This document shows positions 1-52,317 of a stretch of 52,317 nucleotides of DNA, piece by piece. The first letter of the stretch is position 1, and each line of letters begins with the position of its first letter. The notes under the pieces are model-generated. The model did not search any database, had not been told where the DNA came from, and saw only the letters and a list, made by a program, of their open reading frames with translations. Source of the stretch: Deltaproteobacteria bacterium (GTDB lineage: Bacteria; UBA10199; SPLOWO2-01-44-7); assembly GCA_023265595.1 (NCBI GenBank), contig JAHFSU010000001.1, positions 1-52,317 on the forward strand, written 5' to 3'. A program made the position numbers and the translations under genes.

Positions 1-1069
1 CTTTTTGTTCCACGGAACCCGGGACGATAGCTTGTGTTCTAAATGACGATCCGGCATTGCCAGCTAATGGGGCCCCCTGCGTTAAGGCATTTCCACCCGG
101 AAGTGTTGCCACTTTATCCTTGTCTTTGAAAGCAGAACCGGCGTTACCAATGAGAGGAACTCCATTGGTTAAGGGTACACTGTTTGTCAACGCACCCCCC
201 GTGTTGGCTGTCAACGGATCGCCGTTTGTTAATTTGGAAGGATCGTTGGCCGGATTTTTAAGTTTGCTCAAATCCGGTATTTGAGAAGGAGGCGGCGCTG
301 TCACCTTCGATTTTTCCGCCACGGGTGAAGGCATCGGCTTCCAATCCGCAGGGGGTTTCGTTTTGAACAGCATGTAATTATCCCAAACCGCGTTCCCCTG
401 TGGCGTTGCGACAATAATTTTTGTTGCACCATCTATGTTGGGGACGATGACTCTGATTTGAGTGGGAGAGGCGATATTGATGTTCCCCTTGATGCCGTTG
501 AAAGTAATCTCTCTTGGATTTTGTAAATTGGTTCCAAAAATGCTGATCTGATTATTTTTTTCTATCCCTTCTGCAGGATAAATCGAGGTGATTTTTGGAT
601 TGTTGCTGACAACCTTTAAAATCTGAGGTGTGGGAAGAATCGAATACGGCTGCGGGCTGGTGACCGGGCTAACCCTTGTGTCCGGGTATGTGTTGAGAGT
701 GAAGGGGCCTGTTTTAACCCCCATGGGGAGTTTTACTTTTATCTGGGTTGCAGAAACAACTTCAAAACCTTTTGAATAAGGGGCCCCGTTGAACGAAATG
801 GTTTCTATGACCCCGCTGCCGAAGTTTTCTCCATAAATGGTGATTGTATCGCCGGGAGAAGCGGTTGCCGGGTCAACGGCGTTTAATTTTATTGGAGGAA
901 GTTTCGGTTTTATTTTTTTCGGTGCGCATGCCCATCCGCTTGCGGTATCCGTTTGGACCTGTTCCATTCCCTCAGGACACGGCTGAAGTCTGCCGCCTCT
1001 TCTTGCCTCGGCCTGACCCATCAAAAAAATTCCCAAGAGCGAGACGAATAAAACAAAAATCTTTTTCAT
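1..1069 (-). CDS. Secreted IPT/TIG-domain protein (C-terminus beyond window)
   Basis: About 356 codons are visible; the 3' end runs off the window. The ATG at 1069 follows AAAGGAG at good spacing and starts a signal peptide (MKKIFVLFVSLLGIFLMG, cleavage near QAEA). A short Cys-Pro segment (CPEGMEQV...WACAP) follows. Two immunoglobulin-like IPT/TIG domains come next, around residues 62-145 (VDPATASPGDTITIYGENFG) and 155-230 (ITSIYPAEGIEKNNQISIFG). The rest is a low-complexity tail with repeated LTNG.PL / PLTANTGG / PLIGNAG units. TIG domains are extracellular beta-sandwich modules of surface and adhesion proteins. The tail repeat suggests a stalk or wall-spanning region (inference). It lies 13 bases downstream of the Cys-rich gene at 1083-2465 and is probably cotranscribed with it. 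Ligand and function are unknown. Confidence 0.85.
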   Translation of the reverse strand, partial: MKKIFVLFVSLLGIFLMGQAEARRGGRLQPCPEGMEQVQTDTASGWACAPKKIKPKLPPIKLNAVDPATASPGDTITIYGENFGSGVIETISFNGAPYSKGFEVVSATQIKVKLPMGVKTGPFTLNTYPDTRVSPVTSPQPYSILPTPQILKVVSNNPKITSIYPAEGIEKNNQISIFGTNLQNPREITFNGIKGNINIASPTQIRVIVPNIDGATKIIVATPQGNAVWDNYMLFKTKPPADWKPMPSPVAEKSKVTAPPPSQIPDLSKLKNPANDPSKLTNGDPLTANTGGALTNSVPLTNGVPLIGNAGSAFKDKDKVATLPGGNALTQGAPLAGNAGSSFRTQAIVPGSVEQK

Positions 1070-1082
1070 AAATTCTCCTTTT

Positions 1083-2465
1083 TTAATCCGCCTGACACGA
1101 TTGCAATGTCGGACTCCAATGCGCACCGGCGCCGCAATCGGGCGGCGCCGCTACCTCTTCCGCTTTATCCTCCACACACGTTCCCAATGTAGGACTCCAA
1201 GCCCCTCCAGAGCAGGAGGGTCTTGCCTCTTCTACAGGGGCCTCCGGTTGTCTCTGAGCCATCGGCTCTGAAGGCGGCGCCGGTTCTTCATAATAAGTCG
1301 GCTGTTCCAATTCATCTTGCTCCTCCGGCATCGGAGACGGAGGGGGCATATTGGGGCCATTACCATAATCAAAAGTGGTTTGAGTTCCGATGGGACGAGA
1401 AGCGACCGGCTGAGATTGTGGTTGGGGTTGAGAGGATGGTAACTGATTTTTCTGTTGCACGATTTGTTGTTGAGACGGCAACGGCTTTCGATACTGCTCC
1501 GGCAATGGCGGCAGTTGCGGCGGTGGTGGTGGAACGGCCTGCGGCTTCATCGCAATTTTTTGTTGCGGTGCTGCCGGCTCCCGGGCGAGGGCCGGTTGTG
1601 CAGCAATCTCTTTTTGTTCAAACTCTTTGGCCTTCTGTTCAAATTCTTTCATCTCCCCTTCCCATTTTTTGGCCTGCATCATTTCTTGTGCGGAAAGTTC
1701 CGGCCATTTTTGTTCCGCCGGTTTGTCAGAAATCGCCTTTTGAGATTTCGAAAGTTTTTGGGCAACTGTTTGCGGGGATTGAGGCAGTTTCTTCTCCGAA
1801 ACACCGGCTCCCTTCAAAATATTATTCAGTTTGTTAAAGGCATCCTGAGACTTCTTCAGAAATTCCTGTGACTTTTTTGCAAGCTCCTGCGATTTTTTGG
1901 AGGGGGCCGGTTTTTTGGCTACACTCTCTTGTGCACAAATCATCACGGCGCCCTGTTTTTTTGCCTTACCGGCACAACAAAAGCCGTTATCATAATGGGC
2001 GAGAATTTTTGTCCCGCCCGGGGCGCACAATGCCGCTGTACTCTCTGCCTCCTGACCCCCAAATTTTTTCATTCTCTTGCTCGGAACAAAAGAGAGATTC
2101 GCCTCTTCTTTAACATTATAAATATGGTACCACGCCGTTTTTTGGGTGATATCTTTGTAGACCTCTTCCCATTCCTTGGCACAGCTTCCGTCATTTTTGG
2201 TTTCCGAAGAGCACATCACCCCGTTCGGGTGTTTGAGACAACAGTTATCGTGTTCAATACTGCCGGGAGAAATCCAGCAATTGGTCTGGCCTTTTTCGAC
2301 TTTGGAACAGGCAACCATATTTAAAGGAGACGGTTTTCCCTTGACGGATCCGGGGACGGCGCACTGTTTTCCCACAGCGCCGAAACAATTCTGTTTTTGG
2401 ATCGATTTGGCAAAAACCGGAATGGCGAAAACACCCAACAGCAGAAGCAAAACCGCATTTTTCAT
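1083..2465 (-). CDS. Secreted Cys-rich, Pro/Gln-rich protein of unknown function
   Basis: The predicted protein has 460 aa. I place the start at the ATG at 2465 (AGGGGA upstream; MKNAVLLLLLGVFAIPVFA is a clean signal peptide) rather than at an in-frame start 31 codons upstream. The N-terminal ~170 residues hold about a dozen cysteines (NCFG, QCAVPG, HDNCCL, GFCCAG), so a disulfide-bonded domain is likely. A helical Lys/Gln-rich repeat follows (KKSQELAKKSQEFLKKSQDAF), then a long Pro/Gln region, and two similar C-terminal modules, CSGGAWSPTLGTC and CGAGAHWSPTLQSC. No family was recognised. The architecture (folded head, coil, Pro stalk, small Cys modules) suggests an exported envelope protein. 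It heads a two-gene unit with the TIG protein and is divergent from the TPR-barrel gene. Confidence 0.8.
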   Translation of the reverse strand: MKNAVLLLLLGVFAIPVFAKSIQKQNCFGAVGKQCAVPGSVKGKPSPLNMVACSKVEKGQTNCWISPGSIEHDNCCLKHPNGVMCSSETKNDGSCAKEWEEVYKDITQKTAWYHIYNVKEEANLSFVPSKRMKKFGGQEAESTAALCAPGGTKILAHYDNGFCCAGKAKKQGAVMICAQESVAKKPAPSKKSQELAKKSQEFLKKSQDAFNKLNNILKGAGVSEKKLPQSPQTVAQKLSKSQKAISDKPAEQKWPELSAQEMMQAKKWEGEMKEFEQKAKEFEQKEIAAQPALAREPAAPQQKIAMKPQAVPPPPPQLPPLPEQYRKPLPSQQQIVQQKNQLPSSQPQPQSQPVASRPIGTQTTFDYGNGPNMPPPSPMPEEQDELEQPTYYEEPAPPSEPMAQRQPEAPVEEARPSCSGGAWSPTLGTCVEDKAEEVAAPPDCGAGAHWSPTLQSCQAD

Positions 2466-2529
2466 AAGATCCCCTAACCACTTCCATCCTTTAAAACAAG
2501 GCCTCTGTTTACGTCGGGTGTTAAAAGTG

Positions 2530-2558
2530 AGGATAACATTTGAGAAAAAAAGTTGCAA
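2530..2558 (-). promoter_or_regulatory. Candidate sigma70 promoter for the Cys-rich/TIG gene pair
   Basis: On the minus strand TTGCAA (2558-2553) and TATCCT (2535-2530) are separated by 17 bases. Transcription would start near 2523, about 58 bases before the ATG at 2465. It is back to back with the promoter of the divergent gene at 2656. Confidence 0.5.
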
Positions 2559-2619
2559 GATTTGAGATACGTCAGATAATAATTTAAAAGATATTTTGTC
2601 ATGGGCCCCTATTGATCAA

Positions 2620-2648
2620 TTGACAGTCTTATAACGAAAAGATATTTT
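2620..2648 (+). promoter_or_regulatory. Candidate sigma70 promoter of the TPR-barrel gene
   Basis: TTGACA at 2620-2625 and TATTTT at 2643-2648 are separated by exactly 17 bases. The predicted start of transcription falls at about 2655, practically on the GTG start codon at 2656, so the message may be leaderless. Confidence 0.6.
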
Positions 2649-2655
2649 TCGCGTT

Positions 2656-4047
2656 GTGCTAAAAAAGATCGCCTGTTTTTTTATACTCCTTTTGTCTTTT
2701 GATGTCTTTGCCTCTCCTACCTCCAAAAAATTAACCGAAAAGGGTTATCAACTTTTGACGCAACACAAATTCGAACAGGCATTGCAATCGTTTCAGGCCG
2801 CTTCCAAAACAGACCCGAACGATGGGGAGGCCCTATTTTTCCAAGGGGTTGCTTTAAATCGCCTTGGACAGTTTGCCAAAGCAGCCGAAAAATTGGATGC
2901 GGCCCAAAAATTTGGGGGACACTCGGAATGGAATTTCGAACGGGGCTGGGCCCATTTGGGACTTCAGGAATGGAACCCGGCTATTCATTCTTTAAAAGCC
3001 TATGACAAAGAAAATCCCGGGCGGGGTCAAACTTCAGAATTTATCGGACGGGCCTATTTCGGGCTTGGTGACACCGAAAAAGCCGAAAAATATTTGAACA
3101 GGGCGGTCCGGCAAAATCCGGGTCTCAAAAAAACGGCCGATATTTATCTTTCAGAATTGCAAAAAGAGGGTCCGCAGACAAAAAAACCGAAAAACTGGAA
3201 TTTCTATTCGGATGTCAGCGGAACCTACAATACGAACGCCTTGAACTTGGGCAATGGCGTCACAAGGCCGGCCAATATCTCCAGACAAGAATCGGGGCTC
3301 GCCACGTTGGTGTTGGGAGGCGGTTATCGCTTCGATCTTTCCGATACAAACCAATTATCTTTTGGGAATCAAGCCTTCTCCAATATTTATGAGGTTAGCA
3401 GCCGCTTGAATCTTTTTGACAATTATACTTTTCTGAGATTTCGCCATGCATTGGATGCAAAAAAGGTTTTTGCCATCACATTCTCGAACGATTTTTCAAT
3501 CATACAAACCGCTAAATTCAGGAATCAGATCGGCGTTCAGCCGATATTCGGCTGGCGTTTTACCGATTGGCTTACCTCCGAAGTGGGCTATCTTTTTAAT
3601 TATGGGAAATATTTCTTCACACTGAATGCCCCCCAAAGACGAACGGGCAATGTGCATACCGCCTTGCTGAACAATTATTTTTCGGTTCCGGATACAAAAC
3701 TTCGTTTGAGTCTTGGCTATTCTCATGTTTGGAACCGTTCCAAAGGGACCGATTTCACCTATCAGGGAAACAATCTGATTTTCGCAATGACCAACCCGCT
3801 TTTCCGGAAAGTGACTGGGGAGCTTTCTTTCTCACAGGCATGGAACCGCTACGATAATGTCAACAGTTTGACGGCCGGTACAAGACGTAAGGACAATATT
3901 TCAAATGTCTTGGCCCAACTTAATTTTCCGGTGTTTGGAAAAGTAGACGGTTACCTCCGTGGCGGTTATACCCGAAACGGTTCGAATATCGCCGTCTTTA
4001 ATTATCGGGCGTACCAAGGGAGTTTAGGATTTGCGGCGGCATTTTAA
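2656..4047 (+). CDS. TPR-repeat outer-membrane beta-barrel protein
   Basis: The protein has 463 aa. A GTG start is followed by a signal peptide (KKIACFFILLLSFDVFA). Residues ~25-165 form TPR helices (KGYQLLTQHKFEQALQSFQ; FIGRAYFGLGDTEKAEKYL). From ~180 to the end alternating aromatic/polar strands fit an outer-membrane beta-barrel ending in a C-terminal Phe (GSLGFAAAF). Periplasmic TPR followed by a barrel is the layout of surface-lipoprotein assembly modifiers (Slam) and of exopolysaccharide export porins (PgaA/BcsC-like). With ~14 possible strands and no polysaccharide genes nearby, a protein-export or surface-assembly role is attractive but is inference. The small secreted-protein gene starts 10 bases downstream, so the two are probably cotranscribed. 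Confidence 0.85.
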   Translation: MLKKIACFFILLLSFDVFASPTSKKLTEKGYQLLTQHKFEQALQSFQAASKTDPNDGEALFFQGVALNRLGQFAKAAEKLDAAQKFGGHSEWNFERGWAHLGLQEWNPAIHSLKAYDKENPGRGQTSEFIGRAYFGLGDTEKAEKYLNRAVRQNPGLKKTADIYLSELQKEGPQTKKPKNWNFYSDVSGTYNTNALNLGNGVTRPANISRQESGLATLVLGGGYRFDLSDTNQLSFGNQAFSNIYEVSSRLNLFDNYTFLRFRHALDAKKVFAITFSNDFSIIQTAKFRNQIGVQPIFGWRFTDWLTSEVGYLFNYGKYFFTLNAPQRRTGNVHTALLNNYFSVPDTKLRLSLGYSHVWNRSKGTDFTYQGNNLIFAMTNPLFRKVTGELSFSQAWNRYDNVNSLTAGTRRKDNISNVLAQLNFPVFGKVDGYLRGGYTRNGSNIAVFNYRAYQGSLGFAAAF

Positions 4048-4056
4048 GGAGTTTTT

Positions 4057-4491
4057 ATGAAATCTTTCTGGATCGCAATGATGGCGAGTAGTGCGATTTT
4101 TATCGCTCCGAATCTTTTTGCCTGTCCCTCAGGACAAACCTGTCCGGCAGGAAAAGATTGTGTTGCCGATTCGACACTGTGCGTCTCTTCAAGCACCAGC
4201 ACTACTTCCAGCAGCGGAGGCACCTCTTCAGTACCGACAACAACAAAAGATCAACTGGGGCTCACCTTGGAACCGAGCAATTCCCTTGTTCGGGTTTTTC
4301 AGTTTAATAACCAAACAAAACAGTGGACCTTTTTCGATCCCCGTCTGGAATTTGAGAGTGTCAATACTTTGAGGTCCACCAAACCCGGAGACCCGATGTG
4401 GATTAATGTTTCCCAAAGTGCCACAGTTCAATTCGACGGCGATCAAGCCCCCATTCCCCTTGTTGAAGGGTGGAACCTCATTGTCCGTTAA
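4057..4491 (+). CDS. Small secreted protein with KDQLGLT motif
   Basis: The protein has 144 aa, with start ATG after an AAGGAG site ten bases beyond the barrel gene. A signal peptide (MKSFWIAMMASSAIFIAP, cleavage near NLFA) precedes a Cys-rich segment (CPSGQTCPAGKDC...LC) and a Ser/Thr linker. The C-terminal ~80 residues are a probable beta domain with the pattern FNNQTKQWTFFDP ... GDPMWINVSQS ... EGWNLIVR. The motif TTTKDQLGLT recurs as TNVKDQMGLT in the secreted protein at 4832. The family was not recognised. Its position suggests that it is a partner or cargo of the TPR-barrel protein (inference). Confidence 0.8.
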   Translation: MKSFWIAMMASSAIFIAPNLFACPSGQTCPAGKDCVADSTLCVSSSTSTTSSSGGTSSVPTTTKDQLGLTLEPSNSLVRVFQFNNQTKQWTFFDPRLEFESVNTLRSTKPGDPMWINVSQSATVQFDGDQAPIPLVEGWNLIVR

Positions 4492-4507
4492 AAAAAATCG
4501 TCCATAA

Positions 4508-4676
4508 AGGAATCTGCAGACGACGGTGACCGGCGCAATGGTATCGGGGACATCGTTCCACTATCTGATTGCAATGACTCCTTTGGGAAAACTGATCTAT
4601 CACTTTAATTGGGCCGATTGGCCTTTAGCGACTATAAAAGCAAAAGACATCTCCGAACACAATTTTTTGAATTGAT
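4508..4676 (+). other. Gap 4492-4831: short open frame, possibly a gene remnant
   Basis: The 340 bases between two secreted-protein genes hold one open frame of 55 codons (ending TGA 4674-4676; ATG possible at 4538) with protein-like composition (GTSFHYLIAMTPLGKLIYHF). It has no clear ribosome-binding site and no signal peptide. It could be a small gene or the tail of a decayed gene. The rest of the gap holds the hairpin at 4732-4766 and no other recognised feature. Confidence 0.25.
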
Positions 4677-4731
4677 CGGGTGATGGATGTTCTGCTGAAA
4701 ACTCCAGCAACTCACAACCTTTGGGAGAAGT

Positions 4732-4766
4732 TTTTGCGGGGAGCATATGGTATAGCCCCCGCAAAA
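4732..4766. repeat. Inverted repeat (10-bp stem)
   Basis: Arms TTTTGCGGGG (4732-4741) and CCCCGCAAAA (4757-4766) are perfect complements around a 15-base loop. No T-run follows on the plus strand. This is a possible weak terminator or REP-like element between two secreted-protein genes. Confidence 0.45.
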
Positions 4767-4831
4767 TGCCTCTGTACCAAAACCGGCAAAATAGTTTCCA
4801 TCTCTTTTTTTTTGAGTTAACATGAGGGGTG

Positions 4832-5560
4832 ATGAAGAAATGGCATTATACGGCTGTTGTTTTTGCAGGATGCTTGCTGTGGCATATGTCGGTATGGGCC
4901 GACCATTGCACCGAATCCTCGGCCCCTTCCGTCCCCCCCGCAGAAAATTCATCGAATGTCCCCTCGGCAGGTCCTTCCCTGCCCCCTGCAACACCACCCG
5001 CTACCGGTGAACCGACAAACGTCAAAGATCAAATGGGGCTTACTTTTAATCCCGATGCCAAAACAAACAAGGGTGGCGAATGGGGAAATCAAAATGGAAA
5101 AAAACCGTTTGGTCCCTCTGATTTTTTGAAAATGATGCGTGGTTATCTCGATTATGCGAGAAATCAAATAGCTATAAAAGAACAGGAATTGAAAGAGAAG
5201 GGTTTAATGAAAAAATGGAAAAACGAGAGCGGTTACAACAGGGCACAGGAGGAATATCGCGACAAATGGGAAGACTATAAAAAAGCGACAGATCAAGAAT
5301 GGAAGGCGGGGGATAAAGTCAGAGACCTTCAGGATCTTTCTAACCGAGCCGGTGGAAAGGACAGAGAACTGATCGAAAAACTGATCCAACAAGAAAAACT
5401 GAAGCCTGCCTATCAGGATGCCGTCGGTCACAGGATGGTTGTCGAGCAAGAGACAAATGATGCCGCCACGGAATTTGACAACTCGATAAAACGCCTCAAC
5501 GCGCTCGAAGCCAATTATCACTCTTCCCAAACTGCCGAGGTTCCCGAATTAAAACATTGA
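4832..5560 (+). CDS. Secreted coiled-coil protein with KDQMGLT motif
   Basis: The protein has 242 aa from ATG 4832; a GTG at 4829 is also in frame, but the GAGGGG site (4824-4829) fits the ATG better. Signal peptide MKKWHYTAVVFAGCLLWHM is followed by a short Cys plus Pro/Ser-rich linker and the motif TNVKDQMGLTFNP shared with the protein at 4057. Residues ~100-240 are charged and helical (EQELKEKGLMKKWKNESGYNRA), probably a coiled coil. No known family was recognised. The shared motif and co-orientation make it a likely member of the same envelope system. Confidence 0.75.
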   Translation: MKKWHYTAVVFAGCLLWHMSVWADHCTESSAPSVPPAENSSNVPSAGPSLPPATPPATGEPTNVKDQMGLTFNPDAKTNKGGEWGNQNGKKPFGPSDFLKMMRGYLDYARNQIAIKEQELKEKGLMKKWKNESGYNRAQEEYRDKWEDYKKATDQEWKAGDKVRDLQDLSNRAGGKDRELIEKLIQQEKLKPAYQDAVGHRMVVEQETNDAATEFDNSIKRLNALEANYHSSQTAEVPELKH

Positions 5561-5569
5561 TAAAAAAAT

Positions 5570-6004
5570 ATGGCCACTCAACGAATCGACATACTTTTAG
5601 CCGAGGATAATGAAGACGATGTGGTTATGATCAAAAGGGCATTGGAACCCGAGCAAAACGTTCCTATTCGGCATGTCGTTTGGAACGGGGAAAAACTGCT
5701 CGCCTATCTCCAAGGATTGGAACCGACCAAGGATGCAAGCAAATCGAACCTCATTCTTCTTGTCGATATCAACATGCCGAAAAAGGATGGCCTCACGGCC
5801 ATTCAGGAGATCAAGAGGGACCCCAAATTTAATCATTTTCCGATTGTAATTCTGACCACCAGCTAACGTAATGAGGACGTTGTTCGCGCCTATCGCGCCG
5901 GGGCTTCGTCCTACATTCAAAAACCCTCCAGTTTTTTCAAATTGCAGGAAATGCTTAAAAATCTGGTTTTTTATTGGACAAACATTTCCAAACTGCCCGC
6001 CTGA
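5570..6004 (+). pseudogene. CheY-like response regulator interrupted by an in-frame TAA
   Basis: A single receiver domain is encoded in one frame from ATG 5570 to TGA 6002-6004 (144 codons), except for a TAA at 5864-5866 (codon 99). The first part has the acidic pair E12-D13 (LLAEDNEDD), the phospho-acceptor D66 (LLVDINMPKKDG) and T97-S98 (VILTTS). After the stop the frame continues RNEDVVRAYRAGASSYIQKP..., supplying the conserved K118. The spacing matches Rcp1-type single-domain regulators if the stop replaces one residue. This looks like a recent nonsense mutation, although suppression, recoding or a sequencing error are possible. It starts 10 bases after the coiled-coil gene. Confidence 0.8.
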
Positions 6005-6088
6005 TTTTATCATCTACCGCGTTGTAGATTGACAAAAATAGCTACAAAACGGCGGCAAAGCGTGGATGGAACCTAGAAAAGGAGGAGG

Positions 6089-6131
6089 ATCCGAATTTAT
6101 CATCACATTCGGATAATCGCAAAATTTTTTT
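6089..6131 (+). terminator. Possible intrinsic terminator
   Basis: ATCCGAAT (6089-6096) pairs perfectly with ATTCGGAT (6107-6114). A T7 run follows at 6125-6131 after a 10-base gap. It is downstream of the regulator pseudogene on the plus strand. The stem is only 8 bp and the T-run is slightly distant. Confidence 0.4.
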
Positions 6132-6132
6132 G

Positions 6133-6206
6133 TGCGCCCGGCATGATTCGAACATGCGACATCTTGCTTAGAAGGCAAGTGCTCTATCCAGCTGAGCTAC
6201 GGGCGC
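6133..6206 (-). tRNA. tRNA-Arg(TCT)
   Basis: The 74-nt cloverleaf reads on the minus strand: acceptor GCGCCCG/CGGGCGC, D stem GCTC/GAGC, anticodon stem CTTGC/GCAAG with loop CTTCTAA (anticodon TCT), T arm GCATG-TTCGAAT-CATGC, discriminator A. CCA is not encoded. It decodes AGA, with wobble to AGG. Confidence 0.95.
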
Positions 6207-6210
6207 TAAC

Positions 6211-6238
6211 ATCAATATGGTGCCTGGCACCATATGAT
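6211..6238. repeat. Palindromic element with GGTGCC/GGCACC core
   Basis: A perfect 21-nt palindrome (6215-6235) has arms ATATGGTGCC and GGCACCATAT around a single central T. It extends to ATCA/TGAT with one bulged A. It lies nine bases upstream of tRNA-Arg (minus strand). The same core recurs inside prmC at 51972-51984, so it belongs to a dispersed repeat family. Confidence 0.6.
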
Positions 6239-6333
6239 AAAATAAATTATACGTCGTTGTTGTAGCATAAAATAGATCGAAACCAGAATTTTTGTCTTTT
6301 TGCAAGGGGAACTGTTGTGGTAACTTAGCAGAT

Positions 6334-7467
6334 ATGTTCAAAAAAACCATTCTTCCCCTTTTGAGTACCGCTTGCCTTTTCTTTTATTCGTCGCTCTTAG
6401 CACAAGAATCAAAACAGACTCCTACGTATGATGATAACGATGTTCCGGTCGACTTGAGTGTCGGTGAACCGAAAAAAATCAAGCCAAAGCCACAAACAGA
6501 AATGAAACCGGCTGAAACAAAACCGACCGAGGCGGTAAAACCAAAAGAGCAACCGGCGGCAACAGGCGCCGTAAAACAAGAAGCGCCAAAGCCGGCACCA
6601 GAGCCAACGCCCGCGCCAACTCCAGTTCCAACTCCAGCCCCTGTCCCAGCTCCGGCTCCCCTTGCACCACAACCGGTACCCGTTCCACCACCTCCTCTTC
6701 CTGTTCCAGCTCCGACGACACCCCCGGTAGCCGTTACAGCGCCGGCCCCAATTACCCCGCCGCCTCCCCCAACTCTTCAACCCGAGGGGACATTGACACA
6801 ACCGGCCCTCCCCGTAGCTGAGGTCCTAAGCCCACCGGTCGCACCCGTTGCGCCGCTTCCATCGGATGGCGGCCCGCAAAGAGATGCCGGCAGTGATTTG
6901 GCTTCTGCCTTGCCAATTACTTATGCAAAATATGAATCGCTTTTGTCGCCGCAAGACCCACTGGATACCTACAAATTTTATGCAAGGGCCAATGAAGGCA
7001 TCGGTGTTATTCTTACTCCTGGTTATCCTTCCACACAATTTGGCGTCGATCTTTTGGGCGAGGCGGGCGAACTCTTAAGTCAAACTCAAAGTTCACAGCC
7101 GGGTGCGACACTTTCTTTTCAAACATCGCCGCTCGACAAAAATGCAACGATCTATATTCAAATCCGGGATACCAATATGTCTGCGGCATCGCCTCTCACA
7201 GAACTGAGATCCTATACGCTGGAACTGAAACCGATTGCGGCAGCACTGCCCGTTGCGCCGCTCGTCGAAGCCGCTCCGGCGGCGCCTGTTGCGGAACAAC
7301 CGGCACAGGCAACAGAAAAACCTGAAGCAAAAAAAGAATTGGGGCCGGCCATTCCTCATTCCATGCTACTTTACGCAATTTTTGGTGCTTTCATTCTGGC
7401 CGCTCTCTTGACAGTTTTGATTGTCTTAAGGAAAATGAAAAAAAAGAAAGTAACGACGGAGGAATAA
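6334..7467 (+). CDS. Proline-rich envelope protein with a C-terminal transmembrane anchor
   Basis: The protein has 377 aa from ATG 6334; an in-frame TTG at 6292 would spoil the signal peptide MFKKTILPLLSTACLFFYSS. Residues ~40-190 are Lys/Pro then almost pure Pro/Ala/Val repeats (APTPVPTPAPVPAPAP), a stiff linker like that of TonB. Residues ~205-315 form a beta domain resembling pre-peptidase C-terminal (PPC) domains (SPQDPLDTYKFYAR ... GVDLLGEAGE ... IYIQIRDT). A second Pro/Ala stretch precedes a transmembrane helix (MLLYAIFGAFILAALLTVLI) and a Lys-rich end, so the C-terminus is probably cytoplasmic. The function is unknown. The stop codon directly abuts the ferritin ATG, so the two genes are probably cotranscribed. 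Confidence 0.8.
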   Translation: MFKKTILPLLSTACLFFYSSLLAQESKQTPTYDDNDVPVDLSVGEPKKIKPKPQTEMKPAETKPTEAVKPKEQPAATGAVKQEAPKPAPEPTPAPTPVPTPAPVPAPAPLAPQPVPVPPPPLPVPAPTTPPVAVTAPAPITPPPPPTLQPEGTLTQPALPVAEVLSPPVAPVAPLPSDGGPQRDAGSDLASALPITYAKYESLLSPQDPLDTYKFYARANEGIGVILTPGYPSTQFGVDLLGEAGELLSQTQSSQPGATLSFQTSPLDKNATIYIQIRDTNMSAASPLTELRSYTLELKPIAAALPVAPLVEAAPAAPVAEQPAQATEKPEAKKELGPAIPHSMLLYAIFGAFILAALLTVLIVLRKMKKKKVTTEE

Positions 7468-7965
7468 ATGTTGAATAAAAAAATGGAAGAGATGCTCAGC
7501 GAACAGGTACAGTTTGAAGTCTTTTCGTCCTACCTTTATCTGTCGATGTCGGCCTTCTGCCACAGCATCAATCTGAAAGGGTTTGGCCATTGGATGCGGC
7601 AGCAGTCCCATGAAGAACACCACCATGCCATGAAACTTTTTGATTATATGATCGAGCGGGGCAACTGGGTTTCTTTGTCCTCCGTTGAAAAACCCTCACA
7701 CCGTTTTAAATCGGTCCATGATGTGATGGAAAAATCGCTGGAGCATGAGCAAAAAGTCACCGTCCAAATTCACAAACTCTACGAGCTGGCCGGACAACAA
7801 AAAGACTATGCCACCCAAATCATGCTCCAATGGTTTGTCAACGAACAGGTCGAAGAAGAGGCTACCGTCAAGGCCATTATCGACAAACTGAAACTGATTC
7901 CGGAAAAAAGCAGCGCCATCCTCTATCTCGATAAGGAGTTGGGGAAACGCGCACCCACTGCCTAA
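7468..7965 (+). CDS. ftnA: Bacterial non-heme ferritin
   Basis: The 165-aa protein is of normal length for bacterial ferritin subunits, which assemble into 24-mers, oxidise Fe(II) and store the ferric mineral in the cytoplasm. The ferroxidase residues align by number with E. coli FtnA: E17, E50, H53, E94 and the [10 protein letters not shown] block (E126, Q127, E129, E130). There is no heme-binding Met at the bacterioferritin position that I can identify, so FtnA rather than Bfr is preferred. The start follows the previous stop with no gap. The 3' end overlaps the convergent sodC by 4 bases. Together with SodC this gives a small iron/oxidative-stress pair. Confidence 0.92.
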
Positions 7966-8507
7966 TCGACATCCATCGTAATCACACCGCAGGCAATGCG
8001 TGCTCCGGAATTACCGGAGGGGTCTGTTTTTTCATCATCAGGGTCGGCATGTATAACCAAGGATGTCCCGCCGGGATGAAAAAGAGAATTATCGGGCCCC
8101 TCCACAAGCGTGACATCGGGGAGTATCAGTTCCACCTCCACTTTCCCGTTTTCAAAAACAGCGATGTTCGGAATGTCGCCGGCATGATGTCCTTTCGGAT
8201 TTTCAAAACCGTGTTGCCTTTTAGAAGGGTTGAAATGGGAACCGGCCGAGACAAAACCGGGTCCTTCGCAAAATCCTTTTTCGTGAATATGAAACCCATG
8301 CTCACCGGCTGGCAATTTTTTCAATTTTAAAGTAGCTTTTACCTGATCCTTCACCTCCGTTAAGGTGGCGCTCCCTACCTTTTCTCCTGCAACATTATAA
8401 AAAACAGCCCTTCCTTTTGGAGCCCCTGTTTTTGCAAACAGATAGGAGTTGGTGAAACTGAAAAAAGAAAGGAAACTCAAAACAGACACCCAAAAAAAAA
8501 GTTTCAT
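7962..8507 (-). CDS. sodC: Periplasmic Cu/Zn superoxide dismutase
   Basis: The protein has 181 aa from ATG 8507, preceded by AGGGGG at 7-8 bases; an in-frame GTG lies two codons upstream. A hydrophobic signal peptide (~25 residues) implies export. Metal ligands are evident: HGFHIHEKG (two Cu His), NPSKRQHG (bridging His), HHAGDIPN (Zn His and Asp) and [10 protein letters not shown] (Cu His). The disulfide cysteines sit in KGFCEGPG and ARIACGVI. It dismutes superoxide in the periplasm. It overlaps ferritin tail to tail by 4 bases (stop TAG within CTAA). Confidence 0.95.
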
Positions 8508-8564
8508 AAGCACCCCCTTAATTATTTACTCTGAGATTATACGGCGTCATATTAGCGGTGATTC

Positions 8565-8593
8565 TTGTACTTCAAAAACATAAAAGTTAAAAT
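8565..8593 (+). promoter_or_regulatory. Candidate promoter of the histidine kinase gene
   Basis: TTGTAC (8565-8570) and TAAAAT (8588-8593) are 17 bases apart. The predicted leader is only ~9 bases, with AAAGGA directly abutting the ATG at 8609. Confidence 0.5.
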
Positions 8594-8608
8594 GGGATTT
8601 ATAAAGGA

Positions 8609-9685
8609 ATGAAAGAAAACAAACTCGCCATTTTATTACTGGAAGATAATCCAGCCGACGCCCAGCTTTTTCTGGCACTCTTGAAAGAGCAAAACGAATT
8701 TGAGTGTAGAGTCAAGCATATTGAGCGTTTGGAAAAGGGCTTAAAAGCCCTTGAAGAGGGTTCGTTTGCAATTATCCTTGCCGATTTGGGTCTTCCCGAC
8801 AGCGATGGGCTTGATACCGTTCGCAAGATTGTTGCTAAAGCCCCGAACAGTCCGATAGTGGTCCTAACAGGAAATATTGATGTCTCTTTGGGAGTCAAGG
8901 CATTGCGATGCGGGGCACAGGATTATCTTGTCAAGAATGACCTCTCTTCAGCACTCCTGATCCGTTCCATTCAATATTCTCTGGAACGAAAAAACCTCGA
9001 AAAACTTAAAGATGAATTTGTGGGGGTTGTATCTCATGAAATGCGAACCCCTCTCGCCATTATTAAAGAGGGTGTCAGCAACATCGTTGACAGGTTGGCC
9101 GGTCCTTTAAACGAGGAGCAAACGGAAATTCTGAAGGTAACCGAACAAAATATAGAACGCCTGAAACGGATGATTGATAATGTGCTCAGTTTTTCAAGGC
9201 TGGAGGCAGGCAAGACACCCATGAATTGCGTCCGGCTTAATCTGGAATCGCTTTTGTTGGAGGTTACAAATAATTTTCAAAAATTGACCTCTCGGGGCAA
9301 AATCAAACTGCATTGCCATGCCCCCTCAAAATTGCCTCCCGTTTTTGCTGACTCGGAGATGATTACAAAAGTGTTGAACAATCTGATTGAAAATGCCTTC
9401 CGTTTTGCTAAATCAAAAGTGGAGGTGTATGCGGAACGAAAAGGGGATACCCTTCAGGTCTCTATTGTCAATAATGGCCCCGCTATTGATCTGGAATATC
9501 ATTCAAAAATGTTCCAGAAATTTTACCAGATCACAAGACCAACCGGCGGCGGTTATAAGGGGACAGGCCTCGGGCTGGCCATCTGCAGGAAAATCATCGC
9601 GATGCATCACGGAAATATTTGGGTAGAGAGCAAACCGAAAGAAAAGGTCTTTTTTCATTTTACCCTTCCCATCGACCAACCGTAA
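8609..9685 (+). CDS. Hybrid histidine kinase, receiver-HisKA-HATPase
   Basis: The protein has 358 aa and no transmembrane helix or signal peptide, so it is soluble. Residues 1-120 are a receiver domain: E12-D13, phospho-acceptor D59 (LADLGLPD), T87, K109 (YLVKND). HisKA follows with the H-box FVGVVSHEMRTPL (H143). The HATPase_c domain has the N box NLIENAFRF, then VNNGPAID, and the G2 box GTGLGLAICRKI. The receiver is N-terminal, so the kinase is probably gated by phosphorylation of its own receiver rather than by a classical sensor domain (inference). No adjacent output regulator is present. The nearest receiver gene, at 5570, is broken. Confidence 0.92.
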   Translation: MKENKLAILLLEDNPADAQLFLALLKEQNEFECRVKHIERLEKGLKALEEGSFAIILADLGLPDSDGLDTVRKIVAKAPNSPIVVLTGNIDVSLGVKALRCGAQDYLVKNDLSSALLIRSIQYSLERKNLEKLKDEFVGVVSHEMRTPLAIIKEGVSNIVDRLAGPLNEEQTEILKVTEQNIERLKRMIDNVLSFSRLEAGKTPMNCVRLNLESLLLEVTNNFQKLTSRGKIKLHCHAPSKLPPVFADSEMITKVLNNLIENAFRFAKSKVEVYAERKGDTLQVSIVNNGPAIDLEYHSKMFQKFYQITRPTGGGYKGTGLGLAICRKIIAMHHGNIWVESKPKEKVFFHFTLPIDQP

Positions 9686-9688
9686 TTG

Positions 9689-9763
9689 TCGGGGTGATAG
9701 GATTTGAACCTACGGCCCCCTGCTCCCAAAGCAGGTGCTCTAGCCAGGCTGAGCTACACCCCG
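9689..9763 (-). tRNA. tRNA-Pro(TGG)
   Basis: The 75-nt cloverleaf on the minus strand has acceptor CGGGGTG/CACCCCG, D stem GCTC/GAGC, anticodon stem CCTGC/GCAGG with loop TTTGGGA (anticodon TGG), T arm GTAGG-TTCAAAT-CCTAT, discriminator A. CCA is not encoded. Its first ten bases are also the end of the rdgB coding sequence. It is 3 bases from the convergent histidine kinase stop codon. Confidence 0.95.
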
Positions 9764-10335
9764 AAAAATTTTGTCGCTAAAACAGTCTTTAACTTCTCCA
9801 ACGCCTTCCCGCGATGACTAATCCTATTTTTTTGTTCTAACGGAATTTCGGCCAATGTGCAACGGAAGGAGGATATCCAAAAAACAGGATCATAGCCAAA
9901 CCCTTCTCTCCCCGACGATTTTTCAGCAATCGTCCCGTTCAATTTTCCTGAAACCGTAATCTCCCGTCCATCAGGATGAACCAGCGCAACGACCGTTTCA
10001 AAATGGGCCCCCCTTTTTTCAAAAGAGAGGCCTTCCAGTTCTTTCAATAATTTTTTGATATTATCCTGAGCGGTCGCTTGTTCCCCGGCATACCGTGCCG
10101 ACAAAATCCCCGGCCTTCCATCCAGTGCATCGACAAAAAGGCCGGTATCATCGGCCAAGGCCCACATACCAGCCTTTACAGCCACAAGCCTTGCCTTTTG
10201 AAGCGCATTCTCCCGAAGGGTCTCCCCTTCTTCCTTCAAATCAAAATTTTCCCGCGGGAGAATTTCGACCGTTGTTAAATAAGCCTTGATCTCCTCAATT
10301 TTATGCCGATTATTTGTGGCCAAAACCAGCTTCAC
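9754..10335 (-). CDS. rdgB: XTP/dITP diphosphatase (RdgB/HAM1 family)
   Basis: The protein has 193 aa from GTG 10335, which has AAGAGGTG 5-6 bases upstream and gives the typical N-terminus [16 protein letters not shown]; an in-frame ATG at 10356 is less likely. Family motifs are [29 protein letters not shown] and [11 protein letters not shown], with a C-terminal SHRGKAL. The enzyme hydrolyses non-canonical purine triphosphates (ITP, dITP, XTP) to the monophosphate, keeping them out of nucleic acids. The start overlaps the end of rph by 26 bases. The last codons (GGG GTG TAG) lie inside tRNA-Pro, so the stop codon is tRNA bases 8-10. Confidence 0.93.
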
Positions 10336-11035
10336 GCAACACCTCTTTTTGTGCATGGATCAATTCCCGTATCCCTTTTGCCCCCAGTTTTTTGAGTAAT
10401 GTTAATTCTTTGTCGTTGAAGGGGTTGTGTTCTGCCGTCCCTTGAATCTCGATGAAACGCCCCTTCCCAGTCATCACCAAATTCATGTCGACATCGGCCT
10501 TGGAATCTTTTTCATAATCGAGATCGAGCCACGGTTTTCTTTTCACTATGCCCACACTGACCGCCGCAACAAAATCTTTCAGAGGCCACTGTTTGATCTT
10601 TTTATTTCGCATCAAAAACCGGCAGGCCAATGCTAAAGCGACATAACTGCCCGTGATCGAAGCGGTACGCGTTCCCCCATCGGCTTGCAAGACATCGCAA
10701 TCGATGAGGATCGAACGCTCTCCCATTTTTTTGAAATCGACCACACCGCGCAGGGCCCTGCCGATCAGACGTTGAATCTCCTGCGTCCGACTCGCCTGTT
10801 TTCCCTTAGCCGCTTCCCGATTGGTCCGCGTATGGGTTGCACGCGGAAGCATCCCGTATTCCGCCGTGACCCATCCTTCTCCCGAATTTTTTTTAAAATC
10901 GGGAACTTTTTCTTCCACACTGGCCGTACACAAAACCTTCGTATGGCCCATCGTGATCAGGCACGACCCTTCGGCATACGGATTCCACCCCGGCTCTAGT
11001 TTCAAAGGTCTCAATTCATTAAATTTCTTTTGCAT
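10310..11035 (-). CDS. rph: Ribonuclease PH
   Basis: The protein has 241 aa if started at ATG 11035 ([17 protein letters not shown]), which matches the usual RNase PH N-terminus; ATG 11071 adds 12 residues. Neither start has a clear Shine-Dalgarno site. Conserved blocks are [73 protein letters not shown] and [11 protein letters not shown]. It is a phosphorolytic 3'-5' exoribonuclease that trims tRNA 3' ends. It is coupled to rdgB, a common rph-rdgB pairing, and the tRNA-Pro gene follows immediately. Confidence 0.93.
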
Positions 11036-11100
11036 AAAGAGGCCCGTACCATAGCTATCTTGTCTTGTCATGGAGAAAGGCCGCTGTTAACATCCGCCTG

Positions 11101-11745
11101 ATGCCATTTCGATATGCCATTATTTTGGGAATCTTTTTGGCTCTGCTGACGACACCGGCTTTTGCAAAACTCCCCCGCAAAGGTTTTATGAAAGGGCCTT
11201 ATATTACTTTGACCGGCGGGGTCATGCAGTTCGATTGGGACAAAAATTCACGAACCGGTGTGGAAGAAGGGGCACCGTGGGAACCTATGATGGGTTTGGG
11301 TTTTGGCTGGAACCTCAACGACTGGCTCGCTCCGGAATTATTAATCCGTTACACAACCGATGATAATCAGGGCAGAAGAGAATATATAGCGGGGGCCAAT
11401 TTTGGATTTGTCTTCAGTTGGCTTGCCAAACCTCTTTTGGATTTTGAAAAATGGCGAGTACTCCCTTTCATTAAACCGGGCTTTGGTTTGCAGGTTGCTG
11501 TTTTGCCGGGGGATCCTTCATCCGCAGATAACAAAGTTACTTCCATCGGCTTTGGCCCCAGCGTAGGCGGCGGCATCCGATTTTTGTACAATAAATATCT
11601 CTATTTCGGGTTGGAAGCCCAAGAGGAAATCTTGAAACAGCAAAATGTCATCCAAACATTGAACACCGGCGCCACCCTACAAATCTACAAGGGGGGATGG
11701 GTCTCGCAGTTTGAAACCTTCGCAACGATAGGACTCCACTTTTAA
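11101..11745 (+). CDS. Small outer-membrane beta-barrel protein
   Basis: The protein has 214 aa from ATG 11101 (MPFRYAIILGIFLALLTTPAFA is a signal peptide); an upstream in-frame start at 11065 would overlap rph. The mature part alternates aromatic and polar residues in amphipathic strands (GPYITLTGGVMQF, LLIRYTTDDN, GFVFSWL, KYLYFGLEAQEE) and ends with Phe (FATIGLHF), the C-terminal signature of BAM substrates. It is a clear paralogue of the protein at 40704 (shared FGWN, PFIKPGFG / PYAKVGGG, YLYFGLE / YLYVGVD, VGVHF / IGLHF). It overlaps the convergent dnaB by 4 bases. The specific function is unknown. Confidence 0.82.
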   Translation: MPFRYAIILGIFLALLTTPAFAKLPRKGFMKGPYITLTGGVMQFDWDKNSRTGVEEGAPWEPMMGLGFGWNLNDWLAPELLIRYTTDDNQGRREYIAGANFGFVFSWLAKPLLDFEKWRVLPFIKPGFGLQVAVLPGDPSSADNKVTSIGFGPSVGGGIRFLYNKYLYFGLEAQEEILKQQNVIQTLNTGATLQIYKGGWVSQFETFATIGLHF

Positions 11746-13133
11746 AACGGGGCATCCATATCCTCTTCGGCCGTTTCGCCGGCGGCGGTTGGTAAAAATT
11801 CATCCGCGGCGCGGGCCAGATTTTCAAAGCGGGTAAACTGATTCAAAAAGGCGAGGTTCACTTTTCCGGTCGGACCGTTTCTCTGTTTGCCAATGATGAC
11901 CTCGGCTTTGCCGGCGTCGGGACTCTCCGTGTTGTACATTTCATCGCGATAAATCATCATCACCACATCCGCATCCTGTTCGATGCTCCCGCTTTCACGT
12001 AAATCCGAAAGCATCGGGCGTTTGTCTTGGCGGCTCTCCACGCCGCGATTGAGCTGGGAAAGGGCAATGACCGGGACGTGCAGCTCCTTGGCCAGCGCTT
12101 TAAGACTTCTCGAGATATCCGAGATCTCCTGTTCACGGCTTCCGAAACGGCCGGAGGCCCTGACCAATTGCAAATAATCGACCACCAAAAGCCCCAGCCC
12201 TTTTTCCTTCTTGAGCCGTCTCGCCTTTGCCCTCATTTCCAAAACAGTCAGCATCGGTGAATCGTCGATAAAAATCGGGGCCTCCGATAAAATGCCGGCG
12301 GCACGGGTCAGTTTAGGCCAATCATTTTCAGAAAGAAAACCGCCGCGCAGTTTGTACGAATCGACCTTGGCGCGTGAACACAAAAGCCGTTGCACCAACT
12401 GTTCTTTCGACATTTCGAGTGAAAAAATGGCACAGGGGACTTTGGCCTCGCACGCGGCATTCTCCATAATGTTGAGCGAAAAAGCGGTTTTGCCGGAACT
12501 GGGCCGTCCGGCCACAATCACCAAATCGGAAGACTGCAAGCCGGAGGTAATGCGGTCCAAATCTTTGAAGCCGCTCGGCACACCGGTGATCAATTCCTTT
12601 TTTTCGTACAATTGTTCGATGGTTTTAAAACTCGATTTGACAACGTCTTTGACCGGCACAAAACTCTGCTGGATCCGGCTGGAAGCCACCTCAAAAATAA
12701 TTCGCTCGGCCTCATCAAGAAATTCCTCAACCCCTCCTTCATCGGCATAGCCGCGGCTCACAATATCGGTGGCCCCCTCAATGAGGCGGCGCAAAATCGA
12801 TTTTTCGCGGATGATTTTGGCATAGTGAGCGATATGAGCAGCGGTCGGCGTTTCATCGACAAGGGTCGCCAAAAAGGAGGCGCCGCCCACCGCTTCCAAT
12901 TCTCCCTTGTTCTTTAAAATGTTGGTGATGGTGACGAGGTCGGAGGGCTCATTGGCCTGATACAATTCAATAACAGCCTGAAAAATTTTTCGGTGGGCAT
13001 TGCGGTAAAAATCGGAAGGATCGAGAATTTCGACAACGCGGTTGATCGCATCGTTGTCGATCAACATCCCCCCCAACACAGAACGTTCCGCATCTAAATT
13101 CTGGGGCGGTAGTTTTCCCTTTTCTCCGGGCAT
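11742..13133 (-). CDS. dnaB: Replicative DNA helicase DnaB
   Basis: The 463-aa protein is of normal length. The N-terminal primase-interacting domain (NLDAERSVLGGMLID) is followed by a linker and the RecA-like helicase domain with Walker A GRPSSGKTA (residues 209-217), the LLVVDYLQL Walker B, SQLNRGVESR.DKRP and DLRESGSIEQDADVV. It unwinds DNA at the fork as a hexamer. No intein is present, although DnaB is a common intein host. It is the last gene of the rplY-pth-rpsF-rpsR-DUF2232-rplI run, 8 bases after rplI, and its stop overlaps the convergent barrel gene. Confidence 0.97.
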   Translation of the reverse strand: MPGEKGKLPPQNLDAERSVLGGMLIDNDAINRVVEILDPSDFYRNAHRKIFQAVIELYQANEPSDLVTITNILKNKGELEAVGGASFLATLVDETPTAAHIAHYAKIIREKSILRRLIEGATDIVSRGYADEGGVEEFLDEAERIIFEVASSRIQQSFVPVKDVVKSSFKTIEQLYEKKELITGVPSGFKDLDRITSGLQSSDLVIVAGRPSSGKTAFSLNIMENAACEAKVPCAIFSLEMSKEQLVQRLLCSRAKVDSYKLRGGFLSENDWPKLTRAAGILSEAPIFIDDSPMLTVLEMRAKARRLKKEKGLGLLVVDYLQLVRASGRFGSREQEISDISRSLKALAKELHVPVIALSQLNRGVESRQDKRPMLSDLRESGSIEQDADVVMMIYRDEMYNTESPDAGKAEVIIGKQRNGPTGKVNLAFLNQFTRFENLARAADEFLPTAAGETAEEDMDAPF

Positions 13134-13141
13134 ATGTTTTT

Positions 13142-13591
13142 TTACACCTTGACGACCAATACTTTCACATTCGCCGTGACTTCGGAATGTAATTTCAAAG
13201 AGACCTCATAAATGCCGAGCTGTTTGATCGGTTCCGCCAAGATCACTATTTTCTTGTCGACCAGAATATTTTGGGCGCGCAACGCATCGGCAATATCTTT
13301 CGATGTGACCGATCCGAACAATTTATCTCCTTCGCCTGCCTCTTTTTTGATCGTGACGGAAAGGGTGGCGATATGATTCGCCAGCTCTTCAGATTGTTTT
13401 TTCAGTTTGGCTTGACTGGCCTGCACGGCACGCTTGTGATGCTCCATCTCTTTGACATTGCCCGGGTTCGCCTGAACCGCCTTCCCTTGCGGCAAAAGAA
13501 AATTGCGGGCAAAACCGGGGCTCACTTTTACTATATCCCCTGCCTTCCCCACACTTTTGATGTCTTCTTTTAAAATGACCTCGATATTCAT
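13142..13591 (-). CDS. rplI: 50S ribosomal protein L9
   Basis: The 149-aa protein is the usual length. GGAGGATCG precedes ATG 13591. The N-terminal motif MNIEVILKEDIKSVGKAGD...GFARNFLLPQGKA is diagnostic. The connecting helix and a C-terminal domain (GDKLFGSVTSKDIADAL) follow. It binds 23S rRNA near the L1 stalk. It is located between DUF2232 and dnaB as in many rpsF operons. Confidence 0.97.
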   Translation of the reverse strand: MNIEVILKEDIKSVGKAGDIVKVSPGFARNFLLPQGKAVQANPGNVKEMEHHKRAVQASQAKLKKQSEELANHIATLSVTIKKEAGEGDKLFGSVTSKDIADALRAQNILVDKKIVILAEPIKQLGIYEVSLKLHSEVTANVKVLVVKV

Positions 13592-13602
13592 CGATCCTCC
13601 AT

Positions 13603-14586
13603 CTATTTCTGGTTAACCTGCTGTTTATGCAATTTTCTAAAATCGATCCACATATCCGCAAGGCCCAGTCCCACAACGAACAAGCCCACCATCTGAAAAA
13701 ACAAAATCAGCAAACCATAGATCCCAAAACGAAACAAGAGGGAATATCGCTTCAGGAAAAAGGCCATAATACTCAAACCCTGTACGAAATAGACAAACAA
13801 AACGGTAATGAGGAGGTTTACAGCGGCGACTTTAAGCAGCGGCAAATGAATCGTGTATTGATTGATGAAAAAAAGCCCCCCCGAGGCGATTAAAAGCCAG
13901 ACCAAAAAGTGGGGAATCTGGAGACGCCGAAAATCGCCGGCCCATTTCATCGGTTTGGAGGCACGATAAAAGAGTCTCGGAATCCCGAGATTGATAATGA
14001 CGGTCAAAAGGGTGAAAATCGCAACAACGGCCGGAATCAGACTCGGAAAATAGACGAGCCATCCCTTTGATTGAGTCACAATCATCGCCATTTCAGCCTG
14101 TCTCTCTTTGGGCTGTGTGGCAATCATCTGGTCCAGCGTTGTACCGATTTCGACCAAAAAATGATCGATCATTCCCTTGATGTCGACCCAGCCGATCCAT
14201 TGAAAAAAACCGCCGACCAAAAGCGCCAGTAAGGCCACCGTGATGGTTGTGACGGCCCCTATTTTTTCGAGACGCCATTTTTTCCAGACACCGACACTGA
14301 GTAAAACGGCAATGGTCAGATAATAACCGAAATAGCTGAGGGTCATGATGCTCGACGAAATGATATTGGCTTCGGCGATCGTCTCGGGGAAAAAAGCGAA
14401 AAAGAGAGGGGTTCCCATTAGCAGAGTAAACCCCAAAGAACAAAACCAGTATTTTTTATTGGTCAGGAGGCTTAAATAAAAAAGAGGGAGCGGCGTCAAA
14501 AAAATCAGAAAACCGGTAAAATAGATGGTCACACTAAAAGCGGCCGCACCACAGGCCCGCCCGATTTGTTGAAAATCCGGTTTCAT
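13603..14586 (-). CDS. DUF2232 (YybS-like) integral membrane protein
   Basis: The 327-aa protein has about eight hydrophobic helices (FSVTIYFTGFLIFLTPLPLFYL; LALLVGGFFQWIGWV; FQMVGLFVVGLGLADMWI). It lies between rpsR and rplI, the classical position of DUF2232/YybS proteins in rpsF-rpsR-yybS-rplI-dnaB operons. The biochemical role of the family is unknown. The assignment rests on context plus hydrophobicity. Gaps to its neighbours are 6 and 11 bases, so it is cotranscribed with them. Confidence 0.82.
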   Translation of the reverse strand: MKPDFQQIGRACGAAAFSVTIYFTGFLIFLTPLPLFYLSLLTNKKYWFCSLGFTLLMGTPLFFAFFPETIAEANIISSSIMTLSYFGYYLTIAVLLSVGVWKKWRLEKIGAVTTITVALLALLVGGFFQWIGWVDIKGMIDHFLVEIGTTLDQMIATQPKERQAEMAMIVTQSKGWLVYFPSLIPAVVAIFTLLTVIINLGIPRLFYRASKPMKWAGDFRRLQIPHFLVWLLIASGGLFFINQYTIHLPLLKVAAVNLLITVLFVYFVQGLSIMAFFLKRYSLLFRFGIYGLLILFFQMVGLFVVGLGLADMWIDFRKLHKQQVNQK

Positions 14587-14592
14587 GGAAAA

Positions 14593-14886
14593 TTAATGTA
14601 TCGCTTTTTGCAGCGGTGAAAAAGAGACAATCCCCAAAATGCGGGCTCTTTTGACGGCTTCGGTCAACCGGCGCTGATGAAAGGCACACAACCCACTGAT
14701 CCGGCTCGGCGCAATTTTTTCTCCATCGGAGACATAAGGTTTCAACGCCTTGGCATCTTTGTAATCGATGCGTAATTCCTTATCGACGCAAAAGCGGCAG
14801 GCCTTTTTGCGCATCGGCAATCCCCTGTCTTCGCCTTTATCTCCGAAAGACGACCGGGTTGTTTTCTTAAATTTTCTTTTCTCCAT
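14593..14886 (-). CDS. rpsR: 30S ribosomal protein S18
   Basis: The protein has 97 aa from ATG 14886 (GGGAG upstream; MEKRKFKKTTRSS). An in-frame start ten codons further upstream would lie deeper in rpsF. The S18 core is clear: KKACRFCVDKELRIDYKDAKALKPYVSDGEKIAPSRISGLCAFHQRRLTEAVKRAR. The CxxC and CxxH pairs indicate the zinc-binding (C+) form. The start overlaps the 3' end of rpsF by 20 bases, implying translational coupling of S6 and S18, which bind the ribosome as a pair. Confidence 0.95.
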   Translation of the reverse strand: MEKRKFKKTTRSSFGDKGEDRGLPMRKKACRFCVDKELRIDYKDAKALKPYVSDGEKIAPSRISGLCAFHQRRLTEAVKRARILGIVSFSPLQKAIH

Positions 14887-15259
14887 ATTTTTCTCCCATC
14901 GGTTGAAGAGCGGCAAGGGCTGCGGCTTCTTCCATTTTTTTCAATTCTTCGGCCCGTTTTTCTACATCGACATTTTGCTGCAAGACAACAGTCATCTGTC
15001 GCAATACCCTTTCATCAAAGCGCAAAACCTTTTCAATTTCAGAAACAGCACCTATTTCGGCGGCGTAATCGAGTTGGATATAAAAACCTTCTTTTTGCTT
15101 CTCCATCGGAAAGGCCAACCCCCTCTTGCCCCAAGAACGGTCGAGTAAAATAGTGCCCTTGTAATTGGAAATGAGTTTGCTCAAACGGGTCTTGAGCTCT
15201 TCCAAATCTTTTTCTGTGGCATTCGGTTTCACCACAAAAATGGTTTCATATTCTCTCAT
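14867..15259 (-). CDS. rpsF: 30S ribosomal protein S6
   Basis: The protein has 130 aa, with start ATG 15259 after AAAGGAG. MREYETIFVVKPNATEKDLEEL and RSWGKRGLAFPMEKQKEGFYIQLDYAA are typical of S6. The C-terminal tail is charged and Ala-rich (AEELKKMEEAAALAAL). It forms the S6:S18 heterodimer in the 30S platform. It is 11 bases downstream of pth. Confidence 0.96.
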   Translation of the reverse strand: MREYETIFVVKPNATEKDLEELKTRLSKLISNYKGTILLDRSWGKRGLAFPMEKQKEGFYIQLDYAAEIGAVSEIEKVLRFDERVLRQMTVVLQQNVDVEKRAEELKKMEEAAALAALQPMGEKYGEKKI

Positions 15260-15270
15260 GGTACTCTCCT

Positions 15271-15825
15271 TTAATGATATTTATTCTGCACCCATTGTAA
15301 TCCATGTTTCAAAAAATCGGGTATCGATTGCGCCGCAGCCGTTGTCATTGCTTCCGCAGCCTCTCTTTCCTCTTTCAAAAAGGGTTGCAAAACATATTCG
15401 GCAATATCTTCCGATCCGGCCGGCCTTCCGATCCCCAACCGGACCCGATGGAAATCGGGTGTCGCGATCATGTCGGTGATGGAGCGGACACCATTGTGTC
15501 CTCCATGACCGGAAGCAAAAACCCAGCGTATCTTTCCCAAGGGTAAATCGAGATCGTCGTGAATCACGATCAGATCTTTTGTTGCAACACCTTTTTCTTT
15601 TAAAAGAGCCTGAATCGCCTTACCGCTCAAGTTCATCCAAGTAAACGGTTTGGCCAGCCAGCATTCCTCATTTTCCCATTCACCCCAAGCCACTTGGGCC
15701 AAGGCCGTTTTTTCCCATTCCCATCGGTTTTGTTTGGCCAAGAGATCGACCACTCCAAAACCGATATTGTGCCGATGGGCTTCGTATTCGTGGCCCGGAT
15801 TTCCAAGCCCCACGATCAGCTTCAT
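15271..15825 (-). CDS. pth: Peptidyl-tRNA hydrolase
   Basis: The protein has 184 aa. Catalytic and substrate residues are visible: GLGNPG with N9, HRHNIGF with H19, KPFTWMNLSG (Asn), IHDDLDLPLG (Asp) and SGHGGHNGVRS. It cleaves peptidyl-tRNAs that drop off the ribosome and recycles tRNA. The ATG overlaps the rplY stop as ATGA, so the pair is translationally coupled; rplY-pth is a frequent bacterial pairing. Confidence 0.96.
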   Translation of the reverse strand: MKLIVGLGNPGHEYEAHRHNIGFGVVDLLAKQNRWEWEKTALAQVAWGEWENEECWLAKPFTWMNLSGKAIQALLKEKGVATKDLIVIHDDLDLPLGKIRWVFASGHGGHNGVRSITDMIATPDFHRVRLGIGRPAGSEDIAEYVLQPFLKEEREAAEAMTTAAAQSIPDFLKHGLQWVQNKYH

Positions 15826-16526
15826 TTCTTCTCCGGTTTCGGTTGGGCCTCCTTGCCCTTCGCCTCTGCCCCTGCTGCCGATGCCGCACCCGGTGCGGCG
15901 CCCGCCGCTGTCGGCGCCCCTTCTGCCGGCGCTCCCTCCACAGCAACAGCCGCCGGTGTCGCCTCTTCTTCTTTCGCCGGCGGAACCACGGAGACAATTA
16001 CAAAATCGGTCTCATGGGGAAACTCAACCCCTTCGGGCAATTTTACATCATTGGCATGAACATTTTGGCCGATCTCCAAAGCCGAAACATCGATATCGAT
16101 ATGTTCCGGAATTTGCGTCACCAGACATTTAAGATGCAAGGTGCGTCGTTGTTGTTCGAGCACGCCTCCTTTTTTGACACCTTCTGCCTTACCAACAACG
16201 CGGATCGGAACTTCCACTTCGATTTTTGCTTTCAAATCGACCGATTGAAAATCGACATGGGTAAAATTTCGTTTAAGCGGATGCGCCTGATATTCACGAA
16301 TACGAACGAGGCCTTCTGTTTTGCCATCGACCGTTAATTCAAAAATAGCATTGAAGCCCGCTTCGGTCTTTGTCGCTTTTTCAAGCTCCTTGGCATTGAC
16401 CTGAACCAGTTTTGGCTCTTTCTTCTTGCCGTACACAATTCCCGGAACAAGTCCTTTTCCTCTCAAGGTAGCCAAACCGTGGCCGGCTTGTGCGCGGGTT
16501 TCTGCTGATAATTTTAAACGTTCCAT
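15822..16526 (-). CDS. rplY: 50S ribosomal protein L25 (CTC/TL5 long form)
   Basis: The protein has 234 aa, with GGGAGGA before ATG 16526. The N-terminal L25 domain that binds 5S rRNA (LSAETRAQAGHGLATLRGKGLVPGIVYG) is followed by the beta-rich TL5 C-terminal domain (VEVPIRVVGKAEGVKKGGVLEQQRRTLHLKCL ... IDIDVSALEIGQNVHANDVKLPEG). The tail (~45 residues) is low-complexity Ala/Gly/Glu. It sits between prs and pth as in many Gram-negatives. Confidence 0.95.
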   Translation of the reverse strand: MERLKLSAETRAQAGHGLATLRGKGLVPGIVYGKKKEPKLVQVNAKELEKATKTEAGFNAIFELTVDGKTEGLVRIREYQAHPLKRNFTHVDFQSVDLKAKIEVEVPIRVVGKAEGVKKGGVLEQQRRTLHLKCLVTQIPEHIDIDVSALEIGQNVHANDVKLPEGVEFPHETDFVIVSVVPPAKEEEATPAAVAVEGAPAEGAPTAAGAAPGAASAAGAEAKGKEAQPKPEKK

Positions 16527-16541
16527 AAAATCCTCCCAACT

Positions 16542-17489
16542 TTATACAAACAATGACGAAACGGAATCCGAATGATAAATTCTCCGGATCGCTTCTCCAA
16601 GCAAATTGGCAACCGACAAAATTTCAATTTTTGAAGATTTGCGGACCGCTTCTTCCTGACGGATTGAATCAGTGATCACTAACTTCTTAATTTTTGATTT
16701 ATTGATCCGTTCCAGAGCCGGCCCTGACAAAACAGCGTGGGTACAAACACCGTAAACCTCTTTTGCCCCGTTGTTTAAAAGGGCCTCCACCGCTTGGGCC
16801 ATAGTGCCGGCGGTATCGACGATATCATCGATGATGATGACCCGTTTGTCGGTCACTTCCCCGATCACATTCATGACTTCGGAAACATTGGGACGTGTGC
16901 GACGTTTATCAATCATGGCCAGCGGACAACTCAACCGCTTGGCATAAGCCCGTGAACGCTCTGCGGCACCGGCATCGGGGGCCACGACGACAAGGTCATC
17001 TTTCAACTGATCTTCGATGTATTTCAAAAAAACGGGCATTGCGAAAAGATTATCGACGGGGATATTGAAAAAACCCTGAATCTGACCGGCATGCATATCG
17101 AGCGACAAAACACGGTTCGCACCGGCGGCGGTCAACAGATCGGCAACGAGTTTGGCGCTGATCGGAGTGCGCGGCGCTACTTTGCGATCTTGTCTGGCAT
17201 AGCCATAATAGGGAACGACTGCGGTAATCCGGTCGGCGGAGGAACGCTTTAATGCGTCGATCATCACGAGAAGTTCCATCAAATTTTCATTGGCTGGATT
17301 GGAGGTCGGTTGGAGCACAAACGTATCCATGCCACGCACATTTTCTTTTATTTCGACCCAAACTTCACCGTCACTGAAGCGAGTAACAAGGGCCTCTCCC
17401 ATTGGCAATTCGAGAAAATGGACAATCGATTTTGCCAATTCGGGATTCGCATTCCCTGAAAAAATTTTAATATTCTTATAAGAGTACAT
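16542..17489 (-). CDS. prs: Ribose-phosphate pyrophosphokinase
   Basis: The 315-aa protein is the standard length. Motifs are [15 protein letters not shown] near the N-terminus, [26 protein letters not shown] (ATP site), [30 protein letters not shown] and the PRPP loop [14 protein letters not shown]. It makes PRPP from ribose 5-phosphate and ATP for nucleotide, His and Trp synthesis. No Shine-Dalgarno site is seen before ATG 17489. The ~100 bases upstream are occupied by palindromic repeats and tRNA-Gln. Confidence 0.96.
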
Positions 17490-17496
17490 TGTTTAG

Positions 17497-17595
17497 TCCG
17501 ATACACGATACCCGATATACGATAAACGAAATTTGGCAACAGCTGCGTATATCGTGTATCGTATATCGGAACAAATTTGGCTGTTGCCAAATTTG
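17497..17595. repeat. Intergenic palindromic repeat cluster
   Basis: The strings GATACACGATA and GATATACGATAAACG near 17500-17530 are answered by CGTATATCGTGTATCG and GTATATCGG near 17546-17570. An outer 15-bp inverted repeat, AAATTTGGCAACAGC (about 17530) and GCTGTTGCCAAATTT (17580-17594), brackets the second half. The cluster lies between tRNA-Gln and prs. Confidence 0.6.
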
Positions 17596-17666
17596 TTGGG
17601 GCGCCTGGATTCGAACCAGGGATGGCAGCTCCAAAGGCTGCTGACTTACCGCTTGTCGACGCCCCA
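17596..17666 (-). tRNA. tRNA-Gln(TTG)
   Basis: Minus-strand cloverleaf of about 71 nt: acceptor TGGGGCG/CGCCCCA, short D stem GAC/GTC, anticodon stem GCAGC/GCTGC with loop CTTTGGA (anticodon TTG), T arm CTGG-TTCGAATC-CAGG, discriminator A. The T1 first base and overall shape are typical of bacterial tRNA-Gln. The first 21 bases are also the end of the ispE reading frame. Confidence 0.93.
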
Positions 17667-18539
17667 ATTTTCAACAGCGAAAATCTGCCACTTTGGTTGA
17701 ATTTTAATTTGTTGCAGCGCCCCGTCTCTTTTTTCTTTCCTGTCAAACAATCCAAAAACCGTCGACCCCGACCCACTCATTAAGACACCTTCGGCACCGG
17801 CATATTTCAGAGCCTCTTTAGCCTTCTGAATTTCCGGATATTTCGGAATGACAACCGACTCGAAATCGTTATGTAATTCCTGAATAATCTCCGCAAAGGT
17901 GCGGCGGCTTGTAACACTTCGATTTTGGGGTGTCAATGAACCTTTACCGAAGGTGTCTGACTCTTTCACGGCTGAAAGTGTCAGACTCTTTCGAACATCC
18001 CATGCCGAATAGGCCCAAGGGGTAGAAATGGATACACCCGGATTAATAAGTATTATCGATAAGTTGGGAAGATTTGTTAAAGAAGTTATTTGATCCCCGA
18101 TCCCCTCTATATGAGCCGGCCCATCATTAATAAAAAAAGGGACATCGGCGCCCAATTTTGACCCCAGTTCCGCTAATTTTGTGGAGGGCCAATCGAGCCC
18201 CCAAAGCCTGTTCAGAACTTTTAAAACGGTGGCGGCATTAGAAGAACCGCCCCCCAACCCACCCCCCATCGGGATATTTTTCTTCACCTGGAGCCTGGCA
18301 CCATAGGATACTTTTCCTTTCTGTTTTAAAAGCATGGCCGCCTTATAGACCAAATTTTTTTCGGGGGGCCCATCCACAGCAGGACAGTGCACTTCAATCC
18401 CCGAAGGGATTTTTTCAAATTGAAGTTCATCAAAGAGGGAAATTTTTTCCATCAGGGAAAAAATATTATGATAACCATCCGGACGACGGCTCAAAATTTC
18501 CAAGAAAAGATTTATTTTGGCCGGAGATTTTACGATCAT
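17646..18539 (-). CDS. ispE: 4-diphosphocytidyl-2-C-methyl-D-erythritol kinase
   Basis: The protein has 297 aa from ATG 18539 (MIVKSPAKINLFLEIL, the canonical IspE start), which overlaps the aminopeptidase stop as ATGA. The GHMP-kinase ATP motif is PMGGGLGGGSSNAATVL; GADVPFF and SGSGSTVFGLF are the other hallmarks. It phosphorylates CDP-ME in the MEP isoprenoid pathway. Two oddities are visible. A 32-base hairpin repeat (17955-17986) is translated as SLTLSAVKESD in a variable region. The last codons (TGG GGC GTC GAC AAG CGG TAA) are the first bases of tRNA-Gln, so the stop lies in the tRNA D-arm. Confidence 0.94.
   Translation of the reverse strand: MIVKSPAKINLFLEILSRRPDGYHNIFSLMEKISLFDELQFEKIPSGIEVHCPAVDGPPEKNLVYKAAMLLKQKGKVSYGARLQVKKNIPMGGGLGGGSSNAATVLKVLNRLWGLDWPSTKLAELGSKLGADVPFFINDGPAHIEGIGDQITSLTNLPNLSIILINPGVSISTPWAYSAWDVRKSLTLSAVKESDTFGKGSLTPQNRSVTSRRTFAEIIQELHNDFESVVIPKYPEIQKAKEALKYAGAEGVLMSGSGSTVFGLFDRKEKRDGALQQIKIQPKWQIFAVENWGVDKR
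17955..17986. repeat. Hairpin repeat inside ispE
   Basis: Arms GTCTGAC-T-CTTTCA and TGAAAG-T-GTCAGAC enclose a CGGC loop: 13 of 14 pairs with one T-T mismatch. It also appears as the near-direct repeat GTGTCTGACTCTTTC / GTGTCAGACTCTTTC. It is in frame with ispE and translated. Confidence 0.6.
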
Positions 18540-20536
18540 CTCAAAGCCTTCGTGATTTCTTCGATAGCTAACGCATGCAGTTTTGGTTTTGTCTTGGCAA
18601 AAATTTCTTCTGCCCGTTTTTTTTCTCCACTGCGAACCCATGCATTGTAGATCGGACGAATCAGTTTGACTCTCCCCACCCGCTCCAGAAACTGCTCCAT
18701 GTGCGGGTAGGCTTTTTGATAACGATATTTCGCAACGAGTGTATACCAGAGCGAAGCGATTTCAGCGTTGGGTGTCTCATTTAATGCATAATCTTTTTCC
18801 AATCTTTCAAGAATCTTTGCCGGTATTTTTTGCTCTTCCAGAAACCGCATCAAAAATTGGGCCCACATCTGCCAGACCCATTGCGTCGCATCCAATGAAG
18901 GAAGCGCACCGCCGGATTCGGCAATCCATTTTTCCGCCAACGCTTTTGCTTCGTCCATTTCCGGCGATTTGAAAACGGGGGCGCCGGCGGGAATGCCCGG
19001 CCCATAGAGCCAACGGTCGAGATCGTCGTCATCAATGCCGACTTTCTCCAGCGGCAATTTCTTCTTCAAAAAATCGACAAAATCTTTTGCGGTCAAGTTG
19101 CTGAAGGCAAATGTGGCTATATATTCCCGAACGAAATCAAGGAATCTTTCCTCGCCGAATTTTCTCTCAAGCCACGTCACAAAAAGAAAGCCCTTTTCAT
19201 AGGGGATAAAAGAGACAACCTCATCGGGGTTTTCAAAAGTAGCTGTCACCGCCAATGCCGTCGTGGCGCTGCGTCCGGGCGTATTCAAATGATCCTGAAT
19301 CCGACTGATCCCCTCGATCGCATTCATGTTGTAGGACGCCTCGCCATAAACTTTTTTCAAAATTTTTCGTTCCGCCCAAACTGTAAACCCCTCATTGATC
19401 CAAAAATCGGGAAGGTGGGCATTCGTGACCGAATCGCCGAACCAATAGTGGGCCAATTCATGCGCCGCAACACACATCAAAGAACCGTCGCCTGTGATAA
19501 TCGTGGGGCTGTCAAAAATGATCCCAACATTTTCCATGCCCCCCATCGGAAAACTAGGGGGTAAAAGAACCGTATCGGCAACAGACCACGGCATCGGCCC
19601 AAAAAACGACTCGGCCGCCTGCACAAACTTTTCGTAAATTTTAAAATCGGCAACGGCCTTTTCCTTAATGTAGGATTCGAAATAAAGAAGGGTCCGCTCA
19701 CTGAGCCGCATCGCCTCCATATCACCGATCGCAAAGGCAATCAGATACGTGGAAATCGGGTGTTCCGAAATTTGATAATGCCAGACATCATATCCCTTTT
19801 CCTTTTGAGGTGTTTGGGGCACTCCCTGATGCGGCTGATTGCTCACCATGACGGCGCGCAATCCCAAATCGCTTTTCACACGCAACACAGCCAAAAAAGT
19901 CATCTTGGCCCGCGGCGTATCCTGAAGCGGCGCCCAACCGCGGTTGTGATAATATTGTCCCTGTGTATATAAAAAGGGTTTTTTTTCGGAGGCGGTCTGC
20001 TGCGGCTCCAGCCACTGAAGACCGGCTGGAATATTTTTGGAGTCGGTTTCATAAATCACTTTTACGCGGGAAACATTTTGAGGGAGATCGATAGTTAATG
20101 AAGAACCGATATATTTTTTTTCTTTCCCCAAGCGGAACGTCGTTTTTTCCCATTTTTCTTTTTGATGTTTTAATTCGACCGAAACTTCCCGGATCAAAAG
20201 CGATTTGGTATCGAGGATTAGATGGTTTGCCTCCTGTTTTCCCAAGGAGTAGATAGCCGTTCCGGAAATTTGTTTCTTCTCAAAATTAAATATCAGATCC
20301 AAATCGGCATGAACCACACGGACCCGATCAAAATTGGAATGGGTATAAGGATCTTTCGCTGTCTGAGCCGTCGGGCGGTCGGCAACATATTCCGGTTTTT
20401 CGGGAAGCGGCTCCCCCTTCAAAAAACGTTTCAGCGAATTTTTGAAATTGTCCGGCTCGATTTCCCCTTCAACCACCTTCAATTTCAACGTCTCAATAAG
20501 CTGCTGTGCCTCAACCGCATTGAATTCGATTTTCAT
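18536..20536 (-). CDS. M1-family zinc aminopeptidase (LTA4H-like)
   Basis: The protein has 666 aa and no signal peptide. The exopeptidase motif PMGGMENVG and the zinc site HELAHYWFGD (H359, E360, H363) with E382 in WINEGFTVWAER show an intact HExxH-18-E M1 peptidase. The C-terminal helical region (~550-666) resembles the leukotriene A4 hydrolase C-terminal domain, so it belongs to the LTA4H-like branch. The N-terminus carries ~45 extra charged helical residues before the beta domain. It removes N-terminal amino acids from peptides, probably in the cytoplasm. It overlaps ispE by 4 bases and is the first gene of the long minus-strand run. Confidence 0.92.
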   Translation of the reverse strand: MKIEFNAVEAQQLIETLKLKVVEGEIEPDNFKNSLKRFLKGEPLPEKPEYVADRPTAQTAKDPYTHSNFDRVRVVHADLDLIFNFEKKQISGTAIYSLGKQEANHLILDTKSLLIREVSVELKHQKEKWEKTTFRLGKEKKYIGSSLTIDLPQNVSRVKVIYETDSKNIPAGLQWLEPQQTASEKKPFLYTQGQYYHNRGWAPLQDTPRAKMTFLAVLRVKSDLGLRAVMVSNQPHQGVPQTPQKEKGYDVWHYQISEHPISTYLIAFAIGDMEAMRLSERTLLYFESYIKEKAVADFKIYEKFVQAAESFFGPMPWSVADTVLLPPSFPMGGMENVGIIFDSPTIITGDGSLMCVAAHELAHYWFGDSVTNAHLPDFWINEGFTVWAERKILKKVYGEASYNMNAIEGISRIQDHLNTPGRSATTALAVTATFENPDEVVSFIPYEKGFLFVTWLERKFGEERFLDFVREYIATFAFSNLTAKDFVDFLKKKLPLEKVGIDDDDLDRWLYGPGIPAGAPVFKSPEMDEAKALAEKWIAESGGALPSLDATQWVWQMWAQFLMRFLEEQKIPAKILERLEKDYALNETPNAEIASLWYTLVAKYRYQKAYPHMEQFLERVGRVKLIRPIYNAWVRSGEKKRAEEIFAKTKPKLHALAIEEITKALR

Positions 20537-20582
20537 AAGGGGTTAGACCTAACATCGGCAAGAGCACTTTTCAAGCTTTTAC

Positions 20583-20622
20583 ATGAGGATCCGGATACTT
20601 CACGAGGTATCCGGCTCCTCAT
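20583..20622. repeat. REP-like palindrome at the clpB 3' end
   Basis: Arms ATGAGGATCCGGATAC (20583-20598) and GTATCCGGCTCCTCAT (20607-20622) pair at 15 of 16 positions around TTCACGAG. The clpB stop codon (20619-20621) is inside the right arm. No T-run follows. A related sequence, GGAGCCGGATACTTCGTGAA, occurs at 31967-31986. Confidence 0.65.
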
Positions 20623-23153
20623 GCAAAAATGAGCTTTCCCTCTTTGAGATCGACCACAATTCTATCACCCTCTTTGAATTTGCCGGCCAACAGATCGCCG
20701 GCGAGAGGGTCTTGGATATATTTCTGGATTGCCCGTTTGAGTGGGCGGGCTCCGTAGACAGGGTCAAACCCGTGGTTCGCAATAAATTCCTTTGCCGCCG
20801 GTGTCAGTTTGAGGTCAATTTTTCTCTCTTCCAGCATTTGCAAGAGCCGTTTCATCTGGATATCGACAATCACCGCAATATGCTCTTTGTTGAGCGTGCC
20901 AAAAATAACGATGTCATCGATGCGGTTGATCCATTCAGGCCGAAAATAATTTTTTAACTCCCCCTCAGGAATGTTAGAGGTCATGATGACAACCGTGTTG
21001 GTGAAATCGACCGTACGTCCCTGTCCGTCAGTCAATCGCCCATCGTCCAAAATTTGGAGCAAAATATTGAAGACATCGGCGTGGGCCTTTTCAATTTCAT
21101 CGAGAAGAATCACGCAATAAGGCCGGCGACGAACCGCCTCGGTCAGATAGCCCCCCTCTTCATAGCCGACATAACCGGGCGGGGCGCCGATCAACCGGGC
21201 CACCGAGTGTTTCTCCATAAATTCGCTCATGTCGATACGGATCATCGCCTTTTCGTCATCGAATAAAAATTCGGCTAAGGCGCGCGCGGTTTCCGTTTTA
21301 CCGACACCGGTCGGCCCCATGAAAATAAAGGAACCGATCGGGCGGTGCGGGTCTTTTAAACCGGCGCGGGCGCGACGCACGGCGCCTGCCACTTTTTTCA
21401 GGGCCTCCTCCTGTCCCACCACCCGCTCTTTGAGCTTTTCCTCCATTTGAAGCAATTTTTGAACTTCACTCTCCATCATTTTAGAGACTGGGATTTTGGT
21501 CCATTTGGAAACCACATCGGCGATATCCTCCGCTGTCACCTCTTCGGTCAGCATTTTCTGGTGTTTCTGCAACTCGGTCATTTTTTTCTGATTCGCCTCC
21601 AATTTTTTGGTCAGTTCCAAAATGATTCCGTACTTCAACTCCGCGGCAGTATTTAAATCTCCCTCCCTCTCCGCCTTTTCCTGATCGATCTTAGCCTGTT
21701 CAATTTGTTCTTTCACCGTGCGGATCTGTTTGATGATGTCGCGCTCTTGCATCCAGTGGGCCTTCAATTGCTGCGATTTGTCTTTCCAGTGTGCAATATC
21801 TTTCTCAAGCGTTTTGAGTCGTGAAGCCGAAGCGGCATCCGATTCTTTTTTGAGGGCCTCCCGTTCAATGGAGAGCTGCATAATGCGGCGCTCCAGCTCA
21901 TCAATTTCAGAGGGCATGCTGTCGATTTCGATTCTTAATTTGGAGGCCGCTTCATCAATCAGATCGATCGCTTTGTCGGGCAAAAATCGGTCGCTGATAT
22001 AGCGGTGGGACAAAGTGGCGGCGGCAATAATAGCACTGTCCTGAATCCGGACACCGTGATGGACTTCATAGCGTTCTTTGAGACCGCGTAAAATGGAAAT
22101 GGTATCCTCCACAGAGGGTTCCCCGACAGTAACCTGCTGGAAACGCCGCTCGAGCGCCGCATCTTTTTCAATGTGTTTCCGATATTCATCCAGTGTGGTG
22201 GCACCGATGCAATGGAGCTCGCCGCGGGCCAAAGCCGGTTTCAGCATATTGGAGGCGTCGATCGCCCCTTCAGCCGAACCGGCGCCGACCAGCGTATGTA
22301 ATTCATCGATAAACAAAATAATCGAACCTTCGACAGCGACAATCTCTTTCAACACGGCTTTCAAACGGTCTTCAAATTCCCCGCGATATTTAGCCCCCGC
22401 AATGAGGGCCGCCAAATCGAGTGTCACAAGGCGTTTCTCTTTGAGCGTATCGGGGACATCCCCGGCGACAATTCTTTGCGCCAAACCTTCAACAATCGCC
22501 GTTTTCCCAACACCGGGCTCCCCAATTAAAACCGGATTATTTTTCGTGCGCCGGCTCAAGACATGAATCACGCGGCGGATCTCTTCGTCGCGGCCGATGA
22601 CCGGATCGAGTTTTCCTTTTCTTGCAATTTCGGTTAGGTCGCGCCCATATTTTTTTAAGGCCTGAATTTTTCCCTCCGGATCCGGATCGGTCACACGATG
22701 GGGCCCTCGGATTTCCATCAATGCTTTTAAGACCGCTTCTCTCGCTGCCCCGTTTTTTTTGAGAAGATCGTTAGCAACCGTTCCCTTGACATCGGTGAGC
22801 CCCAGCAAAAGATGCTCGACACTCAAATAATCGTCCTTTAACTGTTCCGCCTCTTTAACGGCCTGATCAAAAACTTTTTTAAGATAGGTTGATAAATAGG
22901 GCTGCGCGACGCTCGCCCCCACAATACGAGGAAGACGATCCAGTTCCGATTTTAATTTTGAGGCAAGTAGAGAAGGATCACAACCAATCTTACTCAAAAG
23001 GGAGGAGACAAGCCCCTCTTCCTGTTGCAAAAGGGCCAATAAAAAATGTTCGGGGGTCAGTTCCTGTTGCTGGCGGCTTAAGGCAAGCGATTGCGCTGTT
23101 TGAAGGGCCTCTTGTGCTTTTAATGTCCATTGGTCGGGACGCATGACTTCCAT
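20619..23153 (-). CDS. clpB: ATP-dependent disaggregase ClpB
   Basis: The protein has 844 aa from ATG 23153; ATG 23144 ([14 protein letters not shown]) is the more conventional start. Domains in order: Clp N domain (1-145), AAA-1 with Walker [10 protein letters not shown], the coiled-coil middle domain characteristic of ClpB (~400-530), AAA-2 with GPTGVGKTE, and the D2 small domain ending [19 protein letters not shown]. With DnaK it resolubilises aggregated proteins. It is slightly short because the AAA-2 loop between VIMTSN and [10 protein letters not shown] is reduced. The stop lies in a palindromic repeat. mgtE is 35 bases upstream. Confidence 0.97.
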
Positions 23154-23188
23154 ATTGAGACTTTTTTGGACAATTTCAAGTCATCATT

Positions 23189-24535
23189 TTAACATAAATA
23201 CCGCAAAAATAGCGTTGCAAACCCCAAAAAAATCAGAAAACCGAAGACATCGGTAAAGGTGGTGACCAAAACACCGGCCCCCAATGCGGGATCGAGTTTC
23301 AAAGTTCGGAGCAACATCGGGATCATGTTGCCGGCAAAAGCGGCGATCATCATATTGCAAATCATCGCCAGCCATAAAACGAGTCCTAAATAAAAATTTC
23401 CTTCCCAATGCCACGCAACAAAACCGGTGATCATTCCTGTAATCGCACCGACAGTGAGACCGACCAAAACTTCTTTTCGCAAAACTTTCCAAATTTCCCG
23501 ACCGCTGATTTCTCCCAACGCTAACGCACGTGTCATGACGGTTAACGATTGTGTGCCGCCATTTCCTCCCATCCCCGCAACGACCGGCATAAAGATCGCC
23601 AATGCAACCACTTTGGCAATGCTCTGCTGAAACAAACCTACAACCCACGCGGCCAAAAAAGCAGTGCCCAAATTAATCGACATCCATACCAATCTCCTTT
23701 TTGTCGTGGGCCACCATGGGGCAAACGCCCGATCATTTTTGGTGAGGCCCGCCAGATGATACATCTCTTCGGTCGCTTCATCCTGGACAATGTCGATCAC
23801 ATCATCGACCGTAATGACTCCCAAAAGATGGTGAGCCTCATCCACGACCGGAACAGCCAGCAGTTTATGGTGACTGACCAATTGAGCCGCCTGTCTGCGT
23901 GAATCGAGGGCCCGAACCGCAATAGGATGGGAAAGCATGATCTGCTCGACTTTTTTTTCAGGGTCTTCACGAACCAACGTTCGGAGAGGAACCGTTCCCA
24001 ACAGATGATTCTCTTCGTCAACGACATAGAGATAAAAAATTTTCAACTGAGGATCGGCCGTACGGACGGTCTGAACCGCGTCTTGCACCCCTTGAGAGGC
24101 TTTTACAAACATGAACTCCGTGTGCATCGCTTCGCCGCAACTGTCCGACGGATATTGGGAGAGCCGCGCCATTTTTTCCTTCTGGGATAGAGGTAATTTT
24201 TCAAGCAATTCATTTTGCCTGTCGGCAGAAAATTGGTCGAGATAGCTTTTGCCAAAATCGGGGGGCATCCGGTTTAAAAGATCGATTAATTGGGATTCCT
24301 CCAAAACAGAAAGTAGCGTTGGCAATGTTTCTGCGGGGATTTCGAGCAGCATTTTGTCGAGAAAATCTTCTTTCCGAAATATTTCAAAAAAGAGTTTTTG
24401 ATCGTGCGCATCCAATTGTCTCAGGATGCGCGAACTTTCAAGGATTCCGAGTTTTTCGAGCGCATGCAACAGTTTCGGCTTGGCCGCTGTATGAATAAGC
24501 CTTCTGACAAACTCCACCCGTTTTGAAAAACGCAT
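23189..24535 (-). CDS. mgtE: Magnesium transporter MgtE
   Basis: The 448-aa protein has the full MgtE layout: an N-terminal helical superhelix (LDAHDQKLFFEIFRKED...), two CBS domains (~130-255; MHTEFMFVKASQGVQDAV, IMLSHPIAVRALDS) and five transmembrane helices with the pore motif PVVAGMGGNGGTQS. It is an inner-membrane Mg2+ channel gated by cytosolic Mg2+ through the N and CBS domains. It stands between htrA and clpB on the same strand, 117 bases after htrA, with a hairpin between. Confidence 0.95.
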   Translation of the reverse strand: MRFSKRVEFVRRLIHTAAKPKLLHALEKLGILESSRILRQLDAHDQKLFFEIFRKEDFLDKMLLEIPAETLPTLLSVLEESQLIDLLNRMPPDFGKSYLDQFSADRQNELLEKLPLSQKEKMARLSQYPSDSCGEAMHTEFMFVKASQGVQDAVQTVRTADPQLKIFYLYVVDEENHLLGTVPLRTLVREDPEKKVEQIMLSHPIAVRALDSRRQAAQLVSHHKLLAVPVVDEAHHLLGVITVDDVIDIVQDEATEEMYHLAGLTKNDRAFAPWWPTTKRRLVWMSINLGTAFLAAWVVGLFQQSIAKVVALAIFMPVVAGMGGNGGTQSLTVMTRALALGEISGREIWKVLRKEVLVGLTVGAITGMITGFVAWHWEGNFYLGLVLWLAMICNMMIAAFAGNMIPMLLRTLKLDPALGAGVLVTTFTDVFGFLIFLGFATLFLRYLC

Positions 24536-24582
24536 ATTTCTTTTTTATCTCTTGTTTTGTTTCGCGCCGAGGGTCGAACAGC

Positions 24583-24609
24583 CATTTTGGGGGTGAAACC
24601 CCCAAAATG
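24583..24609 (-). terminator. Strong hairpin downstream of htrA (possible terminator)
   Basis: Perfect 11-bp arms CATTTTGGGGG and CCCCCAAAATG enclose a 5-base loop, 44 bases past the htrA stop. No U-tract follows on the minus strand, so a transcript-stabilising or REP role is equally possible. Confidence 0.45.
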
Positions 24610-24652
24610 AGCCGTGTCTTTTCGAAACCAATTCGTTCCGACGATCAGCCAA

Positions 24653-26059
24653 TTAAATTTTAAATGCCACAAAAATAGTCATCGGGCCGCGGCCGATCAG
24701 AAGACGGACCAGAGAACCTTTGCTCAATTTTTTGACTTCTCGTTCATAGTCGGTGGCATTGTTGATCGCGGAGCCATTGATTTCGAAAAGAACATCGCCC
24801 GCTCGCACATCATGATCCTCCGCAGAAGAACCCGGCTGCACCTGTTCCACCAACACCCCTTTTTGTCCGGCCGGCAGATTTAATTTTTGCGCCTCTTCGG
24901 GAGAAATCGAGCGAACAGCAAGACCCAAAACATCTGAAACAGCCGCCTCCTCTTTTGGTTGCAGTGTCTGGGCTATTTTTTCTTCTTCCTCTCTTTTTCC
25001 CACTTTGGCTTCAACTAAAAGCTCTTTCCCCTGTCGCAAAATTTTGAGCCGGATTTTTTTCCCAACAGGAGTTTGGGCAACATAGGCGCTCAAGTCAAAC
25101 GGGTCTTCCACTTTTGTCCCATCAAATTCCAAAACGATATCCCCCCTTTGAATCCCCGCTTCCTGTGCCGGAGAACCGGGCAAAACGCTCCCGATCAACG
25201 CCCCCTGTTCCAATTTGAGTCCATAAGATTCGGCCAATTCGGGAGTCAAGCGTTGTATCTGCACCCCAAGCCAGCCACGTGTTACTTTTCCTTTCGAGAT
25301 CAAGTCCGGCAAAAGCGATTTGGCCAGATTGGCCGGAATCGCAAAACCGATTCCGGTTCCCATCCCATAAATCATTGTGTTGATCCCGATCACTTCCCCC
25401 TTGATATTAAAGAGAGGGCCTCCGGAATTGCCCGGATTGATGGAGGCATCGGTCTGGATAAATTTTGCAAAGGGGGCCTTCGCATCCCCAATCACGCGGC
25501 CTTTGGCGGAAATCACACCGACCGTCACCGTATTCTCAAAACCGAACGGATTGCCGACGGCCATCACCCAATCCCCCTGTTCCGACTTGTCTGAATCTCC
25601 GAGCACGACAAAGGGGAGTGAGTCGTTCGCCTTGATTTTGATCACCGCAAGATCACTTCTCTCATCCCTGCCGACCACAGTCGCTTTGAATTTGCGGCCA
25701 TCGACCAATTTCACCATAATTTCCTCAGCATCCCCGACCACATGGTTGTTGGTGAGGATCTGTCCCTCCTTGCTAATCATCACACCGGAGCCGAGGCTGT
25801 GTCGTTGTTCTTCCTGTGGCACCTCCTCCTCAAAAAATTTCCGAAATTCTTCAAAAGGGTCCATCTGTCCAAAAGGTGATTTGGGGAGCCGCATCGGCTC
25901 GTGTTTGACGGTTTTCGTGGTAGAGATATTGACGACGGCCCCCTTCACATCCCGGGCCAAAGGGGCAAATGAGGGCATATGGGGATCAAACCAAGCCGCA
26001 TGGGAAGGCCTCCCGACGACGAGACACAACGAAAAGAATGCCCATAATATTTTTTTCAT
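24653..26059 (-). CDS. DegP/HtrA (Do) family periplasmic serine protease
   Basis: The protein has 468 aa. The signal peptide MKKILWAFFSLCLVVGRPSHA sends it to the periplasm. The catalytic triad is H106 (LTNNHVVGD), D136 (ERSDLAVIK) and S212 (NPGNSGGPLF). Two PDZ domains follow (~265-345, GWLGVQIQRLTPELA; ~380-465, GLAVRSISPEEAQKL). The length and two PDZ domains match DegP/MucD. It degrades or chaperones misfolded envelope proteins. The start overlaps the DUF1844 stop by an ATGA, so the two are cotranscribed. Confidence 0.95.
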   Translation of the reverse strand: MKKILWAFFSLCLVVGRPSHAAWFDPHMPSFAPLARDVKGAVVNISTTKTVKHEPMRLPKSPFGQMDPFEEFRKFFEEEVPQEEQRHSLGSGVMISKEGQILTNNHVVGDAEEIMVKLVDGRKFKATVVGRDERSDLAVIKIKANDSLPFVVLGDSDKSEQGDWVMAVGNPFGFENTVTVGVISAKGRVIGDAKAPFAKFIQTDASINPGNSGGPLFNIKGEVIGINTMIYGMGTGIGFAIPANLAKSLLPDLISKGKVTRGWLGVQIQRLTPELAESYGLKLEQGALIGSVLPGSPAQEAGIQRGDIVLEFDGTKVEDPFDLSAYVAQTPVGKKIRLKILRQGKELLVEAKVGKREEEEKIAQTLQPKEEAAVSDVLGLAVRSISPEEAQKLNLPAGQKGVLVEQVQPGSSAEDHDVRAGDVLFEINGSAINNATDYEREVKKLSKGSLVRLLIGRGPMTIFVAFKI

Positions 26060-26331
26060 TTCCTTGCCTCCACAAATTGCAAACGCAAATCGGTTAAAAG
26101 ATGAGAAAGCAGAAGGCCTTCCTCGTTTGTCAAATTTCCCTTTGTTTTCTCTTCCAACAGACCCAAAAGATCGATGGTTTGTTTGGCTAAATCGAGATTT
26201 TTTTCTATTTTTTGTGTCGTCGGGTTGGCTATCAAACCAAGATGAACCTGAACCGAAGAGGCTAAAGAGAGGATAAAACCGATAAAATCGACCGGCGGCA
26301 ACTCTTTTTTTTCATTTTCTTGTTCAGACAT
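26056..26331 (-). CDS. DUF1844 family protein
   Basis: The protein has 91 aa from ATG 26331 (MSEQENEKKELPPVDFIGF). The longer open frame upstream runs through the promoter and is rejected. The family pattern is PPVDFIGFILSLASSVQVHLG, then KNLDLAKQTIDLLGLLEEKTKGNLT, then LLSHLLTDLRLQFVE. DUF1844 proteins are small helical cytoplasmic proteins of unknown function common in Deltaproteobacteria and related phyla. Translational coupling to htrA suggests a link with envelope quality control (inference). No Shine-Dalgarno site is visible; the predicted leader is ~14 bases. Confidence 0.9.
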   Translation of the reverse strand: MSEQENEKKELPPVDFIGFILSLASSVQVHLGLIANPTTQKIEKNLDLAKQTIDLLGLLEEKTKGNLTNEEGLLLSHLLTDLRLQFVEARK

Positions 26332-26352
26332 GATGGTTTTAAAAACGGCGGT

Positions 26353-26381
26353 ATTTAATCCCTCCCCTCCGGTTTTGTCAA
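26353..26381 (-). promoter_or_regulatory. Candidate promoter of DUF1844-htrA
   Basis: On the minus strand TTGACA (26381-26376) is followed after 17 bases by TTAAAT (26358-26353). Transcription would start near 26346. The remaining intergenic DNA to bamD (26382-26580) holds short GTGTCAGAGG and GTCTGACCCTCTGAC-type repeats and no gene. Confidence 0.55.
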
Positions 26382-26581
26382 GACAGGCAGAGGTCTGACC
26401 CTCTGACTTTCTTGATTTACTTAAAGAGATGTCAAAAAGGGATGGAAAGCGCAAAAATGGAGGCGGTCTCCCTTCCCCCTCACGTGCCGGTCTCGAACCA
26501 TCATCAAAAAGTGTCAGAGGATCCGGGGTAAAAGTTTTTTGTTGCGCTTAAAATTCGAATCGCCATAGAATCATCCTGCTT

Positions 26582-27358
26582 ATGCTGAAAACCAAAATAG
26601 GATTTTTTCTCTTGCTCTCCCTCTTGTTGACCGGGTGCGGCAAACAGGTTTTTGATATCGGAAGTGAAGACCCGCAACGGCAGCTCAAAAAATGCATCAC
26701 CCTTTCCGAAAATAAGCAGTATGAAAAGGCGGTGGAATGTCTTGAAATTTTTAAATCCCGTTTTCCACAGACCCAACAAGGACAAGAGGCGGAACTCCGA
26801 ATAGCCGATTCTTACTATAACCAACACGAGTTTATTCTGGCGGCCGATACTTATCTTTCTTTCGTCAAACTATTCCCGACCCACCCCCAAGTCGATTATG
26901 CCATCTATCGCGCCGGCCTTGCCTACTTGAAAGAGGCCCCCAAATCGATCGACCGGGATCAGCAAAATATCGTAAAAGCGGTCGAGCAATTTGAAACCGT
27001 TTTACGCGCCTTCCCGCAAAGCACGTATCGGGAAGCCATTTTAAATGAGCTCTATCTGGCCCAAAACCGCCTTGCAGAAAGGATTTATTATATCGGTCGT
27101 TTTTACTATCGAACGGGCGAGTATATCTCCGCTTCACTGCGTTTTGCAGAGTTGGTCAAAAAATATCCCCAATCCAGGCGAACACCACGAGCCCTTTATC
27201 TGATCACCAAAACAAATCTCGACTTGGGACGGATGGAGGCCGCCAGACAGGCGGTTGAAAAACTGATTCAGGAACACCCAAAGAATGAATGGACAAATAA
27301 GGCGCAAAAAATATATCTTGAGGTAGCGCAAAAACGGGAGGAGAAAAAAAATGGATAA
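26582..27358 (+). CDS. bamD: Outer-membrane assembly lipoprotein BamD
   Basis: The protein has 258 aa. A lipoprotein signal peptide with lipobox LLTGC (C19) is followed by five TPR-like repeats (NKQYEKAVECLEIFKSRFPQ; QHEFILAADTYLSFVKLFP; AVEQFETVLRAFPQSTYREA; YISASLRFAELVKKYPQSRR; EAARQAVEKLIQEHPKNEW), the YfiO/BamD pattern. It is the essential periplasmic partner of BamA in beta-barrel insertion. A weak promoter (TTGCGC ... TAGAAT) ends about 10 bases before the ATG, so the leader would be very short. It overlaps the next TPR gene by 8 bases. Confidence 0.92.
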   Translation: MLKTKIGFFLLLSLLLTGCGKQVFDIGSEDPQRQLKKCITLSENKQYEKAVECLEIFKSRFPQTQQGQEAELRIADSYYNQHEFILAADTYLSFVKLFPTHPQVDYAIYRAGLAYLKEAPKSIDRDQQNIVKAVEQFETVLRAFPQSTYREAILNELYLAQNRLAERIYYIGRFYYRTGEYISASLRFAELVKKYPQSRRTPRALYLITKTNLDLGRMEAARQAVEKLIQEHPKNEWTNKAQKIYLEVAQKREEKKNG

Positions 27359-28055
27359 CACGCAAGAATGGGTCGATCTGGGCAAACAATGTTTTGAAAA
27401 TAAGGATTATCTTCGTGCCGAGCGCTATCTAAGACAGGTGGTGCAAGCCAACTGCCGTTATGCCGATGTGCTCAACATGCTGGGCGTCATCAATCATATT
27501 GAAGGAAAGTTCGAAGCGGCCATCGGCGCTTTCAAAGAGGCGTTGAAAATCAACCCTCGCTATACCGAGGCGGTTCTGAATCTGGCTGTTTTGTATAACG
27601 ATTTAGGCCGATATCAGGATGCCAAAAAACTGTATACGAATCTCCACAAAAAGGAAAAAGAAACAACCGACGATATCGAACCGGTTTTAAAGGGAAAGCT
27701 TTCTAACATGCATGCCGAAATCGGTGATGTTTATCGTTCGATCGGCCTTTTTAAATTTGCCGTAGCCGAATACAAAAAGGCGCTCGATTTGAATCCGAGT
27801 TATGTCGATATCCGGACGAAGATGGGTGTCGCCTTGCGGGAGGCCGGCGCTTTGGAAGCCTCGCTGAAAGAACTCAGGATAGTTGTAAAGGAAGACGCCC
27901 GCTACATCATGGCCCGTATTCAACTGGGGATTACTTTCTATTCCCTTAAGAAAATTGCTGATGCCAAAAAAGAATGGGATGCCGTTTTAAAACAAGACCC
28001 CGACAATGAAAGCGCAAAAATGTATTTAAGATTATGCGATCCTTCGACTCGCTAA
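27351..28055 (+). CDS. TPR-repeat protein cotranscribed with bamD
   Basis: The protein has 234 aa and no signal peptide, so it is probably cytoplasmic. Five or six TPR units cover most of the length (QCFENKDYLRAERYLRQVV; GKFEAAIGAFKEALKINPRY; LGRYQDAKKLYTNLHKKEK; GLFKFAVAEYKKALDLNPSY; KKIADAKKEWDAVLKQDPDN). The start lies inside the end of bamD, implying coupling. The last residues (DPSTR) are encoded by a REP-like element shared with the end of the convergent alaS. The partner is unknown. Confidence 0.85.
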   Translation: MDNTQEWVDLGKQCFENKDYLRAERYLRQVVQANCRYADVLNMLGVINHIEGKFEAAIGAFKEALKINPRYTEAVLNLAVLYNDLGRYQDAKKLYTNLHKKEKETTDDIEPVLKGKLSNMHAEIGDVYRSIGLFKFAVAEYKKALDLNPSYVDIRTKMGVALREAGALEASLKELRIVVKEDARYIMARIQLGITFYSLKKIADAKKEWDAVLKQDPDNESAKMYLRLCDPSTR

Positions 28056-28069
28056 CGCTCGCTCAGGAT
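28039..28069. repeat. REP-like element spanning two convergent gene ends
   Basis: Sequence with terminal inverted ATCCT/AGGAT and an internal CTTCGACTCGC...GCTCGCTCAGG, of the widespread CCTTCGAC-GCTCAGG type. It holds the stop codons of both the TPR gene (TAA) and alaS (TAG), which overlap at 28052-28055. A relative lies in prmC at 52161. Confidence 0.6.
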
Positions 28070-30649
28070 GTCCCATGCCATGGACAAAATATCGTTCAGC
28101 TTATCGATTGAAGGCCCCCCGCCTTGAGCCATGTCGGCGCGGCCACCGCCGGTGCCACCAACCCGCGGGGCCAACTTTTTCATGATATCCCCCGCCGAAA
28201 ATCGGGAAACCAGATCGGACGTTACCGCCGCCACCAAGGCGGCCTTGCCGCCGACATCCGCCCCGAGCACAATAATGCCGGAGCCCAATTTCTGTTTGTA
28301 GGTATCGGCCATCTCCCTAAGCTCTTGCGCATTGGCTGCCTCCACTTGCGCCGCCAAGATTTTCACCCCTTTCACCTCCCTTGCCTTTTGAACCCATGTA
28401 TCAAACTGCAAAACCGCCTGCTGCAAACGAGACGATTTTTCCGTCTTTTCCCGTTGCTTTAAAATTTCTTTCTTTTTTGCGTTCGCCTCTTTTTCTTTGA
28501 TATTCGTTTGATCTGCTTTCAAAAATACTTGTGCCGTCATGCCCGATATCGCTTCAATGCGGCGGACACCGCTCGCCACCGAACGTTCCTTAACCAATTT
28601 GACAAGACCGATTTCCCCCGTTGCGGCAACATGGGTTCCACCGCAAAGCTCTTTCGAAAAATCTTTGATATCGACCATACGAACCCTATCCCCATATTTT
28701 TCACCGAAGTAGGCCAAGGCCCCCTGTGCAATCGCTTCATGATATGAAAGCACACTAGTTTTAATCGAAATATTCTTTTCGATCTCTTTGTTCACCAACA
28801 TCTCGATGTCGGCCAATTGTTCGTCGGAGATGGAACCGAAATGGGAAAAATCGAACCGGAGATATTTGTCATCCAAGTAAGAACCGGCCTGTTTGACATG
28901 TTCCCCCAAAATTTGGCGAAGCGCCGCGTGTAAGAGATGGGTTGCGGTATGGTTGCAACGGATTTGTTGACGGCGCTCACTGTTGATCTGCAACAGCAGA
29001 CGTTGATCCCGTCGCAGCGCGCCGGAAATCACTTTCACCCAATGGACAAAAAGATCGGAAAAGGGTTTTTGTGTGTCTTCTATCTGTAGTTCAGTTTCGT
29101 CTTGAACCCCCAAACCTGTATCACCCACTTGACCACCCCCTTCGGCATAAAATGGGGTGACATCGGTGATGAGCTCAATTGTTTCCCCCTCTTTTGCCTC
29201 TGTAACAACCTTCCCCCCTTTTACTAAACGCAGCACCTCTCCCTCGGCCGATTCTTTTTCATATCCGATAAAATCGGTGGAACACCCTTCCTGTTTTATT
29301 TTTTGATAGATCGGATCCATCTTGATGGCACCGGAGCCTTTCCACGCCTTGCGCGCCCGTTCCCGCTGTTTTTCCATTTCGGCTTCAAAACCTTTTTCAT
29401 CGATGTCCCATCCCCGCTCTCGCGCAATCAACTCAGTCAAATCCTTTGGAAAACCGAAGGTATCATAAAGTTTGAAAACAATTTCGCCGTGGAGATTTTT
29501 TTGTCTCGACTTTTGAAGAACCACAAATTCTTTCTCCAAAATTTCGAGGCCCCGATCGAGTGTCTCCAAAAACCGCTCTTCTTCATGGGTCAAAATTTTG
29601 TCGATCATTGACTGATGCTGCACAATTTCGGGATAAGCCTTTCCCATTTCATTGCGGACTGTTCGGGAAACCGCGGCAAAAAAGGGTTGGTGTATTTCCA
29701 ACTGGCGGGCATATCGAATGGCCCGGCGCAAAATTCTCCGTAAGACATACCCGCGCCCTTCATTCGACGGGAAAAGGCCGTCGGCAATGAGAAAGGTGGC
29801 CGCACGGACATGATCGGCAATAACGCGCATCGCTATTATAACCCGTTCATCCTGAGCCCCGTGAAAGGATGTCGTGACCCCCGCAATGCTCTCAATCGTC
29901 TTTATGATCGGCACAAAGAGATCCGTTTCCCAATTGCTGTCGACTTTTTGCATCACGCAAGCGAGCCGCTCCAACCCCATCCCTGTATCGACCGAAGGTT
30001 TCGGCAAAGAGGACAAGGCGCCATCAACACCGCGATTGAATTGCATAAAAACGAGATTCCAAAGTTCGAAAAAACGCTCCCCAGCCTCCACCTCTTTTTG
30101 CGTCACCGGTTTTCCGGGGTCGCGATCCCAATGAATTTCGCTGCAGGGACCGCAAGGTCCCGTATCCCCCATCGCCCAAAAATTGTCTTTTTCTCCGAGT
30201 CTAAAAATACTGTCTTTGGAAACATGCTGCAACCAAAGCGCGGCGGCATCGTCGTCTTTTTCGAAAACGGTGACGAGGAGACGATTTTTGTCGAGCTTTA
30301 GGACCTTTGTCAAAAATTCCCACGCAAAGGCAATCGCCTCTTTTTTGAAATAGTCGCCGAACGAAAAATTCCCGAGCATCTCAAAAAAAGTATGGTGGCG
30401 CGGCGTATATCCGACATTTTCCAAATCGTTGTGTTTGCCGGAAACGCGCATACACTTTTGCGAACTCGCGGCCCTTTTATAGAGACGTTTTTCCGCCCCT
30501 AAAAAAACATCCTTGAACGGCACCATGCCGGCATTGGTGAAATAGAGGGTCGGATCTCCCGCCGGAATCAGCGACGCGCTGGCCACGCGGGTATGCCCCT
30601 GTTTTTCAAAATACTTCAAAAATGTTTCGCGGATTTCGTCCGAACGCAT
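28052..30649 (-). CDS. alaS: Alanyl-tRNA synthetase
   Basis: The 865-aa protein is full length. The class II catalytic domain (IRETFLKYFEKQGHTRVASASLIP; FFEMLGNFSFGDYFK; DTGPCGPCSEIHWD; DTGMGLERLA), the editing domain with zinc-binding NHTATHLLH and CGGTHVAATG, and the C-Ala domain (GADVGGKAALVAAVT...GGGRADMAQGG) are all present. It charges tRNA-Ala. The C-terminal residues LSER come from the REP-like element. In many proteobacteria alaS follows recA-recX; here an island on the opposite strand separates it from recA. Confidence 0.97.
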   Translation of the reverse strand: MRSDEIRETFLKYFEKQGHTRVASASLIPAGDPTLYFTNAGMVPFKDVFLGAEKRLYKRAASSQKCMRVSGKHNDLENVGYTPRHHTFFEMLGNFSFGDYFKKEAIAFAWEFLTKVLKLDKNRLLVTVFEKDDDAAALWLQHVSKDSIFRLGEKDNFWAMGDTGPCGPCSEIHWDRDPGKPVTQKEVEAGERFFELWNLVFMQFNRGVDGALSSLPKPSVDTGMGLERLACVMQKVDSNWETDLFVPIIKTIESIAGVTTSFHGAQDERVIIAMRVIADHVRAATFLIADGLFPSNEGRGYVLRRILRRAIRYARQLEIHQPFFAAVSRTVRNEMGKAYPEIVQHQSMIDKILTHEEERFLETLDRGLEILEKEFVVLQKSRQKNLHGEIVFKLYDTFGFPKDLTELIARERGWDIDEKGFEAEMEKQRERARKAWKGSGAIKMDPIYQKIKQEGCSTDFIGYEKESAEGEVLRLVKGGKVVTEAKEGETIELITDVTPFYAEGGGQVGDTGLGVQDETELQIEDTQKPFSDLFVHWVKVISGALRRDQRLLLQINSERRQQIRCNHTATHLLHAALRQILGEHVKQAGSYLDDKYLRFDFSHFGSISDEQLADIEMLVNKEIEKNISIKTSVLSYHEAIAQGALAYFGEKYGDRVRMVDIKDFSKELCGGTHVAATGEIGLVKLVKERSVASGVRRIEAISGMTAQVFLKADQTNIKEKEANAKKKEILKQREKTEKSSRLQQAVLQFDTWVQKAREVKGVKILAAQVEAANAQELREMADTYKQKLGSGIIVLGADVGGKAALVAAVTSDLVSRFSAGDIMKKLAPRVGGTGGGRADMAQGGGPSIDKLNDILSMAWDILSER

Positions 30650-30693
30650 GGAGAAAACCTATGGCACAAAAATATCTGAGAAACAATAATCGA

Positions 30694-30721
30694 TTGACAT
30701 AACCTATGTCCCTGATAAACA
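30694..30721 (+). promoter_or_regulatory. Candidate promoter of the orphan gene at 30743
   Basis: TTGACA (30694-30699) and TAAACA (30716-30721) have 16-base spacing. Immediately downstream GGCCTC (30722-30727) can pair with GAGGCC (30735-30740), which overlaps the ribosome-binding site. Confidence 0.45.
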
Positions 30722-30742
30722 GGCCTCTATAAAGGAGGCCGT

Positions 30743-31954
30743 ATGGGCGACCGCGTCCGTTATTTCAATCCCTTCAGACCTTTCCAAGATCCAAAACAGG
30801 CCGAACTCGATCTTCAAGCCACCTCTTATGTTATTGAGAAGCCGTGTCCTGGGTGTGCATATCCCTCAAAGACAGATTATTATGTCGAACAACTAACGGT
30901 TGATGCCGCACCGCGGGCCAAGCTTTGGAGAACACTCGATAAAGAGGGGAATGTCTTTCCCCAATCTCCCTACATTTGGGATGAGTGGAACAAAGAGGGT
31001 GATGGGGCTAAAAGATTTTTGGTTTATACAGGTCAAAGTCCCTGTCGGTTAGACCAATTGAATCATTTAGAGAGCGCCTTCCGGTGTCTCCCTTCGGATG
31101 TGAGTGATATTTACACGACCGATCAGTTGCGGCCCTACTCCGCTGTTTATCAGAAAAAAGAGGGAGAACGTTTGGAAAAGGCCGTGCAAAACCAGATTGA
31201 AAGATCGGCACGGTTTTATCTTCGCAAAACGGCCGCAGCTTTTTATAATAACCCCGATCCGGTAATGATCACACAGGTACTTCAATATGATCGGGAAGGA
31301 AAAGAAGAATCGACGTTGCGGGTTGAGTATAGAAACGACATGCCGTTTGAAAAATGGAGGAAATATAACGTTTGGACGCCCGAAGCTCAAGGAGCCGCTG
31401 GTATTCCGCGCCCAGAAAGGCCTGCCGACGAAATCTGGCAGGCGGACATTACAGATGTCGCCATGGATGGAATGGTCGATTCCGTTGAATTAAAGTTTTC
31501 TGCGCTTGGGACCTTCATGCGGAACCCGGAATTTAGCGTTCCCGTTCGAACGCAGTATACGGCAGGTGTTTTGTCGCATTTTGACATTCTTTTGAAGGAG
31601 ATGAAACCGCAACGCTTTGTTTATCGTATTCCCCGTGATGTTTATTTCAGGGAGCCGGTTGGAAAAGAGCGGCCTTATACTGTTATCCATATGACGGAAG
31701 AAAAACCATGCTTTCTCTCCGGAAATTCGATAGCCACAATTCATACGACTGAAGGAAAAACAGTGGATGTTGTAGCGAGAGCCGCAGCCTGCTTCAAGTT
31801 GGATCTGACTGGTTACAGTCTCGTAGAATTGACCCCAAAGAATGAAGAAGAGATGGCAAAATTTCTCTCAAAAAAGACAGAAACAGAAGAAAAAACGGAC
31901 CTCGCGGGTCCAGCATGGTTGGCGATAATGGGTGCTCTTGCATTCAGTTTATAA
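30743..31954 (+). CDS. Orphan protein of unknown function
   Basis: The protein has 403 aa, with a strong AAAGGAGG site 5 bases before ATG 30743. There is no signal peptide. A CxxC pair sits near the N-terminus (EKPCPGCAYP), and further cysteines occur at SPCRLD, FRCLPS, KPCFLS and AACFKL. The middle is mixed alpha/beta. The last ~12 residues (PAWLAIMGALAFSL) are hydrophobic and could be a short tail anchor. I recognise no family. It opens the plus-strand island between recA and alaS and is followed by a REP-like element and the first copy of the 34-nt hairpin repeat. The CxxC could be a metal or redox site (inference). Confidence 0.75.
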   Translation: MGDRVRYFNPFRPFQDPKQAELDLQATSYVIEKPCPGCAYPSKTDYYVEQLTVDAAPRAKLWRTLDKEGNVFPQSPYIWDEWNKEGDGAKRFLVYTGQSPCRLDQLNHLESAFRCLPSDVSDIYTTDQLRPYSAVYQKKEGERLEKAVQNQIERSARFYLRKTAAAFYNNPDPVMITQVLQYDREGKEESTLRVEYRNDMPFEKWRKYNVWTPEAQGAAGIPRPERPADEIWQADITDVAMDGMVDSVELKFSALGTFMRNPEFSVPVRTQYTAGVLSHFDILLKEMKPQRFVYRIPRDVYFREPVGKERPYTVIHMTEEKPCFLSGNSIATIHTTEGKTVDVVARAAACFKLDLTGYSLVELTPKNEEEMAKFLSKKTETEEKTDLAGPAWLAIMGALAFSL

Positions 31955-31966
31955 TCCCGCCTGTAA

Positions 31967-31996
31967 GGAGCCGGATACTTCGTGAACTCACGAAAC
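31967..31996. repeat. REP-family copy related to the clpB-end palindrome
   Basis: GGAGCCGGATACTTCGTGAA (31967-31986) matches one arm plus loop of the palindrome at 20583-20622. Here TTCGTGA (31979-31985) and TCACGAA (31988-31994) form a 7-bp hairpin of their own. Confidence 0.5.
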
Positions 31997-32026
31997 GAGC
32001 ATATGTTACCTGTTAACATATGCTCC
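31993..32026. repeat. 34-nt hairpin repeat, copy 1
   Basis: The core at 31997-32025 has arms GAGCATATGTTA and TAACATATGCTC around CCTGT. The whole 34-nt block is identical to 33312-33345. It lies 38 bases after the orphan gene's stop and may act as a terminator or as the border of an inserted segment. Confidence 0.8.
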
Positions 32027-32078
32027 TAAAATTTAAAATCTTGTCCTCCTTTGCTGAATTTGTTAGATTTTTATCAAG

Positions 32079-32267
32079 ATGCAAAGCACTTTTAAAAACA
32101 TCGACGAGCAGCGATATAAATCTTTGGGGGTGGATCTGACACTGCTATGGGAAAATCTGCACAGAACCCCCACAGAGCGCATCCAGCACCACCAGGAGAT
32201 GTTGAGGGTTGTCGAGGCGGTCAAAGGTAAAGCAAATAAAAACAAATCTTCTAGACATTCCCGATGA
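32079..32267 (+). CDS. Small protein upstream of a nucleotidyltransferase remnant
   Basis: The protein has 62 aa: charged and helical, with the pattern RYKSLGVDLTLLWENLHRTPTERIQHHQEML, which resembles the short partner proteins encoded just upstream of MNT/AbiEii-like nucleotidyltransferase genes (toxin-antitoxin-like pairs). There is no good Shine-Dalgarno site. The end (KNKSSRHSR) may be altered, because the downstream gene continues in the same frame right after its TGA. It is either intact or the surviving half of a decayed pair. Confidence 0.5.
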   Translation: MQSTFKNIDEQRYKSLGVDLTLLWENLHRTPTERIQHHQEMLRVVEAVKGKANKNKSSRHSR

Positions 32268-32615
32268 TTCAATTTAAAAACTCTGGTTGATGCTCTTCGT
32301 CCCCTTCGTCCCAAACTGCGGGGCCCCAAAGATGAGAATTTTTCTTTTCTTTTTGATGAAAAAACTCTCAAAAACGGAATGAATTTTACGCTCACAACGA
32401 ATTTGGGAGATATTGATTTGTTGGGGGAAATCAGCGGAGTGGGCTCTTACAAAGACTTGAGAACAAATGCAGAAACCGTCGAACTTTTTGGAAAACATTG
32501 TCTTGTGATTTCGCTTGTCGATCTGATCCGTTCCAAAAAAGCAGCGGGTCGCAAAAAGGATCTGCTCATCCTGGATGAACTCGAAGCCCTGAAAGAACTG
32601 AAAAAAAAATCGTAG
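32268..32615 (+). pseudogene. N-terminally truncated nucleotidyltransferase-like gene
   Basis: An open frame without a credible start reads NLKTLVDALRPLRPKLRG, then FDEKTLKNGMNFTLTTNLG, DIDLLGEISGVGSY and SLVDLIRSKKAAGRKKD, ending TAG at 32615. This is the C-terminal two-thirds of a small nucleotidyltransferase family (AbiEii/MNT-like) in which the N-terminal half normally carries a GG...HG and DLD active-site region. About 55-60 codons, including the catalytic part, are missing. The frame is the same as in the 62-aa gene, as if an internal deletion joined the two. It is probably non-functional. An ATG at 32379 would give a 78-aa fragment. Confidence 0.65.
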
Positions 32616-32715
32616 GATAACCGAAGCAACAATCCATGCAAAAAAGAATCTTTTGACATTTCTGTGTGATCTGGTACCAGCACGGCTCAGCGGGGAGTAA
32701 AAGGAGGATATGACA

Positions 32716-33312
32716 ATGGCAGATACTTACTTTGGAGTAGGACTCAAGAAGGGGAATTTTTATGATATTCTGGCGAGTTATTGTATTTTCACTCCTCGCA
32801 TCCATCCCGTCATGCAGATCGCCATCAAGACAACTGACCGTTTATTCGATGAATACACAACTATTGATTCTCTTGCATCACACACAGCCGAGTCCGTGTG
32901 GATGGCCACACCAGTAGGTACCCGTATATTTTATAACGATCTTTACCAAAACGGGAGTGCAGCAAAGAAGATCGGTTATGCGCAGACCCATCTCGCTTAT
33001 CTGGATGCCGCAAAAAACAAAAAAATCCCGGAAGACCAATTGCGATATGAAACGGCAGAGGCGTATTTTCAAACCGCGTCCTTGTGTGAAAAAGGAGACC
33101 AATTCTATTGCGGTGCCGCAACGGCCCTGCGAATAATCGCCGACGGTGACACTTACGCCGAAGGCACACTCGGTCAAACCTTCGCCGGTTATTTTGGCGA
33201 GGCGCTGTGGCACGAGTTCCCCCGTGAATGGCCAAATCACTGCGATGAGATAACAAAGAGGGAACAGGAATTCGCAATCGCAAAGAATACACAATACTGC
33301 CCTGCACTTTAA
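32716..33312 (+). CDS. Orphan protein of unknown function
   Basis: The protein has 198 aa. The AAGGAGG site (32701-32707) is 8 bases from ATG 32716 (MADTYFGVGLKKGNFYDIL) but only 2 from ATG 32710, so 32716 is chosen. The protein is mostly helical, with several cysteines (SYCIF, SLCEKGDQFYCGAA, NHCDE, TQYCP). There is no signal peptide and no family was recognised. The second copy of the 34-nt hairpin repeat begins at its stop codon, so the gene, the nucleotidyltransferase remnant and the small gene all lie between the two repeat copies. Confidence 0.72.
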   Translation: MADTYFGVGLKKGNFYDILASYCIFTPRIHPVMQIAIKTTDRLFDEYTTIDSLASHTAESVWMATPVGTRIFYNDLYQNGSAAKKIGYAQTHLAYLDAAKNKKIPEDQLRYETAEAYFQTASLCEKGDQFYCGAATALRIIADGDTYAEGTLGQTFAGYFGEALWHEFPREWPNHCDEITKREQEFAIAKNTQYCPAL

Positions 33313-33345
33313 AACGAGCATATGTTACCTGTTAACATATGCTCC
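33312..33345. repeat. 34-nt hairpin repeat, copy 2
   Basis: Identical to 31993-32026 (core arms GAGCATATGTTA / TAACATATGCTC, loop CCTGT). It starts on the last base of the orphan gene's stop codon. Direct orientation relative to copy 1; the copies are 1319 bases apart. Confidence 0.8.
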
Positions 33346-33362
33346 AACACCTAGATTGTTGC

Positions 33363-33824
33363 CTAGCCCGCCGCTTTTAAAAGGGCAATGTCTTGATCGT
33401 GCTGTTCTACTTTTTCGACGACTTTATCGAGCTTGGTTTCAACGTGACCAAGCCGGTGTTTGATTTCGGAAACATCACCCTGAATACCTCTCACATCGCC
33501 TTGAGTCACTTTTAGTTTATCGTGGACCGCCTCGATCTTCATATCCAGCCCGTCGATTCTTTTGGTTAAGCGATCCTCCACCGCTTCCAACTGTTCTTTT
33601 GCGGTTTGCTGCACAAATCCGATCTTACGATCCAGATCACCAATCTTGCTGTCCATCTGGCCAATCTTGCTGTCCATCTGGCCAATCTTGCCATCCATCT
33701 GGCCAATCTTGCCATCCATCTGGCCAATCTTGCCATCCATCTCGCCTAGTTTTTCAAAAACTTTTCCTAACTGTTCCGTAAAAAAAGTTTTTGTAAGAAC
33801 ATCTGATTTCGATTTTTGTGTCAT
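33363..33824 (-). CDS. Coiled-coil protein with a heptad tandem repeat, downstream of recA
   Basis: The protein has 153 aa, with GGGGGG before ATG 33824. The centre is six 7-residue units of the type MDGKIGQ / MDSKIGQ / LDRKIGF, a textbook heptad giving a long coiled coil. It is flanked by helical segments with heptad character (TKRIDGLDMKIEAVHDKLK; VEKVEQHDQDIALL). There is no signal peptide and no transmembrane segment. It starts 8 bases after the recA stop, the place usually held by recX, and is probably cotranscribed with recA. It has no sequence resemblance to RecX that I can see, and its function is unknown. Confidence 0.8.
   Translation of the reverse strand: MTQKSKSDVLTKTFFTEQLGKVFEKLGEMDGKIGQMDGKIGQMDGKIGQMDSKIGQMDSKIGDLDRKIGFVQQTAKEQLEAVEDRLTKRIDGLDMKIEAVHDKLKVTQGDVRGIQGDVSEIKHRLGHVETKLDKVVEKVEQHDQDIALLKAAG
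33620..33745. repeat. 21-bp tandem repeat (six units)
   Basis: Five nearly identical 21-bp units (33641-33661, 33662-33682, 33683-33703, 33704-33724, 33725-33745) plus a degenerate one (33620-33640) encode the heptads of the coiled-coil protein. The units differ only at CTG/CCA and the last unit's edge, indicating recent expansion. Copy number could vary by recombination or slippage without frameshift. Confidence 0.9.
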
Positions 33825-33832
33825 ATACCCCC

Positions 33833-34912
33833 CTACTTCTTCGCCGCCTGCTGCGGTTTGGGAGTTGCGATGTGAGCCCCTTGAGCTTGGGCCTCTACTT
33901 TAGCCAAACCAAATTTCGCCAACACCGCCTTCTCGACATCTTTGAGCATTTTCGGATTTTGCCTCAAAGTTAGCACCGCATTTTCACGGCCTTGGCCAAT
34001 TTTCTCGCCGTTGAAGGCAAACCACGCCCCCGATTTTTCAATCACATTTTTCTCGGCGGCCAAATCGAGCAGATCTCCTTCGCGCGAAATCCCTTGGCCA
34101 TAAATAATATCGAACTCGGCCTGTTTGAACGGCGGCGCGACTTTATTCTTCACCACTTTCACGCGCGTGCGCGAGCCAATCACCTCTTCCCCATTTTTGA
34201 TAGCGGCAATCCGACGGATATCCAAACGAACGGAAGAGTAAAATTTGAGCGCGTTGCCGCCGGTCGTCGTCTCGGGATTACCGAACATCACACCGATTTT
34301 CATCCGAATCTGGTTGATGAAAATCAGCATCGTGCGCGATTTGTGGACTGTCGCGGTCAGCTTTCGCAATGCCTGACTCATCAAGCGGGCCTGCGCCCCC
34401 ATCACCGCATCGCCCATTTCTCCTTCCAGCTCGGCCCTTGGGACCAGCGCCGCAACCGAGTCGACCACCAATACATCAATGGCACCGGAGCGAACCAACG
34501 TTTCGGTGATTTCCAAGGCCTGTTCCCCGCTATCCGGCTGTGAAATAAGCAAATCTTCGACTTTGACACCGAGTTTTTTTGCATATTCGATGTCGAGCGC
34601 ATGTTCGGCATCGACATAAGCGACAATCCCCCCTTTTTTCTGCGCCTCGGCAATAACCTGCAGAGAGAGGGTTGTTTTTCCCGAAGATTCGGGACCAAAA
34701 ATTTCAATGACACGACCGCGCGGCAAACCGCCGACGCCGATCGCCATGTCCAAAGAAAAGGAACCGGTGGAGATCACCTCGACTGCTTCCGGTTTCTGAT
34801 TTTTGTCGAGGCGCATGATGGCCCCTTTGCCGAACTGCTTTTCAATGCTGGCCATAGCCAGATTGACCGCCTTCTCGCGATTTTCGTTTGTGTTTTGTGA
34901 TGCTGTTGTCAT
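33833..34912 (-). CDS. recA: Recombinase RecA
   Basis: The 359-aa protein is full length. Walker [10 protein letters not shown] is at residues 73-81. Other blocks are [67 protein letters not shown] and [18 protein letters not shown]. No intein is present. It forms the strand-exchange filament and stimulates LexA cleavage. AGGAGGA stands before ATG 34912. It is the last well-known gene of the pgpA-cinA-thpR-recA block; recX is not found. Confidence 0.98.
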
Positions 34913-34933
34913 AGGACTCCTCCTGATGGTTGA

Positions 34934-35500
34934 TTACGGTTTGTGAAATGGAAATACCTCTAAAGCTGTATAAATCGATCCTGCTTTTGTCAACTCGCTT
35001 TTGTACAATGTTAAATGATCCACGGTTGTAACTCCAAACATTTTCTCTTTCATCTCCTTTAAAACTTTCAGCCACCCGGCATTTTGGGGGGGGGACTTCA
35101 ATCGAGCCACGGTTAAATGGGGTTTGAATTCCCTTTTTTCCTTTTCAAATCCCAACTTTTCGAATGCCTCTTCAAAATGCTGTTGCAAATCACTCAAACT
35201 TGCGACGGAACCTTCCAAACTGGCCCAAATCACTCGAGGATATTCCCATTTGGGAAAGGCCCCGATCCCGACACATTGTAGAGAAACCGGTTTGGAATGG
35301 CGCACCCCCTTTTCAACAATTTCTTTTATTTTTAAAAGGGTTGACTCTTCAACATTCCCGAAGAACTTGAGCGTTACATGAAAGTTTTTTGGTTTAACCC
35401 ATTTGGCCTCTTTTGCCTGTGGCTCGATGGTTGTGACCAAACTCCCTAAATTCGTTTTAACCTCATCAGAAATATCGAAAGCAAGAAAGACGCGGGTCAT
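34934..35500 (-). CDS. thpR: RNA 2',3'-cyclic phosphodiesterase (ThpR/LigT)
   Basis: The 188-aa 2H phosphoesterase carries the two HxTx motifs: H41-V-T43 (FHVTLKFFG) and H128-L-T130 (KPHLTVARLK). The start MTRVFLAFDI is typical. It hydrolyses 2',3'-cyclic phosphate RNA ends. Its ATG overlaps the cinA stop by 4 bases and recA follows 21 bases later, a very common cinA-thpR-recA order. Confidence 0.92.
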   Translation of the reverse strand: MTRVFLAFDISDEVKTNLGSLVTTIEPQAKEAKWVKPKNFHVTLKFFGNVEESTLLKIKEIVEKGVRHSKPVSLQCVGIGAFPKWEYPRVIWASLEGSVASLSDLQQHFEEAFEKLGFEKEKREFKPHLTVARLKSPPQNAGWLKVLKEMKEKMFGVTTVDHLTLYKSELTKAGSIYTALEVFPFHKP

Positions 35501-36630
35501 AAAAGTGTTTGTCTTAATATATTTAGGGCCGTTGCTGTAACTAATTGTTTAAATTCGAGACGATCTCTTTGAAAACAGAACTGTTTGACCACCGTCGATT
35601 TGGGAGTGGCTAGACCGATATAAACTGTGCCGACCGGTTTTTCCTTTGTTCCACCGGTCGGGCCTGCAATACCAGTGACCGACAGGCCATAGGTTGTCTT
35701 TGCGCTCTTTCGGATCCCGTCGGCCATTGCTTTGGCAATCTCTTCACTCACGGCGCCCCATTTTTCCAAAGTTTCTTTGGAAACCCCCAACAGTTCTGAT
35801 TTGGAACGATTGCTGTAAACCACAACACCCCGTTCAAAATACCGAGAGGCGCCGGAGACATCGGTAATGGCTGTCGCAATCGCGCCGCCTGTGCACGATT
35901 CCGCCAGACTCAGCGTCGCTTTTTTTCGGAGCAGCAACTCCCCAATCACTTTTGCCAAACTCGTCTCTCCTTCGCCGTAAATAAACTCCCCCACTTTTGC
36001 ATGGATCTTTTCCCGTCCCCGTTCCAAGGCGGCATCGACTTTTTCCTTCTCTTTTCCCCACAAGGCGATTTTTAATAAAACTTCCGGAAAGCGAACCCTA
36101 AAGCTCAAACGGAGATCCCCTAACGAAACTCCTTTGAGCGCCGTATCGAGTGCCGCCTCTCGCGCCCCAAAACAGTGGAAAATTTTTTCGGCGAAATAAA
36201 CGCCCCCCAGTTTTTCTCGAATGGCGGGGAGGACAAAATCGTCAAACATCGGGTAGAGCTCCTTGGGAACTCCCGGCAAAAAATAAAAGAGGGCTTTCCC
36301 CAATTGCATTTCACATCCGGGCGCCGTGCCGACTTTATTGGGAATCGCCTTTCCCGTTTTTTCGATATCTTTGCCAAAGGCTTTTGCAGCCGCCGGCAGC
36401 GTGATGTCATCGGCGGTCGGCCCCAAACCACCGCTGACCAAAACGATGTCGGCCCTCTCTGCCGCAAGTCGACACGCCTCGCCGATCGATTTTTCATCAT
36501 CCATCACCGAGAGACGCCAAACCACTTTAGCGCCGATGTTCCAGCACTTTTCCGACATCCAACCGGCATTGGTGTCGATCACTTGACCCGACATGATTTC
36601 GTCACCGGTGGTGACAAGGGCAATTTTCAT
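35497..36630 (-). CDS. cinA: CinA-family protein (nicotinamide mononucleotide deamidase)
   Basis: The protein has 377 aa from ATG 36630 (MKIALVTTGDEIMSGQV), overlapping the pgpA stop as ATGA; an upstream in-frame start inside pgpA is rejected. The N-terminal MoCF-like domain (DIVLVSGGLGPTADDITLPA) is joined to the C-terminal PncC domain (TLSLAESCTGGAIATAITDVSGASRYF...VYSNRSKSELLGV; GIAGPTGGTKEKPVGTVYIG). The enzyme salvages NMN for NAD synthesis. It is shorter than the ~415-aa common form through a shorter middle region. It belongs to the recA operon. Confidence 0.93.
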   Translation of the reverse strand: MKIALVTTGDEIMSGQVIDTNAGWMSEKCWNIGAKVVWRLSVMDDEKSIGEACRLAAERADIVLVSGGLGPTADDITLPAAAKAFGKDIEKTGKAIPNKVGTAPGCEMQLGKALFYFLPGVPKELYPMFDDFVLPAIREKLGGVYFAEKIFHCFGAREAALDTALKGVSLGDLRLSFRVRFPEVLLKIALWGKEKEKVDAALERGREKIHAKVGEFIYGEGETSLAKVIGELLLRKKATLSLAESCTGGAIATAITDVSGASRYFERGVVVYSNRSKSELLGVSKETLEKWGAVSEEIAKAMADGIRKSAKTTYGLSVTGIAGPTGGTKEKPVGTVYIGLATPKSTVVKQFCFQRDRLEFKQLVTATALNILRQTLL

Positions 36631-37151
36631 AACAGAGGGATCAGAGTGGCAATCAACGGATAGACGATGCAAAAAAGAATCGATAGAAAACCGGCCAAAA
36701 TGCCGGCGGCCACATCATCCAAAACAATGCCAATGCCGCCGTGATAGCGTCTTTCCACTCTACCGACAATCCACCATTTGGAAGCATCCAAAATACGGAA
36801 GAAAACAAACGGGATGACGACGAGCCAAAAAAATCCCTCGGAGGGCTTCCAAAAACCGGCATACCGAACAATGCCGGCGGCCCACAAAAACCCGGCCACT
36901 TCATCGATCACAATCTGCGAGGGGTCCCCTTCTTTTTTGTTATCTTTATATAAGGATAAGGACAAGGCCCGGTCGGAGACGAAGATGCTAAGGGCAGTAA
37001 ATGCCAAAAGTGTCAAAAAATAGAAACCGACATTCAGGCGGGCTAAAGCCCAAAAAATGGGGACCCCTAAAAGAGTCCCCAATGTCCCCGATAAAATGGG
37101 GGTGTATCCCAAACCGAACCCGCTTGCTAAAAGTCGGATAGCCAAAAACAT
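36627..37151 (-). CDS. pgpA: Phosphatidylglycerophosphatase A
   Basis: The protein has 174 aa with three or four transmembrane helices. Family motifs are GLGYTPILSGTLGTLLGVP, IVIDEVAGFLWA (acidic metal site) and GGIGIVLDDVAAGILAG. It dephosphorylates phosphatidylglycerol phosphate in the inner membrane to give phosphatidylglycerol. It is the first gene of the pgpA-cinA-thpR-recA run, coupled to cinA by an ATGA overlap. Confidence 0.92.
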   Translation of the reverse strand: MFLAIRLLASGFGLGYTPILSGTLGTLLGVPIFWALARLNVGFYFLTLLAFTALSIFVSDRALSLSLYKDNKKEGDPSQIVIDEVAGFLWAAGIVRYAGFWKPSEGFFWLVVIPFVFFRILDASKWWIVGRVERRYHGGIGIVLDDVAAGILAGFLSILFCIVYPLIATLIPLL

Positions 37152-37281
37152 ACGATTAAATTATCAAAGAGCCAAAACGTTACAAGGAGAGATTGCAAAG
37201 GGTGTGCCACCCGATTTGAAGTTTAAAATGGAGCTGAGGAAAAAAGAGAGGACGAAAAGCGTCGGGAGGGGACGAAAAACG

Positions 37282-38628
37282 TCAGATTCTAAAAAGACGG
37301 CACAGCCAGTTCCAAACATTGCCTGTTTTTTCCACTAGGGCATCATCGGCATCTTCTTTCACCAACGTCCGAAATTGTCTTTCGCGTTCCTCGTCAACAT
37401 CATCCCGTCGACAAATAATATCGATAATCTCTCGAACCATTTGCATCGGTAGCGGCCTTCCCCGCCAAATGTGTCGGTCGACAACATTATATAAAAAGTC
37501 GAGGTCCCTTTCATTTTTTGCCAATTTTTTGATTGCTTTGTGAACCGTTGCCCTCCCCTTTTTAAAATGATCTTCTATAATAAACGACCATAAATAAAAA
37601 CCCTCTTCGCGAATAGCATTCGGCCAGTGCATATCGGGATCTGAAATTGCCAATAACCAAGTTAGGGTGAAATCAAATTCCAGTGAAGACGGTTGTTGTC
37701 TTTGAAAAGTAACGACATGGCAATACAAAATGCCCCCTAATTGGTTGATCAGGACCTTTGTTTTTTCCATTTCCGGTTTTGTCATACGAACGGGATCAAA
37801 ATGGCTGAGGTGAGCAAAGAGTTTTTTTAGATAGAGCTCCATCCATGGTTTAAATTCTCCGGACAAAAGATTATTGAGAAGTTTTACCACAAATTCCTGA
37901 AATTCATTCCATTCTTCCTGAGTGACTATATCGAAAAGGGCATTGGCCGTTTCAGCCTGCATCTGAATATCCCCATCGAGAGAAAAAAACCAATATTTGA
38001 GGGCTAAAATTCTTCTGGCCGGAACCTGCTCGAGATCTGTAAAAATGGGGATGGCGTCCTTCGGTGATTGTATCTCCAATGCCTCCCGATAATCTTCAAG
38101 AGACAAATTGTGGGGGATGGATGTTTTCAGATCATCCCCAGGATTTTTGAGATTTTCTACATCGTGATCGCCCAATGAAACCCTATCGGGCAATTCCACC
38201 GGCTGCACTCTGGGAAAACGGAAAAATTGAACAGCCCCCTCTTCTGTGACATGGATTTCATCTTGCAACAGGGCCAAAGCGGCGCCACAAACCAACCGGC
38301 CATTTGGTATTTCCCAAATCTTTCCCAAATTTCCCCGCATCGCAACCAATGCCCCTTTCAAAAAAAGCAATGCCTGCCCCTCTTCTGTCGCCTCTCTTGC
38401 ACTCCGCAATCGGGTCAAATCATCCTGAAAACCGAAACGCTTGGCATAGGGATGACCGACAAGACCGACGAATACGGAGAGGGTGTCATTCAAAGCAGTT
38501 GAGGTTTCTAAAAGAAAGGTGTCGTGGGCCGTTGTATCTTGTACGGCATCCACAACGGGACCAAACGTGGCGGGACCGGCGGCAAATGCGAGAGCCGGGT
38601 TTAGCAATGTAGAAGCCGATGTCACCAA
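37282..38628 (-). CDS. Large helical protein of unknown function
   Basis: The protein is about 448 aa. The start is unsettled: TTG 38628 and GTG 38625 both fall in the 12-bp palindrome CACCAATTGGTG (38623-38634) and neither has a Shine-Dalgarno site. A hydrophobic N-terminal segment (LLNPALAFAAGPA) is short for a signal peptide. The body is largely helical with many Trp/Phe (LKYWFFSLDGDIQMQAE; YLKKLFAHLSHFDPVRM; FYLWSFIIEDHFKKGR), possibly HEAT-like repeats. No domain was recognised. It is divergent from radA. The 130 bases downstream contain two GACG-AAAA-CGTC mini-hairpins and no gene. Confidence 0.7.
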   Translation of the reverse strand: MVTSASTLLNPALAFAAGPATFGPVVDAVQDTTAHDTFLLETSTALNDTLSVFVGLVGHPYAKRFGFQDDLTRLRSAREATEEGQALLFLKGALVAMRGNLGKIWEIPNGRLVCGAALALLQDEIHVTEEGAVQFFRFPRVQPVELPDRVSLGDHDVENLKNPGDDLKTSIPHNLSLEDYREALEIQSPKDAIPIFTDLEQVPARRILALKYWFFSLDGDIQMQAETANALFDIVTQEEWNEFQEFVVKLLNNLLSGEFKPWMELYLKKLFAHLSHFDPVRMTKPEMEKTKVLINQLGGILYCHVVTFQRQQPSSLEFDFTLTWLLAISDPDMHWPNAIREEGFYLWSFIIEDHFKKGRATVHKAIKKLAKNERDLDFLYNVVDRHIWRGRPLPMQMVREIIDIICRRDDVDEERERQFRTLVKEDADDALVEKTGNVWNWLCRLFRI

Positions 38629-38673
38629 TTGGTGTCGTATAACAAGCTTAAGGACTTAGCAAGATTTTTTATC

Positions 38674-38706
38674 TTGACCAATAAGTAGCGGCTACTTATT
38701 GGTCAA
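38674..38706. promoter_or_regulatory. Perfect 33-bp palindrome directly upstream of radA
   Basis: Arms TTGACCAATAAGTAGC and GCTACTTATTGGTCAA (16 bp each, no mismatch) flank a single G. The palindrome ends two bases before the radA ATG and begins with a -35-like TTGACC. It could be an operator for a dimeric repressor or an mRNA hairpin at the start site. No Shine-Dalgarno site is present. Confidence 0.75.
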
Positions 38707-38708
38707 AA

Positions 38709-40076
38709 ATGGCTAAATCCCGAACGATTTATTCCTGCCAAAATTGCGGCGCCCAATCTCCCAAATGGATGGGAAAATGTCCCGATTGCAATCAATGGAA
38801 TAGTTATATTGAAGAGACTTATACCAAACCATCCGGTGGCAGTCGGCCGGCATTGGCTAATTTGGTGGCGGCGACATCGCCGCAACTCCTGCATGAAATC
38901 GATTCTTTAAAAGCGGCCCATATTCCGACGAATATTGCCGAACTCGATCGGGTATTGGGTGGCGGATTCATCCCGGGCTCTGCAATTTTAATCGGCGGCG
39001 ATCCGGGAATCGGCAAATCGACACTGCTTCTGCATGCCCTTAAAAATATCGCCCAACTCAACAAAAAGGTTTTGTATGTCTCCGGCGAAGAATCGGCGGC
39101 GCAGATCAAAACGCGTGCCGACCGTCTTGGTGTGCAGGAAAAAACATTATGGGTGGCCACTGAAAATAATCTTGAAAATCTTTTAGAAACAATCCGCCAG
39201 ATCAAACCCGATATTATCGCCATTGATTCGGTCCAGACAATCTATTCGCAAAATTTGAGTTCAGCCCCCGGCACGGTAAGCCAAGTGCGGGAGTCATGCG
39301 GCCAACTCATAACCGTGGCCAAGGCAACCGACACAACACTTTTTCTGGTGGGCCATGTTACCAAAGAGGGGGCTATCGCGGGACCGAAGGTTTTGGAGCA
39401 CATGGTCGATTGTGTTCTCTATTTTGAAACCGATCAGGGACACAGCTTTAGAATCATCCGCGCCATCAAAAATCGTTTTGGTGCAACCAACGAAATTGGC
39501 GTTTTCGAAATGACCGGTTCAGGACTTAAAGAAGTTTTAAATCCTTCCCATCTTTTTTTATCCGAGAGAGGTCAAAATGCAATCGGTTCCGTTGTCGCCG
39601 CATCGTTGGAGGGGACAAGACCGCTGCTTTTGGAAATTCAAGCGCTGGTCACCCATTCGCCTTTGGGTAATCCGCGCCGAACAGCCATCGGAATCGATAA
39701 TAGTCGCATGGCCTTGCTGGTCGCCGTGCTCGAAAAAATTGTCGGCATCTCCCTTTTTGACCAAGATATTTTTGTCAATATTGTAGGGGGGCTCAAATCG
39801 GCGGAACCTTCTCTCGATTTAGGTGTCCTCCTTGCCATTTATTCGAGTTTCCGCAATCTCTCGCTCGATCCTAAAACCATTTTCATTGGGGAGGTCGGTC
39901 TGACCGGCGAAATACGTGCAGTGAGCCTCATAGAGCCCCGCCTCAAAGAGGCGGCCAAACTCGGATTCACGAAGGCGATGATGCCGCAGGGAAATGCCAA
40001 AACAAAAATTAAAATTGAAGGGATCGAATCGATTCCGGTAAAAACAATTCAGGAGTCATTGCAAATTTTGTTTTAA
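38709..40076 (+). CDS. radA: DNA repair protein RadA
   Basis: The 455-aa protein is full length. Zinc finger C10-C13-C24-C27 (YSCQNCGAQSPKWMGKCPDC), Walker A GDPGIGKST (97-105), the RadA KNRFG motif (AIKNRFGATNEIGVF), and a C-terminal Lon-like domain (GIDNSRMALLVAVLEKI; DIFVNIVGGLKSAEPSLDLG). It is a RecA-related helicase that processes recombination intermediates. The start is fixed by the conserved MAKSRTIYSCQNCG and has no Shine-Dalgarno site; the 33-bp palindrome is directly upstream. Confidence 0.97.
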   Translation: MAKSRTIYSCQNCGAQSPKWMGKCPDCNQWNSYIEETYTKPSGGSRPALANLVAATSPQLLHEIDSLKAAHIPTNIAELDRVLGGGFIPGSAILIGGDPGIGKSTLLLHALKNIAQLNKKVLYVSGEESAAQIKTRADRLGVQEKTLWVATENNLENLLETIRQIKPDIIAIDSVQTIYSQNLSSAPGTVSQVRESCGQLITVAKATDTTLFLVGHVTKEGAIAGPKVLEHMVDCVLYFETDQGHSFRIIRAIKNRFGATNEIGVFEMTGSGLKEVLNPSHLFLSERGQNAIGSVVAASLEGTRPLLLEIQALVTHSPLGNPRRTAIGIDNSRMALLVAVLEKIVGISLFDQDIFVNIVGGLKSAEPSLDLGVLLAIYSSFRNLSLDPKTIFIGEVGLTGEIRAVSLIEPRLKEAAKLGFTKAMMPQGNAKTKIKIEGIESIPVKTIQESLQILF

Positions 40077-40085
40077 AAATCTTCT

Positions 40086-40688
40086 ATGGAATTTTTGGAT
40101 GCCCTTTCAGGAAATACAGCCTATCTCATTATCTTTTTGGTTTTGATTTTTTGCGGTTTAGGGGTCCCCTTACCCGAAGAGCTTACTTTGTTGATGGCCG
40201 GCTATTTGAGCTATGAGGGCGATGTCTTGCTAAAGCCGATGTGGATTGTCTGTGTAGCCGGCATCACTTGCGGCGATGCCATTTTATTTCTAATTGGCAA
40301 AAAATGGGGGACAAAAATTGCGGCCCATCCCAAAATTGTCCGATTTTGGCATTTGGAAAAACAGGCTAAAATCAAAAATTATTTCAAGAAACAGGGAACC
40401 AAAACCATTTTCTTTGTTCGTTTTTTGTCGGGGCTCCGTGGACCGGCCCATATGCTGGCCGGTTCGATGGGTTTTCCATTTTGGAAATATCTCTTGACCA
40501 ATTTTGGCGCCGTTTTGATTCATGTCTCCGTCGTTCTCGGTCTCGGTTATTTTTTTGGGAATCATATCGACGCCGTCCGGAAAAATCTGGAAGCGGCCAA
40601 ACATATGTTGATTGTAATCATTTTCATTGTTGTCATAGTTCTGTTTTTGAAATACAGTCACTCCAGCAAAAAAATTCCGGGGAGTTAA
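40086..40688 (+). CDS. DedA-family membrane protein
   Basis: The protein has 200 aa. The hydrophobic helices and the VTT/DedA pattern are clear: CGLGVPLPEELTLLMAGYLSYEG, then FLIGKKWG, and the signature FFVRFLSGLRGPAHMLAGSMGFPFWKYLLTN. DedA proteins are inner-membrane proteins; members have been linked to flipping of undecaprenyl phosphate or phospholipids. The substrate here is unknown. It starts 9 bases after radA and is followed 15 bases on by a barrel protein gene, so a radA-dedA-omp transcript is possible. Confidence 0.9.
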   Translation: MEFLDALSGNTAYLIIFLVLIFCGLGVPLPEELTLLMAGYLSYEGDVLLKPMWIVCVAGITCGDAILFLIGKKWGTKIAAHPKIVRFWHLEKQAKIKNYFKKQGTKTIFFVRFLSGLRGPAHMLAGSMGFPFWKYLLTNFGAVLIHVSVVLGLGYFFGNHIDAVRKNLEAAKHMLIVIIFIVVIVLFLKYSHSSKKIPGS

Positions 40689-40703
40689 AAAAGGAGATAA
40701 AAT

Positions 40704-41345
40704 ATGAAAAAAATGATTACTGCCGTGGTCGGTCTCATTTGTCTGACCCTTGCTTCTTTAGGCTTTGCCTCAGCCGATTATGCCAGCAAAGAAAAGGGTT
40801 GGCATAAAGGCTTCTATGCCTTGGCCAATGTCGGTATGATGAACATCGACAAAGACACAAACGTTTTGACAAATCGGGCTTTCGGATCCGATATCATTTT
40901 AGGTTACGGATTGACCTTTGGTTGGAACTTCCTCGATTTTTTGGCGGCGGAGCTCGACATGCGCTATGGCAGTGAAAAATTCAATAATCAGAAAGAACAT
41001 GCTGCAAATATCGATATCAACGTGAAATATTCCCTTATTCTGAATGCCCTTACCCAATGGGAAAAAATCCGTTTTCTCCCCTACGCCAAAGTCGGTGGCG
41101 GTATCTTTGGGGCCGCCGTTCCGGATACGAGCGCCGGCAATGACCGTTTTGGAGTTTATGGGCCCTCCATGAATATCGGGGTCGGACTGGAAACGCTCAT
41201 TCTGCACTATCTCTATGTCGGAGTCGATTTCACAGAACATTTTGTCTGGCTTCAGTCAAAATCTAATAGTGCCGGCCAAAAGATTTTAAATGGCGGTTTT
41301 GATCCTCAATACTCGGTCTTCGGCCATGTCGGTGTTCATTTCTAA
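40704..41345 (+). CDS. Small outer-membrane beta-barrel protein (paralogue of 11101)
   Basis: The protein has 213 aa, with AAGGAG before ATG 40704. The signal peptide (MKKMITAVVGLICLTLASLG, cleavage after FASA) is followed by an eight-strand-like barrel: GFYALANVGMMNI, YGLTFGWNFLDFLAAELDMRYG, IRFLPYAKVGGGIFG, LYVGVDFTEHFVWL, ending VFGHVGVHF. It shares layout and several blocks with the protein at 11101-11745, so the two are paralogues. It is presumably inserted by the BAM complex. The specific role is unknown. Confidence 0.85.
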   Translation: MKKMITAVVGLICLTLASLGFASADYASKEKGWHKGFYALANVGMMNIDKDTNVLTNRAFGSDIILGYGLTFGWNFLDFLAAELDMRYGSEKFNNQKEHAANIDINVKYSLILNALTQWEKIRFLPYAKVGGGIFGAAVPDTSAGNDRFGVYGPSMNIGVGLETLILHYLYVGVDFTEHFVWLQSKSNSAGQKILNGGFDPQYSVFGHVGVHF

Positions 41346-41371
41346 GTTATTTCAAATAGTTATATAACATC

Positions 41372-41422
41372 TTGACATCTTTCGGTTTCTTGCTAATTAT
41401 CACCGCCTGAGTGATAATTAGC
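41372..41422 (+). promoter_or_regulatory. suf operon promoter with overlapping operator palindrome
   Basis: TTGACA (41372-41377) and AATTAT (41395-41400, 17-base spacing) form the promoter. A perfect inverted repeat, GCTAATTATCAC (41392-41403) and GTGATAATTAGC (41411-41422) around a 7-base spacer, covers the -10 and the start of transcription and ends two bases before the rrf2 ATG. It is the likely binding site of the Rrf2 regulator encoded next to it. Confidence 0.7.
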
Positions 41423-41424
41423 TT

Positions 41425-41889
41425 ATGAAAATGACCAAGGCCAGCGATTATGCGTTAGTTCTTTTGGCTCGGCTCGAGCAGTTGCCAAAAGAGGAGTGGA
41501 GGAGTGTCCGTGAAGTGGCTGAAGAGATCGGAATCCCAAATCGTTTTTTGAGCAATATCGTTCACCAATTGGTTCAAGCCGGCGTTCTTGCCTCGCACAG
41601 AGGTGTTAAGGGGGGAGTCAAACTGGCTCAGGACGCAAACCAAATCACGATCGGTTCTGTTTTAGAGGCGATGCATGATCCGATGGGACTAGTTGATTGC
41701 ATGGAACAACCCGGAATGTGCCCCCTCGAAAATCATTGCGATGTCCAAAAATTCTGGTCGGTGACGCATAGTCTCGTTTTGGCCGCTTTAAAACATATTA
41801 CATTAAAAGAAATCACCTCGTATTTTAAGAAAGGCCTGCCTATCGGCGGGCAGGGAGAATTGAATGCCATCACTATTAAAACTCGATAA
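41425..41889 (+). CDS. Rrf2-family Fe-S cluster-sensing repressor (SufR/IscR-like)
   Basis: The protein has 154 aa. The winged helix (TKASDYALVLLARL...SVREVAEEIGIPNRFLSNIVHQLVQAGVLASHRGVKGGVKLA) is typical of Rrf2. Three cysteines, C92, C99 and C105 (VDCMEQPGMC...ENHC), sit where IscR binds its [2Fe-2S] cluster. It probably represses the suf operon when clusters are plentiful (inference from family and position). The C-terminus (GLPIGGQG) is encoded by a palindromic repeat that also carries part of the sufC ribosome-binding site. It overlaps sufC by 26 bases. Confidence 0.92.
   Translation: MKMTKASDYALVLLARLEQLPKEEWRSVREVAEEIGIPNRFLSNIVHQLVQAGVLASHRGVKGGVKLAQDANQITIGSVLEAMHDPMGLVDCMEQPGMCPLENHCDVQKFWSVTHSLVLAALKHITLKEITSYFKKGLPIGGQGELNAITIKTR
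41835..41857. repeat. Palindromic repeat over the rrf2 tail and sufC ribosome-binding site
   Basis: CCTGCC (41835-41840) pairs with GGCAGG (41849-41854) around TATCGGCG. The sufC Shine-Dalgarno AGGGAG (41852-41857) overlaps the right arm, so the hairpin could limit sufC translation. A related CCCGCC / GGCGGGCAGG element precedes sufD. Confidence 0.5.
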
Positions 41890-42640
41890 CCTCCATATTA
41901 AGGTGGAAGGAAATGAGATCATCAAAGGACTCGATCTGGAAATCGCCGAGGGTGAAGTCCATGCGATCATGGGGCCAAACGGTTCGGGAAAAAGTACTTT
42001 GGCCTATACCTTGATGGGTCGCCCCGGTTATGAAGTGACTCAAGGGAAAATTATTTTCAAGGGCGAAGACATTACCGAAATGGAACCGGAAAAACGGGCG
42101 CAAAAAGGGCTCTTTTTGAGTTTTCAATATCCGGTCGCTGTCCCCGGTGTTACGGTTGCCAGTTTTTTGATGACGGTCCTCCAATCCTTAAGCAAAACAG
42201 GCAACGGCCGTTTTGCGGAACTTCGGAAAAATTTCCGGAAAAATTTTAAAGAGAACATGACCCAGCTGAAAGTCGACCCCTCTTTTGCCACCCGTTATTT
42301 GAACGACGGTTTTTCAGGCGGCGAGAAAAAAAGAATCGAAATTTTGCAGATGATGACTTTGCAACCGCAGTTGGCCATTCTGGATGAAACGGATTCCGGT
42401 CTCGACATCGACGCACTTAAAATCGTCTCGGAAGGGGTCAGCCGATACATCAATCCCGAACGGGGGGTTCTTTGCATCACCCATTATCAAAGAATCTTAA
42501 ACCATTTAAAACCGGACTTCGTTCACATACTGACTCAAGGCAAAATCATCGCCAGTGGCGGACCGGAGCTGGCGCTACAACTCGAAAGCGAAGGCTATAA
42601 AGCGTTTGGTATTGTGGAAGAAACAAGGGGGACCATATGA
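41864..42640 (+). CDS. sufC: Fe-S assembly ATPase SufC
   Basis: The protein has 258 aa. Walker A GPNGSGKST (37-45), Q-loop FQYPVAVPG, signature FSGGEKKRIEILQM and Walker B LAILDETDSGLDIDAL are all intact, with the SufC-specific ETDSGLDIDALK. It powers the SufBCD scaffold. There is no transmembrane partner, as expected. It is coupled upstream to rrf2 and overlaps sufB by 4 bases. Confidence 0.97.
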   Translation: MPSLLKLDNLHIKVEGNEIIKGLDLEIAEGEVHAIMGPNGSGKSTLAYTLMGRPGYEVTQGKIIFKGEDITEMEPEKRAQKGLFLSFQYPVAVPGVTVASFLMTVLQSLSKTGNGRFAELRKNFRKNFKENMTQLKVDPSFATRYLNDGFSGGEKKRIEILQMMTLQPQLAILDETDSGLDIDALKIVSEGVSRYINPERGVLCITHYQRILNHLKPDFVHILTQGKIIASGGPELALQLESEGYKAFGIVEETRGTI

Positions 42641-45153
42641 AACAGGCACTCGACATCGGCAAAGGTTATAAAGAAAAATACGGTTTTCATGAGGAAGAGA
42701 AGTCGGTTTTCAAATCGAAGAAGGGCTTAAACCATCAGGTGGTCGACGATATTTCCGATCACAAAGGCGAGCCTGATTGGATGCGCGCCTTCCGCCACAA
42801 ATCTCTCGACATCTTTTTGTCCAAGCCGATGCCGACTTGGGGCGGAAAACTCGACGACATTAATTTTGACGAAATTTTTTATTATCTCAAACCGTCCGAC
42901 CACAAAGGACAGACATGGGAAGATGTCCCGCCTGAAATCAAAAGGACATTCGATAAATTAGGAATCCCGGAATCGGAGCAGAAATTTTTGGCCGGAGCCG
43001 GCGCCCAGTATGAATCGGAGAGCGTCTATCATAATTTGAAAAAAGAATGGGAAGATAAGGGCGTGATCTTTCTGGATACCGATTCGGCGCTCAAAGAACA
43101 TCCCGAAATTTTTCGAAAATATTTTTCAACAATCGTCCCGCCCGATGACAATAAATTTGCGGCGCTCAACAGTGCGGTCTGGTCGGGTGGCAGTTTTCTC
43201 TACGTGCCGCCGGGCATTCACGTCGACTTGCCGCTGCAGGCCTATTTTAGAATCAATGCCAAAAATGTCGGCCAGTTTGAAAGAACATTGCTCATCGTCG
43301 ACAAAGGGGCACAGGCCCATTACGTGGAAGGTTGCACCGCCCCGTCGTATTCCACCGATTCGCTCCATTCCGCGGTTGTTGAAGTCATTGTGATGGAGGG
43401 GGCCCGGTTTCGCTACACCACCATCCAGAACTGGTCGGCCAATGTTTACAATCTCGTGACCAAGCGTTCCAAGGCCTACAAAGATGCAACCATGGAATGG
43501 GTCGACGCGAATTTGGGATGTCTTACTGCCGATGCCCAAGTATTCTTGAATCCGAAAGGTCCCATCTCGATCGCCGAAGTAAAAAAAGGAGATTCGGTTT
43601 ATGCAGTGGATCTTAATGATCTCAAACCGAAAAAGTTTAAAGTCAACGCCGTTCGTTGCACCGGAGTAAAAAAGACCTATCGTCTCACAACCCAAAACTT
43701 CCGAACGGTAAAAGCAACGGCCAATCATCCCTTCCTGACATTAACAAAGGAGAGCTATTCCGCTTATCCAAAACTCGCATGGCAACCCCTTGAAAAGCTC
43801 AAAGAAGGGAATTTGATTGCAATGCTTACGGCGCTTCCCGACGAGGGGAAACCTTATCCAATCCATTATATCTATCCCCAAATAGCAGGAAGAGGTTTAA
43901 AACATCCGGTCTCCATACCCAAAGAAACAACAGAGGACTTCATGTGGTTTCTAGGTCTCTATTTGGGAGATGGTTGTATAGAACGCGATGCCAAATCAAA
44001 ACGGGCCAGACGCGTTTACCTTGCCGTTCCTCCCAATGACAGGGCAAGGCCACAACTCATCAAAATTTTAAAGGACGTTTTTAACACGGAATGGAAACCC
44101 AAAGGCATTTCTGTAACGATTGCCTCTGCTGTATTAGCGGATTTCGTTCTTCAGCTGGGATTCGACGGCACCGCAAAATCAAAACGGATTCCAAAGTGGA
44201 TTTACTCGCTACCTCTCCGACAAAAATTGGCCTTCATCGAGGGTTACATGGAAGCAGATGGCCATGTCCGCCATGGAAAAAAGGGTGGCGCTATCATGGA
44301 AAAAGGACAGCTGGCCTTCGCCTCCGTTAATAAAAAATTGCTGGAAGAGTTAAAATTATTGATGATCTCTTGCGGGTTGAATCCGTTAAAAATTTCAACC
44401 TATTCCAAGGAGAGGAGCTTGCTGAATTATCCAGCAAAGAATTACACAACCCACTATTTGACTCTCAATTTGCGGGAGAATTTGGCAAAAATCCGTAAAA
44501 AAGAGGCAAGTCAATCCATGATTCAGTTTACACGAGTCCGTTCCATTGAAGCGGAGGGAGAAGAAGCCGTGTATGATATCGAAGTCGATGGCGCTCACAA
44601 TTTTATTGCGAATGGCCTTATCGTCCACAATTCCAAATTAACGATGAAATACCCTTCGATTTATCTGATGGAGCCGGGGGCAAAGGGGGATATTCTTTCG
44701 GTCGCTTTTGCAGGAGCCGCACAGCATCAGGATGCCGGCGGCAAAGTGGTTCACTGCGCCCCCCACACCTCGTCGCATGTTTTGTCCAAATCGGTCAGCC
44801 AACACGGCGGCCGTTCTTCGTATCGTGGTTTGGTGAAAGTCTATCCCGGGTGCAAAGATGTCAAATCGACCGTCCGTTGCGATGCGCTGTTGATGGACAA
44901 GAATTCCCGTTCCGACACCTATCCTTATATGGAAATTGATGAGAAAGAGGTGACGATCGGCCATGAAGCGACCGTTTCCAAAATCGGCGATGAGCAACTT
45001 TTCTATTTAAGAAGCCGGGGCCTCTCGGAAGAAGAGGCCAACTCGATGATCGTCTCCGGTTTTATCGAACCGATCGTCAAAGAGCTGCCGATGGAATACG
45101 CGGTCGAGATGAACCGTTTGATTCAACTGCAAATGGAAGGATCCGTTGGATAA
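42637..45153 (+). CDS. sufB: Fe-S scaffold protein SufB containing an intein
   Basis: One uninterrupted frame of 838 codons. Residues 1-294 and 666-838 are SufB (GSFLYVPPGIHVDLPLQAYFRIN; TLLIVDKGAQAHYVEGC; SKLTMKYPSIYLMEPGAKG; HCAPHTSSHVLSKS; IGHEATVSKIGDEQLFYLRSRGLSEEEA). Residues 295-665 are an intein. After splicing the protein has 467 aa, the normal SufB length. It assembles Fe-S clusters with SufC and SufD. The break lies between NLG and SKLTMKYPS, a highly conserved stretch of the host, which is typical of intein insertion sites. Without splicing the scaffold would be disrupted. Confidence 0.97.
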   Translation: MKQALDIGKGYKEKYGFHEEEKSVFKSKKGLNHQVVDDISDHKGEPDWMRAFRHKSLDIFLSKPMPTWGGKLDDINFDEIFYYLKPSDHKGQTWEDVPPEIKRTFDKLGIPESEQKFLAGAGAQYESESVYHNLKKEWEDKGVIFLDTDSALKEHPEIFRKYFSTIVPPDDNKFAALNSAVWSGGSFLYVPPGIHVDLPLQAYFRINAKNVGQFERTLLIVDKGAQAHYVEGCTAPSYSTDSLHSAVVEVIVMEGARFRYTTIQNWSANVYNLVTKRSKAYKDATMEWVDANLGCLTADAQVFLNPKGPISIAEVKKGDSVYAVDLNDLKPKKFKVNAVRCTGVKKTYRLTTQNFRTVKATANHPFLTLTKESYSAYPKLAWQPLEKLKEGNLIAMLTALPDEGKPYPIHYIYPQIAGRGLKHPVSIPKETTEDFMWFLGLYLGDGCIERDAKSKRARRVYLAVPPNDRARPQLIKILKDVFNTEWKPKGISVTIASAVLADFVLQLGFDGTAKSKRIPKWIYSLPLRQKLAFIEGYMEADGHVRHGKKGGAIMEKGQLAFASVNKKLLEELKLLMISCGLNPLKISTYSKERSLLNYPAKNYTTHYLTLNLRENLAKIRKKEASQSMIQFTRVRSIEAEGEEAVYDIEVDGAHNFIANGLIVHNSKLTMKYPSIYLMEPGAKGDILSVAFAGAAQHQDAGGKVVHCAPHTSSHVLSKSVSQHGGRSSYRGLVKVYPGCKDVKSTVRCDALLMDKNSRSDTYPYMEIDEKEVTIGHEATVSKIGDEQLFYLRSRGLSEEEANSMIVSGFIEPIVKELPMEYAVEMNRLIQLQMEGSVG
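43519..44631 (+). mobile_element. SufB intein with LAGLIDADG homing endonuclease
   Basis: The intein has 371 aa (SufB residues 295-665). Splicing blocks: N-terminal Cys in CLTADAQVFL; block B TANHPFLTL (T and H); C-terminal VYDIEVDGAHNFIANGLIVHN with penultimate His664 and Asn665; the +1 residue is Ser. The endonuclease has both LAGLIDADG-type motifs, FLGLYLGDGCIE (Asp445) and FIEGYMEADGHV (Asp541), with the acidic residues kept, so both splicing and homing look intact. This is a class 1 Cys/Asn/Ser+1 intein. It inserts in the homologous intein-free sufB allele by gene conversion (family knowledge). Confidence 0.95.
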
Positions 45154-45170
45154 AAACGTGAAACGTGAAT

Positions 45171-45190
45171 CCCGCCAAACTACCGGCGGG
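45171..45190. repeat. Palindromic repeat before sufD
   Basis: CCCGCC (45171-45176) and GGCGGG (45185-45190) flank AAACTACC, followed by CAGGCG. It lies in the 76-base sufB-sufD gap among CGTGAA direct repeats, and resembles the element at the rrf2-sufC junction. Confidence 0.5.
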
Positions 45191-45229
45191 CAGGCGTGGG
45201 TCGTGAATCGTAAAAAAGAGGATAAAAAG

Positions 45230-46477
45230 ATGGAACCGAAATGGCTCACAGAACGCCGCCAAAAAGCGGCCGAGGATTTTAAGACCCTACCCCTTCCCAA
45301 AACGGATGAGTTTTGGAGACGGACGAATTTATCCCGTATCCCATTTGATCAATTTGAGCCGATCCAATCGGTAACCAATGGCGCCGCCAAAGGGTCCGCC
45401 AGTCGATATCTGCCGGTTCCGATGATGGTTTCGGGTGAACTCCTCTACGGTGAAAAAATGTCGCCAGCCACGCTCGATCCCAACTCCCAAAAAGCGGGTG
45501 TTATACTCGACGGTTTGCAAAATGCGTTAGAAAAATATCCGGAACTTGTTTTAAAATATTTTGGGAAAGGTTTTCAAAATCGCCATGAAAAATTTTTGGC
45601 GCAAAATGAGGCTTTTTGGCAAACAGGGGTCTTTTGTTACATCCCCAAAAATACCCAAGTAGAGTTGCCGATCCTTTTGGCCTCCCATTTTTCCGGCGGC
45701 AACCAAAGCGCAGCCCCCCGCTTGCTGATTGTGTTGGACAAGGGGGCCAAGACAACCATTGTCCATTACGCCTCATCGGAAACGGAAAACGATTCCATTT
45801 TTTTGAACAATGTTGTCGAAATTTATATCGAAGAGGAAGCCCACTTGACGTACATCGATTCACAAGCCCTCTCCGATCAAACATTTGAAATCGCGCAAAA
45901 AAGAATCGAGTTGGAAACCAACGCTAAATTAAAATGGGTGCTCGATATTCAGGGTTCAAAACTTTCCAAAACAAATATTGAGACCGTTCTCAAAGGGTCC
46001 GGGGCCGCGGCCGAGGTGTTGGGTCTGCTCTGTGGCAACAAAAAACAACATTTGGAACTGTATGCATGGACACAACACGCCGCCCCGCACACCACGGCCG
46101 ACATTTTGATCAAAGGAACGGCAAACGATGCGGCCAAAACCATTTTTCAGGGGATGATCCGGATTGAAAAAGCGGCGCAAGGGACGGAAAGCTACATGGC
46201 CAACAACAATCTGGTGTTAAGTGAAAAGGCCCATGCCGATTCGATCCCAAGACTCGAAATCGAGGCCGATGATGTGCGCGCCTCGCACGGCGCCACGATC
46301 GGACAGGTCGATGCCGAACAACTTTTTTATCTGGAGACAAGGGGCCTAAACCGCGAAGAGGCGGAACATCTGATTGTTGAAGGATTTTATGAAGATATTT
46401 TCGGCCGCATCCCGGTGGAAAGTGTTCGCGAGGTGATGCGGAAAAATATCGAAAAAAAGGTAGGGGTGATTGCATGA
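45230..46477 (+). CDS. sufD: Fe-S assembly protein SufD
   Basis: The protein has 415 aa from ATG 45230 (MEPKWLTERRQKAAEDFKTL), with an AGAGGA site upstream. An in-frame start at 45146 would translate the repeat-bearing gap and is rejected. The beta-helix core and C-terminal signature are typical: TESYMANNNLVLSEKAHADSIP, EIEADDVRASHGATIGQVDAEQLFYLETRGLNREEAEHLIVEGF. It partners SufB on the SufC dimer. It is followed by sufS with an ATGA overlap. Confidence 0.95.
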   Translation: MEPKWLTERRQKAAEDFKTLPLPKTDEFWRRTNLSRIPFDQFEPIQSVTNGAAKGSASRYLPVPMMVSGELLYGEKMSPATLDPNSQKAGVILDGLQNALEKYPELVLKYFGKGFQNRHEKFLAQNEAFWQTGVFCYIPKNTQVELPILLASHFSGGNQSAAPRLLIVLDKGAKTTIVHYASSETENDSIFLNNVVEIYIEEEAHLTYIDSQALSDQTFEIAQKRIELETNAKLKWVLDIQGSKLSKTNIETVLKGSGAAAEVLGLLCGNKKQHLELYAWTQHAAPHTTADILIKGTANDAAKTIFQGMIRIEKAAQGTESYMANNNLVLSEKAHADSIPRLEIEADDVRASHGATIGQVDAEQLFYLETRGLNREEAEHLIVEGFYEDIFGRIPVESVREVMRKNIEKKVGVIA

Positions 46478-47700
46478 CTTTCCCGACTGAAAAAATCCGG
46501 AGCGATTTTCCGATTCTCAAAAGAAAAATCGGATCCAAAGCGCTGGTCTATCTCGACAACGCCGCCTCCTCCCAAAAACCGAAACAGGTGATCGAGGCGA
46601 TGGATGCCTTCTACCAATCAAGCTACGCCAATATCCACCGCGGCATCTACACAATCGCGGAAGAAGCGACGGAGCTTTATGAAAATGCGCGCAAATCAGT
46701 TGCCCGATTTTTGAACGCCGCATCAGAAAGTGAAATTGTTTTTACGCGCGGCACGACCGAAGGGATCAATCTTGTCCGCTTTGCGTGGGGAAGAAAAAAT
46801 ATCGAAGAAGGGGATGAAATTTTACTGACCGAAATGGAACACCATTCCAATCTGGTCCCGTGGCAGCTTTTGGCCCAGGAAAAAGGGGCCACACTGAAAT
46901 TTATCCCGTTTGATGCGCAAGGGCGCCTGCAACTCGACCGACTCGATTCCCTTTTGACTCCCAAAACAAAACTGGCGGCTTGCGCATTTGCCTCCAACAC
47001 ATTCGGGACAATCAATCCGGTTGAAAAAATTATTGCGGCGGCCCATGCAAAAGGAATCCCCGTTTTGCTCGACGCCGCACAGGCCGTGCCCCATTTCAAA
47101 ATCGATCTTCAAAAGCTCGATTGCGATTTTTTGGCCTTCTCTTCACACAAAATGCTGGGTCCTACGGGCATCGGTGTTTTGTATGGGAAAAAGAGGCATC
47201 TTGAAAAAATGGACCCTTTTTTGGGGGGTGGAGAAATGATTAAAAAAGTGGAATGGGATCACGCCACATGGAACGATATCCCATGGAAATTTGAGGCCGG
47301 CACTCAAAGCATTGCCGAAGCGGTGGGCCTCCATGCGGCTATCCAATACTTAAACCACGTGGAACTCGACAAAATTTTTGAACACGATCAAAGTCTTGTC
47401 CGCTATTGTATGGAGCGGCTCCCCGAAATCGACGGCCTCACTATGTATGGCCCACCGGCCCATGAACGGACCGGACTCATCGCCTTCTCCATTCGGGATA
47501 TCCATCCCCATGACATCGCCGCCGTACTCGATCGTAACGGCATTTGCGTTAGAGCGGGACATCATTGCACACAGCCGCTTCATCGCAAATTAGGTTTAGA
47601 GGCAACCGTTCGGGCCAGTTTTTATCTTTATAATACAAAAGAAGAGGTCGATCTGCTGGTGGATGGATTAAAGGATACAGTGAAATTATTTAGAAAGTAG
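46474..47700 (+). CDS. sufS: Cysteine desulfurase SufS
   Basis: The 408-aa group II aminotransferase-fold enzyme has PLP-lysine K226 in FSSHKMLGPTGIGVLYG and the catalytic Cys365 in RAGHHCTQPLHRKLG. The N-terminal YLDNAASSQKP...NIHRGIYTIAEEAT and the LLTEMEHHSNLVPWQ block are typical. It removes sulfur from cysteine as a persulfide and passes it to SufU, encoded 58 bases downstream. The start overlaps the sufD stop. Confidence 0.97.
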   Translation: MTFPTEKIRSDFPILKRKIGSKALVYLDNAASSQKPKQVIEAMDAFYQSSYANIHRGIYTIAEEATELYENARKSVARFLNAASESEIVFTRGTTEGINLVRFAWGRKNIEEGDEILLTEMEHHSNLVPWQLLAQEKGATLKFIPFDAQGRLQLDRLDSLLTPKTKLAACAFASNTFGTINPVEKIIAAAHAKGIPVLLDAAQAVPHFKIDLQKLDCDFLAFSSHKMLGPTGIGVLYGKKRHLEKMDPFLGGGEMIKKVEWDHATWNDIPWKFEAGTQSIAEAVGLHAAIQYLNHVELDKIFEHDQSLVRYCMERLPEIDGLTMYGPPAHERTGLIAFSIRDIHPHDIAAVLDRNGICVRAGHHCTQPLHRKLGLEATVRASFYLYNTKEEVDLLVDGLKDTVKLFRK

Positions 47701-47717
47701 GAAGTAGCTGGTACAAT

Positions 47718-47758
47718 CGTACGAGAGTCCGAGCGTACGATCGTCCAAGCGTACGAAT
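47718..47758. repeat. 16-bp tandem repeat upstream of sufU
   Basis: CGTACGA occurs at 47718, 47734 and 47750, exactly 16 bases apart. Units CGTACGAGAGTCCGAG and CGTACGATCGTCCAAG match at 13 of 16 positions, with a partial third copy that ends at the sufU ATG. It fills most of the sufS-sufU gap and leaves no Shine-Dalgarno site. Confidence 0.6.
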
Positions 47759-48139
47759 ATGGATGCACTTTATCGCGAAGAAATTTTGGAACATTACAAG
47801 TTCCCGAGAAACCGGGGGGCTTTGCAGCATCCCGACATTACTTACAAAGATACGAATCCCCTCTGCGGCGATGAAGTTCAAATCGATTTAAGTATCAAAG
47901 AAAATAGGGTGACTGATGTCAAATTTCAAGCGAAGGGCTGCGCCATTTCACAGGCGGCTACCTCGATGCTGACAGACATGATCGAGGGAAAGACATTGGA
48001 TGAAATAAAACAGTTGGGGAAAAAAGAGATTCTGGAAGCGCTCGGCATTGAACTGGGCCCTGTTCGTCTGAAATGCGCACTGCTCTGTCTTAAAGTTTTG
48101 AAGAGTGGCGTTTATGGAATCAAGGAGTGGCCTACATGA
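47759..48139 (+). CDS. sufU: SufU-type Fe-S assembly/sulfur-transfer protein
   Basis: The 126-aa IscU-fold protein has C36 and D38 (NPLCGDEVQ), C61 (KGCAISQA) and C106 (VRLKCALLC). YREEILEHYKFPRNRG at the N-terminus is typical. SufU binds zinc and accepts persulfide from SufS, or acts as a scaffold. Position after sufS supports SufU over IscU. The extra C110 is unusual. The 16-bp tandem repeat directly upstream leaves no obvious ribosome-binding site. Confidence 0.93.
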   Translation: MDALYREEILEHYKFPRNRGALQHPDITYKDTNPLCGDEVQIDLSIKENRVTDVKFQAKGCAISQAATSMLTDMIEGKTLDEIKQLGKKEILEALGIELGPVRLKCALLCLKVLKSGVYGIKEWPT

Positions 48140-48152
48140 GGGAGAAAATAAT

Positions 48153-48458
48153 ATGAAAGAATATGAAGTCGCCAAAGTAAAGGATATTCCGCCGGGAGAG
48201 TCCAAATGTGTCGATGTCGATGGAGACCCGGTCGCCATTTTTAATCTCGACGGCCAGTTTTACGCCATCAGCGATACCTGCACCCATGCCCAAGCCTCGT
48301 TATCCGAAGGGTTTGTCGAAGAGGGCATTGTCACCTGCCCGTTGCATGGGGCTCAATTCGACATCAAAACCGGAAAAAATATGACGATGCCGGCGCCGGT
48401 CCCCGTTCAAACCTACACCGTCAAAATTGAAGGTGACGCCATAAAGATAGTAGTGTAA
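48153..48458 (+). CDS. Rieske-type [2Fe-2S] ferredoxin
   Basis: The protein has 101 aa from ATG 48153 with GAGGGAG seven bases upstream; a longer frame starting inside sufU is rejected. Rieske ligands are C43-H45 (DTCTHAQASL) and C62-H65 (VTCPLHGAQFD). The small soluble form resembles the ferredoxin subunit of dioxygenases and nitrite reductase small subunits. Placed at the end of the suf operon, 13 bases after sufU, it may be an electron donor or a client of cluster assembly (inference). Confidence 0.92.
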   Translation: MKEYEVAKVKDIPPGESKCVDVDGDPVAIFNLDGQFYAISDTCTHAQASLSEGFVEEGIVTCPLHGAQFDIKTGKNMTMPAPVPVQTYTVKIEGDAIKIVV

Positions 48459-48468
48459 AAGCCCCGCC

Positions 48469-49110
48469 GTGCCAGCGAAACAATCCAAACTTTCAAGGGC
48501 CGTCCGGATCAAATACAATATCTTGTCGCGTCTTTACGATTATATCTGGCCCGGCTATATCCGCAAAACAGTCGGCGAAGCCATGGCCCCATTAAACCTC
48601 TCCGGTTCGGAAAAAATTCTCGACATCGGATGCGGCACGGGGCAACTCGAAAAATCACTTCTTCAAAAATGGCCCAATCTGAAAATAACCGGCATCGACC
48701 TTTCAGAAGACATGCTTGGGTTTGCGCAAAAAAGGATTGGGTCCAATCCAAACATTATCTTCAAACAGGGTGATTTTCTGGAGACCTCTCTGGAAGAAAA
48801 CAGTTTTGATGTGGCCTTCAGCATCTCCAATCTTCATTATTTTTCAAATCCCCTTTCCGTTTTTGAAAAGGTAAAACGGGTTTTAAAACCGGGTGGACTT
48901 TTTATCATTGTCGACTGGAACCGCGATTCCTTTCAGGGAAAAATATATAACTGGTATATGGGAAAGGCGGACCCGGCATTTGCCAAAATCTATCGCATCT
49001 CAGAGGCCTATCCTCTTTTGGAAGAGGCCGGGTTGAAACCGAAAAATCACCGCTTTTTTGGTGTTGGCCTCCGGTGGCGAATGATGTGTCTGGTCGCTCA
49101 AAAGCCTTAA
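48469..49110 (+). CDS. SAM-dependent methyltransferase (class I)
   Basis: The protein has 213 aa; GTG start (48469) without a clear Shine-Dalgarno site. Motif I ILDIGCGTGQLEKSLL, motif II GIDLSEDML, the FDVAFSISNLHYF post-II region and LKPGGLFIIVDW define a methyltransferase-11/UbiE-like fold. The substrate is unknown. It lies 10 bases after the Rieske gene and may be read through from the suf operon. A small GC-rich hairpin (TTGGGG/CCCCAA, 49112-49131) follows. Confidence 0.85.
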   Translation: MPAKQSKLSRAVRIKYNILSRLYDYIWPGYIRKTVGEAMAPLNLSGSEKILDIGCGTGQLEKSLLQKWPNLKITGIDLSEDMLGFAQKRIGSNPNIIFKQGDFLETSLEENSFDVAFSISNLHYFSNPLSVFEKVKRVLKPGGLFIIVDWNRDSFQGKIYNWYMGKADPAFAKIYRISEAYPLLEEAGLKPKNHRFFGVGLRWRMMCLVAQKP

Positions 49111-49198
49111 ATTGGGGGAGAAAGACCCCAAGAAGAGTCTGCCACAGAAAAAAGTCGCATTTAACTATGTGAAATTAAATAACTTTTAGAATCGGCGT

Positions 49199-49660
49199 TT
49201 GGCAGACAATTTGCAATTAATGCTGGCGATGAGCCATATTAACCACAAAGGACCGAAAAGGACCCAGATTCCGACCCCCTTTGAGCCACTCAATAATCGC
49301 AAAAATGCGAGGCCAAAAAGCGAAACGATTGGGCAGACCTATGGGGAGAGGCGCCATCAGCTCAGTCTTTTGGAGTCCACCGGCTGGCTCAAAACCGGTT
49401 TCAATAGAGCCAAAGATTTTTTCTTGGGGACAGGAAAAAAATCGAATCATACTGAGGATTTTGCGAATAAAGATGATACCTATTTGGGAACCAACCTTTT
49501 CCGTGATTATGCCCAGTCGGCCGTCGAAAAAAGAACCCGCCTTGAAGGGGGTGTCAAACCGGTTGCAAAACCGGCCTCTCAACAATATGTCCACTTTCTC
49601 GATTCGGTGATTACCTATCTGACCCCCCAAAAAATGGCCGTAAAACCTTCCAAAAAATAG
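49199..49660 (+). CDS. Hypothetical protein
   Basis: An open frame of 153 codons with TTG at 49199 or ATG at 49220; no ribosome-binding site is visible. The composition is polar and basic with no signal peptide or membrane segment (RPKSETIGQTYGERRHQL; KTGFNRAKDFFLGTGKKS). The C-terminus reads LDSVITYLTPQKMAVKP. No family was recognised. It is kept as a gene because the frame is long, fills the gap before rpmE and has codon use like its neighbours. Confidence 0.5.
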   Translation: MADNLQLMLAMSHINHKGPKRTQIPTPFEPLNNRKNARPKSETIGQTYGERRHQLSLLESTGWLKTGFNRAKDFFLGTGKKSNHTEDFANKDDTYLGTNLFRDYAQSAVEKRTRLEGGVKPVAKPASQQYVHFLDSVITYLTPQKMAVKPSKK

Positions 49661-49700
49661 TCTTGTTTAATGAAAATTGCTGTGTTAGGAGGCGAACCCT

Positions 49701-49922
49701 ATGAAAGAAGGCATCCACCCCGAAATGCACGCGATTACCATCACCTGTGCCTGTGGCCATCAGATACAAACGATGTCGACCATAGCCAAAAATTTCGCCA
49801 TAGAGATCTGCTCCAACTGCCATCCTTATTTCACAGGCAAACAAAAATTGATCGATTCGGCGGGCCGTGTCGAACGCTTCCAGAAAAAATACGCCAAGTT
49901 TCAGAAAAAACCGAAACATTAA
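49701..49922 (+). CDS. rpmE: 50S ribosomal protein L31 (zinc form)
   Basis: The protein has 73 aa, with TTAGGAGGCG before ATG 49701. MKEGIHPEMHAITITCACGHQIQTMSTI and IEICSNCHPYFTGKQKLIDSAGRVERFQKKY are diagnostic. C16, C18, C37 and C40 form the zinc site of the C+ paralogue. It precedes prfA, the usual rpmE-prfA-prmC order. Confidence 0.96.
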   Translation: MKEGIHPEMHAITITCACGHQIQTMSTIAKNFAIEICSNCHPYFTGKQKLIDSAGRVERFQKKYAKFQKKPKH

Positions 49923-49930
49923 CATCCCTT

Positions 49931-49977
49931 TGTCATTGCGAGGCCCCCAAGAGAAGTCAGTGGGGACGAAGCAATCT
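49931..49977. repeat. Dispersed GTCATTGCGAGG...GAAGCAATC-type repeat
   Basis: A TGTCATTGCGAGG start and ACGAAGCAATCT end with terminal inverted ATTGC/GCAAT. This short interspersed sequence pattern is known from many environmental bacterial genomes. Here it forms the entire rpmE-prfA spacer and ends 5 bases before the prfA ATG. Confidence 0.55.
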
Positions 49978-49982
49978 ATTTT

Positions 49983-51047
49983 ATGTTCACCAAACTTGAC
50001 AAAATTTTTCATCGCTATGAAGAGTTGATGCATAAACTCTCCGATCCGGCGATCATCTCGGATAACCAGCAATTTCAGAAACTCTCCAAAGAGCATTCCG
50101 ACATGACGGAGCTTGTGGATGTCTATACGGAATACAAAGCGACCAAAAAAAATCTGGAGGAAAACCGGGAGATCATCGCCCATGAAAAAGATCCCGATAT
50201 CCGCCAGATGGCGAAAGAAGAAGTCATCCCTTTGGAAGAAAAAATAAAATTATTCGAAGAGCGCCTCAAAGTTCTTCTTTTACCCCAAGACCCCAACGAT
50301 GAAAGAAACATTTTTTTGGAAATCCGTGCCGGAACCGGCGGTGACGAGGCGGCTCTTTTCGCGGCGGACCTCTTCCGCATGTATTCGCGTTATGCCGAAA
50401 CGATGCGCTGGCAGTTGGAGGTAATCGAATCGAGCGGAAGCGGCAAAGGGGGCTTTAAGGAAATCATCGCGCAGATCCGCGGCCACAAGGTTTACAGCAA
50501 GATGAAATACGAGAGCGGCGTGCACCGCGTGCAGAGAGTACCGGAGACCGAACAGATGGGCCGTGTGCATACCTCTGCCGTAACGGTCGCCGTTTTGCCG
50601 GAGCCCGACGAGGTGGAAGTGGTCATCGACAAAAAAGATTTGCGCATCGACACCTTTTCCGCCGGCGGCCCCGGAGGCCAGCATGTCAACAAGACGCAAT
50701 CGGCCGTGCGGCTGACGCATCTTCCATCCGGCCTTGCAGTCGCCTGTCAGGAGGAACGTTCACAGCATAAAAACATGGCGCGGGCGATGAAATTGTTGAA
50801 AGCCCGTCTCTTCGACAAAATGTTGCAGGAACAGCAGGACGAGATGGCCAAGACACGCAAGGGAATGGTCGGTACCGGCGACCGGAGCGAAAAAATCCGG
50901 ACCTACAATTTTCCGCAAAATAGACTTACCGACCATCGCATCGGTTTAACGCTTTATCAGTTGGATAAAATCATGGAAGGTCATTTGGAGGATGTCGTCT
51001 CTCCCATCCGCACCCACTTTCAGACAGAGGCGTTGAAGAGTGGCTAA
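49983..51047 (+). CDS. prfA: Peptide chain release factor 1
   Basis: The 354-aa protein is full length. The PxT anticodon-like motif is PET in HRVQRVPETEQMGRVHTS, and the catalytic GGQ is at 231-233 (SAGGPGGQHVNKTQSAVRLTHLPSG). It terminates translation at UAA and UAG. The leader is a dispersed repeat with no clear Shine-Dalgarno site. The stop overlaps the convergent orphan gene by 4 bases; prmC, which methylates this GGQ, follows after that gene. Confidence 0.97.
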   Translation: MFTKLDKIFHRYEELMHKLSDPAIISDNQQFQKLSKEHSDMTELVDVYTEYKATKKNLEENREIIAHEKDPDIRQMAKEEVIPLEEKIKLFEERLKVLLLPQDPNDERNIFLEIRAGTGGDEAALFAADLFRMYSRYAETMRWQLEVIESSGSGKGGFKEIIAQIRGHKVYSKMKYESGVHRVQRVPETEQMGRVHTSAVTVAVLPEPDEVEVVIDKKDLRIDTFSAGGPGGQHVNKTQSAVRLTHLPSGLAVACQEERSQHKNMARAMKLLKARLFDKMLQEQQDEMAKTRKGMVGTGDRSEKIRTYNFPQNRLTDHRIGLTLYQLDKIMEGHLEDVVSPIRTHFQTEALKSG

Positions 51048-51736
51048 ACTGGAAAAAGGTCCGGGCGGCGCGTTTGCAAATTGGTAAGAATCAAGCGAAA
51101 TTGAGTAGCCAGCTGTGGATCCAAATCTTCCTTTTCGAAGATTCTATTTAAAACCTCCACATGTTCTAAGGTAAAGACTGCACTTTCATTCCTCGCCTGA
51201 CTCAAAAAAATAAGAAGAGAATCAGCTGATTTATTTGCTTTCCTCATTTCTTCAATTAAAAAGAGGACTATTCTCCTCTTTGCATTTTCACTACCAGAGT
51301 CTGCAGAGGCAACGGGACTAGAAACCGCGGGCGCCTGATGCCCGAAAACGGCGCGGCCCGACCGAACAACTCTTTCTATGATTGTTCCATAGTCAATTAA
51401 GGAAATTTGCAGCAAGGCATCCCGAAGATTACAAGTCTGAGTTAGAACCTCATCGCGCAGCAAACGGGGATTCTCTGAAAAACGAAGAATTGCAGAAGAA
51501 CATTCTTGTATGAATCGACCCAGGTATTGTTCGTCTCCTTTGCGATTAGAGTGGATCAGTTCAGCAATGGAAGGGTCGGCCCCTATCCTAAGTGCTACCG
51601 TTGTAAAATTGCTTGCCTCCACCTTCAGATCTCTAGCAACATCTTGCCATGAAACCGCCGCCAAAGCCTCCTGACTCGTCAACGCGGCCGTCGCCAAAAT
51701 AGTCCCGGGTACCATTAGTGCTGGTAGTGTCGTCAT
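51044..51736 (-). CDS. Helical protein of unknown function
   Basis: The protein has 230 aa, with AAGGA 9 bases before ATG 51736. The N-terminus (PALMVPGTILATAALTSQEALA) is hydrophobic and could be a signal peptide with an AxA-like site. The body is helical (SIAELIHSNRKGDEQYLGRFIQ...). A Pro/Ser-rich linker (APAVSSPVASADSGS) separates two helical halves; the end is LATQFRLILTNLQTRRPDLFPV. No family was recognised. It is inserted in opposite orientation between prfA and prmC, which are normally adjacent. Confidence 0.7.
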   Translation of the reverse strand: MTTLPALMVPGTILATAALTSQEALAAVSWQDVARDLKVEASNFTTVALRIGADPSIAELIHSNRKGDEQYLGRFIQECSSAILRFSENPRLLRDEVLTQTCNLRDALLQISLIDYGTIIERVVRSGRAVFGHQAPAVSSPVASADSGSENAKRRIVLFLIEEMRKANKSADSLLIFLSQARNESAVFTLEHVEVLNRIFEKEDLDPQLATQFRLILTNLQTRRPDLFPV

Positions 51737-51835
51737 AAATTTTTTTCCTTACACTTAAGTTATCGGCAGATCTCCAAAAAAGTTGCTTGATTTTAAAGGT
51801 TTTTTATAAAACATATAGCAAAAATGGGCACTGAT

Positions 51836-52317
51836 ATGAAAACTTTGTTAAATCAAGCTGTTAAAACCCTTGAAAAAGCCGGAGTGGAAACACCCAAGCT
51901 TGATGCCGAGGTGTTGCTGGCGCACGCGCTCGGCTGCGAACGACACGAACTTTACACAAAAAACATCACAGGGTGCCAGGCACCAGGTGACGATTTTGAA
52001 AAATTTAGGACCTATATCCAGCGCCGATGCAAAAGAGAGCCGGTCGCGTATATCCGCGGCTTTAAGGAATTTTGGTCGCTCAAGATCAAAGTCACCCCCG
52101 CTGTTTTAATCCCCAGACCGGAGACGGAGACGTTGGTGGAGAAAGTGGTGGAGATATTACGCCCTTCGACTGGGCTCAGGGCGAGCGGTAATCGATCCGG
52201 TCATGGTGAGTCTTCAATACCCGGTCATGGTGAGCCTGTCGAACCATGTACCATTCTCGACCTCTGCACCGGCAGCGGGTGCATTGCGGCGGCGTTGGCC
52301 ACAGAACTTCCCGATGC
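51836..52317 (+). CDS. prmC: Release factor glutamine methyltransferase PrmC (3' partial)
   Basis: About 160 codons are visible before the window ends. ATG 51836 is chosen; ATG 51824 is also in frame. The N-terminal helical domain (KLDAEVLLAHALGCERHELY; REPVAYIRGFKEFWSLKIKV), IPRPETETLVE (92-103) and motif I LDLCTGSGCIAAALA are typical; the NPPY motif is beyond the window. It methylates the Gln of GGQ in release factors. Two repeat-derived in-frame segments stand out: TGCQAPGD (45-52) and about 28 residues (110-137, STGLRASGNRSGHGE...) just before motif I. Folding could tolerate them as surface loops, but function is not assured. Confidence 0.92.
   Translation, partial: MKTLLNQAVKTLEKAGVETPKLDAEVLLAHALGCERHELYTKNITGCQAPGDDFEKFRTYIQRRCKREPVAYIRGFKEFWSLKIKVTPAVLIPRPETETLVEKVVEILRPSTGLRASGNRSGHGESSIPGHGEPVEPCTILDLCTGSGCIAAALATELPD
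51972..51984. repeat. GGTGCCAGGCACC palindrome inside prmC
   Basis: A 13-nt perfect palindrome with the same core as the intergenic element at 6215-6235, translated in frame as part of TGCQAP. Confidence 0.55.
52161..52250. repeat. Composite REP-like insertion inside prmC
   Basis: GCCCT...AGGGC arms (52161-52182) around TCGACTGGGCTC are followed by the 14-bp direct repeat CCGGTCATGGTGAG at 52197-52210 and 52221-52234 and by GCCTGTCGAACC. It is in frame with prmC and adds about 28 residues. Confidence 0.7.

Follow-up and report, generated by a model that had tools for sequence, protein, structure and literature searches.

The ispE gene of this genome ends inside the tRNA-Gln(UUG) gene that follows it on the same strand, with 21 nucleotides serving both as the last codons of the kinase and as the 5′ part of the tRNA. 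The overlap is probably a tolerated, neutral capture of a stop codon belonging to the tRNA and not a selected switch. A bacterial protein gene can thus end inside the gene of an unrelated housekeeping tRNA; the same ispE/tRNA-Gln junction has been hit repeatedly, with conserved tRNA nucleotides dictating where translation stops. The locus offers a natural system for RNase P versus ribosome on one transcript, of which cultured examples exist.

The ispE reading frame ends in the tRNA D-loop

In the window (the whole stretch of DNA analysed, 52,317 nt), ispE and its tRNA lie in a run of minus-strand genes:

15271..15825, minus: probable pth, peptidyl-tRNA hydrolase, named from ORF sequence and usual gene order only
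15822..16526, minus: rplY/ctc, ribosomal protein bL25 (TIGR00731, E = 2.2e-45)
16542..17489, minus: prs, ribose-phosphate diphosphokinase (NF002320, E = 3.9e-144)
17490..17595, minus: tRNA–prs spacer, with a palindromic repeat
17596..17666, minus: tRNA-Gln(UUG) (ARAGORN 17666..17595; Infernal 17666..17596, 59 bits)
17646..17648, minus: ispE stop TAA, tRNA nucleotides 19–21, in the D-loop
17646..17666, minus: ispE/tRNA-Gln overlap, TGG GGC GTC GAC AAG CGG TAA, tRNA nucleotides 1–21, from the 5′ acceptor strand to the D-loop
17646..18539, minus: ispE, 4-diphosphocytidyl-2-C-methyl-D-erythritol kinase, 297 aa (TIGR00154; Pfam GHMP N and C domains)
18536..20536, minus: M1 aminopeptidase gene (PF01433, E = 9.6e-37)

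The ispE product is an equivalog match to TIGR00154 (E = 1.3e-68; 231.8 bits, cut-off 138.7), retains the conserved GHMP core including the PMGGGLGGGSSNAA motif, and has relatives in the PDB that include 8ckh and 1oj4. Its gene ends GAA AAT TGG GGC GTC GAC AAG CGG TAA, with the first base of the tRNA at 17666. There is no in-frame stop before the TAA at 17648–17646 and no spacer ahead of the tRNA; a same-strand ORF here enters a tRNA gene without stopping. The sequence-only reading had placed the ispE stop inside tRNA-Gln with a 21-base overlap, and this is borne out (17646–17666, stop included), as is its identification of the last seven ispE codons with tRNA nucleotides 1–21, which both the sequence and ARAGORN confirm.

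The tRNA itself is intact and plausibly functional, as judged by ARAGORN and Infernal, with a normal cloverleaf call and no encoded CCA. It is the only UUG tRNA-Gln found among the 40 tRNAs of the assembly, the second tRNA-Gln being CUG. Upstream, the TGA of the M1 aminopeptidase gene overlaps the ispE ATG (ATGA), which suggests a single transcript for these two genes. The 12 genomes of the class that were checked all keep the order ispE–prs–rplY, tRNA-Gln sitting between the first two genes, and this order and spacing point to probable co-transcription of ispE and the tRNA.

The palindromic repeat 3′ of tRNA-Gln (17490–17594, about 100 bp) has related copies 3′ of tRNA-Lys and tRNA-Cys in this genome (C35:27902-27999 and C48:15017-15113). 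A hairpin element of similar layout and different sequence follows tRNA-Gln in a genome of the same genus.

Overlap, spacer or inversion in relatives

The sampled genomes are mostly MAGs. We compared this genome (G000) with G001, of the same genus, G003, of another genus in the same family, and G004 and G005, also of the same family. G001 and G003 have the identical 21-nt overlap, down to the AAT|TGG junction; in the species keeping this exact junction (three genomes in all), IspE is 65–74% identical to that of the window. In G004 and G005, a nearly identical tRNA-Gln is inverted in place, lying 1 and 5 nt beyond the ispE stop, itself one residue past Asn291 (AVENG and TAENN, each followed by the stop). 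An earlier ispE stop in a close relative, which the sequence-only reading held to count against the overlap, is thus found in part of the family: G001 and G003 keep the overlap, whereas G004 and G005, with their earlier stop and inverted tRNA, lack it, as do the outgroups.

Among the 36 class genomes with tRNA-Gln found beside ispE, the tRNA is in sense orientation behind a spacer in 25 (2 to about 760 nt), on the opposite strand in 6 and in sense overlap in 5. All seven outgroup genomes have the spaced sense arrangement, so both overlap and inversion are likely derived from it. On a tree of IspE, Prs and RplY, G000 groups with G001; a topology with one clade each for overlaps and inversions has a p-AU of about 0.22, and neither single versus multiple events nor the order of overlap and inversion is settled by the family tree.

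The comparison bears on the six residues that ispE gains from the tRNA. As G004 and G005 stop one codon past the position of tRNA entry, the tail WGVDKR reads as a tRNA-encoded appendage. The AlphaFold model of IspE, of low confidence and poor overall, places the last strand at residues 285–291 and gives the tail (292–297) pLDDT values below 50. The 21 shared nucleotides are also present in the inverted copies, with one C/T difference, in G004. Since they belong to the tRNA and hold in the inverted copies too, there is no sign of selection on the peptide WGVDKR, which is probably a by-product that would lack function. Conservation of the tRNA alone accounts for all 21 overlap nucleotides, and the sole non-trivial conserved property is that ispE enters the tRNA in frame 1 without a prior stop.

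An inverted tRNA-Gln between ispE and prs was seen at L071 and L072 (same family) and at L073, L074, L075 and L061 (same class); at L074 it overlaps the end of ispE by 13 nt. With inverted copies in several lineages, the tRNA has apparently been flipped in place more than once.

The tRNA's own stop triplets set the overlap length

An ORF that enters tRNA-Gln in frame 1 meets UAA at nucleotides 19–21, giving a 21-nt overlap. Entry in frame 2 ends at U8A9G10 where this is present, giving a 10-nt overlap; with C9 nothing halts the ORF, which continues through the entire tRNA. The overlap length is therefore fixed by stop triplets belonging to the tRNA, and all three outcomes occur at ispE/tRNA-Gln. 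The 10-nt form with U8A9G10 is found in two genomes from another family of the window's class (L020, L070). Among the matches listed, which did not include the family itself, 70 other ispE loci have tRNA-Gln downstream; six of these overlap, all obeying the stop rule. Two isolate genomes, Desulfobulbus alkaliphilus DSM 24258 (L119) and Pyrinomonas methylaliphatogenes K22 (L157), belong to the 21-nt class, and two Acidobacteriota MAGs (L142, L168) to the 10-nt class, ARAGORN setting the L142 tRNA one base earlier. Two MAGs of Desulfobacterota type, from Desulfobacterales and Desulforhopalus (L136, L147), have UCG at positions 8–10 and read through the whole tRNA. Because overlap forms recur in such distant genomes under the same rule, the ispE/tRNA-Gln overlap has arisen several times, independently in D. 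alkaliphilus and P. methylaliphatogenes.

These distributions speak to a trivial explanation, that an assembly or sequencing error removed the true ispE stop or that the tRNA call is false. The source is a 70-contig assembly; against this, the tRNA has an Infernal score of 59 bits, isolate genomes also carry the 21-nt form, and the junction is identical in two separately assembled relatives, G001 and G003. With the identical overlap in G000, G001 and G003, an assembly error is very unlikely, and we give an artefact of either kind almost no credence.

Apparent overlaps at L097, L099, L102, L106, L117, L122 and L156 came from tblastn extension through stops and were rejected by an ORF-based check.

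Further gene ends inside tRNAs in this genome

Seven of the 40 tRNAs in this genome contain the stop of an upstream same-strand gene:

ispE/tRNA-Gln, 21 nt
hemA/tRNA-Val, 10 nt
rdgB/tRNA-Pro, 10 nt, inside this window
periplasmic binding protein/tRNA-Asp, 10 nt
GIY-YIG protein/tRNA-Asn, 10 nt
LAGLIDADG protein/tRNA-Leu, 36 nt
HTH protein of LAGLIDADG-like kind/tRNA-Ser, 24 nt

The control for this count is a single relative, G026, with none in 32 (Fisher p = 0.015). Once the three endonuclease-like genes are removed, the comparison becomes 4/40 against 0/32 (p = 0.12), so the enrichment is suggestive only. About 30 of the 37–43 tRNAs were examined per relative.

The second case within the window comprises:

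9688..9763, minus: tRNA-Pro(UGG) (ARAGORN)
9754..10356, minus: rdgB/HAM1 (XTP/dITP diphosphatase), stop TAG at nucleotides 8–10 of tRNA-Pro(UGG)

TAG occupies positions 8–10 in 24 of the 40 tRNAs of this genome, so a frame-2 ORF usually ends at nucleotide 10. The adjacent rdgB and tRNA-Pro are separated by gaps of 22 nt in G001 and 41 nt in G026 and overlap by 25 nt in G003. In G003, the hemA/tRNA-Val and rdgB/tRNA-Pro overlaps are 23 and 25 nt, in frames that differ from those of this genome.

A broad reading of these cases is that tRNA genes serve as general 3′ ends in the family, supplying stops and, through RNase P, nonstop messages that would tie the expression of IspE, HemA and RdgB to tRNA maturation and tmRNA rescue. 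We think this improbable; if it were true, several housekeeping enzymes would be coupled to both processes.

Predicted RNase P cleavage and the fate of the ispE message

Translation of ispE would end at the D-loop UAA of the tRNA. Cleavage by RNase P before U17666 would instead leave an ispE message that ends after Asn291 and lacks a stop. The sequence-only reading had predicted such a nonstop message, and the geometry agrees: the cut falls on a codon boundary, GAA AAT | UGG. From this geometry and the gene content, one RNA molecule could be either a complete ispE message or a tRNA source, not both. The competition of translation with tRNA maturation that the sequence-only reading proposed may occur, perhaps at a cost to IspE output. 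The genome has an RNase P RNA gene and a tmRNA gene next to smpB; the latter was identified by Infernal (91 bits) and was not called by ARAGORN. As the tmRNA and SmpB genes are present, ribosomes arriving at stopless ispE ends could be rescued by them. A bacterial nonstop message made by endonucleolytic cleavage within the coding region is known from arfA. The ispE cut would likewise create a natural tmRNA substrate inside a coding sequence, although the enzyme is RNase III for arfA and would be RNase P here, and regulation has been shown for arfA only.

An alternative fold, present in the MFE structure, pairs ispE GGGGCGC with the 3′ acceptor strand of the tRNA; we treat it as chance because G003 does not conserve the ispE segment involved.

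The conflict between message and tRNA would be small if a promoter of its own, inside ispE, made most of the tRNA and full-length ispE transcripts added little. We rate this as unlikely, if somewhat less so than selected coupling. The tRNA lies on the opposite strand in G004 and G005 and must therefore have its own promoter there; by eye, TTGATG-16-TATATA lies at the start of prs, ahead of the inverted tRNA, a weak match that the scan does not list. Within the window's ispE, a promoter-like TTAACA-17-GATAAT lies at 18080-18052, with a weaker TTAACA-17-GATTAT in G001. This site lies within conserved coding sequence almost 400 nt upstream of the tRNA; G003 lacks it, and G004, with its antisense tRNA, has a similar one. 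Promoter-like hits are at best modestly above the shuffle mean (8 versus 3.0, s.d. 1.9), and any ispE transcript reaching the tRNA could still be cut. The separate tRNA promoter that the sequence-only reading suggested seeking in ispE was not recovered: simple consensus scans, on which all these promoter results rest, gave no site that the overlap genomes share and the genomes with an inverted tRNA lack.

Alternatively, the overlap may be a selected regulatory device in which RNase P maturation of tRNA-Gln limits IspE via the nonstop message and tmRNA tagging, isoprenoid synthesis then being set by the maturation of the tRNA. Conservation of the exact junction in three genomes, together with the presence of RNase P RNA, tmRNA and SmpB, accords with this, and a similar model has been proposed for selB/tRNA-Sec (PMC8124441). 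Yet 25 of the 36 class genomes have a spacer and 6 an antisense tRNA; the frame and length of the overlap vary, as stop capture predicts; and the unrelated hemA and rdgB overlap other tRNAs, in frames that differ among relatives. No functional connection of IspE with tRNA-Gln is known to us. Taken with these points, selected coupling is in our judgement distinctly unlikely, although three divergent species retain precisely this junction, which could also mean that it is useful.

Neutral capture is favoured because frames are variable, unrelated genes are affected, and spaced and inverted forms are frequent. An ancestor with the old ispE–tRNA-Gln–prs order would have lost the ispE stop and the spacer, a direction of change that we infer; translation would then have extended six codons into the tRNA, to the D-loop UAA. 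Such an overlap would be tolerated because the IspE fold ends at Asn291 and little IspE is likely needed. It can also become trapped, since without a spacer a new stop costs conserved IspE residues or needs an insertion.

Relation to known overlaps

The closest precedent is the overlap of selB with selC (tRNA-Sec) in Alphaproteobacteria, Gammaproteobacteria and Nitrospirae (Mukai 2021, PMC8124441), for which nested, partial and reversed forms and a nonstop-message model were described, in what was presented as the first report of a tRNA nested within a bacterial ORF. In both systems an upstream ORF enters a same-strand tRNA, partial overlaps stop at a fixed position in the tRNA, fully nested and reversed forms exist, close relatives have a separating stop, and processing of the tRNA is predicted to leave a nonstop message. 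The differences lie in the partners: SelB binds tRNA-Sec, whereas tRNA-Gln is an elongator housekeeping tRNA and IspE, an isoprenoid kinase with GHMP domains only, has no known tie to it. The ispE locus therefore belongs with a wider class of ORF/tRNA overlap and not with selB–selC. The stop also differs, lying at tRNA nucleotides 19–21 (D-loop) as against 46–48 in selB–selC. Several unrelated genes end in tRNAs in the ispE genome, which weakens an explanation of the SelB-homeostasis type.

Mitochondrial tRNA/mRNA overlaps, such as that of Armadillidium vulgare (cited in PMC8124441), are similar in that a coding sequence and a tRNA share nucleotides and excising one truncates the other. They are driven by compact organelle genomes, whereas the ispE case lies in a 1.87-Mb bacterial genome. 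Our literature search, with subscription journals mostly outside its coverage, turned up nothing on ispE combined with tRNA-Gln and prs. Annotation rules that bar overlap of genes with tRNAs may miss or trim genes of this type.

Genes and inserts beside tRNAs

In this genome (L043 428-1510) and G003 (L213 1552-2601), the match of hemA covers only roughly the first 330-337 of the model's 416 positions; the C-terminal domain seems to be lost where hemA enters tRNA-Val.

Free-standing LAGLIDADG, HTH-LAGLIDADG-like and other endonuclease-like genes lie directly upstream of various tRNAs, and most stop inside them (L087 and L088 in this genome; L185, L199 and L206 in G001; L227 and L218 in G003; L237, L254 and L260 in G004). 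In G001, such genes split the binding-protein gene from tRNA-Asp and hemA from tRNA-Val, pairs that overlap directly in this genome. Their positions suggest mobile genes aimed at tRNA 5′ ends. Downstream of tRNA-Thr(CGU) (L031 370-560) and tRNA-Thr(GGU) (L032 2007-2190), the tRNA 3′ end recurs beyond an insert of about 90 bp, an arrangement resembling an integration scar or a small integrated element.
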